Source: Shinella lacus
GTDB taxonomy: Bacteria > Pseudomonadota > Alphaproteobacteria > Rhizobiales > Rhizobiaceae
DNA: 64,000 nt
Direction: 5' to 3'
Assembly (NCBI RefSeq): GCF_010994755.1
Contig: NZ_WHSB02000007.1
Coordinates: 124,001-188,000 of the forward strand
In this document: in pieces, positions 1 to 64,000 of the stretch
Numbering within the stretch: the stretch's first letter is position 1
Layout: every line of letters starts with the position of its first letter
Translations under genes and position numbers: made by a program
The notes under the pieces: generated by a model
What the model saw: the letters and a program-made list of their open reading frames with translations, nothing else
Database searches by the model: none
What the model was told of the DNA's origin: nothing

Positions 1-635
1 GCCGAGGTGCCCGCCGCTTCGCCCTGGAAGACGCCCTTCATCCGGCCGAGCAGGGCGGCATGGTTGCCGAGGCCTGTCACCGGATCGTGCGTCAGCGCCT
101 CGCGGCTGACGGAGAGGCCGCTGCGCAGCCCGTCGAGATGGGCTTGCAGGTCGTCGATCTTCGTCGCCGCCGAGCGGTCCATGCCAAGGATGTCGCGCAC
201 CAGCGAGAGCAGGCGCACCGTGTCGCTGGAGAAATCCGAAATGCCGAGCACCGGATCGGCGCGCATGCGGTCGGCGATTTCCTGCAATTCGTGCAGCGCG
301 ACGGCGCGGTCGCGGCGGCTCGTTTCCGCGGTCTGGGAAATCTCCGCAAGCACGCGCACGGCTTCCCCCGCGGCCTGGCCGGCAGCCAGAACATTGTGGC
401 TCGGCAGCGAATGGCGCAGCGCGATCGAATCGAGCGCCGCCTGTTCCGGCGACTTGCCGAGGGCCGCAATCTCGCGCGCCACGCTCGCATTGCCGTTCAA
501 CGCCTCGAACAGCAGCTCATAGTTCCGCGGCAGGCCGGAAATGCCGAGATTGGCCATCACATGCGCGATGCGCGCCATGATCGGCGGAACGGCCGGCTGC
601 TGGTCTTTCGGGGCGGGGGAGGCTTTGCTGGTCAT
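1..635 (-). CDS. GGDEF-domain protein (putative diguanylate cyclase), C-terminus cut by window edge
   Basis: The minus strand stays open from an ATG at 635 to the edge of the window, giving about 211 residues without a stop. The first ~180 residues are Ala-rich, predicted helical and contain no domain I recognise; they begin MTSKASPAPKDQQPAVPP. At about residue 184 the protein reads DPVTGLGNHAAL, which is the standard opening of a GGDEF domain (DxLTGLxNRRxL), so a diguanylate cyclase or degenerate relative is the best call. The catalytic GGDEF signature would lie outside the window, so activity cannot be judged. There are no transmembrane segments in the visible part, suggesting a cytosolic protein. 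Confidence 0.75.
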   Translation of the reverse strand, partial: MTSKASPAPKDQQPAVPPIMARIAHVMANLGISGLPRNYELLFEALNGNASVAREIAALGKSPEQAALDSIALRHSLPSHNVLAAGQAAGEAVRVLAEISQTAETSRRDRAVALHELQEIADRMRADPVLGISDFSSDTVRLLSLVRDILGMDRSAATKIDDLQAHLDGLRSGLSVSREALTHDPVTGLGNHAALLGRMKGVFQGEAAGTS

Positions 636-829
636 GAAACGCCGTCGGCTGGGCGCTGCGGAGATCGCCTGCGCCATGATGATGTCAGTCGGCGTAACTA
701 TCGGATTGCACGGTTAATTTTGCGTGTGCTGATAAAGAAATTCAACCGGACTTGACGAAACGCAAGCATCTCTCACGCCTCGTGCGGCCGCATCGCCTGA
801 TGCAGCCGCACGAAGGGTGTCGCGTGAAT

Positions 830-1114
830 TCAGGCTGTCCGGCGGGCGAGCGGGATAACCCGCATCACCTGCCCGATGACGGTCGCGCGGGTCGGTTCCT
901 TGGCGCGGGCCGGTCGGTTGTGCTGGAGGTCGCGCATGGCGGCGGCGTAGCCTTCCGCACGGGCGTCCTTCAGGGCCACCTCCAGGGTCTTCTCGATCAC
1001 CGGATAGCATTCTTCCGGCAGGTAGGCATTGGGGGCGTCTGTACCATAGACCCGTGCCATCTTGCAAAGCGTACTACCGAGCAGGGCTGCCCACTCTTCG
1101 GTCGTTCTTGCCAT
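830..1114 (-). CDS. conserved hypothetical protein, 94 aa
   Basis: I do not recognise this protein. It starts MARTTEEWAALLGSTL, is mostly helical, has two Tyr/Pro-rich turns (AYLPEECYP) in the middle and a basic Arg-rich tail. The ATG at 1114 was chosen over an in-frame ATG at 1165 because a GGAAGAGGG Shine-Dalgarno stretch lies about 8 bases before it, while the longer form has none. No signal peptide or membrane segment is visible. A 20-bp perfect dyad lies about 85 bases upstream (1198-1217) and may be its operator. Codon use is typical of the neighbours, but without homologues the assignment as a gene rests on frame, start site and composition. Confidence 0.6.
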   Translation of the reverse strand: MARTTEEWAALLGSTLCKMARVYGTDAPNAYLPEECYPVIEKTLEVALKDARAEGYAAAMRDLQHNRPARAKEPTRATVIGQVMRVIPLARRTA

Positions 1115-1197
1115 TTTTTTTCCCTCTTCCAGGAGAGGTAAGTGCCCTCCTGGTACCCACCCCATGGCAGCGACTATCCCATCACCGAATGCCCGTG

Positions 1198-1217
1198 CCT
1201 GTCACCTGAGTGACAGG
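1198..1217. promoter_or_regulatory. 20-bp operator-like dyad upstream of the 94-aa protein
   Basis: CCTGTCAC-CTGA-GTGACAGG is a perfect inverted repeat with 8-base arms and a 4-base centre. It is not followed by a T-run in either direction, so it does not look like a terminator. It lies 84 bases upstream of the minus-strand start at 1114, where a regulator site could sit. Confidence 0.45.
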
Positions 1218-1312
1218 GCGGGGCTGCCCTCACAGTCGATGTAGAGCGCTTCCATACCGCATGACTGTATCACTACTATTGCAGGAACCGAAGATACCAC
1301 TCTCCCTAAAAT

Positions 1313-1822
1313 TTATAGGAATTTCGAGCCCTCGGTCCTCACAAAATAAATCAGGTCCAGCGTAATACTTGAACCGCCCAAAGCCGTCAGCATCCCGTGG
1401 CATTGGCCTCTGTGGTGAGTCTGGTGGTTGAAGACGTGGGTCAGTGCGGGGCCGAGCGGGTGGGTGACGATCGTCGGATTGGTCAGCGGGCTGTAGGTGA
1501 AATCGGCGGCGATCTTCTCTTCCGTCAACGAATCGATGAAGGCCGCCAGGCGCGCGTCCTCCACCTCCCTTGCCGCCCGCAGGCCGGCGAAATCCTCGTG
1601 CAGGATTGTGTCGAGACTGGTCGGCGCGTCGCCGCTGCCGGTGAAACGTTTCAGCCAGATGCGGTCGGCGGTGAGAAGGTGGTTCAGCGTGCGGTGCAGC
1701 GAGCCGAAGAAGGCGCCGAGCTCCCGGCGATAGGCGGCATCGTCGAGCTTGCCCACTTCGTCATAGAGTGCGCGGTTGGCCCAGGCATTATAGGCGGCAT
1801 ACATGCGGTAGTGGTCGAGCAT
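1313..1822 (-). CDS. DinB family protein
   Basis: This 169-residue protein has the four-helix-bundle pattern of the DinB/YfiT metalloenzyme-like superfamily: it opens with MYAAYNAWANRALYDEV, has LNHLLTADRIWLKRF at ~45-60 and NHQTHHRGQCHGML near residue 131-145. The three metal-ligand histidines expected for the family are visible: one in LNHLL and two in HQTHHRGQ. Family members include thiol-dependent (bacillithiol, mycothiol) transferases and DNA-damage-inducible proteins of unknown role; substrate cannot be inferred here. Length is normal. It is transcribed alone, divergent from the glutathione transferase at 1957. Confidence 0.85.
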   Translation of the reverse strand: MLDHYRMYAAYNAWANRALYDEVGKLDDAAYRRELGAFFGSLHRTLNHLLTADRIWLKRFTGSGDAPTSLDTILHEDFAGLRAAREVEDARLAAFIDSLTEEKIAADFTYSPLTNPTIVTHPLGPALTHVFNHQTHHRGQCHGMLTALGGSSITLDLIYFVRTEGSKFL

Positions 1823-1956
1823 CGGGGTCTCCGTGATGTGCCCGGACTATAGCGGAAGCCTGCATCGCCTGCATGAATGCGACCCATGAAATTATCTGAT
1901 TTGCGTGACGGGCCGCCCTGCGCTCCAATGCGCCGACACCAAACGACGAGGCTTTG

Positions 1957-2658
1957 ATGACCCGCTTGCTATACGCGCTTTCCGGCGCCGACAGGACCCG
2001 CCAGTTTTCGCCCCATGTCTGGAAGACGGTATTGTCGCTCGCCCACAAGGGTCTCGACCATGAGACGGTGCCGGTCGGCTTCACCGAGATCCCGGCGATC
2101 GAGGGCGGCAGTTCGCCGACCGTGCCGCTGCTGCGCGATGGCGACCGCCTGGTGCGCGACAGTTTCGACATCGCGCTCTATCTCGACGAGGCCTATCCCG
2201 ACCGGCCGTCGCTGTTCGGCGGCGAGGGCGGCAAGGCGATGGCCCGTTTCATCGAGAACTGGTCGCAATCGACGCTGCACATGGCGGTCACCCGCATCGC
2301 CATCCTCGACATCCACAACCTGCTCGGGCCGGCCGACCGGGACTATTTCCGCCGCAGCCGGGAGGAGCGCCTCGGCGCCTCGCTGGAAGACATCGCCGAA
2401 GCCGGCAAGGCGGAGATCGAGGGCTTTGCCAAGAAGCTCCAGCCGCTGCGCAACATGCTGAAGATCCAGCCGTTCATCGGCGGCGAAGGCCCGCTTTTCC
2501 CGGACTATATCGTCTTCGGCGCGCTGCAATGGCTGCGCACCACGGCGGGCACGAAGGTGCTTGCCGAGGATGATCCGGTGGCGGACTGGTTTGCCCGCTG
2601 CCTCGATCTGCACGGCGGCGTCGGCCACCGCGTTGCGGCGGCCCAGGCCGCGGTGTGA
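1957..2658 (+). CDS. glutathione S-transferase family protein (beta-etherase-like)
   Basis: A 233-residue cytosolic protein with a thioredoxin-fold GST N-domain (about residues 1-80; FSPHVWKTVLSLAHKGL, then SFDIALYLDEAYPDRPSLF) and an all-helical C-domain. The LAHKGLDHE and DSFDIALYLDEAYPDRP segments resemble the LigE/beta-etherase branch more than classical detoxifying GSTs, but substrate is unknown. The ATG at 1957 is preferred to a TTG three bases earlier because an ACGAGG ribosome site ends about 6 bases upstream. It is monocistronic, followed by the ndk promoter. A catalytic residue near the N-terminus would be Ser in the FSPH motif. Confidence 0.82.
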   Translation: MTRLLYALSGADRTRQFSPHVWKTVLSLAHKGLDHETVPVGFTEIPAIEGGSSPTVPLLRDGDRLVRDSFDIALYLDEAYPDRPSLFGGEGGKAMARFIENWSQSTLHMAVTRIAILDIHNLLGPADRDYFRRSREERLGASLEDIAEAGKAEIEGFAKKLQPLRNMLKIQPFIGGEGPLFPDYIVFGALQWLRTTAGTKVLAEDDPVADWFARCLDLHGGVGHRVAAAQAAV

Positions 2659-2706
2659 CGGCTGCATGAAACTTCGGCCCTGACATCGCCAATCGCCGCC
2701 ACCCCC

Positions 2707-2735
2707 TTGTTTTGCCGGGCGTTGGCGGCTATGGA
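2707..2735 (+). promoter_or_regulatory. candidate sigma-70 promoter of ndk
   Basis: TTGTTT at 2707-2712 and TATGGA at 2730-2735 are separated by exactly 17 bases. The match to TTGACA/TATAAT is partial but spacing and position (about 39 bases before the ndk ATG) fit. Confidence 0.4.
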
Positions 2736-2773
2736 ACCGCCACTTTCACCGGAAAACCAAGGGAAACGGGAAA

Positions 2774-3196
2774 ATGGCGATTGAACGCACCTTTTCGATG
2801 ATCAAGCCGGACGCGACCAAGCGCAACCTGACCGGCGCGATCACCAAGATGCTCGAAGACGCGGGTCTGCGCGTCGTGGCCTCCAAGCGCGTCTGGATGA
2901 GCAAGCGCGAAGCCGAAGGCTTTTACGCCGTTCACAAGGAACGCCCCTTCTTCGGCGAACTGGTTGAAGGCATGACCTCCGGCCCGACGATCGTCCAGGT
3001 TCTCGAAGGCGAGAACGCGATCCTCAAGAACCGCGAAGTCATGGGCGCCACCAACCCGGCAAACGCCGACGAAGGCACGATCCGCAAGACGCATGCCCTG
3101 TCGATCGGCGAAAACTCCGTTCATGGCTCCGACGCTCCGGAAACCGCTGCCCAGGAAATCAAGTACTGGTTCTCCGACACCGAAATCGTCGGCTGA
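2774..3196 (+). CDS. ndk: nucleoside diphosphate kinase
   Basis: Transfers the gamma phosphate from ATP to nucleoside diphosphates through a phosphohistidine, balancing cytosolic NTP and dNTP pools. The 140-residue length is standard. The N-terminus [15 protein letters not shown] carries the conserved nucleotide-binding lysine, and [16 protein letters not shown] near residue 115 is the active-site signature with the catalytic histidine. The start follows a GGGAAACGGG purine stretch. The gene is single, with its own candidate promoter and a strong hairpin terminator at 3241-3270 shared with the convergent downstream gene. Confidence 0.97.
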
Positions 3197-3240
3197 ATCG
3201 CATTGTCCGGCTCCGGCCGGACATGACTGATATGTTTGAA

Positions 3241-3270
3241 GAACCGGGGCCGAAAGGCTCCGGTTCTTTC
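3241..3270. terminator. intrinsic terminator between ndk and the convergent secreted-protein gene
   Basis: GAACCGGGGCC - GAAA - GGCTCCGGTTC forms an 11-base stem with one G-T mismatch position and a GNRA tetraloop, followed by TTTC. A second smaller hairpin (GTCCGG/CCGGAC, 3206-3223) precedes it. Confidence 0.8.
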
Positions 3271-4678
3271 ATTTCATGGCATCGAACTTGAAGATCGGCT
3301 GGCCGGACAAAAGCACCGCTTCGGCCTGGTGATACATGGTGCTGGCGCAGCCGCGGTCGAGCCGCATGGCAAAGTCGGTCGCCATGGCTAGTTTCGCCTC
3401 CACCGGTTCTGCCGCGAGCACGACGTCGGCGAGGCGGGCATGATCGCCGGCGGCAAACAGCAGTTCCGCGACGATCGGCGCCTTCAGCGGGTCCTTGGCG
3501 AGCGGTGTCAGGGGGGCCGCCTTCAATGCCGCCGCCATCTCCGTCCAGAGCGGCCATTGCGCCTGGAACCTGGCGCTGAGCTCTTCCGGCATCTCCGGCA
3601 CTGCGGTCGCTTCGCCCTTGAGGAAGGGCGTCAGGGCCTCGACCGCGATGAGGCGGTCGATGACATCGCGCACGGAGAGGCCGTCGGCGGTGCGCAGATA
3701 GCGCCCGGCATAGAACGAGATTTCCGTGAGCACCGTATCGACCTTTGCCGGGTCCGCTGCCGTGGCGCGCAGGCTGCGATAGGCAGTCAGCCAGGCGCGG
3801 TCCAGCAGGCCCTCCGGCCGGATATCCCCGCCGTCGATCTCCGCCAGAACGGCCTGCGCCGCTTTCTCCGTGTCGGCGATGTCGCCCGTATAGTTCAGGT
3901 AGGTCATCAGGAAGTCCCGCTCCGGCTCGCGCGCGGCGACGATGAAGACGGTGTGCACGGATTTCCGCATCGCCTCGGCCTTCGCATCTTGTGCCGGACG
4001 CGGCAGGGCCGGATTGCCGACAAACCCCGGCGCCCAGTTCCAGGCCTGCACCAGATCCGCGAGCCTGTCCGGTTTCGAGGCGGCGAAGGTGGCCCAGGCT
4101 TTCGGGTCGCGCTGCGAGGCGATGAGGCCGGCCTGTATCAGGAGGAGGCCATGCTTGCCTGCAGCCTCGGCAAGCGCTGCCTTTCGCTCGTCCGGCCAGT
4201 CGATGACAGCCGCCACGATGCGCTGGCCGATCGACGCCTGCTGGTCGGCCTTCAGGGCGGCGATCGCGGCGAGCAGCTTTTCCGTATCGCCCTGTTCCAG
4301 GACCGCCCGGAGGGTGGAGATGAGCACGCCGAATTGCGGCAGGCCTGCCGGATCGTCGGCAACCGCGGCGAAGCCCTCGCGCCGCGCATCGAGCGCACCG
4401 GCAAGGTCGATCGCCTCGCGCACCCCGGCGTCGCGCAGGCCGTGGGCAAGCGTGGTCGCCGCATCCATCGAAAGCCCGCCGTAGCGGATCTTGAGGTAGG
4501 CGGCCTCGGCGCCAAAACCGCGCGCCTTCAGCCGCGGCAGCGTTTCCCGCTCGGCGAGCACCGTATCGGAAAGGGCGAGGATGGCGGCCTTGGCCGGGCA
4601 GGCGGCTGGTTCCTGCGCGCGGGCCGTGGTGGACATCAGCATGAGGCCGGCGGCGGCCAGGACAGGCAGAACCTTCAT
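3269..4678 (-). CDS. secreted hypothetical protein, 469 aa
   Basis: I do not recognise a named family. The protein begins MKVLPVLAAAGLMLMSTTARAQEP, a clear Sec signal peptide with an ARA-Q cleavage site, so it is periplasmic. The rest is helical and Ala/Leu-rich, resembling a repeat solenoid of helical hairpins, with a C-terminus ending GQPIFKFDAMK. Two upstream in-frame ATGs exist (4684, 4699), but GGGAGG ends 8 bases before the ATG at 4678 and only 2 bases before that at 4684, which decides the start. A cysteine pair (one near the mature N-terminus, CPAK, one at RGCAST) could form a disulfide. It lies just downstream of the lipoprotein gene at 4741 and may be co-transcribed with it. Confidence 0.75.
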   Translation of the reverse strand: MKVLPVLAAAGLMLMSTTARAQEPAACPAKAAILALSDTVLAERETLPRLKARGFGAEAAYLKIRYGGLSMDAATTLAHGLRDAGVREAIDLAGALDARREGFAAVADDPAGLPQFGVLISTLRAVLEQGDTEKLLAAIAALKADQQASIGQRIVAAVIDWPDERKAALAEAAGKHGLLLIQAGLIASQRDPKAWATFAASKPDRLADLVQAWNWAPGFVGNPALPRPAQDAKAEAMRKSVHTVFIVAAREPERDFLMTYLNYTGDIADTEKAAQAVLAEIDGGDIRPEGLLDRAWLTAYRSLRATAADPAKVDTVLTEISFYAGRYLRTADGLSVRDVIDRLIAVEALTPFLKGEATAVPEMPEELSARFQAQWPLWTEMAAALKAAPLTPLAKDPLKAPIVAELLFAAGDHARLADVVLAAEPVEAKLAMATDFAMRLDRGCASTMYHQAEAVLLSGQPIFKFDAMK

Positions 4679-4740
4679 GCGCATTGCCTCCCGCGACAAA
4701 CCGTTTCAGGCGGAACGCATGAGCCTTGGCGAATATTCGC

Positions 4741-5241
4741 TCAGAACGGGCACGTCGCCATTTCGAAATGCTCCGGCGTCTTGCCGTCCTTGAAAACTTC
4801 CGGGTTCTTGTCATAGCCGGGACCGACGACCAGCGCCTTTGCCGGCAGGGCGCTCTGGTCGAGCGTGGAGGTGACCTCGGCCTCAAGGGTTTGCAGCGTC
4901 GTGCCGTCCGGCCCCACGACCGAAATCGCCACCTTGTAGGGTTTGCCCTTCTTCACGCAGGAAAGGTCGGGGCTTTCCAGCGCGACACGCTTGAGATTGG
5001 CAAAGAGCTTGCGCTCCAGCGTCAGCGGCGCGCCGCCCGCCGGGTTCTCGAACTCGGCCTTCACCACCGATCCCTCCGGCACCGGCGCGATGCGGTCGAG
5101 CGTGATCATGTAGGTCGCGTAAGCCAGCCGGTAGTTGAAGACGAACATTTTTCCGGTCAGCTTCAGCGGGTCCGCCCCCGTCTCGCGCTGGCAGGCGGCG
5201 AGCATCAGGGGTAGCAGGGCGATCAGCAGAAACCTCTTCAT
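4741..5241 (-). CDS. putative lipoprotein, 166 aa
   Basis: The protein starts MKRFLLIALLPLMLAACQRE, a lipoprotein signal with the lipobox LAAC, so the mature protein should be lipid-anchored at Cys-16 in the inner or outer membrane. The remainder is beta-rich, with a segment (LTLERKLFANLKRVAL) and a late CPF tail that gives a second possible disulfide cysteine. No family is recognised. Its ATG overlaps the stop of the CGNR gene (ATGA, 5238-5241), so the two are translationally coupled and probably form one operon continuing into the secreted protein at 3269. Confidence 0.75.
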   Translation of the reverse strand: MKRFLLIALLPLMLAACQRETGADPLKLTGKMFVFNYRLAYATYMITLDRIAPVPEGSVVKAEFENPAGGAPLTLERKLFANLKRVALESPDLSCVKKGKPYKVAISVVGPDGTTLQTLEAEVTSTLDQSALPAKALVVGPGYDKNPEVFKDGKTPEHFEMATCPF

Positions 5242-5792
5242 GGCCGTGGCTCCTCGCGGTTGCGGCGATAATGGCGGCTGGCCTTCGCCCGGTTGCCGCA
5301 GACGGCCATGTCGCACCAGGCGCGCGACCGGTTGCGGCTGCGATCGAGGAAGAGCCAATGGCAGTTCGGGCAGATTTTCAGCCGCTCGGGCTCCGGCTGC
5401 GTCAGCAGCATCAGGGCGGAGCGGGCGGTGGCCGTATCGAGTGCGTGGGGCCGGGTGCCGGAGCGGCGCAGCGTTGCCGAAATGGCGTCGAGCAGGTCGG
5501 CCATCAGCGCCGGCTTTCCCGCACCCAGCACTTCGGCGCGAAAATGGCGGTCGATCGCCTCGCGCAGCGCCACCAGCCCGTCGCGGGCGTCTGCACCGAC
5601 CGGCTCCAGCGCGCCAAACAGCGCGCGCTCCGCGCCATGCCGGTTCGCACCGTCGGGAAAGGCGTCCATCACGGCCGGATCTGCGAAACGGTCGATCCGC
5701 CGCCCGGGATCGGCGCGCAGCACGACGGAGTTCGCGACATCGAGGGCGAGCGCGCCGCCGGAAAACCGATGCGGGGTCCAGGAAAAGGTCAT
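5238..5792 (-). CDS. CGNR zinc-finger protein, putative stress-type transcription regulator (ABATE domain)
   Basis: A 184-residue protein with two parts. The first ~130 residues (RFSGGALALDVANSVVLR onward) match the ABATE-like ligand-binding region found in this family. The C-terminus carries a treble-clef zinc finger: CPNCHWLFLD, then about 12 basic residues, then WCDMAVCGNRAK, which is the signature that names CGNR proteins. These are regarded as DNA-binding regulators, often linked to stress or antibiotic responses, although few have been studied. It is divergent from the permease at 5859; the 66-base gap holds a 28-bp near-palindrome overlapping a perfect TATAAT, consistent with autoregulation and control of the permease. 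Downstream it is coupled to the lipoprotein. Confidence 0.85.
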   Translation of the reverse strand: MTFSWTPHRFSGGALALDVANSVVLRADPGRRIDRFADPAVMDAFPDGANRHGAERALFGALEPVGADARDGLVALREAIDRHFRAEVLGAGKPALMADLLDAISATLRRSGTRPHALDTATARSALMLLTQPEPERLKICPNCHWLFLDRSRNRSRAWCDMAVCGNRAKASRHYRRNREEPRP

Positions 5793-5802
5793 GGCGATAT
5801 TC

Positions 5803-5830
5803 TAACTGGTAAAAGCAATTTTGCCAGTTA
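5803..5830. promoter_or_regulatory. 28-bp palindromic operator overlapping a TATAAT box
   Basis: The arms TAACTGGTAAAA and TTTTGCCAGTTA are complementary at 11 of 12 positions around a 4-base centre. The right arm runs into TATAAT at 5829-5834, a perfect -10 hexamer reading towards the permease gene. The site sits in the gap between the CGNR regulator (start 5792, minus) and the permease (start 5859, plus). A regulator bound here would block that promoter. That the CGNR protein is the ligand is inference. Confidence 0.6.
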
Positions 5831-5858
5831 TAATTTATCGAACCCGTCCGGAACCGCC

Positions 5859-6755
5859 ATGGCCTATTTCCTCCAGCAGATCGCCAATGCAATGCCCGTC
5901 GCCGCGCTCTATGCGGCGCTTGCCTTCGGCTATTCGATCGCCTTTGCCGTGACGCGCCGGGCGGATATCGGCTACGGCGCGCTCTTCGCCTTCGCGGCGC
6001 AGATGTTCATCCTGTTTGCGGGTTTCGGCTGGGATCGGCTGTGGCTGGTGCTGCCGGCGGCGCTGGGTTTCGGCGCGGTCGTGGCGCTCCTCTACAGCAT
6101 CGGCGCCGGCCTGGTCATCGGGCGCTTCGTGATGCGCCCGCTTGCCTTCTCCTCGGACAATACGGTCGTGGTCGCCGCCGTCGGCACCGTGCTGGTGCTG
6201 ATGGAAACGGCGCGGCTTGCTTCCGATACGCGCAGCCTCTGGCTGCCGCCCTTCCTCAACACGCCGATCGTGTTCTGGGGCGACCCGGCCTTTCCGGTGG
6301 CGTTGACAATGCTGCAACTGGCAAATACGGCCGCGATGGTCGCCATCGTCCTTATCGGCCACGTCTTCCTCGCCCGCTCCGCCTGGGGCCGGCGCTGGCG
6401 GGCCGTCTCGGAAGACCGGCAGGCGGCGGAACTGTGCGGCGTGGATTCTGCCGGCGTCTACCTCGCTGCCTATGCCATCGCCGCGCTGATCGCCAGCCTC
6501 ACCGGCATCCTCGCGGTCTCCTACTACGGCAACATGGATTTCGGCGCCGGCCTGGTCTTCGGCGTGAAGGTGCTGTTCATCGCCGCGATCGGCGGGGCAG
6601 GGGCGCCCCTGCTTTCGGCGCTCGGCGGCGCGGCCATGGGTTTTGCCGAGACGCTCTGGAGCGCCTATGGCGATTTCCTCTGGCGCGACCTGGTGATCTT
6701 TTCCGCGCTGGTGCTGCTGCTGGTGATTTTCCGCCGCGAACGGCCGGTGCCATAG
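5859..6755 (+). CDS. branched-chain amino-acid-type ABC transporter permease (LivH-like), orphan
   Basis: A 298-residue integral inner-membrane protein with about eight hydrophobic segments. It has the LivH-family layout: the N-terminal LYAALAFGYSIAFAVTRRADIGYGALFAFAA region and a cytoplasmic loop WRAVSEDRQAAELCGVDSAGV, equivalent to the EAA-like coupling loop that contacts the ATPase, followed by SLTGILAVSYYGNMDFGAG. No ATPase, second permease (LivM) or periplasmic binding protein lies nearby, so partners would have to be encoded elsewhere. It is divergent from the CGNR regulator and likely controlled from the palindrome at 5803-5830. No ribosome site is obvious; the ATG follows GGAACCGCC. 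Confidence 0.82.
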   Translation: MAYFLQQIANAMPVAALYAALAFGYSIAFAVTRRADIGYGALFAFAAQMFILFAGFGWDRLWLVLPAALGFGAVVALLYSIGAGLVIGRFVMRPLAFSSDNTVVVAAVGTVLVLMETARLASDTRSLWLPPFLNTPIVFWGDPAFPVALTMLQLANTAAMVAIVLIGHVFLARSAWGRRWRAVSEDRQAAELCGVDSAGVYLAAYAIAALIASLTGILAVSYYGNMDFGAGLVFGVKVLFIAAIGGAGAPLLSALGGAAMGFAETLWSAYGDFLWRDLVIFSALVLLLVIFRRERPVP

Positions 6756-6756
6756 A

Positions 6757-6801
6757 GTTTGTCAGGGAAAAGTGGGAACCGGTTTTCCCGAAAAGACAAA
6801 C
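6757..6801. repeat. rhizobial intergenic palindrome (GAAAAGTG...CGGTTTTC core)
   Basis: GTTTGTC/GACAAAC outer arms enclose GGGAAAA - GTGGGAACCGG - TTTTCCC. The core GAAAAGTGGGAACCGGTTTTC is a sequence repeated widely between rhizobial genes. It lies between the convergent ends of the permease and moaE and could also serve as a transcript end. Confidence 0.7.
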
Positions 6802-6818
6802 GAAAACAAAAGAGCCAA

Positions 6819-7283
6819 TTACGCCCACTTCTCCCGCGCCCGGTCGTCGCTCTCCTTGGCATCGACCCAGCCGCCGGTGCGGCCGTCGGCGAAATGTTCC
6901 TTCTTCCAGAAGGGGGCGGAGGTCTTTAGGTAATCCATCACGAAGGACGCGCCGTCGAAGGCGGCGTGGCGATGAGGGGCGGTGGCGATGACCAGCACGA
7001 TGTTTTCGCCCGGCGCGATCTTGCCCACCCGGTGGATGGCGGCGATGCCGAGAAGGGAAAAGCGCGCCACGGCCTCGCGGCAGATGCGCGTGATCTCCGC
7101 TTCCGCCATGCCAGGGTAATGTTCGAGTTCCAGTGCGGCGAGCATCCCGCCCTCATCGCGGCAGAGGCCGGTGAAGGTGACGATGGCGCCGGCATCCCCA
7201 TCACCGGTGAGGCGCGCGGTCTCTGCCGCCGCGTCAAAATCGTCCGTCTGGACGCGCACGATGACCGGAGCGTCGCCGGCCAC
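6819..7283 (-). CDS. moaE: molybdopterin synthase catalytic subunit
   Basis: With MoaD, converts precursor Z (cyclic pyranopterin monophosphate) to molybdopterin by inserting the dithiolene sulfurs. The 154-residue protein shows the family hallmarks: GAIVTFTGLCRDEGG near residue 33, LELEHYPGMAE, and the active-site region HRVGKIAPGENIVLV followed by HRHAAFDGASFVMDYLK, with the conserved lysine in LKTSAPFWKKEH. It follows moaD with 3 bases between them, so both subunits come from one message that also carries pgsA. The molybdoenzyme at 15048 is one plausible user of the cofactor. Confidence 0.95.
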   Translation of the reverse strand: MAGDAPVIVRVQTDDFDAAAETARLTGDGDAGAIVTFTGLCRDEGGMLAALELEHYPGMAEAEITRICREAVARFSLLGIAAIHRVGKIAPGENIVLVIATAPHRHAAFDGASFVMDYLKTSAPFWKKEHFADGRTGGWVDAKESDDRAREKWA

Positions 7284-7286
7284 CGT

Positions 7287-7541
7287 TCAGCCCCCCGTCA
7301 TCGGCGGGAAGAGGGCGATCTCGCGGGCACCGGCGATCGGATCGTCGTGCTCGACATGTTCCTGGTTGATCGCGATGCGGATGACGTTCTCGTGCTCCAG
7401 CGCATGGGCATAGTCGTCGCCGAGCGTCTTGAGGTGCCGGAGAAGGTCGCCGCCCGTCTTGACGGAGGCGGGCAGGTCGATCTCTTCCTCGCCCTTGCCG
7501 ATCCGTTCGCGCACCCATGCGAAATAGACGAGCTTCGTCAT
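7287..7541 (-). CDS. moaD: molybdopterin synthase sulfur carrier subunit
   Basis: A ubiquitin-fold 84-residue protein that carries sulfur as a C-terminal thiocarboxylate to MoaE. It begins MTKLVYFAWVRERIGKGEEEI and ends ALFPPMTGG; the terminal Gly-Gly is the functional signature. It sits directly between pgsA (1-base gap) and moaE (3-base gap), so expression is presumably coupled. This split-gene, adjacent arrangement after pgsA is common in rhizobia. Confidence 0.94.
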   Translation of the reverse strand: MTKLVYFAWVRERIGKGEEEIDLPASVKTGGDLLRHLKTLGDDYAHALEHENVIRIAINQEHVEHDDPIAGAREIALFPPMTGG

Positions 7542-7542
7542 C

Positions 7543-8127
7543 TCATTCGTCCACGATGTGCTTCAGGCCGACGCGGAAATAGTCGTAGCCCGTATACATG
7601 GTGATGAGCGCCGCGATCCACAGCAGGCTGATGCCGATCTCGGTCGTGTAGGGCAGCACCTTGTCGCCGGCGGGACCGGCCAGCAGGAAGGCGATGGCCA
7701 GCATCTGGATGGCCGTCTTCCACTTGGCGATGCGCGTCACCGGCACGCTGACCTTGAGGTCCGCGAGATACTCGCGCAGGCCCGAGACGAGGATCTCGCG
7801 GCACAGGATGATGATCGCGGCCCAGATCGTCCATCCGGCGATGGTGCCGTCGGCGGCCATCAGCAGCAGCACGGAGGCAACCAGCAGCTTGTCGGCGATC
7901 GGGTCCAGCATGCGGCCGATATTCGACGTCTGGTTCCAGATGCGGGCGAGATAGCCGTCGAGATAGTCGGTGATGGAGGCGACGACGAACAGGCCGAAGG
8001 CCGCCCAGCGCGCGAAATCCGACGATTCCAGCCGTCCTTCGATGAAGAAGCACAGCACGATCAGCGGTACGGCCACGATGCGGGCGTAGGTGAGGAGATT
8101 CGGGATATTGTATGCGCGGGAAGCCAT
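7543..8127 (-). CDS. pgsA: CDP-diacylglycerol--glycerol-3-phosphate 3-phosphatidyltransferase
   Basis: Catalyses the committed step of phosphatidylglycerol synthesis in the inner membrane. The 194-residue protein opens NIPNLLTYARIVAVPLIVL, typical of PgsA, and carries the CDP-alcohol phosphotransferase motif DG-x2-AR-x8-G-x3-D-x3-D as DGYLAR...GRMLDPIAD near residues 57-80. About five hydrophobic segments follow. It is first in the pgsA-moaD-moaE cluster and lies downstream of uvrC and a small secreted protein, all on the minus strand. Bases 8128-8270 upstream hold no gene. Confidence 0.96.
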   Translation of the reverse strand: MASRAYNIPNLLTYARIVAVPLIVLCFFIEGRLESSDFARWAAFGLFVVASITDYLDGYLARIWNQTSNIGRMLDPIADKLLVASVLLLMAADGTIAGWTIWAAIIILCREILVSGLREYLADLKVSVPVTRIAKWKTAIQMLAIAFLLAGPAGDKVLPYTTEIGISLLWIAALITMYTGYDYFRVGLKHIVDE

Positions 8128-8270
8128 GGATTCTTCAGTCTCGACTATTTCCGGCTAGATGAGGTCTTTGTGACAGTGCCGTCAACCTTTGTTTCCGGCA
8201 ATTCTTGGCGAATTTACGGAGCCGGGCCGAATGACGCAGATGTTTGCGAAAAACCGCGCCTTGCGGGTGG

Positions 8271-8744
8271 TCACGTCGGCGGTTTGCCGTCCGTGGTGAA
8301 GCGCGCGGAAAAGGCCTGTCCGTCGGATAGCGTGCCCTCGCAGGAAACCGTCATGGCGCCCTTCATCGGATTGCCGAAGCCGCAGGTGCCCTTTGCCGGG
8401 AAGACATCGGGCGTGTCCGGTGTGTCCTTGCGGCTGACGATCACCTTGTCGAGGTCGATCACGTCGCTGTCCGGTGTCGGATTGGCGCCGTCCATGCCGC
8501 TGAAGGTGATGATGCGGCTATCCTCCAGCACGAAGTAGAAGCCGACGCGGCCGTTCGGATAGGAGACGTTGAGCAGCTTTTCCGAGCAACTGTCGCTGAA
8601 CTGCTGTTTTCCCACGACGAGCGCCTCGCAGGTGCCGGTCACGCCCAGCATCTGCGCATCGCCCACCTGGGTCTGCGCAATGGCACCCGTTGCCAGCAGG
8701 CAGAGGCCGGCGATGACGGGCAGGCTATGCTTGAAGACGATCAT
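8271..8744 (-). CDS. secreted hypothetical protein, 157 aa
   Basis: Not a family I can name. The N-terminus MIVFKHSLPVIAGLCLLATGAIAQTQ is a Sec signal peptide with cleavage after AIA, giving a periplasmic protein of about 133 residues. The mature part is beta-rich with two cysteine pairs (GTCEAL and SDSCSEK; GTCGFG and VSCEGT), suggesting two disulfides. It sits between uvrC and pgsA on the same strand and may be carried on the same transcript, although its function appears unrelated to DNA repair or lipid synthesis. Confidence 0.75.
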   Translation of the reverse strand: MIVFKHSLPVIAGLCLLATGAIAQTQVGDAQMLGVTGTCEALVVGKQQFSDSCSEKLLNVSYPNGRVGFYFVLEDSRIITFSGMDGANPTPDSDVIDLDKVIVSRKDTPDTPDVFPAKGTCGFGNPMKGAMTVSCEGTLSDGQAFSARFTTDGKPPT

Positions 8745-8811
8745 GACGCCTCGCTGTCGATGGAGGAATGCCGTGCCGGCAACCTAACACTCGCCAGCCG
8801 GCTCGCAACCG

Positions 8812-10860
8812 CTATCCCGCCGCATCGTCGTGGAAATGGTTGTAGACGATGCGCGCGACCGATTCCGAAATGCCGGCGACCGCCATCAGGTCCGACATGC
8901 CCGCGCGCGATACCGCCTTCGCCGTGCCGAAATGCTGGAGCAAGGCGCGTTTCCGCGTCGGGCCGATGCCGCCGATCTCGTCGAGCGGGTTTTTCACCAT
9001 CTCCTTCTTGCGCCGCGCCCGGTGCGAGCCGATGGCAAAACGATGGGCCTCGTCGCGCAGGCGCTGCACGAAATAGAGCACGGGATCACGCGGCGGCAGG
9101 GAAAAGTCCGCAATGCCGCGCATGAAAAAACGTTCGCGCCCGGCCTCGCGGTCGGCACCCTTGGCGACGCCGATGGCGATGACCTGGTCGGTGATGCCGA
9201 GCTCTTCCAGGATGGCGCGCACCGCCGTCATCTGGCCCTGGCCGCCGTCGATGAGGATGACGTCCGGCCAGGCGGGGAAGGGCAGGTCGGCGGCTTCCGC
9301 GCCGGTCTCGGCCGCGCGGTCCGGCAGGCCCTCTTCCTTGATGAGGCGCGAGAAGCGCCGGGTCATCACTTCCTTCATCATGCCGAAGTCGTCGCCGGGC
9401 GTGATGTCTGTCGATTTGATGTTGAACTTGCGGTACTGCCCCTTCACGAAGCCTTCCGGCCCCGCCACCACCATGCCGCCGACGGCATTGGTGCCCATGA
9501 TGTGCGAGTTGTCGTAGATCTCGATGCGGCGCGGCACGGTGGGCAGCTTGAAGGTCGCGGCGAAACCGTCGAGCAGGCGCGATTGCGACGCCGTTTCCGC
9601 CAGCTTTCGTCCATGCGCCTCGCGGGCATTGGCCACCACATGGTCGACGAGGTCCTTCTTCTCGCCGCGCTGCGGCACGGAGATCGTTACCTTGTAGTTG
9701 GACCGCTCGGACAGCGCCTGCGCCAGAAGGTCGATTTCCTCGACCGTTTCGGAGAGCAGGATCTGCCGGGGACAGGGCTTGTCGTCGTAGAACTGGGCGA
9801 GGAAGGCGTTCAGCACCTCGCTGCCGGAAAGTTGCGGGTCTGCCTTCGGGAAATAGGCGCGGTTGCCCCAGTTCTGCCCGGTGCGGAAGAAGAACACCTG
9901 GATGCAGGACACGCCGCCCTCGTGGTGGATCGCAAAAATGTCCGCCTCTTCCACGCCCGCCGGATTGATGCCCTGGTGGCTCTGCACATGGGAGAGTGCG
10001 GCCAGCCGGTCGCGATAGACGGCGGCGCGCTCGAAATCGAGGTCCTCGGCGGCGGCGTTCATGGCTTCGGCCATATGCGCCTTCACCTTCTGGCTTTTGC
10101 CGGAAAGAAAGTCCTTCGCCTCCTGCACGAGTTCGCCATAGTCCGCATCGCGGATCTCGTTCGTGCAGGGGCCGGAACAGCGCTTGATCTGGTAGAGCAG
10201 GCAGGGCCGCGTGCGGCTTTCGAACACGCTGTCGGTGCAGGTGCGCAGCAGGAAGGCGCGTTGCAGCGAGTTGATCGTGCGGCCGACCGCGCCAGCCGAA
10301 GCGAAGGGGCCGAAATAGTCGCCCTTGCGGCTGCGCGCGCCGCGATGCTTGAAGATCGCCGGCGCCCGCGTGTCGCCTGTCAGCAGGATATAGGGGAAGG
10401 ACTTGTCGTCGCGCAAAAGCACGTTGAAGCGCGGGCGCAGGCGCTTGATGAGGTTGGCTTCCAAGAGCAGCGCCTCGGTCTCCGTGCGCGTCGTCACGAA
10501 TTCCATGTTCGCCGTCTGGCGAATCATCTGCGTGATGCGGTTGGAATGGCCGCGGCCCTGCGCATAGTTCGTCACGCGCTTCTTCAGGCTGCGCGCCTTG
10601 CCGACATAGAGCACGTCGCCATCCGCATTGAACATGCGGTAGACGCCGGGGCTGTTGGGCAGGCGCTTGACGAAGAACTCGATCAGCGCGGCGCCGACGA
10701 CGCCTTCCGGCACGTCGCCGCCTTCGTTCCAGTCCATGCCGGGTGTCGCGACGGCAGGCGTAATGGCGCCTTCGAGCGGGCTTTCCTGAAGCTCGTCGTC
10801 CTCTTCCGTCTCGTTCTCGTCATAGAGGATGCCGCCATCCTCCACCTTCCGGCCATTCAT
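8812..10860 (-). CDS. uvrC: excinuclease ABC subunit C
   Basis: Nucleotide-excision repair nuclease that makes both incisions with UvrA/UvrB-marked DNA. In 682 residues the domains are in the normal order: GIY-YIG nuclease ([10 protein letters not shown]...[14 protein letters not shown], ~70-145), UVR/UvrB-binding helix ([17 protein letters not shown]), RNase H-like endonuclease ([17 protein letters not shown] and [12 protein letters not shown]) and C-terminal helix-hairpin-helix pair ([14 protein letters not shown] and [12 protein letters not shown]). The acidic N-terminal tail of ~65 residues is common in rhizobial UvrC. The ATG at 10860 overlaps the stop of the SDR gene as ATGA, so the two are coupled. 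No LexA box is seen upstream. Confidence 0.97.
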
Positions 10861-11621
10861 TCCGCTATTCCCCCGACATCGGGTGTTTCCCAGGCGAGAT
10901 GCTGCCCGCCATCGAGCGCTATCATTTGCCCCGTTATGGATGGCGTGTCGAACAAAAAGCGAACTGTCCGGCCGAATTCCCCAAGCGATGGGCCGCGGCG
11001 CAGGATCAATCCCTCGACCTGCGCCTGGAAGGCGGCGTCGTCCTGCCGCTCGTTCGGCAGCGACGGGCCGGGACCGATCGCATTGACGCGCACGCGCGGC
11101 GCAAAGCTCTGCGCCATGGTGCGCGTCGCCATCCACAGGGCCGATTTCGAGAGCGTGTAGGAATAATAGCGCGGCGTCGGGTTCCAGACGCGCTGGTCGA
11201 TGATGTTGACGATCGAGCCCGCGACGCCTTCGGGAAGCTGGCGTACGAAGTCGCGCGCCAGGATCGACGGCGCCTTCACATGCACGGCGAAATGCCGGTC
11301 CCACAGCGCATCGTCGAAGGCCTCGACCGTATCGGGCTTGAACAGCGAGGCGTTGTTGACGAGCAGATCGAGCGGGCCGACCGCAGCACGCGCGGCCGCA
11401 ATGAGTCTGGCCGTCGCCGCTCCGTCCGAGAGGTCGCATTGCACGACGGCTGCCGTCACGCCACGCGCGGTGAGGGCGCCGGCGATCGCGTCCGCCTCGT
11501 CGCGGGATTCGTTTGCGTGGATGGCGACGGCAAAGCCGTTCGCCGCGAGATCCTCCACGATGGCCTTGCCGATGCGCTTCGCGCCGCCCGTCACGAGGGC
11601 CGTCCTGAGGGGGTTCTTCAA
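10857..11621 (-). CDS. SDR family oxidoreductase, pteridine-reductase-like (FolM/PTR1 type)
   Basis: A 254-residue Rossmann-fold NAD(P)H oxidoreductase. The nucleotide-binding loop reads TGGAKRIG, the TGxxxRxG variant that separates pteridine reductases (PTR1, FolM dihydromonapterin reductase) from classical SDRs with TGxxxGxG. NNAS at the family NNAG position and [10 protein letters not shown] supplying the catalytic Tyr and Lys are present, as is the late GPGPSLP. Reduction of a dihydropterin is therefore a reasonable proposal but unproven. It heads an operon with uvrC through an ATGA overlap and is divergent from ropB, so the 358-base gap at 11622-11979 contains both promoters. Confidence 0.85.
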
Positions 11622-11706
11622 GAAAATCCGTCCTGCCGATTCATTTGTTTAACCGGCCCAAGATATAGACATCCCAGCGCAGGCTTAAACTCCCCCCGAC
11701 AATTGG

Positions 11707-11727
11707 TTGCAGAAAAATTAACTGCAA
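11707..11727. promoter_or_regulatory. dyad TTGCAG-N9-CTGCAA upstream of ropB
   Basis: A 6-base-arm inverted repeat in the AT-rich gap between the SDR gene and ropB, close to a second dyad at 11733-11752. Geometry is that of a helix-turn-helix regulator site; which gene it serves is unknown. Confidence 0.4.
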
Positions 11728-11732
11728 AAGCC

Positions 11733-11752
11733 ACTTCAAAGTAATTTGAAGT
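11733..11752. promoter_or_regulatory. 20-bp dyad ACTTCAAA-GTAA-TTTGAAGT
   Basis: Perfect 8-base arms around GTAA, followed immediately by ATATTTTA. It could be an operator overlapping promoter elements for ropB or, less likely given the AT-rich stem, an attenuator hairpin. From 11753 to 11923 I see no gene or further structured element. Confidence 0.5.
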
Positions 11753-11923
11753 ATATTTTACCGGTTTTCACACTTCCTGAATTCATGGTTAATAAACTCC
11801 CTGTTGTTCAAAAGTCACATCCCATTTGTGCCGTGTCTCTGCCACAATCATTTCACATTTTGGCTCTTTCAATTCCTCAATCTTTATTCAATTTCCCCTC
11901 AACCGGGCGGGACTGAATTAGAA

Positions 11924-11968
11924 ATGACGACGCCCGACAGCCTCCCAACAGAGGGCGTCGTTCAGTAA
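11924..11968 (+). other. possible 14-codon leader ORF inside the ropB 5' leader hairpin
   Basis: ATG at 11924 reads MTTPDSLPTEGVVQ and stops with TAA at 11966-11968, whose AA begins the AAAGGAG ribosome site of ropB. The reading frame exactly spans the two arms of a 9-base-pair hairpin: ACGACGCCC at 11927-11935 and GGGCGTCGT at 11953-11961. No convincing Shine-Dalgarno precedes the leader ATG, so translation is uncertain; the hairpin itself is clear and has no T-run, so it is not a terminator. Confidence 0.35.
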
Positions 11969-11979
11969 AGGAGAATATC

Positions 11980-12621
11980 ATGCGTACACTCATCGCCACC
12001 CTCATCGCTTCGACCGTCTCGATGGTTGCTTTCCAGGCCGCTCACGCAGCCGACGCCATCGACGAAGTACCCCAGGCTCCGGCCGCTGAATATTCCGAGC
12101 CGGTCTCGGGCGGCAACTGGGCCGGCGCCTATGCCGGTGGTACGGCAAGCTGGCAGCGCGGTGACTTCAACCGTCAGGGCGATGCCAAGGCAAACGGCCT
12201 CGGCGGCGGCGTCTACGGCGGCTACAACATGCAGTCCGGCCAGATCGTCTACGGCGGTGAAGCCGACCTGAACTACTCGGGCGTCGACGCCGAGCGCAAC
12301 GGCCTGAAGGCCAAGCAGGGGGTCAACGGCTCCATCCGCGGCCGCGTCGGTATCGACCTGAACCCGGTCCTGCTCTACGGCACCGCCGGTGTTGCAGGCA
12401 CCAACGTCGAGCTGAAGAACGGCGCCGGCAAGGACGACCGCAACATGGTCGGCTGGACCGCCGGTGCGGGTGCCGAAGCCTTCGTGACCAACAACGTCAC
12501 GGCGCGCGTCGAATACCGCTACAGCGACTACCAGAAGAAGGGCTTCAACCTCGGCGGCGACAAGGTCAAGTCGGGCTTCGAAGACCACAGCGTCCGCGTC
12601 GGTCTCGGCGTGAAGTTCTAA
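11980..12621 (+). CDS. ropB: RopB-like outer-membrane beta-barrel protein
   Basis: A 213-residue porin-like protein of the Omp25/Omp31/RopB family. It has a signal peptide (MRTLIATLIASTVSMVAFQAAHAAD, cleavage after AHA), then an 8-strand barrel rich in Gly and aromatic residues (NWAGAYAGGTASW, GGVYGGYNMQSG, YGGEADLNYSG) and ends VRVGLGVKF, with the C-terminal Phe needed for outer-membrane insertion. RopB-type proteins are abundant in rhizobial membranes and influence envelope stability and stress resistance. AAAGGAG lies 6 bases before the ATG. Its leader contains a strong hairpin and two upstream dyads; a GNRA-loop terminator follows at 12644. Confidence 0.88.
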   Translation: MRTLIATLIASTVSMVAFQAAHAADAIDEVPQAPAAEYSEPVSGGNWAGAYAGGTASWQRGDFNRQGDAKANGLGGGVYGGYNMQSGQIVYGGEADLNYSGVDAERNGLKAKQGVNGSIRGRVGIDLNPVLLYGTAGVAGTNVELKNGAGKDDRNMVGWTAGAGAEAFVTNNVTARVEYRYSDYQKKGFNLGGDKVKSGFEDHSVRVGLGVKF

Positions 12622-12643
12622 GCCTCACGGCTCTGGAATACGG

Positions 12644-12671
12644 AAAGGCCGGGCGAAAGCCCGGCCTTTTT
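12644..12671 (+). terminator. intrinsic terminator of ropB
   Basis: AAAGGCCGGGC - GAAA - GCCCGGCCTTTTT: perfect stem, GNRA loop, T-run. It is symmetrical enough to end the convergent gene at 12680 too. Confidence 0.92.
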
Positions 12672-12679
12672 GTTTGTGC

Positions 12680-13270
12680 TCAATCCTTGAACTGCGCGAA
12701 GTCCGGGAAGACGGCTTCGAAGCGCGACAGGAAGCGCTTCAGCTTCGGGCGGCCGCGCTGCCACTTTCCTTCGAAACGCAACTCGATGTAGCGCAGCATC
12801 GCGGCGAGCGCGAAATGGCCGCCATTCGGCTTCTTGCCGAGGCGCGGCATGTTGGCTTCCAGATTGTCGAGCGCGCGCTCGGCCTTCTCCCACTGCCGGT
12901 CGATCCACGGCTGGTGGATCTTCTCCTCCGGCCGGAACCGGCGCTCGTAGACGATGGCGAGCAGGCAGTCGCAGATGCCGTCGGCGGTCGCTTCCAGCAC
13001 GTCCACTTCGGTGCGCTTGGCCGCATTGCGCGGGTAGAGCGAGCCGCGCGTCTGGCGGTCGATATAGTTCATGATCGCGCGGCTGTCGAAGACGGCAAGG
13101 CCATCGTCGGTCACCAGCGCCGGGATCTTGCCGAGCGGGTTGGCGGCGAGCAGTTCGGCCGGGTCGGCATTGGTGTCGGTAGCGATCGCTTCGACCGGAA
13201 GCCCGGCGAAATGCGCGGCCATGCGCACCTTGGTGGAATAGGGCGAGGTGGTGGAATAGAAGATTTTCAT
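12680..13270 (-). CDS. glutathione S-transferase family protein
   Basis: A 196-residue cytosolic GST-fold protein. The thioredoxin-like N-domain starts MKIFYSTTSPYSTKVRMAAHFAGLPVE, with the SPYSTKVR segment supplying the likely catalytic Ser, then NPLGKIPALV (the cis-Pro glutathione-backbone contact) and DSRAIMNYIDR. The helical C-domain ends in a basic tail (GRPKLKRFLSRFEAVFPDFAQFKD). AGGA precedes the ATG by 8 bases. It lies 14 bases downstream of the RNase T2 gene on the same strand and is probably co-transcribed with it. Substrate unknown. Confidence 0.85.
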   Translation of the reverse strand: MKIFYSTTSPYSTKVRMAAHFAGLPVEAIATDTNADPAELLAANPLGKIPALVTDDGLAVFDSRAIMNYIDRQTRGSLYPRNAAKRTEVDVLEATADGICDCLLAIVYERRFRPEEKIHQPWIDRQWEKAERALDNLEANMPRLGKKPNGGHFALAAMLRYIELRFEGKWQRGRPKLKRFLSRFEAVFPDFAQFKD

Positions 13271-13284
13271 CAGCGGGTCCTGTT

Positions 13285-14007
13285 TTAGCGGATGGGCGGT
13301 TGTTCGATGGATTTGGCGCGGCAGGCCGCGCGGTCGACTTCGGGGCAGGGGCGGAAGGAGAGGTCCGGCGTCATGCAGATGCGCACTTCTTCCAGCCGTC
13401 CGTCCTCGCAGGTAATCGCGATGCCCTTGCGGTCGAGCCCGGGATTGGCGGCGGTGAAGGCCTGCTCCATGGCATCGGGCGAAAGGCGCGCGCCGCCGCG
13501 TTGCGGCTCTGCCTCCGCTGGAATGCGGACGCGCTCGAACGCCGCGCGGGTGACGGCGAAATAGTCCTTCTGGCTGAGGCCCGAGCAGGAGCCGTGCTTG
13601 CGCCATTGGTGGCCGACAAGGCCCATCGAGGGGATGATGTCCAGAACGGTGCGGCCGAGATTGTCCGGCACCCGGTCCAGCTCGCGGGTCCGGCAGAATT
13701 CCGGATAGCCGCGGTCGTTCTGCGGCCAGAGCCCGTGCACTATGAAGCCGTTGTTCTCGCCGCGCCGGCACTGCTGGGTCTTGCCGGCGGCATCGTTGCC
13801 CGCGCACCAGGTCGGCGACCATGAGAGCGAGAGCACGTAAAAATCGAACCCTTTGCCGAGCGGGATTTTTTGCGCCGGCGTCTTGCGGCTCACTTCCGTC
13901 TTCGGCTTCTCGGCAGGCTTCTCCTCGCTGCAAGCGGTAAGCGTCGCCAGGCCGGCAAGGAGCAGGCTTACGGATCGCACAACGGTGGAGAAGTGCGGCC
14001 GACTCAT
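13285..14007 (-). CDS. ribonuclease T2 family lipoprotein
   Basis: A 240-residue periplasmic endoribonuclease homologue. The N-terminus ends in the lipobox LTAC, and a charged linker (SEEKPAEKPKTEVSRK) separates the lipid-anchored cysteine from the catalytic domain. Conserved segment I is FIVHGLWPQ with the first catalytic His. Segment II reads GHQWRKHGSC, giving the second His but a Gln where most family members have the catalytic Glu (HEW). Several cysteines match the family disulfides (CRRG, FCRT, CEDG, ICMT, PCPE). Bacterial RNase T2 enzymes degrade RNA for scavenging; the Glu-to-Gln change may lower or alter activity. No strong ribosome site; the next in-frame start candidates are less plausible. 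Confidence 0.88.
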   Translation of the reverse strand: MSRPHFSTVVRSVSLLLAGLATLTACSEEKPAEKPKTEVSRKTPAQKIPLGKGFDFYVLSLSWSPTWCAGNDAAGKTQQCRRGENNGFIVHGLWPQNDRGYPEFCRTRELDRVPDNLGRTVLDIIPSMGLVGHQWRKHGSCSGLSQKDYFAVTRAAFERVRIPAEAEPQRGGARLSPDAMEQAFTAANPGLDRKGIAITCEDGRLEEVRICMTPDLSFRPCPEVDRAACRAKSIEQPPIR

Positions 14008-14084
14008 CGATCGGTGGCCGCGAGGAAAGGCGTCATGAAAGTCTCCCGGTTCGGCGCGCGATTGTTGCCGCCGAACGGCAAAGG

Positions 14085-14945
14085 TCAAGAGGCCTTCGTT
14101 TCGCCCGCAAGCCAGAAGGCGCGCGCCGAGGCGAAGCGGTCCTGCGCCAGCCGTTCCTTCAGGAAGGGCAGCAGCACGTCGAGTTCCGGCTTCAGCGTGA
14201 AGGGCGGATTGACGACGACGAGGCCGGAGCCCGTCAGCCCCGTCGTCTCGCGGTCGCTGCGCACGCTCAGTTCCGCACAGAGCATCTTGGGAATGCCGGT
14301 CTCCTTCAGCGCCTTGTGGAAGGCGGCGATGGGCGCGTTCTTCTTCAGCGGATACCACAGGCAATAGACCCCGCCGGGAAAGCGCCGCACGGCCTTTTGC
14401 AGCCCGTCGACCAGCCGCTCGTATTCGCCCTCGATCTCGAAGGGCGGGTCGACCAGAACAATGCCGCGCTTTTCCTTCGGCGGCAGGTGCGCGCCAAGCG
14501 ACAGCCAGCCGTCGAGACGGGTGACGCGGCTCTGGAAATCGCCGTCGAACAGCCGGTGCAGCGTCTCGTAGTCGTCCGGATGCAGTTCCATGGCGGAGAG
14601 CCGGTCCTGCGGGCGGAAGAGCTGGCGCACCAGTTTTGGCGAACCCGGATAATAGGTTAGCCCGCCATGCGGATTCAATTCGTGAACGACCTTCAGGTAG
14701 GGCGCGAGGATATCCGCCACCGCCGCCGGCATGTCGCCGTCGATGAGCCGGCCGATGCCGTCGAGCCATTCGCCGGTCTTCTGCGCTTCCTCGCTAGAGA
14801 GGTCGTAGAGCCCGAGGCCGGCATGGGTATCGAGCACGCGAAACGCCTTGTCCTTGCCCTGCATGTAGAGCACGAGGCGGGCGAGCACGGCATGTTTCAG
14901 CACGTCCGCGAAATTGCCGGCGTGGTAGATGTGGCGGTAGTTCAT
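14085..14945 (-). CDS. rlmJ: 23S rRNA (adenine(2030)-N6)-methyltransferase
   Basis: SAM-dependent enzyme that methylates A2030 of 23S rRNA. The 286-residue sequence has the RlmJ-specific N-terminus MNYRHIYHAGNFADVLKH, a SAM-binding region (FRVLDTHAGLGLYDL, with GxG) and the catalytic DPPFE motif (GIVLVDPPFEIEGEY near residue 165). VNPPFTLKPELDVLLPFLKERL near the C-terminus is also typical. Single gene, divergent from the molybdoenzyme at 15048 with a ~100-base gap. Confidence 0.96.
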   Translation of the reverse strand: MNYRHIYHAGNFADVLKHAVLARLVLYMQGKDKAFRVLDTHAGLGLYDLSSEEAQKTGEWLDGIGRLIDGDMPAAVADILAPYLKVVHELNPHGGLTYYPGSPKLVRQLFRPQDRLSAMELHPDDYETLHRLFDGDFQSRVTRLDGWLSLGAHLPPKEKRGIVLVDPPFEIEGEYERLVDGLQKAVRRFPGGVYCLWYPLKKNAPIAAFHKALKETGIPKMLCAELSVRSDRETTGLTGSGLVVVNPPFTLKPELDVLLPFLKERLAQDRFASARAFWLAGETKAS

Positions 14946-15047
14946 TGTGCGACACCCACGATCATCCGCGCTGATGCGACGATGAATTGTTGCGATGGTA
15001 GAATGATTTGCCTTTTGGCACTTTGCGCTCTGCCATATAGAAAAGCC

Positions 15048-17162
15048 ATGAACGTTGCGACCCCCAATCTCGGAAAACCCCGGATCGGCCATTCCGCCTG
15101 TCCGCACGACTGTCCCTCCACCTGCGCGCTCGATATCGAGATCGGCGCGGATGGCCGCATGGGCCGCGTCAAGGGCAGCGCCGACAACAGCTACACGGCC
15201 GGCGTCATCTGCGCCAAGGTCGCCCGCTACGCCGAGCGCCTCTACCATCCCGACCGCCTGATGAAGCCGATGGTGCGCAAGGGCGAGAAGGGCAGCGGCG
15301 ACTGGGCCGACATCTCCTGGGAGGCCGCGCTCGACGCGATTGCCGAAGCCTTCGTCAAGGCCGAGCAGGCGCACGGCACGGAGGCCGTCTGGCCTTATTA
15401 TTATGCCGGCACGATGGGCCAGGTGCAGCGCGATTCCATCGAGCGCCTGCGCCACGCAAAACGTTATTCCGGTTTCTTCGATTCGATCTGCACCAATCCC
15501 GCCTGGACCGGCTTCACCATGGGCGCCGGCACGCTGCGCGGTCCTGATCCGCGCGAAATGGCGAAGTCGGACTGCGTGGTGATCTGGGGCACCAATGTCG
15601 TCTCGACGCAGGTCAACGTGATGACCCATGCGGTGAAGGCACGCAAGGAGCGCGGCGCCAAGATCGTCGTCATCGATATCTACGACAACCCGACGATGAA
15701 AACGGCCGACCTCGCGCTGAAACTGCGGCCGGGCACGGACGCCGCACTCGCCTGTGCCGTCATGCACGTCGCCTTCCGCGACGGTTACGCCGACCGCGCC
15801 TATATGGAGAAATTCGCCGACGACCCGGCCGGCCTGGAAGCGCATCTTGCGACGCGCAACCCGGAATGGGCCGCCGCGATCACCGGCCTCACCGTCGAGG
15901 AGATCGAAACCTTTGCCGCCCTCGTCGGCCGCACCAAGAAGAGCTTCTTCCGCCTCGGCTACGGTTTCACCCGCAGCCGCAACGGCGCGGTCTCCATGCA
16001 TGCCGCACTCTCCATCGCAACGGTGCTCGGCTCCTGGCAATATGAAGGCGGCGGCGCCTTCCACAGCAATTCGTCGATCTTCCATCTGCGCAAGAGCGAG
16101 CTGATGGGCACGAGGCTCATCGATCCGGATATCCGCGTGCTCGACCAGTCGCAGATCGGCCGCGTGCTGACGGGTGACGCCGTGGCGCTCCGCCATCGCG
16201 GCCCGGTCACCGCCATGCTCATCCAGAACACCAATCCGGTGAACGTCGCGCCCGAGCAGCGCCTGGTGAAACAGGGGTTTGAACGCGATGACCTGTTCGT
16301 GGCGGTGCACGAGCAGTTCATGACCGATACGGCGAAGCTCGCCGATATCGTCATTCCCGCCACCATGTTCGTCGAACATGACGACCTCTACCGCGGCGGC
16401 GGCCATCAGCACATCCTGCTCGGCCCGAAACTCGTCGAGCCGCCCGCCACCGTGCGCACCAATCTCTTCGTCATCGAGGAACTGGCAAAGCGTCTCGGCG
16501 TCGACGGGATGCCCGGGTTTGGGCTGTCCGAGCAGGAGCACATCACCCGCATGTTGCCCTATTACGAGATGGATTTCGACGGCCTGAAAGACGAGAAGTG
16601 GATCGACTGCCAGCCGGATTTCGAGACCGCGCATTTTTCCAAGGGTTTCGGCTTCCCGGACGGCAAATTCCGCTTCCGCCCGAAATGGATCGACACGCCG
16701 GCGCCCAACCGGCCGCCAAAGGCACTCGGCGCCTTCGGCCCGCATGCGGCGCTGCCGGCCTTTCCGGACCATGTCGAACTCATCGAGACGCCGGATGCCG
16801 ATTACCCGTTCCGCCTCGCCACGTCGCCCGCCCGCATGTTCCTCAACTCCAGCTTTACGGAGACCAAGGGCTCGCGCGAGCGCGAAGGCCGGCCGGAGGT
16901 GATGATCCACCCGCAGGATGCGACGGCCGAGGGCATCGCGGAGGGCGATATCGTGCATCTCGGCAATGTCCGCGGCGATATCCGCCTGCACGCGAAGATC
17001 ACCGATAGCGTCAAGCCCGGCGTCCTGATCGCCGAGGGCATCTGGCCGAATTCCGCCCATCTCGACGGGGAGGGCATCAATGTGCTGACCGGTGCCGATC
17101 CCGTAGCACCCTATGGCGGTGCCGCCTTCCACGACAACCGCGTCTGGCTGCGCAAGGCCTGA
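15048..17162 (+). CDS. molybdopterin oxidoreductase, DMSO-reductase family (Mo-bisMGD, 4Fe-4S)
   Basis: A 704-residue molybdo/tungsto-bis-MGD oxidoreductase. The N-terminus CPHDCPSTC followed by a fourth cysteine in GVICAKVARY binds a 4Fe-4S cluster. Further family landmarks are CVVIWGTNVVSTQ, LRPGTDAALACAVMH, LIQNTNPVNVAPEQ and the C-terminal molydopterin-dinucleotide-binding domain (PFRLATSPARMFLNSSF, then VMIHPQDA...GDIVHLGNVRG). There is no twin-arginine signal, so the enzyme is cytosolic. No partner electron-transfer subunit is adjacent; it resembles single-subunit members of unknown substrate. The metal ligand cannot be assigned confidently: SICTNPAW near residue 145 is a candidate. A Nudix gene follows 20 bases later and may be co-transcribed. 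Confidence 0.9.
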   Translation: MNVATPNLGKPRIGHSACPHDCPSTCALDIEIGADGRMGRVKGSADNSYTAGVICAKVARYAERLYHPDRLMKPMVRKGEKGSGDWADISWEAALDAIAEAFVKAEQAHGTEAVWPYYYAGTMGQVQRDSIERLRHAKRYSGFFDSICTNPAWTGFTMGAGTLRGPDPREMAKSDCVVIWGTNVVSTQVNVMTHAVKARKERGAKIVVIDIYDNPTMKTADLALKLRPGTDAALACAVMHVAFRDGYADRAYMEKFADDPAGLEAHLATRNPEWAAAITGLTVEEIETFAALVGRTKKSFFRLGYGFTRSRNGAVSMHAALSIATVLGSWQYEGGGAFHSNSSIFHLRKSELMGTRLIDPDIRVLDQSQIGRVLTGDAVALRHRGPVTAMLIQNTNPVNVAPEQRLVKQGFERDDLFVAVHEQFMTDTAKLADIVIPATMFVEHDDLYRGGGHQHILLGPKLVEPPATVRTNLFVIEELAKRLGVDGMPGFGLSEQEHITRMLPYYEMDFDGLKDEKWIDCQPDFETAHFSKGFGFPDGKFRFRPKWIDTPAPNRPPKALGAFGPHAALPAFPDHVELIETPDADYPFRLATSPARMFLNSSFTETKGSREREGRPEVMIHPQDATAEGIAEGDIVHLGNVRGDIRLHAKITDSVKPGVLIAEGIWPNSAHLDGEGINVLTGADPVAPYGGAAFHDNRVWLRKA

Positions 17163-17182
17163 TTCCACCTGAAGGATTTTCC

Positions 17183-17779
17183 ATGACGGCTCCAGCCTCG
17201 TCCGCCATCCGCATCGTCGACCAGCAGACCGTCTGGAAGCGCTTCATCCACCTTCGCACCCTCGTCATCGAACAGACCCGCGCCGACGGCCGGGTCGAAC
17301 GGCTCGACCGCGAGGTGCACGACCACGGCCCGGCGGCCTCGGTGCTGCTGGTCGATCCCGCCCGCCAGTCGCTCATCCTCGTGCGCCAGTTCCGCCCCGG
17401 CGCGTTCTTCGGAGGCCATTCCGATGGCTTCCTGCTGGAGGTCCCGGCTGGCCTGCTCGATGATGACGCGCCCGAAGAGGCCGTCGCCCGCGAGGCTATG
17501 GAGGAGACCGGTTACGCCGTGCGCGACGTACGCCACCTCTTCGACATCTATTCGAGCCCCGGCACGCTCACGGAACGCGTCGGCTGCTTCGTTGCCCGCA
17601 TCGATGCCACGAAGCGCGACGGCAAGGGCGGCGGCGTGGACGGCGAGGGGGAGGATATCGAGATCGTCGAAATGCCGATCGACGAGGCCTATGGGCTCGT
17701 CGCCACCGGCGGCATTCAGGATGCCAAGACGATCGTGCTGCTGCAATGGCTGATGCTGCATCGGGGCGAGTTTGGCTGA
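17183..17779 (+). CDS. Nudix hydrolase (ADP-ribose/nucleoside-diphosphate-sugar pyrophosphatase-like)
   Basis: A 198-residue Nudix protein of the ADP-ribose pyrophosphatase (NudF-like) branch. The Nudix box is AGLLDDDAPEEAVAREAMEETGY; REAMEETG gives the metal-binding REuxEExG core, while the segment between the first Gly and this core is one residue shorter than the canonical GX5EX7RE. VRQFRPGAFF upstream is typical of the branch. It follows the molybdoenzyme with a 20-base gap and a GAAGGATTTTCC ribosome region. It probably cleans up a nucleotide-sugar or ADP-ribose; exact substrate unknown. Confidence 0.87.
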   Translation: MTAPASSAIRIVDQQTVWKRFIHLRTLVIEQTRADGRVERLDREVHDHGPAASVLLVDPARQSLILVRQFRPGAFFGGHSDGFLLEVPAGLLDDDAPEEAVAREAMEETGYAVRDVRHLFDIYSSPGTLTERVGCFVARIDATKRDGKGGGVDGEGEDIEIVEMPIDEAYGLVATGGIQDAKTIVLLQWLMLHRGEFG

Positions 17780-17827
17780 GGGGCGCGGGTGATTCTCGAT
17801 TGTTGCTTTTGATGTAGCGGCTCGAAA

Positions 17828-17984
17828 CACCCCCCTCTGCCCTGCCGGGCATCTCCCCCACAAGGGGGGAGATCGGCAAGATGTGAGGGCATCGCTCATA
17901 AAGAGGCGTCAGATTTGAGCGGAACGCTGCTTAATCCAATCTCCCCCCTTGTGGGGGAGATGCCCGGCAGGGCAGAGGGGGGTG
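17828..17984. repeat. composite intergenic repeat, 46-bp perfect inverted arms (RIME-like)
   Basis: The arm at 17828-17873 (CACCCCCCTCTGCCCTGCCG... ...GGGGGGAGAT) recurs as an exact reverse complement at 17939-17984, with 65 bases between. Each arm is itself palindromic (ATCTCCCCC/GGGGGGAGAT and GCCC-TGCC-GGGC parts). This is the architecture and sequence flavour of the Rhizobium-specific intergenic mosaic element. It fills most of the 378-base gap 17780-18157 between the Nudix gene and aspS; nothing else is seen there but the aspS promoter. Confidence 0.85.
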
Positions 17985-18059
17985 CTTCGCTCTGGCGCTG
18001 ACACTGGCTGTTTCACACCGGATTGCCCCACTCGCAGATAAGCCACCACCCCGAAAGCC

Positions 18060-18088
18060 TTGACAAACGGGCGTGGTCATGCGCTTTT
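18060..18088 (+). promoter_or_regulatory. candidate promoter of aspS
   Basis: A perfect -35 hexamer TTGACA (preceded by C, as in the rhizobial CTTGAC consensus) at 18060-18065, a 17-base spacer and a weak -10 (GCTTTT) at 18083-18088, about 70 bases before the aspS start. Confidence 0.5.
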
Positions 18089-18157
18089 CCGCGCGATTTT
18101 CATGGTCGCTGCGCCGGGTTCTTCCCGCGCGGCCCTTCAGCATTTCAGGATAGCACG

Positions 18158-19948
18158 ATGCACCGTTACCGCAGCCACACCTGCGCCGCCCTCCGCAAGT
18201 CCGACGTCGACGCCACCGTCCGTCTTTCCGGCTGGGTCCACCGCGTTCGAGATCATGGCGGCGTGCTCTTCATCGACCTTCGCGACCATTATGGCATCAC
18301 CCAGGTCGTCGCCGACCCCGATTCGCCGGCCTTCAAGATGGCCGAAACCGTGCGTGGCGAGTGGGTGATCCGCATCGACGGCCGCGTCAAGGCGCGCACC
18401 GAAGATACGATCAACAAGACCATGCCGACCGGCGAGATCGAGCTTTACGCGCAGGAAATCGAGGTTCTCTCGGCCGCCAAGGAACTGCCGCTGCCGGTCT
18501 TCGGCGAGCCGGATTATCCGGAAGATGTGCGCCTGAAGTACCGCTTCATCGACCTTCGCCGCGAAACGCTGCACAAGAACATCATCAAGCGCACGCAGAT
18601 CATCTCCTCCATGCGCAAGGGCATGGGCGAGGCGGGTTTTGCCGAATACACCACGCCGATCCTGACCGCCTCCTCGCCGGAAGGCGCACGCGACTTCCTC
18701 GTGCCGTCGCGCGTCCATGAGGGCAAGTTCTTCGCCCTGCCGCAGGCGCCGCAGCAGTACAAGCAGCTTCTCATGGTTGCCGGCTTCGACCGCTACTTCC
18801 AGATCGCGCCGTGCTTCCGCGACGAAGACCCGCGTGCCGACCGACTGCCGGGCGAATTCTACCAGCTCGACGTCGAGATGAGCTTCGTTACCCAGGAAGA
18901 CGTTTGGGACACGATGGAGCCGATGATGACGGCGGTCTTCGAGGAGTTTGCGGACGGCAAGCCGGTGACGAAGCAGTGGCCGCGCATCCCCTATGACGAG
19001 GCGATCCGCAAATACGGCTCCGACAAGCCGGACCTGCGCAACCCGATCGTCATGCAGGCCGTGACCGACCATTTCGCCGGCTCCGGCTTCAAGGTCTTCG
19101 CGAACATGATTGCGTCGAACCCGAAGGTCCAGGTATGGGCGATCCCGGCCAAGACCGGCGGCTCCCGCGCGTTTTGCGACCGCATGAACGCCTGGGCGCA
19201 GTCGACCGGCCAGCCCGGCCTCGGCTACATCTTCTGGCGCAAGGAGGGCGAGAAGCTCGAAGGCGCCGGCCCGCTGGCGAAGAACATCGGCGAAGAGCGC
19301 ACGGAAGCCGTCCGTCAGCAGCTCGGTCTCGAAGACGGCGACGCTTGCTTCTTCGTCGCCGGCGATCCGGCCAAGTTCTACAAGTTTGCCGGTGAAGCCC
19401 GCACGCGCGCCGGCGAGGAGCTGAACCTCGTCGACCGCGACCGTTTCGAATTCTGCTGGATCGTCGACTTCCCGTTCTACGAATACAACGAGGACGAAAA
19501 GAAGATCGACTTCGCGCACAACCCCTTCTCCATGCCGCAGGGCGGCATCGAGGCCTTCGACAGCAAGGATCCGCTGGAGCTCAAGGCCTACCAGTACGAC
19601 GCGGTCTGCAACGGCTTCGAAATCGCCTCGGGCTCGATCCGTAACCAGTCGCCGGACCTGATGGTCAAGGCCTTCGAAAAGGTCGGTCTCAGCCAGGCAG
19701 ATGTGGAAGAGCGCTTCGGCGGCCTCTATCGTGCGTTCCAGTACGGTGCACCGCCGCACGGCGGCTGCGCCTTTGGTATCGACCGCGTCGTCATGCTGCT
19801 CGTCGGCGCGAAGAATCTGCGCGAAATCTCGCTGTTCCCGATGAACCAGCAGGCGCAGGACCTGCTGATGAACGCACCGTCGCCGGCAACGCCGACGCAG
19901 CTGCGCGAACTGGCCCTGCGCGTCGTTCCGACGGCGAAGAAGGACTAA
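18158..19948 (+). CDS. aspS: aspartyl-tRNA synthetase
   Basis: Class II aminoacyl-tRNA synthetase that charges tRNA-Asp. In 596 residues: OB-fold anticodon-binding domain ([26 protein letters not shown], ~20-50), class II motif 1-2 region ([29 protein letters not shown], with the catalytic Arg in FRDED), the bacterial insertion domain (~300-420) and motif 3 ([20 protein letters not shown]). The ATG at 18158 follows AGGATAGCACG. Many alphaproteobacterial AspRS enzymes are non-discriminating and also charge tRNA-Asn; that was not tested here. It is monocistronic, bounded by repeats on both sides. Confidence 0.97.
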
Positions 19949-19968
19949 TCGTAAACCTCTCCTCCGTC

Positions 19969-20038
19969 ATGGTCGGGCTTGACCCGACCATCCAACACTT
20001 CGAGCAAGCCGGTGGATCCTCGGGTCGAGCCCGAGGAT
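19969..20038. repeat. pair of REP-like hairpins downstream of aspS
   Basis: Two perfect 9-base stems with 5-base loops: ATGGTCGGG-CTTGA-CCCGACCAT (19969-19991) and ATCCTCGGG-TCGAG-CCCGAGGAT (20016-20038). Both are of a type scattered through alphaproteobacterial intergenic DNA. Confidence 0.75.
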
Positions 20039-20069
20039 GACCTGGAGGTGGGATGGATCTTCAGAAAAG

Positions 20070-20100
20070 GGGCCGGCGGAGACGCCGGCCCTTTCTTTTT
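20070..20100 (+). terminator. intrinsic terminator of aspS
   Basis: GGGCCGGCG - GAGA - CGCCGGCCC followed by TTTCTTTTT; the stem is extended by AAA/TTT pairing. Confidence 0.9.
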
Positions 20101-20227
20101 GCTAAAAGACGCCACAATGCCGCGAATTCGCCGCCAGTCGATCAGAATTCGGCGCGCAATCAGTCGAAATGCACCCCTAGCGTGAAGTTGCGCCCACAGA
20201 GGCGATTCACGACTGGAGGGACTTTTC

Positions 20228-21664
20228 ATGACGACGACCGAAGCGGACGATCCCGTCCCCGCATCATTCCCGCATGCGCAGAGCCCCGAGCCGCGCGGCA
20301 ACCTCGCCACCTTCCTGCGCTCGCCGGGCGTCAAGTTCATCATGATCGGCATCATCTCCGTGGCGCTGCTCGTGCCGCTGCTTCTCGTCTGGGGCCTGAC
20401 GGAAGAGCGGGCGCAACGCGCGGCCGATGTCTCGCGCCGCATCGCCAATGGCTGGGGCGGCGACCAGACGATCAACGGTCCCTATCTCGCCGTGCCCTTC
20501 TTCGTGCAGCGCAGTCGAGACGTGGATGGCCGCACAATCGTTGATCAGGTAACCGAATGGGCGCTGGTGATGCCGGAGACGCTCGACGTCACGGCGGACC
20601 TGAAGACCGAGGAGCGCAAGCTCTCGATCTACACGCTGCCAGTCTATAACGGGGCGCTGACTCTAAAGGGTCGTTTCGGCAAAGGCATCTTGCAGGACCT
20701 GACGCAGTTTCCGGGCGAACCGCAGCTCGACCGGGCGTTCCTCGTGCTCAACATCAATGACATTACCGGTATCCGCTCCGATGCCGGCGTGAAGATCGAC
20801 AATGGCGGGGTGCTGCCCTTCGATCCCGGCATGCGGCAGGTGTCCGCCATGGCGATCGCCGCCGCTGACGGCTACCCGACGCCGCAGACGAATGTCGGCG
20901 TGCACCGGGCGATCGAGCGGCCGCTCGTCGAAAACGGCTTCGCCTTCGAGATCGCGCTGTCGCTGAACGGCTCGCGCAGCTTTGCCGTCGCCCCCGCCGG
21001 CCAGACGACGAGCTTTGCCGCCAAGGCCGACTGGCCGCATCCGGGCTTCGAGGGCCTATTCCTGCCGGAGCAGAAATCCGTCACCGCGACGAATTTCGAG
21101 GCCAAGTGGACGATTCCCTATCTCGCCCGCGGCATCGACCGGGTCGCGGCCGGCTCGACCTTGCCGCTCTCGGGCAGCCTCATGACGATCAACCTCGTGG
21201 AGCCCGTGCAGTTCTACCAGGTGATCTCGCGCACGCTGAAATATTCGATCGGCTTCATCTCGCTCGTCTTCCTCGCCGTCTTCGTCGTGGAATTGAAGGG
21301 CGGGCGCATGGTGCACTGGATCCAGTATGTGCTGACGGGCCTTGCGCTCATCGTCTTCTACGTGCTGCTGCTGGCGCTTGCCGAACATACCGGCTTCACC
21401 ATCGCCTATGCGGTGGCGGCGCTCGCGACGACGCTGCTGATCGCCGCCTATCTCGGCAGCGCCACGGGCAGCCGCAAGAACGGCCTGTCGCTCGGCGCCG
21501 TGCTGCTCTCGGCCTATGGCGTGATGTATCTGGTGCTGCGCGAGGACGAATACGCGCTGCTCGCCGGCGCGCTCATCTCCTTCGTCACCATCGCCGCGAC
21601 CATGTATGCGACGCGCCGCGTCGAATGGTCGGCGCCGGTGCCGCAGGCGCTGCCGGCCCGCTGA
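20228..21664 (+). CDS. creD: cell envelope integrity protein CreD
   Basis: Inner-membrane protein of 478 residues. One membrane segment near the N-terminus (FIMIGIISVALLVPLLLVWGLT) is followed by a large periplasmic beta-rich domain (~60-320, including NGPYLAVPFF, DITGIRSDAGVKID and PFDPGM) and then about five closely spaced membrane segments (KYSIGFISLVFLAVFVVELKG, HWIQYVLTGLALIVFYVLLL, and so on). This layout is that of CreD, an envelope protein linked to CreBC and to beta-lactam/colicin tolerance in enterics. No creBC genes are present here. GGAGGG lies 7 bases before the ATG. A terminator follows. Confidence 0.92.
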   Translation: MTTTEADDPVPASFPHAQSPEPRGNLATFLRSPGVKFIMIGIISVALLVPLLLVWGLTEERAQRAADVSRRIANGWGGDQTINGPYLAVPFFVQRSRDVDGRTIVDQVTEWALVMPETLDVTADLKTEERKLSIYTLPVYNGALTLKGRFGKGILQDLTQFPGEPQLDRAFLVLNINDITGIRSDAGVKIDNGGVLPFDPGMRQVSAMAIAAADGYPTPQTNVGVHRAIERPLVENGFAFEIALSLNGSRSFAVAPAGQTTSFAAKADWPHPGFEGLFLPEQKSVTATNFEAKWTIPYLARGIDRVAAGSTLPLSGSLMTINLVEPVQFYQVISRTLKYSIGFISLVFLAVFVVELKGGRMVHWIQYVLTGLALIVFYVLLLALAEHTGFTIAYAVAALATTLLIAAYLGSATGSRKNGLSLGAVLLSAYGVMYLVLREDEYALLAGALISFVTIAATMYATRRVEWSAPVPQALPAR

Positions 21665-21677
21665 GGCCGCAAAACAA

Positions 21678-21705
21678 AAAGCCCGGAGCAGACGCTCCGG
21701 GCTTT
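21678..21705. terminator. intrinsic terminator of creD (bidirectional)
   Basis: AAAGCCCGGAGC - AGAC - GCTCCGGGCTTT; perfect 12-base stem between creD and the convergent gene at 21731. Confidence 0.88.
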
Positions 21706-21730
21706 CTTCACTTTGAGGTTGCCGAAAGGC

Positions 21731-22927
21731 TTACATTTCCTCGTTGGCCGTCACCGTGACGCCGAGGACCTGCGGGATGGTCTGCGGTGCGCCCATGGCG
21801 GCACCCATGATCATCGGGAACGGCACCGGCTCCTTCGGCTCGGCGCTGATCTTCAGGCTCTTCGGGTCGTCGAGATAGGTATTCACGGCGGCCGAGATCT
21901 GGTTCTGCAGGTCAGGCATGTTGAGCTGGGCGATCATGATCGGAACCAGGCCCTTCAGCGACTGCGCCATCTGGTCGCCCGAGACACCCTGTTCGCTGCC
22001 GGCATAGTCTAGCAGCTTCTTGGTGATCGAGGCATCCTCGAAGGAGAGCGATGCGCTGTTGAAGGTCAGCTGCTGCACGAGGCCCATCATCGCCATGCCC
22101 ATGGCGGCGTTGGCCTCTTCCTTGTTCGGGTTGGCTTCGGCGGTCTTGATGGCTTCCTGCAGGTTCTTCAGGAAGTCCAGCGTGTAGCCGGAGAATTCCA
22201 GCGACAGGTTGAGGCGGCCGATATCCTTGAAGTCGAAGGCATATTCGTCGACTGCGAGCTTGCCGCTGGCGAGCTCCCAGCTACCGGACATGTTGACCTT
22301 GCCTTCCAGCGACTGGATGCCGAGCTTGGCAAGCGTGTCCTTGGCCTTGGGGTCCTCGACGGTCGTCAGGTCCGCCTTGAGGTCGTTGAGCGTGGCGTCG
22401 AATTCGAGGCCGGCATCGGCGTCCATGCGGGTGATGTTCGCTTCCATGCCGGACATGGAGAAGACTTCCTTGCCCTTGGTCGAGACGCTGACCGGGCCGG
22501 CGGTGGCCGATTCGTACATCAGCAGCGATTCGAGCGTGCCGGGAACCACGGTGCCGGGGATCGATACGCCGTTCAGCGCGAGGTCCTTGGCCGAAACGGT
22601 TGCTTCTGCCTCCGTGACGTCGATGTCCTGGAATGCGACGGTCTCGATCGTGTAGCCGCCTTCGCCGTCTTCCTCGACGCCTTCCATGGTGATGGTGCCG
22701 AGCTTGATCGGCGCTTCGGCGCCCGTCGCCTTCAGCTCGGTGCCTTCCAGCGTCACGGTCGAGCCGTCGACGCCGACATTCGAATAGCCGATGGTAACGC
22801 CGCTCGTGGCATAGGTGGCATTCAGCTTCGCCATCAGATCCGCGCCGTCGAGCGCAAATGCGGGGCTTGCCAGGGTGGCGAGCGCAGCGCCGGCGAGAAG
22901 GGTGCGGAAATGGGAGGTGCGCATCAT
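21731..22927 (-). CDS. secreted acidic hypothetical protein, 398 aa
   Basis: No named family recognised. Signal peptide: MMRTSHFRTLLAGAALATLASPAFALDG, cleaved after AFA. The mature protein is acidic, Thr/Ser/Ala-rich, almost free of cysteine, and made of repeated beta-strand pairs such as VTLEGTELKATG and VSAKDLALNGVSIPG, reminiscent of long beta-solenoid or bridge-like lipid-transfer (AsmA/DUF945-like) folds, although this is only an impression. Two adjacent ATGs exist; the upstream one is kept because AGAGAG lies 8 bases before it. It is divergent from parC. Likely periplasmic and envelope-related. Confidence 0.72.
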   Translation of the reverse strand: MMRTSHFRTLLAGAALATLASPAFALDGADLMAKLNATYATSGVTIGYSNVGVDGSTVTLEGTELKATGAEAPIKLGTITMEGVEEDGEGGYTIETVAFQDIDVTEAEATVSAKDLALNGVSIPGTVVPGTLESLLMYESATAGPVSVSTKGKEVFSMSGMEANITRMDADAGLEFDATLNDLKADLTTVEDPKAKDTLAKLGIQSLEGKVNMSGSWELASGKLAVDEYAFDFKDIGRLNLSLEFSGYTLDFLKNLQEAIKTAEANPNKEEANAAMGMAMMGLVQQLTFNSASLSFEDASITKKLLDYAGSEQGVSGDQMAQSLKGLVPIMIAQLNMPDLQNQISAAVNTYLDDPKSLKISAEPKEPVPFPMIMGAAMGAPQTIPQVLGVTVTANEEM

Positions 22928-23139
22928 AGGTTTGGCTCTCTTTCTGGATTTTTTCGACGGCTGCCTTGCCGTTACCGCTCATAGACGTGCGGCGCGGTGA
23001 CTATATTCGGGCCGGCGCAACTTTCCATGGCTTTCTCGCCCGCCCGCCGGTTTTCTCCGACAGGCTTTACAAAGCACTATCCACAGCCGGATTGCCCGGA
23101 TTCCTTGCCGCGAATCGGTCCGCGGGCTAGTCAAGTCCC

Positions 23140-25392
23140 ATGGGACAAAACACCTTGCCGCCGGATGGCGGAGACGACAACATTCTGCCGGTCGACCTCA
23201 AGGCGGCGCTGGAAGAGCGCTACCTTGCCTATGCGCTGTCGACCATCACGCAACGCGCGCTGCCGGATGTGCGCGATGGCCTGAAGCCGGTCCATCGCCG
23301 CATCATCCATGCGATGAGCGAGATGGGCATCCGCGCCAACTCCTCGTTTAAGAAATGCGCCCGTATCGTCGGCGACGTCATCGGTAAATTCCACCCGCAT
23401 GGCGACCAGTCGGTCTATGACGCGCTGGTGCGCTTGGCGCAGGATTTCTCGCAGCGCTACCCGATCGTCGATGGGCAGGGCAATTTCGGCAATATCGACG
23501 GCGACAACGCCGCCGCCTACCGATACACCGAAGCGCGCATGACGGATGTCGCGACGCTGCTGCTCGACGGTATCGACCAGGACGCCGTCGATTTCCGCCT
23601 GACCTACAACGAGGAAGACGAGGAACCGGTCGTCCTGCCGGGCGCCTTCCCGAACCTGCTCGCAAACGGTTCCTCCGGCATCGCCGTCGGCATGGCGACG
23701 TCCATTCCCTCGCACAATGTGCATGAACTCTGCGACGCCGCACTGCATCTCATTCGCCATCCCGATGCCGAACTCGAAAAGCTCGTGGAATTCGTGCAGG
23801 GACCGGACCTGCCGACCGGCGGCATCATCATCGACAGCCGCGAGAGCATCACCGAAGCCTACCGCACGGGCCGCGGCGGTTTCCGCGTTCGCTCGAAGTG
23901 GCAGACGGAAGATCTCGGCCGCGGCGGCTACCAGATCGTCATCACCGAAATCCCCTACCAGGTGCAGAAGTCGCGGCTGATCGAGAAGATCGCCGAGCTG
24001 CTGATCGCCCGCAAGCTGCCGCTGCTCGAGGACATCCGCGACGAATCGGCGGAAGACGTGCGCATCGTGCTGGTGCCGAAGAGCCGCACGGTCGATCCGA
24101 CGATCCTGATGGAATCGATGTTCAAGCTCTCCGAGCTCGAAAGCCGCATTCCGCTCAACATGAACGTGCTGTCGATGGGGCGCGTGCCGCGCGTCATGGG
24201 CCTGAAAGAGGTCCTCGTCGAGTGGCTCGCCCACCGGCGTGAAGTGCTCCAGCGCCGTTCGCGCCACCGCCTTGCCGCAATCGATCGCCGCCTCGAAATC
24301 CTCGGCGGCTACCTCGTCGCCTATCTCAACCTCGACGAGGTGATCCGCATCATCCGCGAGGAGGACGAGCCGAAGGTCTCCTTGATGGAGACCTTCTCGC
24401 TCACGGACGTACAGGCCGAAGCGATCCTGAACATGCGCCTGCGCTCCTTGCGCAAGCTGGAAGAATTCGAGATCCGCACCGAATTCGACACGCTGTCGAA
24501 GGAGAAGGCGGAAATCGAGGCGCTGCTCGCCTCCGACGAGAAACAATGGCAGACCGTCGCCTGGGAAATCGGTGAGGTCCGCAAGAAGTTCGCTAAAGCC
24601 ACCGAGCTCGGCCGCCGCCGCACCCAGTTCGCCAGCGCCCCGGATGCCGATGTCGAGGCCATCCAGCAGGCGATGATCGAGAAGGAGCCGGTCACGGTCG
24701 TCATCTCGGAAAAGGGCTGGATCCGCGCGCTGAAGGGCCACATGTCCGATACGTCCGGCCTCCAGTTCAAGGAGGGCGACGCGCTGAAGGTGGCCTTCCC
24801 GGCGCAGACCACCGACAAGGTGCTGATCGTGACGACGGGCGGCAAGGTCTATACGCTCGGCGCGGACAAGCTGCCGGGCGGCCGCGGCCATGGCGAACCG
24901 CTGCGCATCATGGTCGACATGGAAAACGACCAGGATGTGCTGACGGCCTTCGTGCACGATTCGTCGCGCAAGCTCATCGTCGCCTCGCAGGCCGGCAACG
25001 GCTTTATCGTCGCGGAAACCGAGATGGTCGCCAATACCCGCAAGGGCAAGCAGGTGATGAATGTCGGCATGCCGGACGAGGCCAAGCTCGTCGTGCCGGT
25101 GCGCGGCGACCACGTCGCCGTCGTCGGCGAAAACCGCAAGCTGCTGGTCTTCCCGCTTTCGCAACTGCCGGAAATGACGCGTGGCAAGGGCGTGCGCCTG
25201 CAACGCTATAAGGACGGCGGCGTCTCCGACCTGCGCTGCTTCGCCATTGCCGACGGCCTCACCTGGGACGACAGCGCCGGCCGCAACTTCGTGCGCAGCA
25301 AGGACGAACTCGCCGAATGGATCGCCGACCGCGCCACCGCCGGCCGCACCGTGCCGAAGGGTTTCCCGAGAAGCGGCAAGTTCAGCGGATGA
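23140..25392 (+). CDS. parC: DNA topoisomerase IV subunit A
   Basis: Type II topoisomerase cleavage subunit for chromosome decatenation, 750 residues. The breakage-reunion domain starts [31 protein letters not shown], has the winged-helix region around [17 protein letters not shown] and the catalytic tyrosine in [10 protein letters not shown]. The coiled-coil gate (~400-500) and a C-terminal beta-pinwheel with GxxGR-type blades ([18 protein letters not shown]) follow. It is called ParC rather than GyrA because the C-terminal domain is short and lacks the GyrA box. At the fluoroquinolone-determining positions (E. coli Ser80/Glu84) it has Gln and Asp. The gene is single; parE is not in the window. 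Confidence 0.95.
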
Positions 25393-25410
25393 TCAGCCGG
25401 AATAGGAACC

Positions 25411-26328
25411 TCACCCCGTAAACGGAAACTCCGCCGCCGGGTCGCCTTGCCGGGCGGCGCGGGATTTTGAGCGCATCTGCCAGAGGGAATGGGCTAGAAG
25501 CGCGAGGATGAGGATGGAGCCGCCGATGAGGGTTTGCGTGGTGGGGGTTTCGGCGAAGACGATCCAGACCCAGATGGGGGCGAGCACGGTCTCGACCAGG
25601 TAGAACATGCCGACTTCCGGCGCCGAGAGGTAGCGCGGACCGGTGGCGAGGCACCAGAAAGCGAGGGGCAGCAGCACCAGGCCGTTGAAGAGGATATAGA
25701 CCGGTTCGGCGACCGTCAGGCCGCCAGAGGGAAGACAGAACAGCGCGACGATGCCCGAGAGTACGGCGGCGACGAGCGGCACGAAGCCCATGTCGGCGCC
25801 GCTTCTGCGGCTGAGCGTCAGGGCGATGGCCAGCAGCAGGGCCGAACAGCCGGCCATCGCATCGCCGAAGACGTTTCCGCTCGAAAGCCCGTCATGCACA
25901 ATCAGCAGGACGCCGGCGACCATGGCGGCCATGGTCAGGAGCGTCGCGTTGCTCGGCCGCTCGCCGAGGAATATCCACGAGAGGATGGCGGCGAACATCG
26001 AGGTGAAGGCGAGGATGAAGACGACATTGGCCGTCGTCGTGTTGAAGACCGCCAGCATGAAGGTCAGCCCGTTGATGCCGTAGACCAGGCCGATCAGCAG
26101 GCCGATGCGGCCGGGAATGAGCACCGTCTTGCGGCGGAACACGAAATTCAGGACGGCCCACAGAACGAGCGCCATCACGAAGACCGAGATATTGCGCAGG
26201 ACGACCATCGACCAGACGTCACCGTCGGCGGAGCGGATCAGCGGGATATCGAAGGAGAGGGCTAGGCCGCCGATGGCGGTGATGAGAAGCCCCTTGCGGT
26301 GAAGGGCCGGGTCATTCTTCTGGGACAA
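25411..26328 (-). CDS. DMT-superfamily (EamA) transporter
   Basis: A 305-residue inner-membrane protein with about ten membrane segments in two EamA repeats; the first ends near WIFLGERPSNATLL, which is the conserved E-R motif after helix 4. Probably exports amino acids or small metabolites; substrate unknown. The start is uncertain: no in-frame ATG is present near the N-terminus, and the best site is TTG at 26328 (MSQKNDPALHRKG), without an obvious ribosome site, 14 bases after the bpt stop. Translational read-over from bpt is likely. It is convergent with parC. Confidence 0.85.
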   Translation of the reverse strand: MSQKNDPALHRKGLLITAIGGLALSFDIPLIRSADGDVWSMVVLRNISVFVMALVLWAVLNFVFRRKTVLIPGRIGLLIGLVYGINGLTFMLAVFNTTTANVVFILAFTSMFAAILSWIFLGERPSNATLLTMAAMVAGVLLIVHDGLSSGNVFGDAMAGCSALLLAIALTLSRRSGADMGFVPLVAAVLSGIVALFCLPSGGLTVAEPVYILFNGLVLLPLAFWCLATGPRYLSAPEVGMFYLVETVLAPIWVWIVFAETPTTQTLIGGSILILALLAHSLWQMRSKSRAARQGDPAAEFPFTG

Positions 26329-26342
26329 GGCGGCAATCGATT

Positions 26343-27113
26343 CTACGGCTGGGGTTCGCTATTTTCCCCATCATAGCGCTCCCAGCCGCGCGGCATCAGG
26401 TGTTCCTGCGGCAAAAACTTTGTTTTGTAGTCCATTTTGCGCGAACCCTTGACCCAATAGCCGAGATAGACATGCGGCAGGCCGAGCGCCTGGGCGCGGC
26501 GGATATGGTCGAGGATCATGAAGGTGCCGAGAGAGCGCTCGGCCCGTTCCGGATTGTAGAAGGAATAGACCATCGAAAGGCCGTCGCCCATGCGGTCGGT
26601 GAGCGCCACGGCGAGCAGCTCGCCCTGCGGGCGTTCCTGAAGGCCGGAGCCTTCCTCGCGCAGGCGGTATTCGATGATCTTGGTGTGCACATGGGTGTCC
26701 TCCACCATCATCGCATAGTCGAGCACCGACATGTCCGACATGCCGCCCTTCTGGTGGCGGGCGTCGAGATAGGTGCGGAACAGCGAATATTGCTCGCTGG
26801 AGGGCTCGGCCGGATATTCGTGCGAGATCAGGTCGGCATTCGTCGCCTGCACGCGGCGCATGGAGCGGCGCGGCTCGAACTCGTTGACGAGGATGCGCAC
26901 GGAAATGCAGGCGCGGCAGGTTTCGCAGGCCGGGCGATAGGCGATGTTCTGCGAGCGGCGGAAGCCGCCCTGGGTCAGGAGGTCGTTCAGCTCCGGCGCG
27001 CGTTCACCCACCAGATGGGTAAACACCTTCCTCTCCATCTCCTGCGGCAGATAGGGGCAAGCCGCCGGCGCGGTGAGATAGAACTGCGGAGAGGATGTTG
27101 CCTGCGTATTCAT
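26343..27113 (-). CDS. bpt: aspartate/glutamate leucyltransferase (N-end rule)
   Basis: Adds leucine from Leu-tRNA to proteins with N-terminal Asp or Glu, marking them for ClpAP/ClpS degradation. The 256-residue protein has the bacterial ATE1-related layout: [25 protein letters not shown] at the N-terminus, the [12 protein letters not shown] motif (~70-80) and C-terminal [25 protein letters not shown] 27113 is preferred; a GTG ten codons upstream lacks a closer ribosome site and the family normally begins about 8 residues before the QFYLT segment. It precedes the DMT gene in the same direction. An extended palindrome lies between it and the RDD gene. Confidence 0.92.
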
Positions 27114-27185
27114 CGGCCGTGAGGCGACTCCGTCGTGTGACACTTCTATGCCAATACCATGGCCTAGTTCGAAAAAAGGTCAACT

Positions 27186-27229
27186 GGCGCATGACCCTTC
27201 AAACCGCAATCGGTTTGCGATCATGCGCC
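27186..27229. repeat. intergenic palindrome, nested stem (GGCGCATGA/TCATGCGCC)
   Basis: Outer 9-base arms GGCGCATGA and TCATGCGCC enclose an inner 7-base stem CAAACCG-CAAT-CGGTTTG. GCGCATGATC palindromes of this kind are frequent between rhizobial genes. On the minus strand it lies after the RDD gene and is followed by TTTTTT at 27172-27177, so it may end that transcript. Confidence 0.7.
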
Positions 27230-27258
27230 GAACGGAGGGTCCTGGCCAGTCCGTTCCC

Positions 27259-27723
27259 TCAATAGCGGTCGCGGCGGACCACCACGGTGCCGAGCAGCAG
27301 GTCGTGCAGCAGGCGCCCGCGATCGGTGAAGAGGCCGACGAGCACGATGAACGGCGTCAGCACCGCATTGCCGATCCAGAACAGCACGAGATGCACGATG
27401 GCCGTCAGGAAATCGACCGGCCGGCCGTCAGTGCGGGCAAGTGCGAGACCCATCACGTTCATGCCGGCACTCGCCTGGCTCGGGCCACCCATCGTCAGGC
27501 CGAAATAGAGCATGGCGACGATGGCGAAGAGTGCGGGATAGAGGAAGAAGCCGAGGCCGAGCGTCAGGATGCCGAGAAAGAACACGATGACGGCGGCCGG
27601 AACCCACAGCAGCGCGACGATCGCATAGTCGATCAGAAACGCAAAGATCCGGCGCGACAGCACGCCGCGATAGGCCTGCCAATCCGTCGTCGGAACCCGC
27701 GTTTCATTAAAGTCGGCGCTCAT
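27259..27723 (-). CDS. RDD family membrane protein
   Basis: A 154-residue inner-membrane protein of the RDD family (named for a conserved Arg and two Asp). Those residues appear as RRIFAFLIDYAIVALL (R...D) and TDRGRLLHDLLLGTVVV (D...D). Three membrane segments are visible, the second very hydrophobic (FFLYPALFAIVAMLYFGL). Some RDD proteins act as ion exchangers; no role can be assigned here. The ATG at 27723 was chosen over upstream starts because GGGAG ends 8 bases before it. Divergent from the membrane protein at 27854. Confidence 0.85.
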   Translation of the reverse strand: MSADFNETRVPTTDWQAYRGVLSRRIFAFLIDYAIVALLWVPAAVIVFFLGILTLGLGFFLYPALFAIVAMLYFGLTMGGPSQASAGMNVMGLALARTDGRPVDFLTAIVHLVLFWIGNAVLTPFIVLVGLFTDRGRLLHDLLLGTVVVRRDRY

Positions 27724-27853
27724 CTCATTGTCTCCCGAATGGAACATGCCTGTTATATGGGGAGGCTTTTTTTGGAAAACAACGGGTGGGTTTTCCGAGG
27801 AGTGTCGGGTCTCCAAGAGCTACAAGCCCGCAGTGAAACGCCAGGAGATTCTG

Positions 27854-28375
27854 ATGAAGGAAAATGAGTCAAGACCATGGACGCTCGCTGGCGGCGAGTT
27901 TCGCAAGGACGGCCCTTTCTTTTCAGCCGTAGGGCTATTGTTCGGAGTGCTGCAATATGTCGGCTATACGTATTTCGACAAAGAGAACTGGGGTGGCAAT
28001 CTGCTGCTCGAACACATTCCTTTCTATTCTTTATTTCTCGCAAATCTGTTCCTTTGGGCCGCCAAGGGGATTTGGGAGTGGCAGCGCACCAAGCGTGAGA
28101 TGCGGCGCATGGAAGCGCTGATCGCGCGCGTGGCCTTTAGGACTGTCGGTTTCGCCTCGGTGAGCGCATCGGTGGTGTTCGGATTTGCCATGGCGCCTGC
28201 GCTATGGGGCGCTTACTGGCATGCCTGCATGTTCTTGTTTTGCGGCATCTACCTGTTGTCCCTTGCGGAGATCGCGGCCAACCCTCTGCTTGGAAAGGGT
28301 CGCTCCAGGACGTGCTTGCCCGCAATGCTCGTGATCATCACGATCCCATTTACCCTTCAGCTAGGAATGGGCTAA
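27854..28375 (+). CDS. hypothetical membrane protein, 173 aa
   Basis: Unrecognised. It starts MKENESRPWTLAGGEFRKDG and has about four hydrophobic helices (AVGLLFGVLQYVGYTYF; FYSLFLANLFLWAAKG; TVGFASVSASVVFGFAMAPALWGAYW; ACMFLFCGIYLLSL), with a basic RTKREMRRM cytoplasmic loop in the middle. CAGGAG ends 6 bases before the ATG, which fixes the start; longer open frame upstream has no such site. Base composition is lower in GC and codon use less biased than its neighbours, hinting at a recent or poorly expressed acquisition. No family or operon partner is apparent. Confidence 0.65.
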   Translation: MKENESRPWTLAGGEFRKDGPFFSAVGLLFGVLQYVGYTYFDKENWGGNLLLEHIPFYSLFLANLFLWAAKGIWEWQRTKREMRRMEALIARVAFRTVGFASVSASVVFGFAMAPALWGAYWHACMFLFCGIYLLSLAEIAANPLLGKGRSRTCLPAMLVIITIPFTLQLGMG

Positions 28376-28410
28376 GCCTTCCATGCCGCACTGAGGCGTG
28401 AAGTATAGAC

Positions 28411-29427
28411 TCAGCCCTTGCGGGCGAGATGCCGAGCCACATCCATCGCAAAATAGGTCAGGATGCCATCACACCCGGCGCGCTTGAAAGCGAGGAGGGT
28501 TTCCAGCATGACGCGTTCGCCGTCGATCCAGCCGTTCATCGCGGCGGCCTTGATCTGGCTGTATTCGCCGGAAACCTGATAGGCGAAGACCGGGAGGCTG
28601 AAGGCCTCCTTCATGCGCCAACAGATGTCGAGGTAGGGCAGGCCGGGCTTGACCATCAGCATGTCCGCGCCTTCCTCGACGTCCAGCGCCGCGTCGCGCA
28701 TCGCTTCGGTGCCATTGGCGGGGTCGATGTAATAGGTCTTCTTGTCGCCCTTCAACAGCCCGCCGGTGCCGATCGCGTCGCGATAGGGACCGTAGAAGGC
28801 GGAGGCGAATTTCGTCGCATAGGCCATGATGCCGACATTCTGGTGGCCCGCGGCGTCGAGCGCCTGGCGGATCGCGCCGACCCGGCCGTCCATCATCTCG
28901 GACGGCGCGATGATGTCGGAGCCGGCATCGGCCTGGAGCACGGCGGCCTTCGCCACCAGTTCGACCGTCTCGTCGTTGACGATGACGTCGCCGCGCAGCA
29001 CGCCGTCATGGCCGTGGCTGGTGAAGGGATCGAGCGCGACATCGGTGATGACGCCGATGTTCGGCACCGCCTTCTTGATGGCGCGGGTCGCCTCGTTGAT
29101 CAGGTTGTCGGCGGCGAGACAGTGGGAGCCCGTCTCGTCGCGCAGGCTCATCTCGATGTTCGGGAAGGTGGCGAGGGCCGGAATGCCGAGGTCGGCGGCC
29201 TCCTTGGCGGCTTCCACGAGCCTGTCGATGCTCATGCGGTTGACGCCCGGCATGGCTGCGACCGGATCGACGACGTTGGTGCCCGGCACCACGAAGACCG
29301 GCCAGATGAGGTCATCGACCGTCAGGCGGTTTTCCTGCACGAGGCGGCGCGTCCAGTCGGCCTTCCGGTTGCGCCGCATGCGGCGGTGCCCGGTGATCTC
29401 GTCGACGATGTTCCTGCTGCCGGTCAT
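28411..29427 (-). CDS. hemB: delta-aminolevulinic acid dehydratase (porphobilinogen synthase), zinc-independent type
   Basis: Condenses two 5-aminolevulinate molecules to porphobilinogen for heme synthesis. In 338 residues both Schiff-base lysines are seen (YATKFASAFYGPYRDA and MLMVKPGLPYLD). The active-site metal segment reads DVALDPFTSHGHDG, with Ala and Asp in place of the zinc cysteines of E. coli-type enzymes, so this is the magnesium-activated, zinc-independent class typical of rhizobia. The ATG at 29427 follows GGGAAGAAAC. It is divergent from the small membrane protein at 29583. Confidence 0.96.
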   Translation of the reverse strand: MTGSRNIVDEITGHRRMRRNRKADWTRRLVQENRLTVDDLIWPVFVVPGTNVVDPVAAMPGVNRMSIDRLVEAAKEAADLGIPALATFPNIEMSLRDETGSHCLAADNLINEATRAIKKAVPNIGVITDVALDPFTSHGHDGVLRGDVIVNDETVELVAKAAVLQADAGSDIIAPSEMMDGRVGAIRQALDAAGHQNVGIMAYATKFASAFYGPYRDAIGTGGLLKGDKKTYYIDPANGTEAMRDAALDVEEGADMLMVKPGLPYLDICWRMKEAFSLPVFAYQVSGEYSQIKAAAMNGWIDGERVMLETLLAFKRAGCDGILTYFAMDVARHLARKG

Positions 29428-29582
29428 GATGTTTCTTCCCTTGCATGGGTCCTTTGCCGCCTCCTTATCACGCAAAAACCATCGATCAAATCGCGAGCGG
29501 TGAGGGGGCCTGCGGCATATGGCCGTGCATGACGGATTTTGCGGGCTTTATACCAGCCTACCTTGCCCTTACTGTCCGCGCC

Positions 29583-30020
29583 ATGGTTGCTGATTCTGCC
29601 AAGGGCCCGAGATCTAGCCTGACCGAAACGCTGTTCGTGCTGTTCCTGCGGCTCGTGGCGCTCGGCTCGCTGTGGTTCGCGTTGCAATATTGGGCGATGC
29701 TGACCGGCGTCTCCTTCAACGGGCAGGGACGCTTCGATCTTCTGCCGCCGGCGTGGAAGGCGGCCTATACGGCGCTGGCCGTCCTGTTCCCGGTCGCGGC
29801 CGTCGGGCTCTGGCTCCTGGTGTCCTGGGGGCCGGTGATCTGGCTCATTGCGGCGGCCACCGAAATCGCCATGCACGAGGCCTATCCGTCGATTTTCGGC
29901 ATCGACCGGCTGCTGGTTTTCATGCATGCGGCAATCGCCATCGTCTTCGTGCTTTTCCGCCTCGCGCTCTTCATCCAGCGCCGCCGCCAGGCCCGCACGG
30001 TAAGAACTGATTCACCCTGA
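29583..30020 (+). CDS. DUF6163-like small membrane protein, 145 aa
   Basis: An inner-membrane protein with four hydrophobic stretches: TLFVLFLRLVALGSLWFALQYWAM, YTALAVLFPVAAVGLWLLVSWG, VIWLIAAATEIAMHEAYP and HAAIAIVFVLFRLALFIQRR. I associate this layout with an uncharacterised rhizobial family (DUF6163); the name is from memory and should be checked. The start is uncertain: ATG 29583 (MVADSAKGPRSSL) is preferred because the hydrophilic N-tail fits; an ATG 54 bases upstream is possible. It precedes ldtR, separated by 130 bases. Confidence 0.65.
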   Translation: MVADSAKGPRSSLTETLFVLFLRLVALGSLWFALQYWAMLTGVSFNGQGRFDLLPPAWKAAYTALAVLFPVAAVGLWLLVSWGPVIWLIAAATEIAMHEAYPSIFGIDRLLVFMHAAIAIVFVLFRLALFIQRRRQARTVRTDSP

Positions 30021-30150
30021 GACAGGGTCGCCTTCCGGTAAGGCGCTGTTAAGCCTGCGGTTTAAGTAGAATTTTAGATGCATTCGTTAGGTTCTCACTC
30101 AAGGCGGGAAAACAAACCACACCGCCAAACAAAACAGTGAGGCAGTAACC

Positions 30151-30663
30151 ATGAACACCAAGATGAAGCCGCAGCAGGCCCCCGTCGTCGACCCGCAGGA
30201 AGACGCGATCCGCAACCTCTATCTGGAATCCCTCCACCTCGTCGAGCGTCTGCACCGTCGCCTGCTCGATGTGATCAAGGACGAGTTCGACCGTGGCGGT
30301 CGCTCCGACGTCAACGCCGTCCAGGCGCTGCTCCTTTTCAACATCGGCAATTCGGAACTGACGGCAGGCGAGCTGCGCTCCCGCGGCTACTACCTCGGCT
30401 CGAACGTCTCATACAACGTCAAGAAGCTGGTCGACCTCGGCTTCATCAACCACCAGCGCTCGCGCATCGACCGTCGCTCGGTCCGCATCAGCCTGACGGA
30501 AAGCGGCCAGGAAATCGCCGAAACCGTCGCCAAGCTCTATGAGCGCCATATCGGCTCGATCCAGAAGGTCGGCGGCATCGGCGAGGGCGAATTCAACCAG
30601 ATGAACAAGCTGCTCCAGCGCCTGGATCGCTTCTGGAACGACTCGATCCTCTACCGCCTGTAA
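30151..30663 (+). CDS. ldtR: MarR-family regulator LdtR
   Basis: A 170-residue winged-helix regulator. LTAGELRSRGYYLGSNVSYNVKKLVDLGFINHQRSRIDRRSVRISLTESG spans the recognition helix and the DRR wing (~70-115). Sequence and position just before an L,D-transpeptidase gene match LdtR, described in Liberibacter and Sinorhizobium as an activator of ldtP with roles in cell-wall remodelling, osmotic tolerance and motility. GAGGCAG lies 6 bases before the ATG. The gene is separated from ldtP by its own terminator and a 289-base gap, so the two are transcribed independently. Confidence 0.88.
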   Translation: MNTKMKPQQAPVVDPQEDAIRNLYLESLHLVERLHRRLLDVIKDEFDRGGRSDVNAVQALLLFNIGNSELTAGELRSRGYYLGSNVSYNVKKLVDLGFINHQRSRIDRRSVRISLTESGQEIAETVAKLYERHIGSIQKVGGIGEGEFNQMNKLLQRLDRFWNDSILYRL

Positions 30664-30693
30664 TCGTCGCGCGACAGTTTCGACCTCCTCCCT

Positions 30694-30728
30694 AAAAGCC
30701 GGCCGCGTTCCCTGCGCGTCCGGCTTTT
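30694..30728 (+). terminator. intrinsic terminator of ldtR
   Basis: AAAAGCCGG and CCGGCTTTT form a 9-base stem around a GC-rich 17-base loop; the T-run is short (TTTT). Confidence 0.75.
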
Positions 30729-30952
30729 CGCGTTTTGCGGCTGGCACTTGCGGGCCGCCGTGCCCGCCGAGACACGAATTGGCCATATTGCTGTGACACC
30801 CGGACAGTGGGGTTTGAGGTATGCGCGGGCGGCAGGGCCGGTTTGCGTTTGTTAACCCTGTTCGTGATAGCTGCATCGGGTATGGACCTTTTGGGTCGCC
30901 GTGCCACGTGCACCTCGCCGCCTTTCGCGGCGCTCAGGAGATGGTAGGATAA

Positions 30953-32275
30953 ATGTCTCGCAAAACCGGATTTGATGTGTTCTCGCGCCGCGCATTCCTG
31001 CGCTCTGCCGCAACCTTCGGCGCCGCCGCAGTGGCCGGTCAGGCGCTCGCCCAGACGGCGCTCGACGACATCCTCAATGCTCCGCGCCGCGGCAACTGGG
31101 ACGACCAGTTCGACGCCGAGGCATCGCGCACCGCCACCGCCGTCGTCTCCAACAACCCGATCTTCGGCTCCGGCAGCTCTGGCTACCTGCAGCAGGCGAT
31201 CATGGATTACCAGAACATCGTGTCGAGCGGCGGCTGGCCGACCATCAACACGCAGCAGAAGCTCGAAATGGGCGTCGCCGACCCGGCCGTGGCGCAGCTG
31301 CGCCAGCGCCTGATCATCTCGGGCGACCTGCCGCGCTCCGCCGGCACGAACGGCGCCTTCGATTCCTACGTGGACGGCGCCGTCAAGCGCTTCCAGGCCC
31401 GTCACGGCCTGCCGTCCGACGGTGCCGTCGGCGAATATACACTGAAGGCGCTCAACGTTCCGGCCGATACCCGCCTCGGCCAGCTCCAGACGAACCTCGT
31501 TCGCCTCCAGGCCATGTCCGGCGACCTCGGCCGCCGTTATGTCATGGTCAACATCCCGGCCGCCTATATCGAGGCCGTCGAGAGCGGCCGCGTCGCCTCG
31601 CGCCACACCGCCATCGTGGGCAAGATCGACCGCCAGTCGCCGGTGCTGAACTCCAAGATCTATGAAGTGATCCTCAACCCCTACTGGACCGCGCCGCGCT
31701 CGATCATCCAGAAGGACATCATGCCGCTGATGCGCAAGGACCCGACCTACCTGTCGCGCAACTCGATCCGCCTGTTTGACGGCAATGGCGGCGAAGTGTC
31801 ACCGGAGACGGTCGACTGGAACGCCGAAAAGGCGCCGAACCTGATGTTCCGCCAGGACCCGGGCAAGATCAACGCCATGTCATCGACGAAGATCAACTTC
31901 CACAACGAACACCAGGTCTACATGCACGACACGCCCCAGCAGGGCCTGTTCAACAAGCTGATGCGCTTCGAATCGTCGGGCTGCGTGCGCGTGCAGAACG
32001 TGCGTGACCTTTCGGTCTGGCTGCTCAAGGACACGCCCGGCTGGTCGCGCTCGCAGATGGAATCGACCATCAAGAGCGGCGTCAACACGCCGATCAAGCT
32101 GGCGGAAGAAGTGCCGGTGTTCTTCACCTATATCACCGCCTGGTCGGCCAAGGATCGTGTCGTGCAGTTCCGCGACGATATCTACCAGAAGGACGGCGCC
32201 ACCGAGCTCGCCCTCCAGACCAACTACAACCAGGAAGGCGGCCAGGCCGTCGACAGCGACCTGTTGCCGCAATAA
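30953..32275 (+). CDS. ldtP: L,D-transpeptidase (YkuD domain) with peptidoglycan-binding domain, LdtP
   Basis: Periplasmic enzyme that makes 3-3 cross-links in peptidoglycan. The N-terminus FSRRAFLRSAATFGAAAVAGQALAQ is a twin-arginine signal (SRRAFL). A peptidoglycan-binding domain follows (~140-170, FDSYVDGAVKRFQARHGLPSDG), then the YkuD catalytic domain (~210-390) with YMHDTPQQGLF and SSGCVRVQN, giving the His and the catalytic Cys of the HxxxxxxSxGCxR motif. Length 440. It is the expected target of the neighbouring LdtR. In rhizobia with polar growth such enzymes are important for envelope integrity. Confidence 0.94.
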   Translation: MSRKTGFDVFSRRAFLRSAATFGAAAVAGQALAQTALDDILNAPRRGNWDDQFDAEASRTATAVVSNNPIFGSGSSGYLQQAIMDYQNIVSSGGWPTINTQQKLEMGVADPAVAQLRQRLIISGDLPRSAGTNGAFDSYVDGAVKRFQARHGLPSDGAVGEYTLKALNVPADTRLGQLQTNLVRLQAMSGDLGRRYVMVNIPAAYIEAVESGRVASRHTAIVGKIDRQSPVLNSKIYEVILNPYWTAPRSIIQKDIMPLMRKDPTYLSRNSIRLFDGNGGEVSPETVDWNAEKAPNLMFRQDPGKINAMSSTKINFHNEHQVYMHDTPQQGLFNKLMRFESSGCVRVQNVRDLSVWLLKDTPGWSRSQMESTIKSGVNTPIKLAEEVPVFFTYITAWSAKDRVVQFRDDIYQKDGATELALQTNYNQEGGQAVDSDLLPQ

Positions 32276-32298
32276 GGCCATTCGTCGTACTTTTCCAG

Positions 32299-32329
32299 AG
32301 GCCCCGCTTCCGAAAGGAATGCGGGGCCT
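32299..32329 (+). terminator. probable terminator of ldtP
   Basis: AGGCCCCGC and GCGGGGCCT form a 9-base stem around a 13-base loop; the following TGGTGTTTT is a poor T-run. Confidence 0.65.
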
Positions 32330-32468
32330 TGGTGTTTTCAGGCATTTGGCGGCTTGTCGTTTTTGTCTCATAACGCGCGCGGAAATGGCGCAAACCGTGG
32401 AGCGGATATTGCCCTTGCCATGCGAGGACGATAAACACCGTGCCACCCACCCTTAAGGAGCCTCGAGG

Positions 32469-33767
32469 ATGAGCAATTCTTCCGCTACCGACGTTTTCTT
32501 CACGCGTTCCCTTGCCGATACCGATCCGGAAATTTTCGGCTCCATCCAGAAGGAACTCGGTCGCCAGCGCCACGAGATCGAACTGATCGCCTCGGAAAAC
32601 ATCGTTTCGCGCGCCGTGCTCGAAGCCCAGGGCTCGATCATGACGAACAAGTACGCTGAAGGCTATCCGGGCAAGCGCTATTACGGCGGCTGCCAGTTCG
32701 TCGACATCGCCGAGGAACTCGCCATCGAGCGTGCGAAAAAGCTGTTCGGCGTCGATTTCGCCAATGTCCAGCCGAATTCCGGTTCGCAGATGAACCAGGC
32801 CGTCTTCCTCGCGCTGCTCCAGCCGGGCGACACCTTCATGGGCCTCGACCTCAATTCGGGCGGCCACCTGACGCATGGTTCGCCGGTCAACATGTCCGGC
32901 AAGTGGTTCAACGTCGTGTCCTACGGCGTGCGCGAAGAAGACCACCTGCTCGATATGGACGACGTCGCCGAGAAGGCGCGCAAGAACAAGCCGAAGCTCA
33001 TCATCGCCGGCGGCACCGCCTATTCTCGCATCTGGGACTGGAAGCGCTTCCGCGAGATCGCCGATGAAGTTGGCGCCTATCTGATGGTCGACATGGCGCA
33101 CATTGCCGGCCTCGTCGCCGGTGGCCAGCACCCGTCGCCGTTCCCGCATTGCCACGTTGCCACGACCACCACGCACAAGTCGCTGCGCGGCCCGCGCGGC
33201 GGCATCGTGCTCACCAACGACGCGGAAATCGCCAAGAAGATCAACTCGGCCGTCTTCCCGGGCCTCCAGGGCGGCCCGCTGATGCACATCATCGCCGCCA
33301 AGGCTGTCGCCTTCGGCGAAGCGCTGCAGCCGGAATTCCAGGACTACGCGGCACAGGTCGTCAAGAACGCCAAGGCGCTCGCCGAGACGCTGAAGGCCGG
33401 CGGCCTCGACATCGTCTCCGGTGGCACCGACAACCACCTGATGCTGGTCGATCTGCGCAAGAAGAACGCGACCGGCAAGCGCGCGGAAGCCGCTCTCGGC
33501 CGCGCCTACGTCACCTGCAACAAGAACGGTATCCCCTTCGACCCGGAAAAGCCCTTCGTCACCTCGGGCGTGCGCCTCGGCACCCCGGCAGGCACGACCC
33601 GCGGCTTCAAGGAAGCCGAGTTCCAGGAAATCGGCAACCTGATCGTCGAGGTTCTCGACGGCCTGAAGGTCGCCAATTCCGACGAGGGCAATGCGGCGGT
33701 CGAAGCGGCTGTTCGGGAAAAGGTCGTCAAGCTGACGGATCGTTTCCCGATGTACACTTATATGTAA
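32469..33767 (+). CDS. glyA: serine hydroxymethyltransferase
   Basis: PLP enzyme that interconverts serine and glycine, charging tetrahydrofolate with one-carbon units. The 432-residue sequence is full length: [18 protein letters not shown] and [15 protein letters not shown] near the N-terminus, and [16 protein letters not shown] containing the PLP lysine (~residue 238). [13 protein letters not shown] is the typical C-domain. The ATG follows TTAAGGAGCCTCGAGG. It leads the cluster glyA-nrdR-ribD-ribE, although an extended palindrome separates it from nrdR. Confidence 0.98.
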
Positions 33768-33771
33768 GGCA

Positions 33772-33815
33772 GCAGTTCCAGGAAAAGTGTCGCGCGGTTT
33801 TCCGTCCGGAACTGC
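33772..33815. repeat. intergenic palindrome between glyA and nrdR (GGAAAAGTG...GGTTTTCC core)
   Basis: Outer arms GCAGTTCC and GGAACTGC enclose GGAAAA - GTGTCGCGCGG - TTTTCC. The inner core is closely related to the one at 6757-6801 but the outer arms are entirely different yet still complementary. Confidence 0.7.
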
Positions 33816-33833
33816 GCAAAACAAGGAGACTTC

Positions 33834-34313
33834 ATGCGCTGCCCCTATTGCGGTTCGGAAGATACGCAGGTGAAGGATTCCCGTCCGGCAGAGGACGGGG
33901 CCGCCATTCGCCGTCGGCGTATCTGCCCGGATTGCGGCGGTCGGTTCACGACCTTCGAGAGGGTGCAGTTGCGCGAGCTCATGGTCGCCAAGAAGACGGG
34001 CCGCAAGGCCCCCTTCGACCGCGACAAGCTGCTTCGATCCTTCGAGATCGCGCTTCGCAAGCGGCCCGTCGACCGGGACCGCATCGAACGCGCGGTCTCG
34101 GGCATCGTCCGCCGGCTCGAAAGCTCGGGCGAGACGGAAATTTCGTCCGAAGAGATCGGCCTGCAGGTACTGGAAGCGCTGAAGGCGCTCGATGACGTGG
34201 CCTTCGTGCGCTACGCCTCGGTCTATCGCGACTTCTCCCATGTCGATGATTTCGAGAAGATCCTCGCCGAGGTCTCGGCCAAGATCGCCCGCGACCCGGG
34301 CGTCGACGGTTAG
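33834..34313 (+). CDS. nrdR: transcriptional repressor NrdR
   Basis: ATP/dATP-sensing repressor of ribonucleotide reductase genes. The 159-residue protein has the zinc ribbon ([17 protein letters not shown] and [17 protein letters not shown]; four Cys) and the ATP-cone ([25 protein letters not shown], ~50-140) ending [28 protein letters not shown] precedes the ATG. Its TAG stop is followed directly by the ATG of ribD, so the two are co-translated. Targets (NrdR boxes) are not visible in this window. Confidence 0.97.
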
Positions 34314-35411
34314 ATGTCCGGCGTTGCCGACGATAACCGGTTCATGGCGGCGGCGCTCCGCCTCTGCCGCCGCAATCTCGGCCTGACTGCTACCAATCCT
34401 TCCGTCGCCTGCCTTATCGTCAAGGACGGCGTGATCCTCGGTTCCGCCGTCACAGCACCGGGCGGGCGACCGCATGCCGAAACGCAGGCGCTCGCCGAGG
34501 CCGGTGAGGCCGCACGCGGCGCGACCGCCTATGTCACGCTCGAACCCTGTTCGCACCACGGCAAGACGCCGCCCTGCGCCGATGCGCTGATCGCCGCCGG
34601 CGTCGCGCGCGTCGTCGTCTCGGTGACCGACCCGGACGAGCGGGTGGCGGGCAGGGGGCTTTCGATGCTGCGCGATGCCGGCATTGCGATCGAGACCGGC
34701 GTTCTGGAGGCGGAGGGCCGGGAAGCGCTCGCCGCCTATCTGACGCGGCAGACGAAGAAGCGGCCTTATGTGACTCTGAAACTTGCCGTTTCTGCCGATG
34801 GCATGCTCGGCCGGCTCGGTACGGGGCAGGTCGCGATCACCGGACCGGTGTCGCGCGGGCAGGTGCATGTCCTGCGCGCCGAGACCGACGCGATCCTCAT
34901 TGGCATCGGTACGGCGCTCGCCGACGACCCGGAACTGACCTGCCGCCTGCCGGGGCTCGAAGCCCGTTCGCCGGTGCGCATCGTGCTCGACCCGCGGCTG
35001 GAACTGCCGGTGGCCTCGAAGCTTGCGCGCACGGCGCGCGAAGTGCCGGTCATAGCGGTCACGACGAAAGAAAGCGCGCATGATCCCGCCCTTGCCGCCC
35101 GGCACGAGACGCTGGAAGCCGAGGGTGTCGAGGTGCTGACCTGCGATCCGCGCCGGCTCGACGCGCTGCTGGCCGCACTCGCCACGCGCGGCATTTCCTC
35201 GCTTCTGGTCGAAGGTGGCGCGCGGGCGGTGCGGTCGTTCCTCGACGCAGGCCTCGTCGACCGCATCCTGCTGTTCAACGGCGCCGGCACCATTGGCAAA
35301 GACGGGGTCGCATCCCCATTTGTCTCCGGGCGGATGCCGGACGGGTTTTCGCTCCGCCGCACAGCGCATTACGGCGCGGATTGTTTGCAAGAATACGAAA
35401 GAGACGATTGA
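34314..35411 (+). CDS. ribD: bifunctional diaminohydroxyphosphoribosylaminopyrimidine deaminase / 5-amino-6-(5-phosphoribosylamino)uracil reductase
   Basis: Second and third steps of riboflavin synthesis in one 365-residue protein. The N-terminal deaminase has the zinc motif PHAETQAL and EPCSHHGKTPPC (His, two Cys and the catalytic Glu). The C-terminal reductase (from ~145) shows KRPYVTLKLAVSADG and later LLVEGGARAVRSFLDAGLVD. It starts immediately after nrdR and overlaps ribE by one base (TGATG). This nrdR-ribD-ribE order is conserved across rhizobia. ribBA and ribA are not in the window. Confidence 0.96.
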   Translation: MSGVADDNRFMAAALRLCRRNLGLTATNPSVACLIVKDGVILGSAVTAPGGRPHAETQALAEAGEAARGATAYVTLEPCSHHGKTPPCADALIAAGVARVVVSVTDPDERVAGRGLSMLRDAGIAIETGVLEAEGREALAAYLTRQTKKRPYVTLKLAVSADGMLGRLGTGQVAITGPVSRGQVHVLRAETDAILIGIGTALADDPELTCRLPGLEARSPVRIVLDPRLELPVASKLARTAREVPVIAVTTKESAHDPALAARHETLEAEGVEVLTCDPRRLDALLAALATRGISSLLVEGGARAVRSFLDAGLVDRILLFNGAGTIGKDGVASPFVSGRMPDGFSLRRTAHYGADCLQEYERDD

Positions 35412-36028
35412 TGTTTACCGGCATTGTCACGGATATCGGAACGGTCGAGACGGTCGAGCCCATGAACGCGGGCGTTCGCCTGCGCGTGCGCACCGCCTAC
35501 GATCCCGCCACCATCGACATGGGCGCCTCGATTGCCCATTCCGGCACCTGCCTCACCGTCACGGCGCTGCCGGAGGAGGGCTCCAATGCCCGCTGGTTCG
35601 AGGTTGAGGCCTGGGAAGAGGCGCTGCGGCTGACCACCATCGCCGGCTGGAAGGCCGGAACGAAGATCAATCTCGAACGGTCCCTCAAGATCGGCGACGA
35701 GCTTGGTGGCCACATCGTCTCCGGCCATGTCGACGGCAAGGCGGAAATCCTGTCGGTCGAAGCCGAGGGCGACGCCACGCGCTTCCGCATCCGCGCGCCG
35801 GAAGGCCTGGAGCGCTTCGTCGCCCCCAAGGGCTCCGTCGCGCTCGACGGCACCTCGCTCACCGTGAACGCCGTCGACGGCGCGGTCTTCGACGTGCTCC
35901 TCATCCGCCACACGCTGGAAGTCACCACCTGGGGCGAGCGTACGGCCGGCGATTTCGTCAATTTCGAAGTCGACACCATGGCGCGTTACGCGGCGCGGCT
36001 TGCGGAGTTTCCCGCTTCGAAGGCGTGA
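35411..36028 (+). CDS. ribE: riboflavin synthase alpha subunit
   Basis: Dismutates two 6,7-dimethyl-8-ribityllumazine molecules to riboflavin. The 205-residue length and internal duplication are diagnostic: two lumazine-binding repeats, each starting near MFTGIVTDIG / GHIVSGHVDG and containing the matched segments IAHSGTCLTVTAL and VALDGTSLTVNAVD. The ATG overlaps the ribD stop by one base. No FMN riboswitch is visible upstream of any rib gene here. The ribH gene lies 2 kb downstream after a diguanylate cyclase and a cupin. Also called ribC in some annotations. Confidence 0.96.
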   Translation: MFTGIVTDIGTVETVEPMNAGVRLRVRTAYDPATIDMGASIAHSGTCLTVTALPEEGSNARWFEVEAWEEALRLTTIAGWKAGTKINLERSLKIGDELGGHIVSGHVDGKAEILSVEAEGDATRFRIRAPEGLERFVAPKGSVALDGTSLTVNAVDGAVFDVLLIRHTLEVTTWGERTAGDFVNFEVDTMARYAARLAEFPASKA

Positions 36029-36160
36029 CGGTGGCGTGACACTTTCGATGCCGTTACGCATCGGGACAGCAGGCGTTAAAAATCTGCCGTCCGAAGTAAC
36101 GATATCGATACCTCTCGCTTCCTAGTGTGCTGGCATCGGACTTTTGGAGACCGTTGCCGC

Positions 36161-37297
36161 ATGGCGCCTGACTACCACACCCTCCTGCTGGCGATCGGGC
36201 TTGCGGGCTTCTGCCTGTCGGCGACGCTGTTTGCCTCATGGATGTCGGCGCGTGTCGAGCGGTTCCTCCTGTCCTGGGCGATCGGCATCGGCTGCATCGT
36301 GCCGGCAGTGGGGGTCTACAGCCTCTATATCGACGGCGTGAACGTTGCCGTCGGTTGCCTCGCCTTCCTGCTGCAATTCCTGGGTTTCTCCTTCATCTAC
36401 GGCGCTGCCTACCGGTTCCGCTCCGGCAACACGGCGCGCCTGCGCATCGTGACTTTGTTCCTCGCCTGCTCGGCGGTGGCGCTGCCGCTGCTGATCGCCG
36501 GTTATGACGGTCTCGGCTTCATCGCGCTCAACCTTCTGCTGGTTGGATGCCTTACCGCGACGGCCTGGGAATATTGGCGCGCGCGGCAGGAAGCACCGCT
36601 GCCGCTCACCGGCATCGTCATCCTCTACCTGCTGACGGCATTCTCCTTCCTGCTCTGCGCCGGCGTGCTCATCCACGACGGCAAGTGGGTGATGGGCCAT
36701 GCGCCGGAAAACTGGGCGGAAAACCTCAACCTCATCGCCGCGATCATGGGCATTACCGGCATCGGCGCCATGTCGCTCGCCCTCAACCAGTGGCGCGTCG
36801 CGGGCAGCCACCAGCGCGCCGCCATGACCGATCCGCTGACCGGCCTGCTCAACCGCCGCGCCCTCTTCGACCGCTACGGCGACATGCCGGTGCGGGAAAA
36901 CGGCGCCGCGATCGCCTTCGACCTCGACAATTTCAAATCGGTCAACGACCGCCACGGCCATGCGGCCGGCGATGCCGTGCTGACGGCTTTCGCCGATATC
37001 CTGCGCGATGCCTGCGGTGCCTCCGCCTGCATCGCCCGCCTCGGTGGCGAGGAATTCATCGTCGTGCTCGACCGTACCCTGCCGGACCGGGCGCAACGCA
37101 TCGCCGAGCGCATCCGCGAGGATTTTGCCTCAAAACTCATCCCCATCGGCGGGCGCTCCATCACCTGCACCGTCAGCGCCGGCATCGCCTTTGGCAACGA
37201 GGAGGGCGTCAGCTTCGATTCCCTGCTCAGCAATGCCGACAAGGCGCTCTACATGTCGAAGCGCAACGGCCGCAACCGCGTCTCGCTCGCCGCCTGA
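36161..37297 (+). CDS. membrane-bound diguanylate cyclase (GGDEF)
   Basis: Synthesises c-di-GMP. The 378-residue protein has about seven hydrophobic helices in its first ~215 residues (for example LLLAIGLAGFCLSATLFASWM and LNLLLVGCLTATAWEYW), a short linker and a GGDEF domain starting AAMTDPLTGLLNRRALFDRYG. IAFDLDNFKSVNDRHGHAAGD and the catalytic loop RLGGEEF are intact, so it should be active. There is no RxxD inhibitory site just before GGEEF, so product feedback is not expected. The ATG at 36161 is preferred. It probably senses a membrane-associated signal. The truncated GGDEF protein at the left edge is a second c-di-GMP gene in the window. Confidence 0.93.
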   Translation: MAPDYHTLLLAIGLAGFCLSATLFASWMSARVERFLLSWAIGIGCIVPAVGVYSLYIDGVNVAVGCLAFLLQFLGFSFIYGAAYRFRSGNTARLRIVTLFLACSAVALPLLIAGYDGLGFIALNLLLVGCLTATAWEYWRARQEAPLPLTGIVILYLLTAFSFLLCAGVLIHDGKWVMGHAPENWAENLNLIAAIMGITGIGAMSLALNQWRVAGSHQRAAMTDPLTGLLNRRALFDRYGDMPVRENGAAIAFDLDNFKSVNDRHGHAAGDAVLTAFADILRDACGASACIARLGGEEFIVVLDRTLPDRAQRIAERIREDFASKLIPIGGRSITCTVSAGIAFGNEEGVSFDSLLSNADKALYMSKRNGRNRVSLAA

Positions 37298-37303
37298 ATT
37301 TCC

Positions 37304-37807
37304 TCACGCGCCGGGCTCGCCCTCCCAGTAATCGATGGTTTCGCCAGCGCGCGCCATGGTGCGGAACTCCGTCCTGCCGCCGGTGGCAAGACGCGTCTTG
37401 GCCAGGAATTTCCCGGAATCCGGATATTCGCAGATCTCGGTCGCCGCCATGGACGAGATCGACAGGTATTTCAGCGGCACCGTGCCGGTATTGATGATCT
37501 GGTGCGCCGTCTCCGCCCCGCCGGCCGGTGCGCCGAGCACATCGCCGGGGCCGACGAGATGCCGCTCGTCGCCGTAACGATAGGTGCCGTGGCCTTCGAG
37601 GATGACGAAAAGCTCGTCCTCGACATGGTGGCTGTGAAAGGGACAGCCGGACTTGCCGGGTGGCACCTCACCGTAGCCGATGCCGAGGTCTTTCAGGCCG
37701 AGAACCGCGCCAAAGGATGCGTCGCGGGACTCGTAGAGCGAGCCCTGCGTCCAGTGCTCCAGTTCCAGCTTTGCGAGGGTGACGATCGGCGGTTTGCGGG
37801 CATCCAT
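37304..37807 (-). CDS. cupin-domain protein
   Basis: A 167-residue single-cupin protein. The metal motif is present: PFHSHHVEDELFVILEGHGTYRYG (HxH-x3-E-type with two His and Glu) and PAGGAETAHQIINTG (late His). The N-terminus MDARKPPIVTLAKLELEHW has no signal peptide. The tail GETIDYWEGEPGA is found in a family of uncharacterised cupins. GAGGAG precedes the ATG by 6 bases. It is convergent with the GGDEF gene with a 6-base gap and divergent from ribH. Metal-bound sugar or small-acid binding is plausible; no enzymatic role can be stated. Confidence 0.85.
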   Translation of the reverse strand: MDARKPPIVTLAKLELEHWTQGSLYESRDASFGAVLGLKDLGIGYGEVPPGKSGCPFHSHHVEDELFVILEGHGTYRYGDERHLVGPGDVLGAPAGGAETAHQIINTGTVPLKYLSISSMAATEICEYPDSGKFLAKTRLATGGRTEFRTMARAGETIDYWEGEPGA

Positions 37808-38005
37808 TGTTTTCTCCTCTGCCGGCCTTGACATATCGTTCACTTTTTGTTCATGTCTGTCAACCCCGTTCCAAGCGACAAGGCCCATGCCGGGAGCCGA
37901 AATCGCCGGGCGGGGCGGAAAACTCTTGCCAAGCATCGCCCGTCGTGGTTTGACCGCCGCCTCTGCCCGCATTTGCGCGGCCTGCCTCCAATTTTCAGGT
38001 GATCC

Positions 38006-38467
38006 ATGGCCAACAGCGATAATCCCCATCTCCTCATCGTCGAAGCCCGCTTCTACGATGACATGGCCGATGCGATGCTCGACGGCGCCAAGAACGCCTT
38101 GACCACCGCCGGCGCCAGCTACGACGTCGTGACCGTCATGGGCGCGCTCGAAATCCCGGCCGCAATCGCCATGGCGCTTGACGGCATGGAAAACGGCGGC
38201 ACGTGGTATGATGGTTTCGTGGCACTTGGCATGGTCATCCGTGGCGAGACCTACCATTTCGACATCGTCGCCAACGAATCCAGCCGTGCCCTGATGGACC
38301 TCGCCGTCAGCGAGAGCCTGCCGATCGGCAACGGCATCCTGACCGTCGAGAACGACGAGCAGGGCTGGGCGCGGGCGCGCCGGTCGGAAGGCGACAAGGG
38401 CGGCTTTGCGGCGCGTGCGGCACTCACGATGATCGAATTGAAGAAGAAACTGGGCGGCGAACAGTGA
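38006..38467 (+). CDS. ribH: 6,7-dimethyl-8-ribityllumazine synthase
   Basis: Penultimate step of riboflavin synthesis, condensing 5-amino-6-ribitylaminouracil with dihydroxybutanone phosphate. The 153-residue protein has [20 protein letters not shown], the substrate-binding [11 protein letters not shown] and the loop [17 protein letters not shown] with the catalytic His. Rhizobiales often encode two homologues, RibH1 and RibH2; this copy, next to nusB, corresponds in position to the housekeeping RibH1. The stop overlaps the GTG of nusB (GTGA), so the pair is coupled. Confidence 0.95.
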
Positions 38468-38946
38468 CGACGGACAAGGACCAGCAGCCGGTAAAGCCGG
38501 CCAACCAGCGTGGTGCTGCGCGGCTTGCCGCCGTGCAGGCGCTCTACCAGATGGATATCGGCGGCAGCGGCGTGCTCGAGATCGTCGCTGAGTACGAGAC
38601 CCATCGCCTCGGCCAGGAAATCGACGGCGACACCTATCTGAAGGCGGACGCCTCCTGGTTCCGTTCGATCGTCGCGGGCGTCGTGCGCGACCAGCGCCTG
38701 CTCGACCCGATGATCGGCGCAGCGCTGCAGGACGACTGGGCACTCTCGCGGCTCGATTCCACCGTGCGCGCCATTTTGCGTGCGGGCACCTTCGAGCTGA
38801 AGGAACGCAAGGACGTGCCGATCGCCGTGATCGTCACGGAATATGTCGAGATCGCCAAGGCCTTCTTCGACGACGAGGAGCCGAAGCTGGTGAATGCAGT
38901 GCTCGACCGCATCGCCAAGCAGCTGCGTCCGGATACGCGCAAATAG
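38464..38946 (+). CDS. nusB: transcription antitermination protein NusB
   Basis: RNA-binding helical protein that with NusE forms the boxA-dependent antitermination complex on rRNA operons. The 160-residue protein has the expected [22 protein letters not shown]-terminus and the C-terminal [28 protein letters not shown] motif. It begins with GTG overlapping the ribH stop by four bases (GTGA). The ribH-nusB pairing is widely conserved. Confidence 0.96.
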
Positions 38947-38960
38947 GTTGGTAGAGTGGC

Positions 38961-40187
38961 ATGAGCACGGGTACGGTCGAAGGTCTTGAGCGGGAACTTT
39001 CGGCCGCGCGCCGCAATGTCTTCCTCCTGATGTTCGCACAGGCGCTGCTGGCGTCTGCCGGCCCGATCGCGTTTTCCATCGGCGGGCTTGCCGGCTACAA
39101 CCTGCTCGGCGCCGACAAGTCGCTCGCGACCGCCCCGCTCACCGCCTTCAATGTCGGCGTGGCGCTCGGTGCGGTGCTCGTCGCCATCGCTGCGCGTCTG
39201 CTCGGCCGCACCTATGGCTTCATCGTCGGCGCTCTGCTCGGGGCGGCGGGCGGCCTGATCGCGGCCATCGCGCTCTTCCGCGGCGATTTCTGGCTCTTTT
39301 CCTTCGGCTTCGTCTTCATCGGCATTTCCGGCGGTTTTGCGCAGAAGATCCGCTTCGCGGCCGCCGATGCGTCGCCATCCTTCTACAAGCCGCGCGCCAT
39401 TTCCTGGATTCTCGCCGGCGGCGTCATTTCCGCCGTGCTCGGCCCCCAGGTCGTCATTCTCACCAAGGACATGTTCGAGCCGGTGCTGTTTGCCGGCGCC
39501 TTCGTGGCGCTGGCGCCGCTCTGCCTTGCCGCCATCGTGCTCTTCCTGTTCCTGCGCCTGCCGGATCACAAGGCGGCAGCGGTCGCGACCGGCTTGCCCG
39601 TCCGGCCGCTCCGCGAAATCGTGCTGACCCAGCGCTTCATGACCGGCATGATCTGCGGCATCTCCTCCTATGCGCTGATGACCTTCATGATGACCGGCGC
39701 GCCGCTCGCCATGGTCATCGGCTGCGGTTTCTCGCCGGAGCTCGCGACGCTCGGCATCCAGTGGCATGTGCTCGCCATGTTCGCGCCGAGCTTCTTCACC
39801 GGCATGCTGATCCAGCGTTTCGGCACGGAGAAGGTGGTTGCGGCCGGCCTGATCATCCTTATGGCCTGCGCGCTGGTCGCGCATGCGGGCATCGAGCTGT
39901 GGAATTTCTGGGGCGCGCTGATCCTGCTCGGCATCGGCTGGAATTTCGGCTTCATCGGCGCCACCGCCATCGTCGCCTCCAGCTACCAGCCGCATGAGGC
40001 CGACAAGGTGCAGGGTTTTCACGACATCATCCTGTTCGGCACGGTGGCGCTCGCCTCCTTCTCCTCCGGCAAGGTGTTCAACGCCTATGGCTGGCAGACG
40101 ATCAACCTGATGTTCTGGCCCATCACCGGCGTCAGCCTGGTCCTTGTGCTTCTCCTGCTGCTGCGCACCCGCCGCGCCCCCGTCTAA
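38961..40187 (+). CDS. MFS transporter
   Basis: A 408-residue inner-membrane protein with twelve hydrophobic helices in two groups of six, separated by a short loop around LPDHKAAAVATGLPVRPLRE. The first half has the conserved loop motif AARLLGRTYGFIVG between helices 2 and 3. It resembles a broad family of uncharacterised MFS proteins of Alphaproteobacteria found near nusB. It follows nusB with a 14-base gap and is probably in the ribH-nusB transcript. Substrate unknown. Confidence 0.88.
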   Translation: MSTGTVEGLERELSAARRNVFLLMFAQALLASAGPIAFSIGGLAGYNLLGADKSLATAPLTAFNVGVALGAVLVAIAARLLGRTYGFIVGALLGAAGGLIAAIALFRGDFWLFSFGFVFIGISGGFAQKIRFAAADASPSFYKPRAISWILAGGVISAVLGPQVVILTKDMFEPVLFAGAFVALAPLCLAAIVLFLFLRLPDHKAAAVATGLPVRPLREIVLTQRFMTGMICGISSYALMTFMMTGAPLAMVIGCGFSPELATLGIQWHVLAMFAPSFFTGMLIQRFGTEKVVAAGLIILMACALVAHAGIELWNFWGALILLGIGWNFGFIGATAIVASSYQPHEADKVQGFHDIILFGTVALASFSSGKVFNAYGWQTINLMFWPITGVSLVLVLLLLLRTRRAPV

Positions 40188-40383
40188 TCGTTTCGCATCC
40201 GATCGGCGCCGAAAAATCCAGCGCACAGCACGGCTTGCCGCAGTGCGGCGGCTTGACGCAGCCGATTCGCAAACGCACTCTGGCCGCGCGCCGGCCCCCG
40301 CCTTGTGAGGAGGCAAAACGGGGACGGGCGCGAACCGGCCGCAGGGAGAGGACCCGGCGGTCTCCAAGGAGGACAGAGCGAAA

Positions 40384-42519
40384 ATGACCATATTGTTGGG
40401 CGTGATCGCATGCGGGTTGCTTTCGGTGGTTTATGCCATCTGGGCGACGCGGTCGGTGCTTGCCGCCGATCAGGGGAATGCCCGCATGCAGGAAATTGCA
40501 GGTTATATCCGGGAAGGGGCGCAGGCCTACCTCACCCGGCAATACAAGACCATTGCCATCGTCGGGGTCGTCGTTTTCGTCGGCACCTGGCTACTGCTTT
40601 CCGCAACGGCTGCGATCGGTTTCCTGATCGGCGCCGTGCTGTCGGGTGTCGCCGGCTTCATCGGCATGCACGTTTCCGTGCGGGCCAATGTGCGCACGGC
40701 ACAGGCCGCATCCGTCAGCCTGTCCTCCGGCCTCGATATTGCCTTCAAGTCGGGCGCGATCACCGGCATGCTGGTGGCGGGCCTCGCCCTTCTCGGCGTC
40801 TCGATCTACTACGGTTATCTCACCGCCATCCTCGGCCAGGATCCGGCCTCGCGTGAGGTCATCGATGCGCTGGTGGCGCTCGGCTTCGGCGCCTCGCTGA
40901 TCTCCATATTCGCCCGTCTCGGCGGCGGCATCTTCACCAAGGGCGCGGATGTCGGCGGCGACCTCGTCGGCAAGGTGGAAGCCGGCATACCGGAAGACGA
41001 TCCGCGCAACCCGGCAACCATCGCCGACAATGTGGGCGACAATGTCGGCGATTGCGCCGGCATGGCCGCCGACCTGTTCGAGACCTATGCGGTGACCGTC
41101 GTCGCCACCATGGTTCTCGCGGCGATCTTCTTCGCCGGCGCCCCGGTTCTCGGCACTGCCATGATCTACCCGCTGGCCATCTGCGGCGCCTGCATCATCA
41201 CCTCGATCGTCGGCACCTTCTTCGTCAAGCTCGGCTCGAACGGCTCGATCATGGGCGCTCTCTACCGGGGCCTCATCGTCACGGGCGCGTTGTCGATCCT
41301 CGGCCTTGCGGCCGCGACGTCGGTCACCGTCGGCTGGGGTGTCGTCGGCACCGTCGCCGGCAAGGAGATCACCGGCACGAACCTCTTCATCTGCGGCCTG
41401 CTCGGCCTCGTGGTGACGGCGCTCATCGTGGTGATCACCGAATATTATACCGGCACCAACAAGCGCCCGGTGAATTCGATCGCCCAGGCATCGGTCACCG
41501 GCCACGGCACGAACGTCATTCAGGGCCTTGCGGTCTCGCTGGAATCGACGGCACTGCCGGCCATCGTCATCGTCGGCGGCATCATTTCCACCTACCAGCT
41601 GGCCGGCCTGTTCGGCACCGGCATCGCGGTCACCGGCATGCTCGGCATTGCCGGCATGATCGTGGCACTCGACGCCTTCGGCCCGGTCACCGACAATGCC
41701 GGCGGCATCGCCGAAATGTCGCACCTGCCGCCGGAAGTGCGCAAGTCGACCGACGCGCTCGACGCCGTCGGCAACACGACCAAGGCCGTCACCAAGGGCT
41801 ATGCGATCGGTTCGGCGGGCCTCGGCGCGCTGGTGCTCTTCGCCGCCTATTCGAACGACCTCGCCTATTTCGCGGCAAACGGCGACAAATATCCGTATTT
41901 CGCGGATATGGGGCCGGTTTCCTTCGACCTCTCCAACCCCTACGTCGTCGCCGGCCTGATCTTCGGCGGCCTCATCCCGTACCTTTTCGGCGGCATCGCG
42001 ATGACCGCCGTCGGCCGTGCGGCTGGCGCCATCGTGGAGGAAGTGCGCAGGCAGTTCCGCGAGAAGCCCGGCATCATGGCCGGCACCGAACGGCCGGACT
42101 ATGGTCGCGCCGTGGACCTTCTCACGAAGGCGGCGATCCGCGAAATGATCGTGCCCTCGCTGCTGCCGGTGCTGGCGCCGCTCGTCGTCTATTTCGGCGT
42201 GCTGCTGATCTCCGGGTCCAAGGCCTCGGCCTTTGCCGCACTTGGCGCGTCGCTGCTCGGCGTCATCGTCAACGGCCTCTTCGTGGCCATTTCCATGACC
42301 TCCGGTGGCGGCGCATGGGACAATGCCAAGAAGAGCTTTGAAGACGGTTTCGTCGACAAGGACGGCCAGCGCCACATGAAGGGTTCCGAGGCCCACAAGG
42401 CCTCCGTTACTGGCGACACCGTCGGCGACCCCTACAAGGATACGGCAGGCCCGGCCGTCAACCCGGCGATCAAGATCACCAATATCGTTGCACTCCTGCT
42501 GCTCGCCGTCCTGGCCTGA
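40384..42519 (+). CDS. hppA: K(+)-independent H(+)-pumping membrane pyrophosphatase
   Basis: Couples hydrolysis of pyrophosphate to proton export across the membrane. The 711-residue, about 16-helix protein has the substrate motif [20 protein letters not shown] followed by [17 protein letters not shown], and near residue 460 [10 protein letters not shown]. The Lys in GNTTKA (Ala in potassium-dependent enzymes) places it in the K+-independent, proton-pumping class. AAGGAGGACAGAGCGAAA precedes the ATG. It is monocistronic with a strong terminator. Such pumps help conserve energy and pH balance under stress and in bacteroids. Confidence 0.97.
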
Positions 42520-42538
42520 TCAGCAAGACGCACAAAAG

Positions 42539-42569
42539 AAAACCCCGGGGAGCGATCCCCGGGGTTTTT
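42539..42569. terminator. bidirectional intrinsic terminator between hppA and bamE
   Basis: AAAACCCCGGGG - AGCGAT - CCCCGGGGTTTTT, a perfect 12-base stem with A-run and T-run on the two sides. Confidence 0.93.
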
Positions 42570-42592
42570 GATTCTTGCGATACTGGCAGCGC

Positions 42593-43075
42593 TTACTTCG
42601 GGCCGCCGGTGTTGAAGAAGTTCTGGATTGCCGCACCCGGCGCATTGCCGCCGCCGCCACGCAGTAGCTGGCCGAGGAAGGTGAGCTCGACGCCGCCGGT
42701 CGGCGTGACGCGGGAGATCATGTCGAAGACACGGCCGTCCTTCAGCGTGTAATGGGCGAGGCGGTCGACGACGCCTTCCTTGTCGAAATAGACGGCGAGA
42801 ATGCTCTGCTCGACGACCTTCGGCTTCATGAAGGCGACGGGGCGCGTGCGCTTCTGGGAAATGTAGTAGAAGACTTCGTTGTCGAAGGTCGCGGTCGCAG
42901 ACGGCGAGCCGAGCGAGAGCAGGACCTGTTCGCGCGACGAGCCGACCGGTGCCAGCGCCAGGGTTTCCTGGTCGACGACATACCCTTGATGCAGCACTTC
43001 GCCCGGACCCTGGCAGCCTGCAACAACGGATGCGGAGAGGGTGACGGCAATGGCGGCGTTACGCAACAGCTTCAT
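42593..43075 (-). CDS. bamE: outer-membrane assembly lipoprotein BamE (SmpA/OmlA)
   Basis: Accessory lipoprotein of the BAM outer-membrane protein insertion complex. The 160-residue precursor has the signal MKLLRNAAIAVTLSASVVAGCQG with the lipobox VAGC. The SmpA/OmlA domain follows (GSSREQVLLSLGSPSATATFDNEVFYYIS...AVYFDKEGVVDRL, ~45-115), and a Gly-rich C-terminal tail (LLRGGGGNAPG) is typical of rhizobial copies. It is divergent from the chaperone gene at 43226. An ATG nine codons upstream is possible but gives a less standard signal. Confidence 0.92.
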   Translation of the reverse strand: MKLLRNAAIAVTLSASVVAGCQGPGEVLHQGYVVDQETLALAPVGSSREQVLLSLGSPSATATFDNEVFYYISQKRTRPVAFMKPKVVEQSILAVYFDKEGVVDRLAHYTLKDGRVFDMISRVTPTGGVELTFLGQLLRGGGGNAPGAAIQNFFNTGGPK

Positions 43076-43225
43076 GTTCAGAGCATCTCTCTTCAACAAC
43101 ATCCCCGGGACTGTGATGGCCGCGCAGCCATTGCAATTCATGCCTGCTTCGGTAAACCAGCTTCGACCGTCATGCAACATGACTTGCGACGGCTCCATTG
43201 TTTGAATCGGGCAAAACTAGGCTTT

Positions 43226-43783
43226 ATGATGATTTTCGGCCTGTTCGGCAAAAAAAACGGCAACCGGCGCATCGTCGAAAAACAGTACGCGACGCTGACA
43301 AAGGCGGCGCGTCACCCCTATCTCTATGAAGTGCTTGATGTTCCGGACACGGTGATGGGCCGTTTCGAGATGCTGTCGGCCATGCTGATCCTCTACTTCC
43401 GGCGCACGCGCAAAAGCGCCACGTCGGGCCAGGAGATCGCCCAGGAGATCGTCGACGCCTTCTTCGAGGACGTCGATCACTCGATTCGCGAGCTCGGCGT
43501 CGGCGATGTCGGCGTGCCGAAGCGCATGAAGAAGTTCGCCGGCATGTTCTACGGCCGGCTGGAATCCTACGCCGCGGCGCTCGATTCCGGCGACCGCGAA
43601 GCGCTTGCGGCAGCGCTCCGCCGCAACATCCATCCGCAGGCGGGCGAGGGCGCGCCGTCGATGGCGGGGCTTGCCGACTATCTCTTTTCGGCCGAAAAGA
43701 CGATGACGGCCGTCGGCGAGGACGATATCGAGATCGGTGCACTCGGCGTGGCGGAACCCGGCGAACAAGGACAGACCGCCTGA
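43226..43783 (+). CDS. ubiquinol-cytochrome c chaperone family protein (Cbp3-like)
   Basis: A 185-residue cytosolic helical protein of the family that includes yeast Cbp3/UQCC, which assists cytochrome b assembly into the bc1 complex. Diagnostic segments are YEVLDVPDTVMGRFEMLSAM and GVGDVGVPKRMKKFAGMFYGRLESY. The bacterial role is less established. Two consecutive ATGs open the frame (43226, 43229). It precedes yceD with 21 bases between stop and start, so the two are likely co-transcribed, a conserved pairing in Rhizobiales. Confidence 0.9.
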   Translation: MMIFGLFGKKNGNRRIVEKQYATLTKAARHPYLYEVLDVPDTVMGRFEMLSAMLILYFRRTRKSATSGQEIAQEIVDAFFEDVDHSIRELGVGDVGVPKRMKKFAGMFYGRLESYAAALDSGDREALAAALRRNIHPQAGEGAPSMAGLADYLFSAEKTMTAVGEDDIEIGALGVAEPGEQGQTA

Positions 43784-43804
43784 AGGCGGCGCAAGGACGA
43801 GAGA

Positions 43805-44356
43805 ATGAACACAGACGACACGCCGTTTTCCTACCCGGTCAAGGTGGGACACATCTCCGCCAACCCGGTCTCGGTGACGATCGAAGCCGATGAAGAGGAG
43901 CGCGCGGGGCTGGCAAGGCTCTGGTCCGTGCTGGAGGTGAAGGCGCTCTCCGCCACCCTCCAGGTGCAGCGCTGGAAGCGCGACGGCGTGCGCCTCAAGG
44001 GGCGTGTTGCGGCGGATATCGTGCAGGCCTGCGTCGTGACGCTGGATCCGGTCGAGGCGCATATCGACGAGCCGGTCGATGTCATCTTCGTGCCGGAGGG
44101 CTCCAAGCTCGCGCGGCTTCCTCTCGCGACGGAAAGCGGCGAGATGCTGCTCGATCCCGATGGCCCGGACGCGCCGGAAATCTTCTCCGGCGACACGATC
44201 GACGCGGGCGTGACCGCCGCCGAACATGTCGCCCTGGCGATCGATCCCTATCCGCGCCGGGCCGACGTCGCCTTTTCCGGCCATATCGAAAGCACCGACA
44301 AGGACGACCGGAAGCCTTCGCCCTTCGCCGTTCTCAAGGACTGGAAAAAAGACTGA
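43805..44356 (+). CDS. YceD/DUF177 family protein
   Basis: A 183-residue cytosolic protein of the YceD family, which in many bacteria is encoded next to rpmF and plsX and has a reported role in 23S rRNA maturation. VKALSATLQVQRWKRDGVRLKGRVAADIVQACVVTLDPVEAHID is the core, with the single Cys typical of alphaproteobacterial members. It is followed by plsX, preserving the yceD-plsX-fabH order, but rpmF is missing from its usual place between them; 117 bases separate yceD from plsX and contain no gene. Confidence 0.9.
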   Translation: MNTDDTPFSYPVKVGHISANPVSVTIEADEEERAGLARLWSVLEVKALSATLQVQRWKRDGVRLKGRVAADIVQACVVTLDPVEAHIDEPVDVIFVPEGSKLARLPLATESGEMLLDPDGPDAPEIFSGDTIDAGVTAAEHVALAIDPYPRRADVAFSGHIESTDKDDRKPSPFAVLKDWKKD

Positions 44357-44473
44357 ACGGCTCCATAAGCGCCCGATAATTCAGTTGTGCCCCCGGCGAA
44401 AAGCGGTATTTTGACCGAATTCCGCCGCGGCAGGCCTCTGCCCCTGGAAAACAAGAACTAAGGCAAGACACGC

Positions 44474-45532
44474 GTGGTCAGAATTTCCGTCGACGTCATG
44501 GGTGGCGATTTCGGCCCCAAGGTCGCTATCCCAGGCGCAGCCAAGGCTCTCGAGCGCCATCCCGACATCCGCTTCGTGCTTTTCGGCATTTCTGCCGAAT
44601 GCGAGCCGATCCTGGCGCAATATCCGAAGCTGAAGGCCGCAAGCGTCTTCCATCATTGCGACGTCGCCGTCGCCATGGACGAGAAGCCGAGCCAGGCGCT
44701 GCGCCGCGGCCGCGGCAAATCCTCCATGTGGCGGGCGATCGATGCGGTCGCCAAGAACGAGGCCGACGTCGCCGTCTCCGCCGGCAATACCGGCGCGCTG
44801 ATGGCCATGTCGAAATTCTGCCTGCGCATGATGGCCAATATCGAGCGCCCGGCGATCGCCGGCATCTGGCCGACCCTGAAGGGCGAAAGCATCGTGCTCG
44901 ATATCGGCGCGACGATCGGCGCGGATGCGGGCCAGCTCTTCGATTTCGCGCTGATGGGCGGCGCCATGGCGCGCGCGCTTTTCGAGATCGACCGGCCGAC
45001 GCTCGGCCTGCTGAATGTCGGCGTCGAGGAGATCAAGGGCCAGGAAGAGGTGAAAGCCGCCGGCCAGCTCATCCGCGAGGCCAATTTCGACACGATCGAC
45101 TATTACGGATTCGTGGAAGGCGACGATATCGGTCGCGGCACGGTGGATGTGGTGGTGACGGAAGGCTTTGCAGGCAACATTGCGCTGAAGGCGGCGGAAG
45201 GCACGGCGCGGCAGATGGCCGAGTACCTGCGCGCGGCCATGTCGCGCACCTGGCTTGCCAAGCTGGGCTATATTCTCGCCAAAAGCGCCTTCGACCGGGT
45301 GCGCGAGAAGATGGACCCGCGCAAGGTCAATGGCGGCGTGTTCCTGGGCCTGAACGGCATCGTCATCAAGAGCCATGGCGGCACGGATGCCGAAGGGTTC
45401 GCGGCCGCGGTGGATGTCGGCTACGACATGGCCCGCAACGGCCTCAAGGACAAGATCGAAAAAGATTTGCAGAAGTATCATGCGGGCCGCCCCGTTGAAG
45501 GCGCCGCCCAGGGCATGATCGACGAGGTATAG
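44474..45532 (+). CDS. plsX: phosphate acyltransferase PlsX
   Basis: Makes acyl-phosphate from acyl-ACP for phosphatidic acid synthesis. The 352-residue sequence starts [21 protein letters not shown] with a GTG codon, contains the conserved [14 protein letters not shown] and [15 protein letters not shown] segments. It is followed by fabH with a 1-base gap, coupling phospholipid and fatty-acid initiation. Confidence 0.96.
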
Positions 45533-45533
45533 A

Positions 45534-46505
45534 ATGATCCGTTCAGTGGTCCGCGGCTTCGGAATAGCGCTTCCGAAGCGGGTACTCACCAATGCCGAAC
45601 TTGAAAGCATGGTCGACACGTCCGATGACTGGATCGTGCAGCGCACCGGCATTCGCCAGCGCTACATCGCGGGTGAGGGCGAGACGACCGCCTCGCTCGG
45701 CGAGGGCGCTGCGCGCGCGGCCCTCGACAAGGCGGGCCTGACGGCCGCCGACATCGACGTCATCATCGTCGCGACCTCGACGCCGGACAACACCTTCCCG
45801 GCGACCGCCGTCAACATCCAGAACCGCCTCGGCATGCATCACGGCTTCGCCTTCGACGTGCAGGCGGTATGTTCCGGTTTCGTCTATGCGGTGACGACCG
45901 CCGACGCCTATATCCGCGGCGGTCTGGCCAAACGCGTGCTGGTCATCGGCGCCGAAACCTTCTCGCGCATCCTCGACTGGACCGACCGCACGACCTGCGT
46001 GCTCTTCGGCGACGGCGCCGGCGCCATCGTGCTGGAAGCGCAGGAGGGGGCTGGCACCAACCAGGACCGCGGCGTGCTGACGACGCAGCTCCGCTCCGAC
46101 GGTGCGCACCGCGAAAAGCTCTATGTCGACGGTGGCCCCTCCACGACAGGCACGGTCGGCCATCTGCGCATGGAGGGCCGCGAGGTCTTCAAGCATGCGG
46201 TCGGCATGATCACCGACGTGGTTGTCTCGTCCTTCGATGCAACCGGCTTTTCGGCCGACGACATCGACTGGCTGGTGCCGCACCAGGCCAACAAGCGCAT
46301 CATCGACGGCTCGGCCAAGAAGCTCGGCATTCCGCTGGAAAAGGTCGTCGTCACCGTGGACCTGCACGGCAATACGTCCGCCGCCTCGATCCCGCTGGCG
46401 CTGGCGGCTGCTGCCAGCGACGGGCGAATCAAGGAGGGCGACCTCGTGCTTCTGGAGGCGATGGGCGGCGGCTTCACCTGGGGCGCGGTGCTGCTGCGCT
46501 GGTAG
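45534..46505 (+). CDS. fabH: beta-ketoacyl-ACP synthase III
   Basis: Starts fatty-acid synthesis by condensing acetyl-CoA with malonyl-ACP. The 323-residue protein has the complete Cys-His-Asn triad: [25 protein letters not shown] and [29 protein letters not shown] and [12 protein letters not shown] are family-typical ends. It begins two bases after the plsX stop and ends 99 bases before ihfA, which has its own candidate promoter. Confidence 0.97.
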
Positions 46506-46528
46506 CTTCACGCCGGCCCGCCGGACCG

Positions 46529-46556
46529 CTTGACCCGAGGGGGCAAGGACAATACT
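46529..46556 (+). promoter_or_regulatory. candidate promoter of ihfA
   Basis: CTTGAC at 46529-46534 (rhizobial -35 consensus) and AATACT at 46551-46556, 16 bases apart, about 50 bases before the ihfA start. Confidence 0.45.
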
Positions 46557-46604
46557 CTTCCGCCACTTAACCATACGCTTTCAATAGGAAATCGGTGAGG
46601 AACG

Positions 46605-46943
46605 ATGAGCGGCAAGACGGTGACACGTGCAGATTTGGCCGAATCGGTTTTCCGGAAGGTCGGCCTTTCAAGGACCGAATCCGCAGAGCTTGTCGAAACC
46701 GTGATCGACGAGATCTGCAACGCCATCGTGCGGGGCGAGAGCGTGAAACTCTCTTCCTTCGCGACCTTCCAGGTGCGTGACAAGAACGAGCGCATCGGCC
46801 GCAACCCGAAGACCGGCGAGGAAGTGCCGATTTCGCCGCGCCGGGTGATGACCTTCAAGGCCTCCAACGTGCTCAAGCAGCGGGTGCTGAAATCGCATCT
46901 GTCGCGCAAGGCCAAGCAGAAACTGGCGTCGCCGGCCTCCTGA
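46605..46943 (+). CDS. ihfA: integration host factor subunit alpha
   Basis: DNA-bending nucleoid protein, partner of IhfB. The 112-residue sequence has the HU/IHF core: [31 protein letters not shown], the body [28 protein letters not shown] (beta-arm with the intercalating Pro) and [17 protein letters not shown]. The C-terminal extension (~15 residues) is common in Rhizobiales. GTGAGGAACG precedes the ATG. A MerR-type gene follows 176 bases later. Confidence 0.95.
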
Positions 46944-47119
46944 AGCGTGCCGCGATAGGTGCGAATCTGGAAGATCGCGACGCGCTTTAGGCGATTTTTC
47001 TGCCGATTGCCTGCCGTTCGGCAATTTGAAACTTGAATATCGCCTGGCAACCCGCTGAAATGAATACGATTCGGCAGCGTCGAAGTTTGGCTGCGCCGCG
47101 AGCTTTCATCGAGGGTAGA

Positions 47120-47650
47120 ATGGACAAGAGTCCGGACGCGTTCCGCACCATCAGCGAAGTGGCCGACGATCTCGACCTGCCGCAGCATGTTCTGCGTTTC
47201 TGGGAGACGCGGTTCACGCAGATCAAGCCGATGAAGCGCGGCGGCGGGCGACGCTATTACCGTCCGGAAGACGTGGACCTGCTGAAGGGCATCCGCCATC
47301 TCCTCTACGACCACGGCTACACGATCAAGGGCGTGCAGAAGCTGCTCAAGGTCAACGGCAACCGCTTCGTCGCGGCCATCGCCAGCGGCGATCTGGCAAC
47401 TGTCGAGGCACTCGCCGCCGCCAGCCACGAAGAACCGCCGCCGCCGAAGGCCGCCAGCGACGAGGACCAGATCGTCGGCCGCGCCAAGGCCCCCGCCAGC
47501 CGCCGTTTCTTCTCCTTCGTCGGCGGCACCGACGACCCGCCGGAAATCTCGCTGGGCAAGACCAGCGTCGGCAAGGAAGACCGCGCGCTGCTGCAGGAAG
47601 CGCTCTACGACCTGCTGGAATGCAAGCGCCTGCTCGACCAGGTTCGCTGA
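47120..47650 (+). CDS. MerR-family transcriptional regulator
   Basis: A 176-residue regulator with one MerR-type winged helix at the N-terminus ([47 protein letters not shown], ~8-60), where the typical RYWE reads RFWE. The remainder ([23 protein letters not shown]) is a short coiled-coil dimerisation helix after a Pro/Ala linker; there is no ligand domain. The gene after ihfA is conserved in Rhizobiales and its regulon is unknown. The ATG at 47120 follows GAGGG; upstream in-frame ATGs are not supported. Confidence 0.9.
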
Positions 47651-47661
47651 GCCCGCCAGAA

Positions 47662-47692
47662 GGCTACTCGGCTGCATCTTGACGGAGTAGCC
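47662..47692. other. hairpin after the merR gene
   Basis: GGCTACTC and GAGTAGCC form a perfect 8-base stem around 15 bases. The loop contains CTTGAC, a possible -35 element. No T-run follows, so termination is doubtful. Confidence 0.4.
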
Positions 47693-47706
47693 GAGCGGCA
47701 GCGATT

Positions 47707-47731
47707 GGAACATTGCTGCTGTGGATTGGTT
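47707..47731 (+). promoter_or_regulatory. near-consensus sigma-EcfG (general stress) promoter
   Basis: GGAAC at 47707-47711, 16 bases, then GGTT at 47728-47731. The rhizobial EcfG/RpoE2 consensus is GGAAC-N16-17-CGTT, so only one base differs. It points to the 64-residue protein 26 bases downstream. Confidence 0.55.
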
Positions 47732-47756
47732 CTCCCTTCGACGAAAGGAGACCAAT

Positions 47757-47951
47757 ATGTCCATCGAAAAGACCACACCCACGGACAACGAAATCGAAAC
47801 GCCACGCGGCCCGCAGGGCACCGGCGGAATTCCCGATCGCAAGCAGGAAGACGGCGTTGTCCCGCCGATCATCAAGCCCGGCGACCAGAGGAACCCGAAC
47901 GATCCGCCGTTGCCGCTGGTCAGCCCCATCGCTGGCGGCGGGACGTTTTAG
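47757..47951 (+). CDS. small proline-rich protein, 64 aa
   Basis: Unrecognised and probably unstructured: it reads MSIEKTTPTDNEIETPRGPQ onward, with many Pro, Gly, Asp and Asn, no hydrophobic segment and a Gly-Gly-Gly-Thr-Phe end (AGGGTF). AAAGGAG ends 6 bases before the ATG, strong evidence for translation. A near-consensus EcfG promoter precedes it, so it may belong to the general stress response. It is too short and low-complexity for function assignment, although small proline-rich stress proteins of this kind recur in Rhizobiaceae. Confidence 0.7.
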   Translation: MSIEKTTPTDNEIETPRGPQGTGGIPDRKQEDGVVPPIIKPGDQRNPNDPPLPLVSPIAGGGTF

Positions 47952-48006
47952 CGTCTGCGGGCGGGAGAGGGTGCAAGCATCGCATGTCGCCGCGCGCCGC
48001 CCTCCC

Positions 48007-48219
48007 TCAGTCGCGCTGCTGCGTCGGGTCCCATCCGCGCACGAAGCCCCGGCTAATCGCCGAACGGCTCATTTCAAGCTGGCGTCGCAGATGGGCGCAA
48101 TCGGCAAGCAGCGTTTCGATGGTCGCCTTGGCATCTCCGTCATGCCAGGCAAGCGCGGCGCTTACGGCATCGTCCTTGCCATCGTTCGTCTTTGCTTCGT
48201 ACTCGGGAAGCGGTCGCAC
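48007..48219 (-). CDS. small protein, 70 aa, candidate SOS-regulated gene
   Basis: A 70-residue hydrophilic helical protein starting MRPLPEYEAKTNDGKDDA and ending SRSAISRGFVRGWDPTQQRD. The pattern is that of a small conserved rhizobial family without known function (the SRGFVRGW tail recurs in my memory of rhizobial hypotheticals). The start is GTG at 48219, selected because CAGGAG lies 8 bases before it; a GTG eight codons earlier lies before that site. A perfect GTTC-N7-GTTC box, the LexA operator of Alphaproteobacteria, lies 70 bases upstream (48289-48303). No known SOS protein matches it. Confidence 0.72.
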   Translation of the reverse strand: MRPLPEYEAKTNDGKDDAVSAALAWHDGDAKATIETLLADCAHLRRQLEMSRSAISRGFVRGWDPTQQRD

Positions 48220-48288
48220 GTCAGTATTCTCCTGTGATGGCACAGCAAGCAGGCTGGTTTAACGATTTGGGAAAGGCTTCTCACCTTT

Positions 48289-48303
48289 GTTCCTATTATG
48301 TTC
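48289..48303. promoter_or_regulatory. LexA (SOS) box, GTTC-N7-GTTC
   Basis: GTTC-CTATTAT-GTTC on the plus strand (GAAC-ATAATAG-GAAC on the minus). The direct repeat GTTC-N7-GTTC is the established LexA recognition sequence of Rhizobiaceae and other Alphaproteobacteria, and here it is exact. It lies 70 bases upstream of the 70-residue protein on the minus strand. Confidence 0.8.
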
Positions 48304-48347
48304 TCATTCGCTAACGAGTCAAGCGCGGAGACGGGATTCGGCGGGAG

Positions 48348-48440
48348 AAAAAGCCCCGCACGATGGCGGGGCAAAACAAGCGTCACGCTTGGCTTTCTGT
48401 GACGCGGGGGAGTGCTCGCAAATGACAAGCGAGCGACGAC
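48348..48440 (-). ncRNA. candidate trans-acting small RNA with intrinsic terminator
   Basis: Read on the minus strand there are three consecutive hairpins: GCTCGC-TTGTCATTT-GCGAGC (48434-48414), GCGTCAC-AGAAAGCCAAGC-GTGACGC (48405-48380) and the terminator GCCCCGC-CATCGT-GCGGGGC followed by TTTTT (48372-48348). Between hairpins 1 and 2 is the single-stranded ACTCCCCC, the CU-rich anti-Shine-Dalgarno type of seed used by rhizobial sRNAs. No ORF with a ribosome site covers it and no protein gene lies upstream to which the terminator could belong. The 5' end is not defined; a weak promoter (TTGGTT-N16-TTTTAT, 48567-48540) would give a ~185-nt RNA. Confidence 0.6.
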
Positions 48441-48740
48441 ACTCTACGACTTTGGTCTAATCGCGGGAAAGGCCTGATTCAGCCGATTCGGTACGGTTGT
48501 GAAAAAAATTGCACTTTTTCGACCCGGGACGACCGTGCGATAAAACCAGCAATAACTATAAAACCAAGGTGGCCATTTCACGGTTGCAACGACGCTGGCC
48601 TGTTCGTTAGCTTTGAAAATGCCCGAATGACTCCGGAATGCGCGGCGAACATCGGTGGGATTCGCGGTGGGGCCTTTGGTTCCAAAGCATTCATTCCGGC
48701 TCCTCTTGGTCCGTTTTCGCGCTGCGCCTCATTTTTCCTC
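48441..48740. other. intergenic DNA without a visible gene
   Basis: Apart from the possible sRNA promoter at 48540-48567 (minus strand), I see no ORF with a ribosome site, no repeat and no structured element here. The stretch is relatively AT-rich for this genome (for example the A-run near 48513). Confidence 0.6.
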
Positions 48741-48767
48741 TTGCATCGAAAACACTGAGACTATAGG
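48741..48767 (+). promoter_or_regulatory. candidate promoter of tRNA-Pro
   Basis: TTGCAT at 48741-48746 and TATAGG at 48762-48767 (within CTATAG, a rhizobial-type -10) are 15 bases apart, shorter than ideal. The predicted start is just before the tRNA at 48781. Confidence 0.4.
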
Positions 48768-48780
48768 GGTTTCGGCGGTC

Positions 48781-48857
<77 letters not shown>

Positions 48858-48899
48858 TTTTCTTCTCCCTGATTTCCTGAGTTTGTAGGTTCCCCACGC

Positions 48900-48924
48900 G
48901 GAACTTTGCGCCCCTGTCCGCGTT
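48900..48924 (+). promoter_or_regulatory. sigma-EcfG (general stress) promoter, exact consensus
   Basis: GGAAC (48900-48904), 16 bases, CGTT (48921-48924). This is an exact match to the EcfG/RpoE2 consensus GGAAC-N16-CGTT of rhizobia. It lies 52 bases before the GlsB/YeaQ ATG. Confidence 0.8.
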
Positions 48925-48976
48925 GTTCTGCCGCCGGCTCCTTCGCCGGTGCTATCCGGAGCTTGAGGAGACGGGA

Positions 48977-49228
48977 ATGGAAGATGCAGGTATCGGCTGG
49001 ATCGCGGCCATCATCATCGGCGGCATCGCGGGCTGGCTCGCGGAAATGTTCATGAAGAGCAACATGGGCGTGCTGATGAACATCGTGCTCGGCATCGTCG
49101 GCGCGGCTGTGGCCAATCTGCTGCTCGGGTTGATCGGCGTCTCGCTCGGCGGCTGGATCGGTTATCTGATCGCCGGTTTCATCGGCGCCTGCGTCCTCAT
49201 CGCGATCGCAAGGGCGATCCGGCGGTAG
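48977..49228 (+). CDS. GlsB/YeaQ/YmgE family stress-response membrane protein
   Basis: An 83-residue inner-membrane protein with three Gly-rich transmembrane helices: IGWIAAIIIGGIAGWLAEMFM, NIVLGIVGAAVANLLLGLIGVSLG and GYLIAGFIGACVLIAIARAIRR. This is the transglycosylase-associated (YeaQ/GlsB) family seen in general stress regulons. The start follows GAGGAGACGGGA. The exact EcfG promoter 52 bases upstream supports stress induction. An ATG is chosen at 48977; the upstream open frame has no ribosome site. It ends at a bidirectional terminator before the polysaccharide operon. Confidence 0.9.
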   Translation: MEDAGIGWIAAIIIGGIAGWLAEMFMKSNMGVLMNIVLGIVGAAVANLLLGLIGVSLGGWIGYLIAGFIGACVLIAIARAIRR

Positions 49229-49246
49229 GGTAGCGGCAAGGTTTTT

Positions 49247-49282
49247 AAAGGGCCGTCTCTCCGAGAGGAGGGGCGGCCTTTT
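49247..49282. terminator. bidirectional terminator between the GlsB gene and the polysaccharide operon
   Basis: AAAGGGCCG and CGGCCTTTT pair around an 18-base loop. T-rich on both sides, so it could end both convergent transcripts. Confidence 0.7.
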
Positions 49283-49286
49283 CGTT

Positions 49287-50441
49287 TCAGGCGATGAGGC
49301 CGCGATAGACGGCTTCCGTCTCGCTGATCATGCGGGCCAGGCTGTAGTCGCCGCTGCGGGCGCGGGCAGCGGCGCTGTGGCGGGCGAGGCGGTCTGGATC
49401 GCTGAGGCGCAGCATGGCGCCGGCGAGCCGTTTCGGATCGTCGTCGTTTTCCACGAGCACGCCGTTCTCGCCGTCCTTCAGCACCATGGAAGCGCCGCCA
49501 ACGTCGGTGAGGATCAGCGGCTTGCCAGCGGCGGCGGCTTCCAGCATGACATAGGACATCGCCTCGTAGCGGCTCGGCATGACGAGCACATCGATGGCCG
49601 CCATCGCCTGCGGGCCTGTGAAGCCGGTGGTGAGGCGGATGCGCGGGGCATGGTCGGAGGCCTCGACCTGCTTTGCGACCGCACGCTCCGCCTCGCCGGA
49701 GCCGATCATCACCAGATGGGCATTCGGCACGCGGCCGGCGAGAAGCTGGAAGGCGGCGACGAGGCGCTCCGGCGCCTTCTGGTGGCAGAGCCGGCCGACG
49801 AAGCCGAAGAGCAGGGCGTCATCGGGGATGCCGAGTGCCTGGCGGACCGACTCGCGGGCGTGATCCGGTGGGGTCTCCACGCCGTTGACGACGATCGACA
49901 GTTTGTCCCGCGGCATGCCGAGCGCGCGGGCATGGGCATATTCGTCGGCCGAAACGCAGATCAACTTGTCGGTGAAGCCGCGTGCGAGCAGCTTTTCGAT
50001 CGAGCCATAGACCTTGCGGCCGAGATTGCCGAGACCGGGGTCCATGGTGCGGAAGGCGTGCGGCGTGTAGACCCGCGGGATGTGGCGGCCGGGCAGGCGC
50101 AGGCGCGACAGCGCGCCGGCCTTGGAACTGTGGCCGTGCACGATGTCGAACGGCCCGGCGCGGCGCATGACGGCGCGGATCGCCCGCCAGGCATTGAGGT
50201 CCGAGGGGCCGGGCGAGCGGGTCATCGCGACGATATGCGTGCCGGCAAGTGCCAGCGACTGCAATTCCTCGACGAAGCGCTCTTCGGCTCTCAGCGGCGA
50301 ATAGATGGCGTGCACGATATGGCCGCGCGCCTGCATGCCCCGGCAGAGGTCGATGAAATGCCGGCCGGAGCCGCCGCCGCTCGGCTCCAGCACCTGGAGC
50401 AGGCGCATCTGCCGCGGGTTCCTGTCCTGTTTGGTGCTCAT
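49287..50441 (-). CDS. glycosyltransferase family 4
   Basis: A 384-residue GT-B retaining glycosyltransferase. The N-domain begins MRLLQVLEPSGGGSGRHFIDLCRGM, with the Gly-rich loop that binds acceptor or nucleotide. The C-domain contains FGFVGRLCHQKAPERLVAAF and the GT4 EX7E motif in MPSRYEAMSYVMLEAAAAGKPLI. It is the last gene of the polysaccharide operon; its ATG overlaps the preceding ligase stop (ATGA). It probably adds one sugar to the lipid-linked repeat unit in the cytoplasm. Donor and acceptor unknown. Confidence 0.9.
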   Translation of the reverse strand: MSTKQDRNPRQMRLLQVLEPSGGGSGRHFIDLCRGMQARGHIVHAIYSPLRAEERFVEELQSLALAGTHIVAMTRSPGPSDLNAWRAIRAVMRRAGPFDIVHGHSSKAGALSRLRLPGRHIPRVYTPHAFRTMDPGLGNLGRKVYGSIEKLLARGFTDKLICVSADEYAHARALGMPRDKLSIVVNGVETPPDHARESVRQALGIPDDALLFGFVGRLCHQKAPERLVAAFQLLAGRVPNAHLVMIGSGEAERAVAKQVEASDHAPRIRLTTGFTGPQAMAAIDVLVMPSRYEAMSYVMLEAAAAGKPLILTDVGGASMVLKDGENGVLVENDDDPKRLAGAMLRLSDPDRLARHSAAARARSGDYSLARMISETEAVYRGLIA

Positions 50442-51679
50442 GGCCGGTCCGATGCGATCTTGCTTGTGTGGCGTGCTTCAAGCGCGAGGCAGCCCCACAC
50501 GATACCCAGCAGCAGGTAGAAATGGCGCCAGTGGTCCGTGTCAATGACGAAGCCGATCGCGGTGTGGCCGCCGATGGTGATGTAGGCGATCATCAGGTAG
50601 GGCTGCCAGGGCCGGTTGCGCAGCAGCGCCTTGAAGCCGGCCCATAACGTCCAGAGGATCAGGGCGAGGTAGCAGACGAAGCCGAGCCAGCCATAGGTGG
50701 TGAGCGATTTCAGCCAGATATTGTGCTCGTCTTCCGGAAACATCGTGCTGAACACCATGGGGCCGATGCCGAGCGGCTTTTCCATCGCCATCAGGAAGCC
50801 GATGCGATGGCGGTCAAAACGGCCGAGATGGCCGCCGTCATATTCCTGCACGAGCTGGGTGCGGCTGGAGAAGAGGTCGGCAACCTTGTCGAATTGCAGG
50901 GCGACGACCAGCGCGAGGATCATCAGGCCGGCGGCGGAGATGCTGAGGATGAGGATTTTGAGGCGGAAGGCGCCGGTGCGCTCCTTCAGGAGCATGACGA
51001 AGACAAGCGCCACGACGGAGAAAAGATAGAGCGCCCAGGCCGCGCGCGAGAAGGACAGGAACAGGCCGAGCGCGAGGATCAGCACGCCGGCGACCTTCAG
51101 GGGGGCGGCGAGGATGCGGCCGGTGAGCAGCCCGTGCATCAGGTAGAGCGAGGGCGCGACGAGGAAGGGGCCGAAGACGTTCGGGTCCTGGAAGGCGCCC
51201 TTGGCGCGGTCGTAGAGCGTGAAGGCTTCGGAACCCGGAAAGGCATGGAAATAGCCGAGGATGCCGAGGAGGGACGTGATGAGGGCGCCGGCCACCCAGG
51301 CACGAAAGATGAGGTCGAGCCGCGCGGGCTTTGCCTCGATGATGGCGGCGAAGAAGACGCTGGAGAGCGCCAGGAACAGCGAGACGGCGATATACATCGG
51401 CCCGCCGGCAAGGTCGTCCATCACGGTCAGCGACAGCATGCCGCCGACATTGAACAGCACGAGGAGGATGAGCAGCGGCGCGATGTTGCGCGAGATGCGC
51501 AGGCCGACGATCGCCCACAGGCCGATGAGGCCGGCCATGAAGACTTCGTAGGGCGCCGGCTCGCTGATGACGAAACCCGACAGGAACACGCCAACCGTCA
51601 CCAGCATGGAGCCGATGATGCCAACGGCCGCGAGATGCGGCCGGAAGGGCTGGGCGTAGGGTAAGGCCGCGTCGCTCAA
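50438..51679 (-). CDS. O-antigen ligase/Wzy-type polysaccharide polymerase family membrane protein
   Basis: A 413-residue inner-membrane protein with about eleven hydrophobic helices. The large periplasmic loop (FSSRTQLVQEYDGGHLGRFDRHRIGFL, then DEHNIWLKSLTTYGW) corresponds to the Wzy_C/ligase domain; the Arg-rich start and the H in EHNIWLKSL match conserved residues of ExoQ/WaaL-like proteins. It is coupled by ATGA overlaps on both sides, to the phosphoglycosyltransferase upstream and the GT4 downstream. Role inferred: polymerising repeat units at the periplasmic face. Confidence 0.87.
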   Translation of the reverse strand: MSDAALPYAQPFRPHLAAVGIIGSMLVTVGVFLSGFVISEPAPYEVFMAGLIGLWAIVGLRISRNIAPLLILLVLFNVGGMLSLTVMDDLAGGPMYIAVSLFLALSSVFFAAIIEAKPARLDLIFRAWVAGALITSLLGILGYFHAFPGSEAFTLYDRAKGAFQDPNVFGPFLVAPSLYLMHGLLTGRILAAPLKVAGVLILALGLFLSFSRAAWALYLFSVVALVFVMLLKERTGAFRLKILILSISAAGLMILALVVALQFDKVADLFSSRTQLVQEYDGGHLGRFDRHRIGFLMAMEKPLGIGPMVFSTMFPEDEHNIWLKSLTTYGWLGFVCYLALILWTLWAGFKALLRNRPWQPYLMIAYITIGGHTAIGFVIDTDHWRHFYLLLGIVWGCLALEARHTSKIASDRP

Positions 51680-53241
51680 TACGCGTTTTCCGTATTGAGC
51701 AGGCGAAAGGGCGTCAGGAACAGGATCTTCAGGTCGAGCCAGAGCGACCAGTTCTCGATGTAATAGAGGTCGAATTCGGTGCGGAAGCGGATCTTGTCGT
51801 CGTGATCGATCTCACCGCGCCAGCCGTTGATCTGCGCCCAGCCGGTGACGCCGGGCTTCACCCTGTGGCGAGCAAAGTAACCCTCGACGACATCGACATA
51901 TTTGCGGTCGTGCGACTGGGCCTGGATGGCGTGCGGGCGAGGACCGACGAGGGAGAGGTCGCCTCTCAGGGCATTGAAGAACTGCGGCAATTCGTCGATC
52001 GAGGACTTGCGCAGGAACCGGCCGACGGGGGTGACGCGCGGGTCGCCCTTCGTCACGGCGGCCTTGGCCGAGGGGTCGGCGAGGTGCGTGTACATCGAGC
52101 GGAACTTGTAGACCTCGATGATCTCGTTGTTGAAGCCGTGGCGCTTCTGCTTGAAGATGATCGGGCCTTTCGAGGTGAGTTTCACGGCGATTGCCGCGCC
52201 GAGCATCACCGGCCAGAGCAGGGAAAGCGCAAGCAGGCTGAAGAAGATGTCGAAGATGCGCTTGGCGACATTGTCCCAGTCGGCGATCGGCTTGTCGAAG
52301 ATGTCGAGCATCGGCAGGCTGCCGACCTGCGAATAGCTGCGCGGGCGGAAGCGCAGGCCCTTGGAATGCGCCGCAAGGCGAATATCCACGGGCAGCACCC
52401 AGAGCTTCTTGAGCAGCGCCAGAATGCGCGCCTCGGCCGACAGCGGGAGCGAGATGATGAGCATGTCAATGCGCGCGAGCCGCGCGAATTCCACCAGTTC
52501 CGCGACATTTCCGAGTTTCGGGTAGCCGGCGATGATCGAGGGCGAGCGGCGCTCGTCGCGGTCGTCGAAGATGCCACAGATGCGGATGTCGTTTTCCGGC
52601 TGGTGTTCGAGGGTACGGATGAGCTCTTTGGCCGGTTCGCCACCACCGACGATGACGGCGCGGCGCTCCATGGTGCCGTTGCGCGCCCAGCGGCGTATCG
52701 AATAGGCGATGATCTGCCGTTCGAGCACGAGGTAGACGCTACCTGCGGCAAACCACGAGGCGAACCAGACGCGGGAATAGTGATCGCCGGATTTGAAGAA
52801 GAAGACGATGAGCGCCATCGTGGCGAACGCGATGGCCCAGGCGGCGAGGATGCGCGGCGTCATGCGCCAGGGTGAGCGCAGCGCCGGCACCTGGTAGGCA
52901 TCCGCAAGCTGGAGCAGCAGCACGCCGATGGCAGCGCCGCTGACGAGCACCGAAAGGTAGAACACCGTCATGCCCATGCTGACATAGAGAACATGGATGC
53001 CGTAGCCGAGCGTCAGCAGCGCTAGGAATTCGACGAGCCGCAGCAGACCGATGATCATGCTGGGCGAATAGGTGTCGGCGCGGAACTGGAGCGCGATCTT
53101 CTGGGCGAGCGGATTGAGCTCGACGGTCTTGCCGCCGTCATACTCTTCCGCCGGCGTTCCCGGCGTGATGGTCCTGATCTCGGAGGCTTTCCGCCTCAGG
53201 GCTTCCGCATCGAAGGAAACGGGCTTGTCGACATGGTTCAT
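51676..53241 (-). CDS. polyprenyl-phosphate sugar-1-phosphate transferase (WcaJ/UppE-like)
   Basis: The 521-residue initiating enzyme that loads a sugar-1-phosphate onto undecaprenyl phosphate. An N-terminal block of four membrane helices and a CoA-binding-like domain (AVIVGGGEPAKELIRTL...FDDRDERRS, ~150-260) are followed by a fifth helix and the bacterial sugar-transferase core (VAKRIFDIFFSLLALSLLWP; FKQKRHGFNNEIIEVYKFRSM; LRKSSIDELPQFFNALRGDLSLVGPRP; GVTGWAQINGWRG). Placement resembles uppE of rhizobial unipolar-polysaccharide loci. ATG 53241 is preferred to GTG 53250. It probably dictates the first sugar, likely glucose or galactose. Confidence 0.93.
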   Translation of the reverse strand: MNHVDKPVSFDAEALRRKASEIRTITPGTPAEEYDGGKTVELNPLAQKIALQFRADTYSPSMIIGLLRLVEFLALLTLGYGIHVLYVSMGMTVFYLSVLVSGAAIGVLLLQLADAYQVPALRSPWRMTPRILAAWAIAFATMALIVFFFKSGDHYSRVWFASWFAAGSVYLVLERQIIAYSIRRWARNGTMERRAVIVGGGEPAKELIRTLEHQPENDIRICGIFDDRDERRSPSIIAGYPKLGNVAELVEFARLARIDMLIISLPLSAEARILALLKKLWVLPVDIRLAAHSKGLRFRPRSYSQVGSLPMLDIFDKPIADWDNVAKRIFDIFFSLLALSLLWPVMLGAAIAVKLTSKGPIIFKQKRHGFNNEIIEVYKFRSMYTHLADPSAKAAVTKGDPRVTPVGRFLRKSSIDELPQFFNALRGDLSLVGPRPHAIQAQSHDRKYVDVVEGYFARHRVKPGVTGWAQINGWRGEIDHDDKIRFRTEFDLYYIENWSLWLDLKILFLTPFRLLNTENAY

Positions 53242-53320
53242 GGCACGCACCTGTGGAGGCTTTGTACCGGAAATAGCACGAAGCCCCTAAGAAACGTTTA
53301 CGTGGCGTGAGGTGCCAACC

Positions 53321-54487
53321 TCAGGAAGCGTGCCGATTTCCGCCATTCTGCCGGGCCAGGATCTCGCGGTAGAGGCTGAGCAGCGAGGAGGACATGACGG
53401 AGGCGGAAAAGGTTTCCTTGAAGGCGCGCGGCTCCGGCATCACCTTGCGTCGCCAGTCCGGATCGCCCACCGCCTCGGCCATCACGGTCGCCAATGCATC
53501 GGGATTGCCGGGCTCGACAAGCGCGATGCTGTCGGGACCGAGCACTTCCGGAATGCCGCCGACGCGGCTGGCGATGACGGGTTTTCGCGCGGCAAGCGCC
53601 TCCAGCACGATATAAGGCATGGCCTCGGCGCGTGATGGAACCACAATGTTGCGGGTGAGCGCGAAGGCATCGTGCGCCTTCATGGCGGGCAGCATGCCGA
53701 TGCGCCGGCCAAGACCGGCGCGCAGCATCATGTCCTCGTATTTCGCCTTGTCCGGCCCGTCGCCGATCATCAGCGCGGACAGCGGCCGGCCGACGCGGCG
53801 CTCTGTACGCGCGAAGGCGTCGACGAAGAGATCCGGCCCCTTCAGGTCGCGCAGCATGCCGATATAAAGGAAATCGACGGCGTCCTCGCGCGAATAGACG
53901 GGCTCGAAGTCGCGATCGTGAATGCCGTTGTAGATGCGCTCCGTGCGCACGCGCGGTTTTCCCACGCGCGCGGCATAGGCGTCCCGTTCGTAATTACAGA
54001 CGAAAACGAGCGCATCGCCGAGCGGTTCGAGCAGCCGCTCGGCCGCCAGCACCGCGAAGCCTGTCGCGGTGCGGCGGTCATAGTGCAGGCTGCCGCCATG
54101 CGGCGAGTAGAGGCGGGCTACGCGATACCTGTTGACCCGCAGGGCTGAGCCGATGAGACGGGCAATGGCGCCACCCTTGGCGCCGTGCCCGTGCAGGACA
54201 TCCGGCTGCAAACTTTTTATTTCATGATAGCTTTTCCAGAACGCGCGGATGTCGCCCGGGCTGACCGACCGGCTGATCGGCAGGCGAACGAGGCCGAGTG
54301 CCAGATAGGGCCGGATTTCGTCGAAAAGCCCGTCCTCGAAGGTGCTTCCCGTAAGGCTGTCGCAGACGATCCCGACTTCATGGCCTGCCTTCGTGTGGAA
54401 TTCCGCGAGATCGCGCACATGCCGGAAGATGCCGCCGATGGGGGAGCGGAAACAATGTATGATTCGCAGGGGCCCATCGTCCGCCAT
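53321..54487 (-). CDS. glycosyltransferase family 4
   Basis: A 388-residue GT-B enzyme. The N-domain has IIHCFRSPIGGIFRHVRDLAEFHTKAGHEVGIVCDSL with the acceptor-side Gly loop and HGHGAKGGAIARL. The C-domain has FLYIGMLRDLKGPDLFVDAF and the EX7E region VVPSRAEAMPYIVLEALAARKPVIA. It begins 5 bases after the export-protein stop and is separated from the phosphoglycosyltransferase by 79 bases. It is the second GT4 in the operon; sugar specificity unknown. Confidence 0.9.
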   Translation of the reverse strand: MADDGPLRIIHCFRSPIGGIFRHVRDLAEFHTKAGHEVGIVCDSLTGSTFEDGLFDEIRPYLALGLVRLPISRSVSPGDIRAFWKSYHEIKSLQPDVLHGHGAKGGAIARLIGSALRVNRYRVARLYSPHGGSLHYDRRTATGFAVLAAERLLEPLGDALVFVCNYERDAYAARVGKPRVRTERIYNGIHDRDFEPVYSREDAVDFLYIGMLRDLKGPDLFVDAFARTERRVGRPLSALMIGDGPDKAKYEDMMLRAGLGRRIGMLPAMKAHDAFALTRNIVVPSRAEAMPYIVLEALAARKPVIASRVGGIPEVLGPDSIALVEPGNPDALATVMAEAVGDPDWRRKVMPEPRAFKETFSASVMSSSLLSLYREILARQNGGNRHAS

Positions 54488-54492
54488 GACGA

Positions 54493-55068
54493 TCAGAACA
54501 GCCGTTCACGGACATAGATCGTATCACCGGCCAGGACCGGATCGGAGATGGAGACGCGGCCCGTGAGAATCTTGCCGTTGATCTTGCGTGTGACGTCGAC
54601 ATTGCCCTGGTTGGCGCGCGGCGAGAAGCCGCCGGCGACCGCGATGGCGTTCTGGATCGTCATGCCGGCGACATAGCTGTACTGCCCGGCCTGGCCCACT
54701 TCGCCCATGATATAGATCGAACGGTAGCGGTCGACCTCGATGGAGACATCGGGATCGCGCAGGTAGCCCTGGCGGAGTTTTGCCGCGATGGCGCCTTCGA
54801 GTTCCTGGATCGTCTTGCCGCGCGCGGGCACCGCACCAATGAGCGGGAAGGCGACATAGCCGGCCTGGTCGATCGAATAGGTGTTGGTAAGGCCGGTCTG
54901 CTCGAAGACGGTGACGCGCAGGCGGTCGCCGCTGTCGAGCCGGTAGGGCTGGATGGTCGCCTCGTGGAACGCCTTGGGGGCGGGGCGGTAACTGCTGCAG
55001 CCCGCGACGGCCGGCACGATGAGTGCCAGCGCGAGCAGCATGCCCTTGTTGATGGTGGCGAATGTCAT
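54493..55068 (-). CDS. outer-membrane polysaccharide export lipoprotein (Wza/ExoF-type)
   Basis: A 191-residue lipoprotein: signal to VAGCSS (lipobox), followed by poly_export domain (YRLDSGDRLRVTVFEQTGLTNTYSIDQAGYVAFPLIG) and an SLBB domain (YIMGEVGQAGQYSYVAGMTIQNAIAVAGGF). It is shorter than E. coli Wza and lacks the extra SLBB repeats and amphipathic C-terminal helix, so it is the compact rhizobial form. It heads the minus-strand polysaccharide operon and is divergent from the co-polymerase at 55287. The ATG at 55068 was chosen for the signal sequence. Confidence 0.93.
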   Translation of the reverse strand: MTFATINKGMLLALALIVPAVAGCSSYRPAPKAFHEATIQPYRLDSGDRLRVTVFEQTGLTNTYSIDQAGYVAFPLIGAVPARGKTIQELEGAIAAKLRQGYLRDPDVSIEVDRYRSIYIMGEVGQAGQYSYVAGMTIQNAIAVAGGFSPRANQGNVDVTRKINGKILTGRVSISDPVLAGDTIYVRERLF

Positions 55069-55090
55069 TCGCTTGAACCCAATCCCGCAA

Positions 55091-55104
55091 ATCAGAAATC
55101 TGAT
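55091..55104. promoter_or_regulatory. dyad ATCAGA-AA-TCTGAT before the export-protein gene
   Basis: Perfect 6-base arms 23 bases upstream of the minus-strand start at 55068. It is in the leader of the polysaccharide operon and could be an operator or RNA hairpin. Confidence 0.4.
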
Positions 55105-55126
55105 CCCCGTTATCGATCCGTTAGGG

Positions 55127-55141
55127 TTAATGGCTGGTAAA
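55127..55141. promoter_or_regulatory. near-match to a CtrA site, TTAA-N7-TAAA
   Basis: TTAA-TGGCTGG-TAAA matches the CtrA consensus TTAA-N7-TTAA at 7 of 8 positions. It lies 59 bases upstream of the export-protein start, in the divergent promoter gap. Confidence 0.3.
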
Positions 55142-55253
55142 GGCCGCGGCAGGTCGGGTCCGATTTTTTCGTGAAAGAAGCGCGTGAAGGTGAGGGGACA
55201 ACCGCCGGTAATTAACCCTTGCGTTACCATGTTTGTTTACCGTGCCCGGAAAT

Positions 55254-55272
55254 CGTCGTGTCATCGTCGTGT
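55254..55272. repeat. tandem CGTCGTGT direct repeat, 11-bp period
   Basis: CGTCGTGT occurs at 55254-55261 and again at 55265-55272, three bases apart; an 11-base period places both on one helix face. It is just upstream of the co-polymerase gene. Confidence 0.4.
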
Positions 55273-55286
55273 GGTGGAGTAGGGAT

Positions 55287-57560
55287 ATGTCGGGCGTTCA
55301 CGGAAGCCAGCAGGATGTCGATATCGACCTTGGCGGTCTTTTCGGCGCGATCTGGCGCAACCGCATGCGGGTGCTTCTGGCAACCGTCGCCTGCGCGGGC
55401 ATTGCCTTTGCCGGCGCAAACCTCATCACGCCCAAATACAAGAGCGAGGCCCGCCTCCTCATCGAAACGCGCGAGCCGGCCTTCACGACGGGCACGGATC
55501 GCTCGCAGGGCCGCGAACAGCCGGCCTTCGACGAACTCGGTATCGCCAGCCAGGTGCAGCTCCTGAAATCCGCCGACCTCATCAAGCAGGTCACGCGCAA
55601 CATGAAGCTGCAGGAGCTGGAGGAGTTCGATCCGACGGCGCAGCCCTCCGCCATTTCCGACCTGCTGGTTCTTTTCGGGCTCAAGAAGAACCCGCTCGAT
55701 CTCGCACCCGAAGACCGCGTGCTGAAGGAGTTTGCCGAAAAGCTCGTCGTCTACCAGGTCGAGAAGTCGCGCGTCATCGCCATCGAGTTCAGCTCGAAGG
55801 ACCCGGGCCTTGCCGCGCGGATCCCGAACGAGATGGCCAAGGTCTATCTCTCGCTGCAAAGCGGCGCCAAGCTCGACACCAATTCCGAGGCGACGCGCTG
55901 GCTGGAGCCGGAAATCGCCAACTTGCGCGAGAAGGTGCGCGAGGCCGAGCAGAAGGTCGCCGAATACCGCTCGAACTCCGATCTCCTGCCGACGGGCGAA
56001 AACTCCACCTTCGCCGTGCGCCAGTTGAACGACATCTCGACGGAACTTGCCCGGGTGCGCGGCGAACGCGCCAATGCGGAAGCGCGCGCCGAAAGCGTGC
56101 GCAACGTGCTGACGGCCGGCGGCGCACCGGATACGCTAACCGACGTCGTCGGCTCGCAGATGATACAGCGGCTGAAGGAGAGCGAGGCGCAGATCCAGGG
56201 GCAGATCTCCGATCTCTCCACATCGTTGCTGGAAGGCCATCCGCGGCTGAAGGGCCTGCGCTCGCAGCTCGTCGGCATCCGCGGGCAGATCAAGGCGGAG
56301 ACGCAGAAAATCCTGTCGAGCCTCGAAAACGAGGCGAAGACCGCGCGGCTGCGCGAAACGCAGCTCGTGCAGCAGCTCAACACGGTGAAGGCGGATACCG
56401 CGCGCGCCGGCGAAGACGAAGTCGGCCTCAAGGCGCTGGAGCGCGAGGCGACGGCGCAACGGCAATTGCTCGAAACCTATCTCGCCCGCTACCGCGAGGC
56501 GACGTCGCGCACCGGCAGCGGCTCGACGCCGGCCGACGCCCGCATCATTTCGGCGGCCGTCGAGCCGACCGAAGTCTCCTTCCCGAAAGTCTTGCCGATC
56601 ACCATCGTCGGCGCCGCCGCGGGCTTTGCGCTGAGCGCCATCGTCATCCTGCTTGCCGAACTCTTCAGCGGCCGCGCCCTGAAGCCGGTCGGCGTCGTGG
56701 CCTATCGCCGCGAGGAGGAGATCGAGCCCGAAATCATGGTGGAGGAGCCGGTCGTCAAGCCGGAACCGGTGGTGCATGCCGAGCCGGTGGTGCGCAAAGA
56801 GCAGGTGGTTCACGCCGAGCCGGTAGCCCGGCCGGACTACGGCCCCATCAAGGATGTGCGCGCGCCGGCAAAATCCTTGCTGTCGAGCATTGCGCCTGAC
56901 GAAGACGAGGTCGAGCCGGAAACCGCCCAGGCCTCGCTGCTCGATACGCCCGGTCTTGCCGATGACGGCGACTTCTCCGTGGCCTCCGTCGCCTGGCATA
57001 TGATCGAGAACAATGTTTCCGTCGCGATTTCCGTCTCGCCTTCGGGCGACCGCGGATCGACCGCCACCGTCATGCTTGCCCGCCGCATCGCAGAAGAACA
57101 CCGCAAGACGCTGCTGATCGACCTGACCGGCTCGGCCTGCCCGACGCGCCTGATGGCGCAGTCGACCCATGTGCCCGGCATCACCGACCTTCTCGTCGGC
57201 GACGCGGCCTTCGGCGACATCATTCATGGTGACCGGCTGTCCAGCGCGCATATCATCCCGCGCGGCAACGCCAACATCAAACGCGCCATGCGCGGCATCG
57301 ACCGGCTGGCGATGGTGATCGATTCGCTCGCAGACGCCTATGACACGGTGATCGTGGAATGCGGTCCGGCGGAAGTGGAAGGCGTGCGCCGCCTGACGCG
57401 CGGGCAGGAGACGGATATCATCCTCTCCATTCCGGGTGCCGAGGAAGACGAGATCGTCGAACTGATCGGCGCCTTCGGCGAAGCCGGCTACAGCGAGATC
57501 GTGCTGATGACGGGCGAGGGCGCGGAGCCGCCACGTTATCCGGGGCGCCGCGCGGCCTAA
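55287..57560 (+). CDS. exopolysaccharide co-polymerase, Wzc/ExoP-like with degenerate P-loop
   Basis: A 757-residue polysaccharide co-polymerase. A Wzz domain (~10-110, between helices MRVLLATVACAGIAFAGANL and ITIVGAAAGFALSAIVILLAEL) encloses a long coiled-coil periplasmic stalk (~190-420). A linker rich in EPVV-type repeats (~490-530) leads to a BY-kinase-like domain. Its Walker A region is SPSGDRGSTATVMLARRIAEEH, lacking the Lys of the GKS/T motif, and the Walker A' segment reads LLIDLTGSACP without the usual acidic pattern; there is no C-terminal tyrosine cluster. It is probably a pseudokinase that sets chain length. It is divergent from the operon that starts with the export protein. Confidence 0.9.
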   Translation: MSGVHGSQQDVDIDLGGLFGAIWRNRMRVLLATVACAGIAFAGANLITPKYKSEARLLIETREPAFTTGTDRSQGREQPAFDELGIASQVQLLKSADLIKQVTRNMKLQELEEFDPTAQPSAISDLLVLFGLKKNPLDLAPEDRVLKEFAEKLVVYQVEKSRVIAIEFSSKDPGLAARIPNEMAKVYLSLQSGAKLDTNSEATRWLEPEIANLREKVREAEQKVAEYRSNSDLLPTGENSTFAVRQLNDISTELARVRGERANAEARAESVRNVLTAGGAPDTLTDVVGSQMIQRLKESEAQIQGQISDLSTSLLEGHPRLKGLRSQLVGIRGQIKAETQKILSSLENEAKTARLRETQLVQQLNTVKADTARAGEDEVGLKALEREATAQRQLLETYLARYREATSRTGSGSTPADARIISAAVEPTEVSFPKVLPITIVGAAAGFALSAIVILLAELFSGRALKPVGVVAYRREEEIEPEIMVEEPVVKPEPVVHAEPVVRKEQVVHAEPVARPDYGPIKDVRAPAKSLLSSIAPDEDEVEPETAQASLLDTPGLADDGDFSVASVAWHMIENNVSVAISVSPSGDRGSTATVMLARRIAEEHRKTLLIDLTGSACPTRLMAQSTHVPGITDLLVGDAAFGDIIHGDRLSSAHIIPRGNANIKRAMRGIDRLAMVIDSLADAYDTVIVECGPAEVEGVRRLTRGQETDIILSIPGAEEDEIVELIGAFGEAGYSEIVLMTGEGAEPPRYPGRRAA

Positions 57561-57566
57561 AAAGCT

Positions 57567-58832
57567 CTATTCCGCGTCGTCGCCGGCGCGGACGAACTCC
57601 GTCTTGCCCGAGCGCATGCGCTGCAGGAAGGAATAGACCTGCGGGTTCTGCTTGATGAGCCGCTTGGCGCCGGCTTTTGCCCGGTGCACGGCCGCAACCA
57701 TGCTGCCGGCCACCGTCGTCGGCCAGAGCAGGTCGTGCTGCGGCGTCTCGATCGTGCACCAGGAGCGCTTGTAGGGCTGGTCGCCGATGCCGAAATCGAA
57801 GAGGCGCACGCCTTCGCCGCATAGTTTGCGGATCGCCAGGTAGAACAGGAATTCGCCGGGGCTGGCATCCGCCGCGATCGTGTCGTCGATCGAGCCGAAC
57901 TGGCAGATCACATGGTCGCCCTTGCGCGAAAGCCCGGCAATGGCGACGATGCGCCCGTCGTTTTCACCCTTCAGGCGCACGGCATGGATCTGGAGCGGAT
58001 AGTTGCCGTCCTTGGCCGGCACCGCGATCGCGCGGCGGAAGAAATTGCGGGTTTCCTCGTCGCGAAAGACGTCCGGCAGGCCCATCGTGTCGAAACGCGC
58101 GGCCTTCTGGCGGAAGAAGGTTTCGAGCAGGTGGCGGCTTTCCTCGTTCGTGGAGGCGACCACATGTTCATAACCGCCGAGTGTCGCCAGCCGGCGCTCG
58201 GAGAGGCGGAATTTCTTGCGGCGGCGTTTTGCGTTGACCTGCGCCAGCGTACGGTCGAAATCGTCGAAAAGCTCGAGCTGGAAGGCGGCGTTCTGGTTCA
58301 GAACCGAGGGCAGGTCGGCAAAGGAATTCGTTTCCCCGCGCCAGTTGAGCGGCACCTTTTCCAGCATGAACAGATCGAAATAGCGGGCGAACTGGCTGCG
58401 CGCCTGCTCGAAAGCCTGGCGCAGACGCGGCGGGGCGGCGAGGAAGTGGAATTCCTCCGTATAAAGCCCGGTATTGATGTTGCTGAAGGAGGTCGCGAGG
58501 AAGCGGGCGGTGCGTACCGGCCCGTGGCGCACGATTTCGAGCGGCAGGATGAGGTGGGTGCGCCCGCCGGAAAAACCTTCGACGATCAGGAGCTTGCAGG
58601 CATGGGTCTCCGCCCAGGCGCGGCACCAGTCATAGCTCTGGTGAAGCGAAAGCTTGTTTTCCGCTTCAAGCGCCCGCCAGCGGGTTTCCAGCGATTCCAT
58701 GCGGTCATGCAGGCGGATCGACAGAGGCACCGTCGAGGGTGTGCGCTCGCCGCCGGCGACGAGGCCCAAATAGCGGCTCGCGAGCTCACGCTCGGACGGC
58801 ATGATCTGGAAATTGAGTTGCATCGCTCCCAT
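57567..58832 (-). CDS. GNAT/FemAB-like (BioF2 family) protein of polysaccharide cluster
   Basis: A 421-residue cytosolic protein with GNAT-type acetyltransferase fold. KLSLHQSYDWCRAWAETHACKLLIVEG, a middle basic patch (VNAKRRRKKFRLSERRLATLGG) and a C-terminal FDFGIGDQPYKRSWCTIE are the typical features of BioF2/CelD-like proteins in exopolysaccharide clusters. It may acylate a sugar precursor. Start ATG 58832 follows AAGGGCGACGCC, whereas ATG 58823 lacks spacing. It converges with the co-polymerase gene with a 6-base gap and is on a separate transcript from the rest of the operon. Confidence 0.87.
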   Translation of the reverse strand: MGAMQLNFQIMPSERELASRYLGLVAGGERTPSTVPLSIRLHDRMESLETRWRALEAENKLSLHQSYDWCRAWAETHACKLLIVEGFSGGRTHLILPLEIVRHGPVRTARFLATSFSNINTGLYTEEFHFLAAPPRLRQAFEQARSQFARYFDLFMLEKVPLNWRGETNSFADLPSVLNQNAAFQLELFDDFDRTLAQVNAKRRRKKFRLSERRLATLGGYEHVVASTNEESRHLLETFFRQKAARFDTMGLPDVFRDEETRNFFRRAIAVPAKDGNYPLQIHAVRLKGENDGRIVAIAGLSRKGDHVICQFGSIDDTIAADASPGEFLFYLAIRKLCGEGVRLFDFGIGDQPYKRSWCTIETPQHDLLWPTTVAGSMVAAVHRAKAGAKRLIKQNPQVYSFLQRMRSGKTEFVRAGDDAE

Positions 58833-59006
58833 GGCGTCGCCCTTATGCACCCGATGCGGCCGGATCGCCGCACAAACACCATAGGCACCAGACTTGCGGA
58901 AATGGTTTAAATCCAGTGGCATCGCCTCGCTTACCCGGGGAAATTGGCAAGCGCGGTTAGCAAGTTCATAACGAAATCCAGCAAAAGCAAAGGGCAGGAG
59001 GAAGAC

Positions 59007-59453
59007 ATGCAGACATGGCGCCCGCCGCAGAAAATCCATGTGAAGGTGCTGGGCCTCGCCTGGCAGGGCAGCCGGCTGCTCGCCGCGGAAGTGACGCGGG
59101 ACGACGGCAGCGTGAAGGGCGTTCGCCCGCCCGGCGGCACCGTCGAATTCGGCGAGACGCGGGAGGAGGCGCTGGCGCGCGAGTTCCGCGAGGAGCTCAA
59201 CTGCGGCATCGCCATCAACGGCCCCTGGACCGTCTTCGAGAATCTCTTCTGGCACGAGGGCGCGCGCGGCCACGAATTCATCTTCGCAGCGCCCATCCGC
59301 CTGCTCGACGAAAGCCTCTACCGCCGCCCGGAAATCACGCTGGTCGAGCATGACCGCTCGGTCTGGACGGCGCGGTGGTTCATACCGGATGCCTTGCCGA
59401 ACGGCTGGGAGCTCTATCCGACCGGCCTCGCCGCCCATATCAAGGCGCGATAG
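59007..59453 (+). CDS. Nudix hydrolase
   Basis: A 148-residue Nudix protein. The box is complete: GGTVEFGETREEALAREFREEL, with GX5E and REFREE giving the metal-binding glutamates, followed by ..LN rather than the typical G. The body (WTVFENLFWHEGARGHEFIFAAPI) is of the MutT/NUDT-like short type. AGGAGG lies 6 bases before the ATG, which fixes the start; an upstream in-frame start lacks such a site. Substrate unknown. It is next to the DUF2842 gene convergently. Confidence 0.9.
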   Translation: MQTWRPPQKIHVKVLGLAWQGSRLLAAEVTRDDGSVKGVRPPGGTVEFGETREEALAREFREELNCGIAINGPWTVFENLFWHEGARGHEFIFAAPIRLLDESLYRRPEITLVEHDRSVWTARWFIPDALPNGWELYPTGLAAHIKAR

Positions 59454-59457
59454 AAGC

Positions 59458-59676
59458 TTATTCGTCGCGCGGCTTGCCGGGCTTTTCCATCCATTTGATG
59501 ATCAGCATGGCCGGCAGGATCCAGAGCAGGCCGGTCACCGTGAAATAGATGAGGTGGGTCCACCACGGCGATTCCCCCAAGGTCGCGACGGCGACGGTGG
59601 TCGCGATCAGCGCATAGACGAGGACGAGGATGATGATCAGCACGGTGCCGATCAGTTTGCGCAGGCGAGGGGGCAT
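59458..59676 (-). CDS. DUF2842 small membrane protein, 72 aa
   Basis: Two hydrophobic helices: IGTVLIIILVLVYALIATTVA and YFTVTGLLWILPAMLIIKWM. The start MPPRLRKLIGTVLIII and the WILPAMLIIKWM end are the marks of DUF2842, an uncharacterised family of Alphaproteobacteria. It lies between the Nudix gene and ctaA, convergent with the former and divergent from the latter. Location before ctaA is conserved in rhizobia but no role in heme synthesis is known. Confidence 0.85.
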   Translation of the reverse strand: MPPRLRKLIGTVLIIILVLVYALIATTVAVATLGESPWWTHLIYFTVTGLLWILPAMLIIKWMEKPGKPRDE

Positions 59677-59787
59677 TGGCGGTCTTTCAATTCATAAGCG
59701 GCAAGGGCGCGACGGCATGCCGCAAAGGTTCGGGCCTTGTTTTGCACGGCCCGGTCGGGCAAATCAACGCCAAGACAAGGAGCAGTT

Positions 59788-60867
59788 ATGATGACCGCCA
59801 CCACCGCGACCGCATACCGCAGTGACTACGACACGGACAGGACCGACCGCAACCGCCGCCAGGTGCGCCGGTGGCTCGGCTTCGTGCTGTTCACACTGTT
59901 CGTGCTGGTGCTCGTCGGCGGCGCGACGCGGCTCACCGAATCCGGGCTTTCCATCACCGAATGGAAGCCGATCCACGGCGTCATCCCGCCGATCACCGCG
60001 GCGGAATGGCAGGAGGAATTCGACCTCTACAAGCGCATTCCGCAATATGAGCAGATCAATAAGGGCATGACCGTCGACGAGTTCAAGACGATCTTCTGGT
60101 GGGAATGGGCGCACCGGTTGATCGCGCGCTCCATCGGCTTCGTCTTCGCCGTGCCGCTCGCCTTCTTCTGGCTGACCGGCCGCATCGAGAAGAAGCTGCG
60201 CTGGCCGCTCGTCGGGCTTCTGGCGCTCGGCGGTTTCCAGGGCTTCATCGGCTGGTGGATGGTCTCTTCAGGCCTCGCCGACCGCGTCTCCGTCAGCCAG
60301 TACCGGCTCGCCACCCACCTCACCATCGCCTGTCTGATCTTCGCCTGGACCACCTGGCTGATGCGCGCGCTCTCGCCGCACAGCGACGATCCGGCCCCGA
60401 CCACGACCGCGCAGCGCATGGCCGGCATCATCGCCTGCATGGCGATCTTCCAGATCTATCTCGGCGCGCTCGTCGCCGGCCTCGACGCGGGCCTCTCCTA
60501 CAACACCTGGCCGCTGATGGACGGCGCCGTCGTGCCCGGCGGCCTCTTCCTCCAGCAGCCCTGGTGGATCAACCTCTTCGAAAACCCGAAGACCGTGCAG
60601 TTCGTCCACCGCATCGGCGCCTACGTGCTCTTCGCGCTCGTCTTCATCCACATGCTCTCGTCTCTTCGCGCCGCCCCCGAAACCACCCACGCCCGCCGCG
60701 CCCTCGTCCTCTTCGCCCTCATCTGTCTCCAGGCAACGATCGGCATCCTGACGCTGGTCTGGCAGGTGCCGCTCGGCTGGGCGCTGGCGCACCAGGGCGG
60801 CGCGCTGATCGTGCTGGGTTTTGCGGTCGCGCATTGGCGCGGGTTTGTCGGGGAGTATGAGCGGTAG
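59788..60867 (+). CDS. ctaA: heme A synthase
   Basis: Oxidises heme O to heme A for aa3-type cytochrome oxidase. In 359 residues about eight membrane helices in two four-helix repeats. Conserved heme-ligand histidines are seen: [32 protein letters not shown] and [35 protein letters not shown] near the N-terminus is the CtaA signature of the alphaproteobacterial (type 2) branch. AAGGAG lies before the ATG. Single gene convergent with argC. Confidence 0.96.
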
Positions 60868-60879
60868 GAGGGGCGAAAC

Positions 60880-61812
60880 TCAGCCCCGCAGCATCAGATC
60901 CATGTTCTGCACCGCAGCCCCCGAAGCGCCCTTGCCGAGATTGTCGAGCAGGGCGACGAGGTTGACGTGGGGGGCGCCGGCGGTACCGAAGACGTAGAGC
61001 TTCATGCGGTCGGTGTCGGCGAGTTCCACGGCGTTGACGCGGGGGAGCGCGGCGCTTTCCTTGAGGTCCACGACTTCGACGATGTCCTGGCCGGCGTAGT
61101 GCGCGACCAGCGCCTCATGGATGGAGCCCAACGAGGCGTGATCGTTGAGGTCGGCGAGATAGAGCGGCACCTGCACGATCATGCCCTGAGCGAATTTTCC
61201 GACCGAGGGCGAGAAGAGGGGGGCGCGCGACAGCATGCCGTGCACCTGCATCTCCGGCACATGCTTGTGCTTCAGCGGCAGGCCGTAGAGGAAGTGGGGC
61301 GACGAGATGTGCTCGGGGTGCCCGGCATCTTCCATCTGCGCGATCATCTGCTTGCCGCCGCCGGTGTAGCCGGAGACCGCGTTGACGGTGACCGGATAGT
61401 CCTCCGGCAGGATGCCGGCGAGGCGCAGCGGGCGGATGAGGCCGATGGCGCCCGTCGGGTAGCAGCCGGGATTGGCGACGTAGCGGGCGTCCGCGATTTT
61501 CTTCGGCTGCGCGCGGTCCATCTCGGCGAAGCCGTAGGCCCAGTCGGGGTGCACGCGGTGCGCGGTCGAAGTGTCGATGATGCGCACGGAATTGTTGCCG
61601 GCGACCATGGCGACGGCCTCCTTGGCGGCATCATCCGGCAGGCAGAGGATGGCGACGTCGGCGTCGTTCAGCAGGTCTTCGCGCAGCTTCGCATTGCGCC
61701 GCTCGGCTTCCGGAATGGACAGAAGCTCGACATCGTCGCGGCCGGCCATGCGCGTGCGGATCTGCAGGCCCGTCGTGCCGTGTTCGCCATCGATGAAGAT
61801 CTTCGGTTTCAT
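60880..61812 (-). CDS. argC: N-acetyl-gamma-glutamyl-phosphate reductase (type 2)
   Basis: Third step of arginine synthesis. The 310-residue length and N-terminus [22 protein letters not shown] (NADP-binding G-x-x-G) identify the short type 2 ArgC. The active-site cysteine is in [28 protein letters not shown] and [18 protein letters not shown] carry conserved substrate residues. GGGATTCCAG precedes the ATG at 61812; an ATG four codons earlier lies within that region. It lies 94 bases after speB on the same strand, so arginine synthesis and agmatine use are side by side. Confidence 0.95.
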
Positions 61813-61906
61813 CTGGAATCCCATCCTGTCAATGCATGCGCCGCGGACCGCCCGCGAGGGTCGGCCCGATATAGCGGCTTGCCTTGTCGCATTCAATGCC
61901 GACGGT

Positions 61907-62860
61907 TCAGCGTCGTTCCGCCAGCTGCGCGGCATGCAGCCCCAGCATGTACATGGCGATGGTCGAGCCCGCGATGGCGGTGATGTCGGCATGGTCATAG
62001 GCCGGCGAGACCTCGACGACATCCGAGCCGACCACGTTCAACGCCCCGAGCTTGCGCAGCACCGACAGGATCTTCGCGCTCGACGGGCCGCCGGACACCG
62101 GCGTGCCGGTGCCGGGCGCATAGGCCGGGTCGAGGCAGTCGATGTCGAAGGTGAGATAGGTTGCACGGTCGGCGACGTGGTGGACGATCGCGTCGGCCAG
62201 TTCACCGGCGGTCATTTCCTCGACCTCGTAGCCGTAGAGGATGCGGATGCCGCAATCCTCCGGCGCATGGGTGCGGATGCCGATCTGGATCGACGTCTCC
62301 GCATCGATCAGCCCCTCGCGCACGGCCGTGCCGACGAAGGAACCATGGTCGATGCGCCCCTTTTCGTCCGCCCAGGTATCCTGGTGCGCATCGAACTGGA
62401 CGAGCGACAGCGGCCCATACTTTTCGGCATGCGCGCGCAGGATCGGCAGCGTGATGAAATGGTCGCCGCCGAGCGTCAGCATATAGGCGCCGGATTTGAG
62501 GATCTTCTTCGCCTCGCGCTCGATCGTCGCCGGCGTCTTCTGGTGGTTGCCGTAGTCGAGCAGGCAATCGCCGTAGTCGATGACGGCCATGTCCTCGAAG
62601 AGGTCGCGCTCGAAGGGATATTGCGGATCGTTGTCCATGATCGCCGAAGCGCGGCGGATCGCCTGCGGCCCGAAGCGCGTGCCGGGGCGGTTGGAGGTCG
62701 CGGCATCGAAGGGAATGCCCCAGACGACCGCGTCGACATCCTTCAGCACCTTCGAATAGCGCCGGCGCATGAAGGAGAGGATGCCGGCATGGGTCGGGTC
62801 CGAGGCAGCGCTTTTCAGCGATTTTGCCGTGATGGCGTGGTCGATCGTCTTGTTGGCCAT
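61907..62860 (-). CDS. speB: agmatinase
   Basis: Ureohydrolase that splits agmatine into putrescine and urea. The 317-residue protein has the three manganese motifs: [16 protein letters not shown] (of the DAHxD pattern) and [16 protein letters not shown], the last carrying the SxDxDxxDPxxAP-type acidic ligands. [15 protein letters not shown] near residue 60 is typical. GGAGGGAATTTC precedes the ATG. Position between argC and rpsI matches rhizobial chromosomes. Confidence 0.94.
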
Positions 62861-62938
62861 GAAATTCCCTCCGAAATCTGGCGGGACGTTCGCCAATCGC
62901 GGGCTTTAAGGCAAGAGGGATTCTACGTGCAGAAAACG

Positions 62939-62965
62939 AAAAGGCCGGGGCGAACCCCGGCCTTT
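62939..62965. terminator. intrinsic terminator of rplM-rpsI
   Basis: AAAAGGCCGGGG - CGAA - CCCCGGCCTTT. On the minus strand the hairpin ends CCTTTTCGTTTTC, a good T-rich tail for the ribosomal-protein transcript. Confidence 0.88.
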
Positions 62966-62990
62966 CCTGAACCCAAAATCGTCCGAGCGA

Positions 62991-63467
62991 TTAACGCTTG
63001 GAGAACTGGAACGAACGGCGGGCCTTGGCCTTGCCGTACTTCTTGCGTTCGACGACGCGCGAATCGCGGGTCAGGAAGCCGCCCTTCTTCAGAACCGCGC
63101 GCAGGCCCGGCTCGAAGTAGGTCAGCGCCTTGGAGACGCCGTGACGAACGGCACCGGCCTGGCCGGAAAGACCGCCGCCGGCAACGGTGGCAACGATGTC
63201 GAACTGGCCGTCACGGGCAGCCGCGATGATCGGCTGCTGCAGGATCATCTGCAGAACCGGGCGGGCGAAGTAGGTCTCGAAAGACTTGCCGTTGACGGTG
63301 ATCTTGCCGGAGCCCGGCTTGACCCATACGCGGGCGACAGCGTTCTTGCGCTTGCCGGTGGCGTAGGAGCGGCCCTGGGCGTCAACCTTCTTGACGTGAA
63401 CCGGGGCGGAGGCAGCGGGAGCTGCGGCAGCGACGCCGAGGTCCTTGAGCGAGGAGAGGTCGGCCAT
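62991..63467 (-). CDS. rpsI: 30S ribosomal protein S9
   Basis: Small-subunit protein whose C-terminus contacts P-site tRNA. In 158 residues the N-terminal ~30 ([20 protein letters not shown]) is an alphaproteobacterial extension; the core starts [18 protein letters not shown] and ends [16 protein letters not shown], with the expected basic SKR tail. It follows rplM with a 2-base gap, the universal L13-S9 pair. Confidence 0.98.
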
Positions 63468-63469
63468 GA

Positions 63470-63934
63470 TCAGGCGCTCCTTGTGTTCTTGCTGTTCAGC
63501 TTGGCGACGTCGAGGGTGACGGGCTGCTGTGCTTCATGCGGATGGTTGGAGCCGGCATAGACGCGCAGGTTCTTCATCTGGCGACGGCCGAGCGGGCCGC
63601 GCGGAACCATGCGTTCGACAGCCTTCTCGAGAACGCGCTCCGGGAAGCGGCCTTCGATGATCTGGCGAGCCGTACGCTCCTTGATGCCACCCGGATAACC
63701 GGTGTGCCAGTAATACGTCTTGTCGGAATACTTCTTGCCGGTGAAGACGACCTTCTCAGCGTTGATAACGATGATGTTGTCACCGTCGTCGACGTGGGGG
63801 GTGAAGGTGGCCTTATGCTTGCCGCGCAGGCGGTTTGCGATCAGGGTAGCGAGGCGACCGACAACGAGGCCTTCGGCGTCGATGAGGATCCACTTCTTCT
63901 CTACCTCGGCGGGCTTCTGTACGAAGGTTCCCAT
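63470..63934 (-). CDS. rplM: 50S ribosomal protein L13
   Basis: Early-assembly large-subunit protein. 154 residues with the family opening [46 protein letters not shown] and the late [33 protein letters not shown]. First gene of the rplM-rpsI pair; its leader from 63935 to the edge contains AAAGAAAGAGC as a possible ribosome site and no other gene. Confidence 0.98.
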
Positions 63935-64000
63935 GGGAGTAGCTCTTTCTTTAGGGGTCCCGAAACCTTGCGGCTTTGGGCGCTTTTTGTTGCTTGGTTT

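Follow-up and report, generated by a model that had tools for sequence, protein, structure and literature searches.

A probable small regulatory RNA gene of Shinella lacus and its scattered relatives behind a shared promoter element

The stretch analysed here occupies positions 48348 to 48440 of a 64,000-nt window of Shinella lacus DNA (the window being the whole stretch of DNA that was analysed, to which all positions refer) and lies on the minus strand between a tRNA gene and a short ORF preceded by a putative SOS box (Table 1). An earlier note, made from the letters of the window, had described three perfect minus-strand stems of 6, 7 and 7 bp with an unpaired ACTCCCCC between the first two and TTTTT after the last, and had named a plus-strand tRNA as the next feature upstream. 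Direct reading and folding reproduced the stems exactly in position and length, the unpaired segment and the T-tail were borne out by reading as well as by the predicted fold, and the tRNA is indeed there, as a tRNA-Pro(GGG). The first upstream minus-strand ORF with Pfam support encodes a glycosyltransferase; it ends at 49287 and is separated from the RNA by the plus-strand tRNA and a plus-strand gene. On the other side, the start codon of orf78 lies about 105 nt past the RNA end, with the terminator in between. A -35/-10 pair (48322-48295) and the SOS box are both located downstream of the RNA's terminator; we named GAACATAATAGGAAC an SOS box on the basis of GAACN7GAAC, the LexA-type box of alphaproteobacteria. 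To judge from the letters and their comparison with relatives, this stretch very probably encodes a small regulatory RNA some 90 nt in length.

Table 1. Features of the predicted RNA gene and its neighbours, with positions in the window.
Feature	Position	Strand	Remarks
tRNA-Pro(GGG)	48781-48857	plus	nearest upstream feature
Promoter element	48467-48508	minus	T-tract 48508-48502 and 29-bp conserved core 48495-48467
Probable -10 region CGTAGAGT	48441-48448	minus	placed by spacing and conservation
Predicted small RNA, ~90 nt	48348-48437	minus	end set by the terminator; probable start near 48437
Hairpin 1	48434-48414	minus	stem GCTCGC/GCGAGC, 6 bp; two pairs with changes on both sides
C-rich linker ACTCCCCC (RNA ACUCCCCC)	48413-48406	minus	predicted unpaired; candidate anti-Shine-Dalgarno segment
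Hairpin 2	48405-48380	minus	stem GCGTCAC/GTGACGC, 7 bp; GCCAA in loop at 48393-48389
Hairpin 3	48372-48353	minus	stem GCCCCGC/GCGGGGC, 7 bp; with the U-tail, a predicted intrinsic terminator
T-tail TTTTT	48352-48348	minus	directly 3' of hairpin 3
LexA-type SOS box GAACATAATAGGAAC	48303-48289	minus	ahead of the downstream ORF; neighbour, outside the RNA
orf78	48243-48007	minus	78-aa ORF behind the SOS box; no Pfam match; neighbour

RNA folding of 48440-48345 (96 nt) predicted the three hairpins with ACUCCCCC unpaired, at a folding energy of -37.9 kcal/mol versus -26.1 kcal/mol for shuffles (z -3.99); an equal or better fold arose in 1 of 200 dinucleotide shuffles. Longer 5' ends weakened the fold (z -2.49 and -2.31, with 2 and 4 of 200 shuffles as good). 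The terminator formed by hairpin 3 was recovered by a separate scan, which reported 4 terminator-like sites in total against 2.1 expected, and the minus strand, read directly, carries TTGTTTT between hairpin 2 and the terminator hairpin. From the length range of 90–190 nt that had been proposed earlier, the short end stood, the RNA being probably about 90 nt long with a start close to 48437.

Nucleotide search located relatives of the RNA in all but one of 21 Shinella genomes and in 0 of 20 others (41 genomes in all). Window-type copies occur in 15 of the 21 Shinella genomes (L001-L015), each of these loci containing merR, and ten of them containing the tRNA-Pro inside the 3.2-kb locus. The source genome carries two copies, the window type and a second one at G000:C24:712576-712658. 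A SURF1 gene lies beside six non-window copies (L019, L021-L025), and kdpE also adjoins three of these; in L023-L025 the copy sits between the response regulator gene that ends the kdp operon and the SURF1/cyo genes (three genomes; L124 3293-4862), where a connection with potassium sensing is conceivable. For wider searches we built a covariance model, R1, from 22 sequences with a hand-set structure, adopted in place of a MAFFT/RNAalifold treatment of 31 mixed sequences that yielded 8 pairs only and misaligned hairpin 1. R1 pairs hairpins 2 and 3 only; the window locus, itself one of the 22, scores 93.1 bits (E 3.1e-25) and is the only match in the window at E<=1. At E<=1e-5, R1 matched 32 genomes out of 33 in a genus assigned to Sinorhizobium, since the match in one of them, G335, coincides in coordinates with that on pNGR234b; it also matched 18 of 297 genomes drawn from the bacterial family, in 9 of 109 genera, four of the nine with one marginal match each (2.8e-6 to 9.6e-6) that we left out as members. 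Two matches outside Shinella in the 41 genomes (R1, E<=1e-3) were marginal too.

Among individual strains, S. fredii NGR234 has a copy with the promoter element on pNGR234b. In Sm1021, pSymA gave two weak R1 matches (E 1.0e-7 and 0.005) and pSymB one (2.1e-7); the two better ones are without the promoter element, and a piece of pSymB found no match in the 33 Sinorhizobium-genus genomes at E<=1e-50. Some Sinorhizobium genomes contain two divergent copies in tandem, about 1.8-2.1 kb apart (L085 2875-4802; L093 5540-7481; G290:C22, G341:C2, G342:C1, G331:C4). A further observation concerns promoter-less relatives of hairpins 2 and 3 with a TTCCC linker, situated just behind protein genes (L201, L202; L181, L182; L186; near 1500), which, by reading of their translations, encode an MFS transporter (nitrate-transporter-like), a dipeptide-type ABC ATPase and a hydantoin-racemase-like protein. 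These may be 3'-UTR-derived RNAs, a source of the family, or chance look-alikes. The window RNA itself is very probably one copy of a family that recurs here and there in Shinella, Ensifer/Sinorhizobium and a few soil bacteria related to them, with the same DNA switch nearly always upstream.

The earlier note had pointed to covariation across relatives as a check on the stems, and the stems do co-vary. Among the orthologues (12 distinct sequences), each of the 240 pair cells holds a standard pair, also at the two doubly changed pairs of stem 1, and three of five measures beat every one of 500 shuffles; those that did not stand out were pairs changed on both sides (23/500 shuffles) and further pair types (500/500). 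Across the family, 98.4% of cells are paired in 79 distinct sequences aligned to R1, an alignment that leans toward R1's own structure, and 6 of 14 pairs have double changes; the covariation amounts to 0.273 versus 0.121 in shuffles (0/500 as high), and to at most 0.063 when the structure is slid. As regards hairpin 1, all 82 loci put through a simple parser yielded a helix of 5 bp or more, G-U pairs included, and the stems had 39 different sequences; this is a weak test because such helices are common by chance and the choice of the parser is doubtful in some loci. Seven of 89 distinct loci had been excluded from this parse, six for want of a CCC run (including L062 with its shorter RNA) and one for want of a recognised terminator. 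Set against mononucleotide shuffles, the fold was better than 95% of them for the hairpin-1 segment in 34 of the 82 loci and for the hairpin-2 segment in 42; a 5-bp hairpin 2 was missed by the parse in six of the 82, at least partly because the parser took the wrong C run. These comparisons indicate that the structure of the RNA is under selection.

Conservation extends beyond the RNA. An upstream block, CGTACCGGAWTCGCNGAATCAGACCTTCC, was found conserved in the alignment of relatives; the family consensus of the promoter element reads CGTACCGGAaTCGCgGAATCaGACCTTCC and, with this element included, the conserved unit reaches upstream to about 48508. In 29 representatives, the TA of the -10 region recurs at a nearly constant distance from the near-invariant element and the stretch between them is unconserved; such an unconserved spacer of nearly fixed length is the behaviour of a DNA promoter element, not of RNA. 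A general sigma-70 scan of the window did not report a promoter for the RNA, and since a good -35 is missing, we infer an activator. Allowing up to 3 mismatches, the element was found in 20 of the 41 genomes (35 places) and in 13 of the 297 family genomes (18 places; 5 of 109 genera), and the reversed pattern, used as control, matched nowhere in either set. An R1 match adjoins 35 of the 35 places in the former and 17 of the 18 in the latter search, the exception, L062, having behind the element a shorter RNA to which R1 gives no match. The exact degenerate pattern retrieved 47 stretches from named genomes, which belong to Shinella, Ensifer/Sinorhizobium and Pararhizobium or to a few strains called Rhizobium or Rhizobiales bacterium. 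R1 has a match in each of the 47, though some of these loci, or their copies, had served to build it.

The association also holds in the reverse direction. R1 contains no promoter columns, and 54 of 63 loci fetched with it have the element at most 110 nt upstream at <=5 mismatches, while among 630 control windows none came closer than 8 mismatches. The independence of this test is incomplete, since many of the 63 are R1 seeds or near copies. All 30 fetched best loci of the Sinorhizobium genus (L134-L163) carry the element at <=4 mismatches. The nine R1 loci without it at 5 mismatches comprise L175, counted here although misplaced (short contig), L176, where fragments of the element are left, L181, L182 and L186, which lie behind protein genes and miss it, and L173, L174, L184 and L188, in which it is not visible. 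The core in the window itself, though recognisable in the alignment, departs from the search consensus at 5 positions, and the window copy was therefore missed by the element patterns. Of the 15 window-type loci in Shinella, twelve match with no more than 1 mismatch, whereas the window, G009 and G019 do not, and this drift lowers our confidence that the window copy is regulated like the others. Inside the element there is a direct repeat, GGAATC-N2-GGAATC, in the window (48467-48495, minus strand) as in the family elements. GANTC, the CcrM methylation site, is present at both repeats in 20 of the 29 representatives and is absent from 2 of 29; control by CcrM is thus not required, and a link to the cell cycle through GANTC is possible but not obligatory. 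The notion of a free-standing sRNA gene with its own terminator, put forward in the earlier note, is supported by the promoter element, the predicted terminator and the compensatory changes in the stems, and the sequence comparisons thus speak for a stand-alone RNA gene that brings its own promoter element.

Since the RNA lies on the same strand as orf78 and ends ahead of its start codon with a terminator between, it could be a 5' leader or attenuator of this SOS-box gene. We consider this highly improbable, because 5 of the 15 orthologous loci keep the RNA without box or gene, other copies adjoin other genes, and the SOS box and the -35/-10 pair lie past the terminator. The box and orf78 are present together in 10 of the 15 window-type Shinella loci and are both absent from the other five (L006, L007, L010, L011, L013), the RNA being present in 15 of 15. 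The same counts bear on the earlier suggestion that the terminator isolates the SOS gene from read-through, which holds as geometry but fails as the reason for which the RNA is kept; insulation would be a by-product at most. In those five Shinella loci, which lack the SOS gene, about 30 nt or less separate the terminator from the merR end, a placement which, like the promoter-less relatives of hairpins 2 and 3 behind protein genes, would suit a terminator region only, for instance a two-way one between merR and upstream transcription, with the extra hairpins being fortuitous. This reading is very unlikely, if a little less so than a leader, given the compensatory changes in hairpins 1 and 2, the promoter element preceding the RNA at a nearly fixed distance, and the remoteness of the nearest Pfam-supported minus-strand ORF upstream, beyond the plus-strand tRNA and gene. 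Least credible of all is a small peptide encoded on either strand: mechanical ORFs of 45 to 88 aa do cross the region, but the orthologues differ by 1- and 2-nt gaps inside the RNA, which argue against a coding frame, and conservation follows stems and linkers, not codons.

A stand-alone RNA might also serve mainly as a sponge or decoy that binds a protein by its hairpin-2 loop and C-rich linker rather than pairing with mRNAs. Across 29 representatives, the mean unpaired probability was 0.70 for the linker and 0.88 for the hairpin-2 loop motif, compared with 0.45 for the whole RNA. The motif, GCCAA/GGCAA, is the more constantly exposed of the two: the linker is predicted to be mostly paired (<=0.40) in 9 of the 29, Shinella copies included, three consecutive C are missing at its position from 6 further distinct loci, and some Sinorhizobium copies carry GTTTCCGC or GTCTCCGC in its place. 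The constant exposure of this loop, and stem sequences that vary under a preserved shape, as in protein-binding RNAs, favour such a role, but there is no candidate protein bearing such a site, and an unpaired C-rich segment with a terminator fits known base-pairing rhizobial sRNAs (PMC10746234, PMC7143759). On balance we regard protein binding as unlikely, albeit the most serious of the alternatives, and a trans-acting sRNA with base pairing as its mode of action as rather probable. A search of the source genome for the pattern GGGGGAGT-N2-9-ATG returned 8 places versus 2 for the reversed pattern as control, and none of the 8 looks like a target: one is the antisense of the RNA itself, five are copies of a repeat, and the remaining two stand before frames of 61 and 24 aa. 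The five copies, of GGGGGAGTGTTCATG (L206-L210, near 1500), are each followed by identical sequence near contig ends of the source genome and are probably the end of a repeated element.

Our preferred reading, held with somewhat better than even confidence, is a stand-alone trans-acting sRNA of about 90 nt, made from an activator-dependent promoter and acting by short base pairing. RNA polymerase would start near 48437 at a promoter consisting of a poor -35 with the T-tract and the 29-bp element directly upstream, with an activator on this element as the likely switch. The transcript would end at the intrinsic terminator, where the U-tail and the preceding UUGUUUU would suit Hfq. The C-rich linker, and perhaps also the hairpin-2 loop GCCAA, would pair with the translation-start regions of several mRNAs, and the linker could engage Shine-Dalgarno sequences as the ar14 and AbcR sRNAs do, so that translation of the paired mRNAs may be lowered, as the layout and these known sRNAs suggest. 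We infer translational repression through the C-rich segment by this analogy. More tentatively, and with rather less than even confidence, we entertain a private sRNA regulon, in which a regulator reads a 29-bp operator found, at <=3 mismatches in the searched genomes, only before this sRNA family. Copies of the cassette of operator and RNA would have spread over several replicons and neighbourhoods among Shinella, Ensifer/Sinorhizobium and their kin, keeping the operator, the hairpin-2 loop and mostly the C-rich linker while exchanging stems. The present family would extend the rhizobial repertoire by a multicopy sRNA family of conserved structure that falls outside the ar families of Rfam. 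A covariance model and a diagnostic promoter element are ready for it, and expression and targets can be tested in laboratory strains that carry copies, S. fredii NGR234 for example.

At the gathering cut-off, Rfam 15 returned only tRNA in the window, in seven relatives and in eight more, which settles a check suggested in the earlier note: apart from the tRNA, the region matches no family there or in the scanned relatives. The best weak Rfam matches to the window, mainly to the 3' half with the terminator, were RyhB (RF00057) and anti-hemB (RF02837), at 22.7 and 20.1 bits versus cut-offs of 55 and 49.5, so that it is a member of neither; isrJ, Hrs1 and a betaproteobacterial sRNA appeared at a permissive threshold, well below their cut-offs. 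RcsR1, considered on account of possible Shinella homologues, is set apart by its published description as single-copy, with a start as in the trpL attenuator RNA and another layout. SmelB126 (pSymB), considered because of a published potassium-transporter link and the kdpE-adjacent Shinella copy, and SmelA003 (pSymA), both standing for multicopy families of S. meliloti, proved unrelated at their published loci: the best matches to the element had 10 and 12 mismatches, respectively, and R1 had no match at either locus in a search of both replicons (E<=0.01). In a search of the main texts of open-licence papers we found no description of the family, which is apparently undescribed so far, although individual copies may well figure in sRNA tables as transcripts without a name.

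Three described groups come closest. SmelB053/SmelC691 and their cold-shock 3'-UTR relatives have, in the published account (PMC3927594), likewise three hairpins, the first variable and the last a terminator, and relatives located in 3'-UTRs, as may be the case here; they are set apart by a second loop of GGAUGUA instead of GCCAA/GGCAA. AbcR1 and AbcR2 (alpha-r15) share with the window RNA three hairpins and a CU-rich segment of the anti-Shine-Dalgarno type and, according to PMC7143759 and PMC8844928, bind Hfq and have nutrient-uptake targets; unlike them, the window RNA has no Rfam match, no upstream LsrB motif GCAT-N3-TG-N3-T (by eye), and no LysR-type neighbour, to judge from a scan of six adjoining ORFs. 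The ar14 RNAs (RF02344; NfeR1/Smr14C2) were absent from the window and from 8 family loci at the cut-off in a cmscan in which the positive control, SmelA075, matched at 89.9 bits, and their LsrB site, TGCA-N6-GCAT, is absent from 48520-48440 (by eye). The ar14 RNAs work independently of Hfq and repress mRNAs, among them those of ABC transporters. As portrayed in PMC10746234 and PMC7143759, they have three hairpins with hypervariable stems and a conserved promoter stretch that determines expression. The new family resembles them in its length of about 90-125 nt, its three hairpins with variable stems, its C-rich unpaired segments, its several copies per genome and its conserved upstream promoter stretch. 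It differs in that ar14 exposes CCUCCUCCC unpaired in all three hairpins and has a -35/-10 promoter of CTTAGAC-N17-CTATAT, whereas the window RNA has a single ACUCCCCC linker, and the new family is characterized by a mostly CUYCCCC linker, a GCCAA/GGCAA loop and an unrelated 29-bp element. As this element was found only before this RNA, the protein that binds it can be sought directly, an approach for which NfeR1 provides a precedent (PMC10746234).
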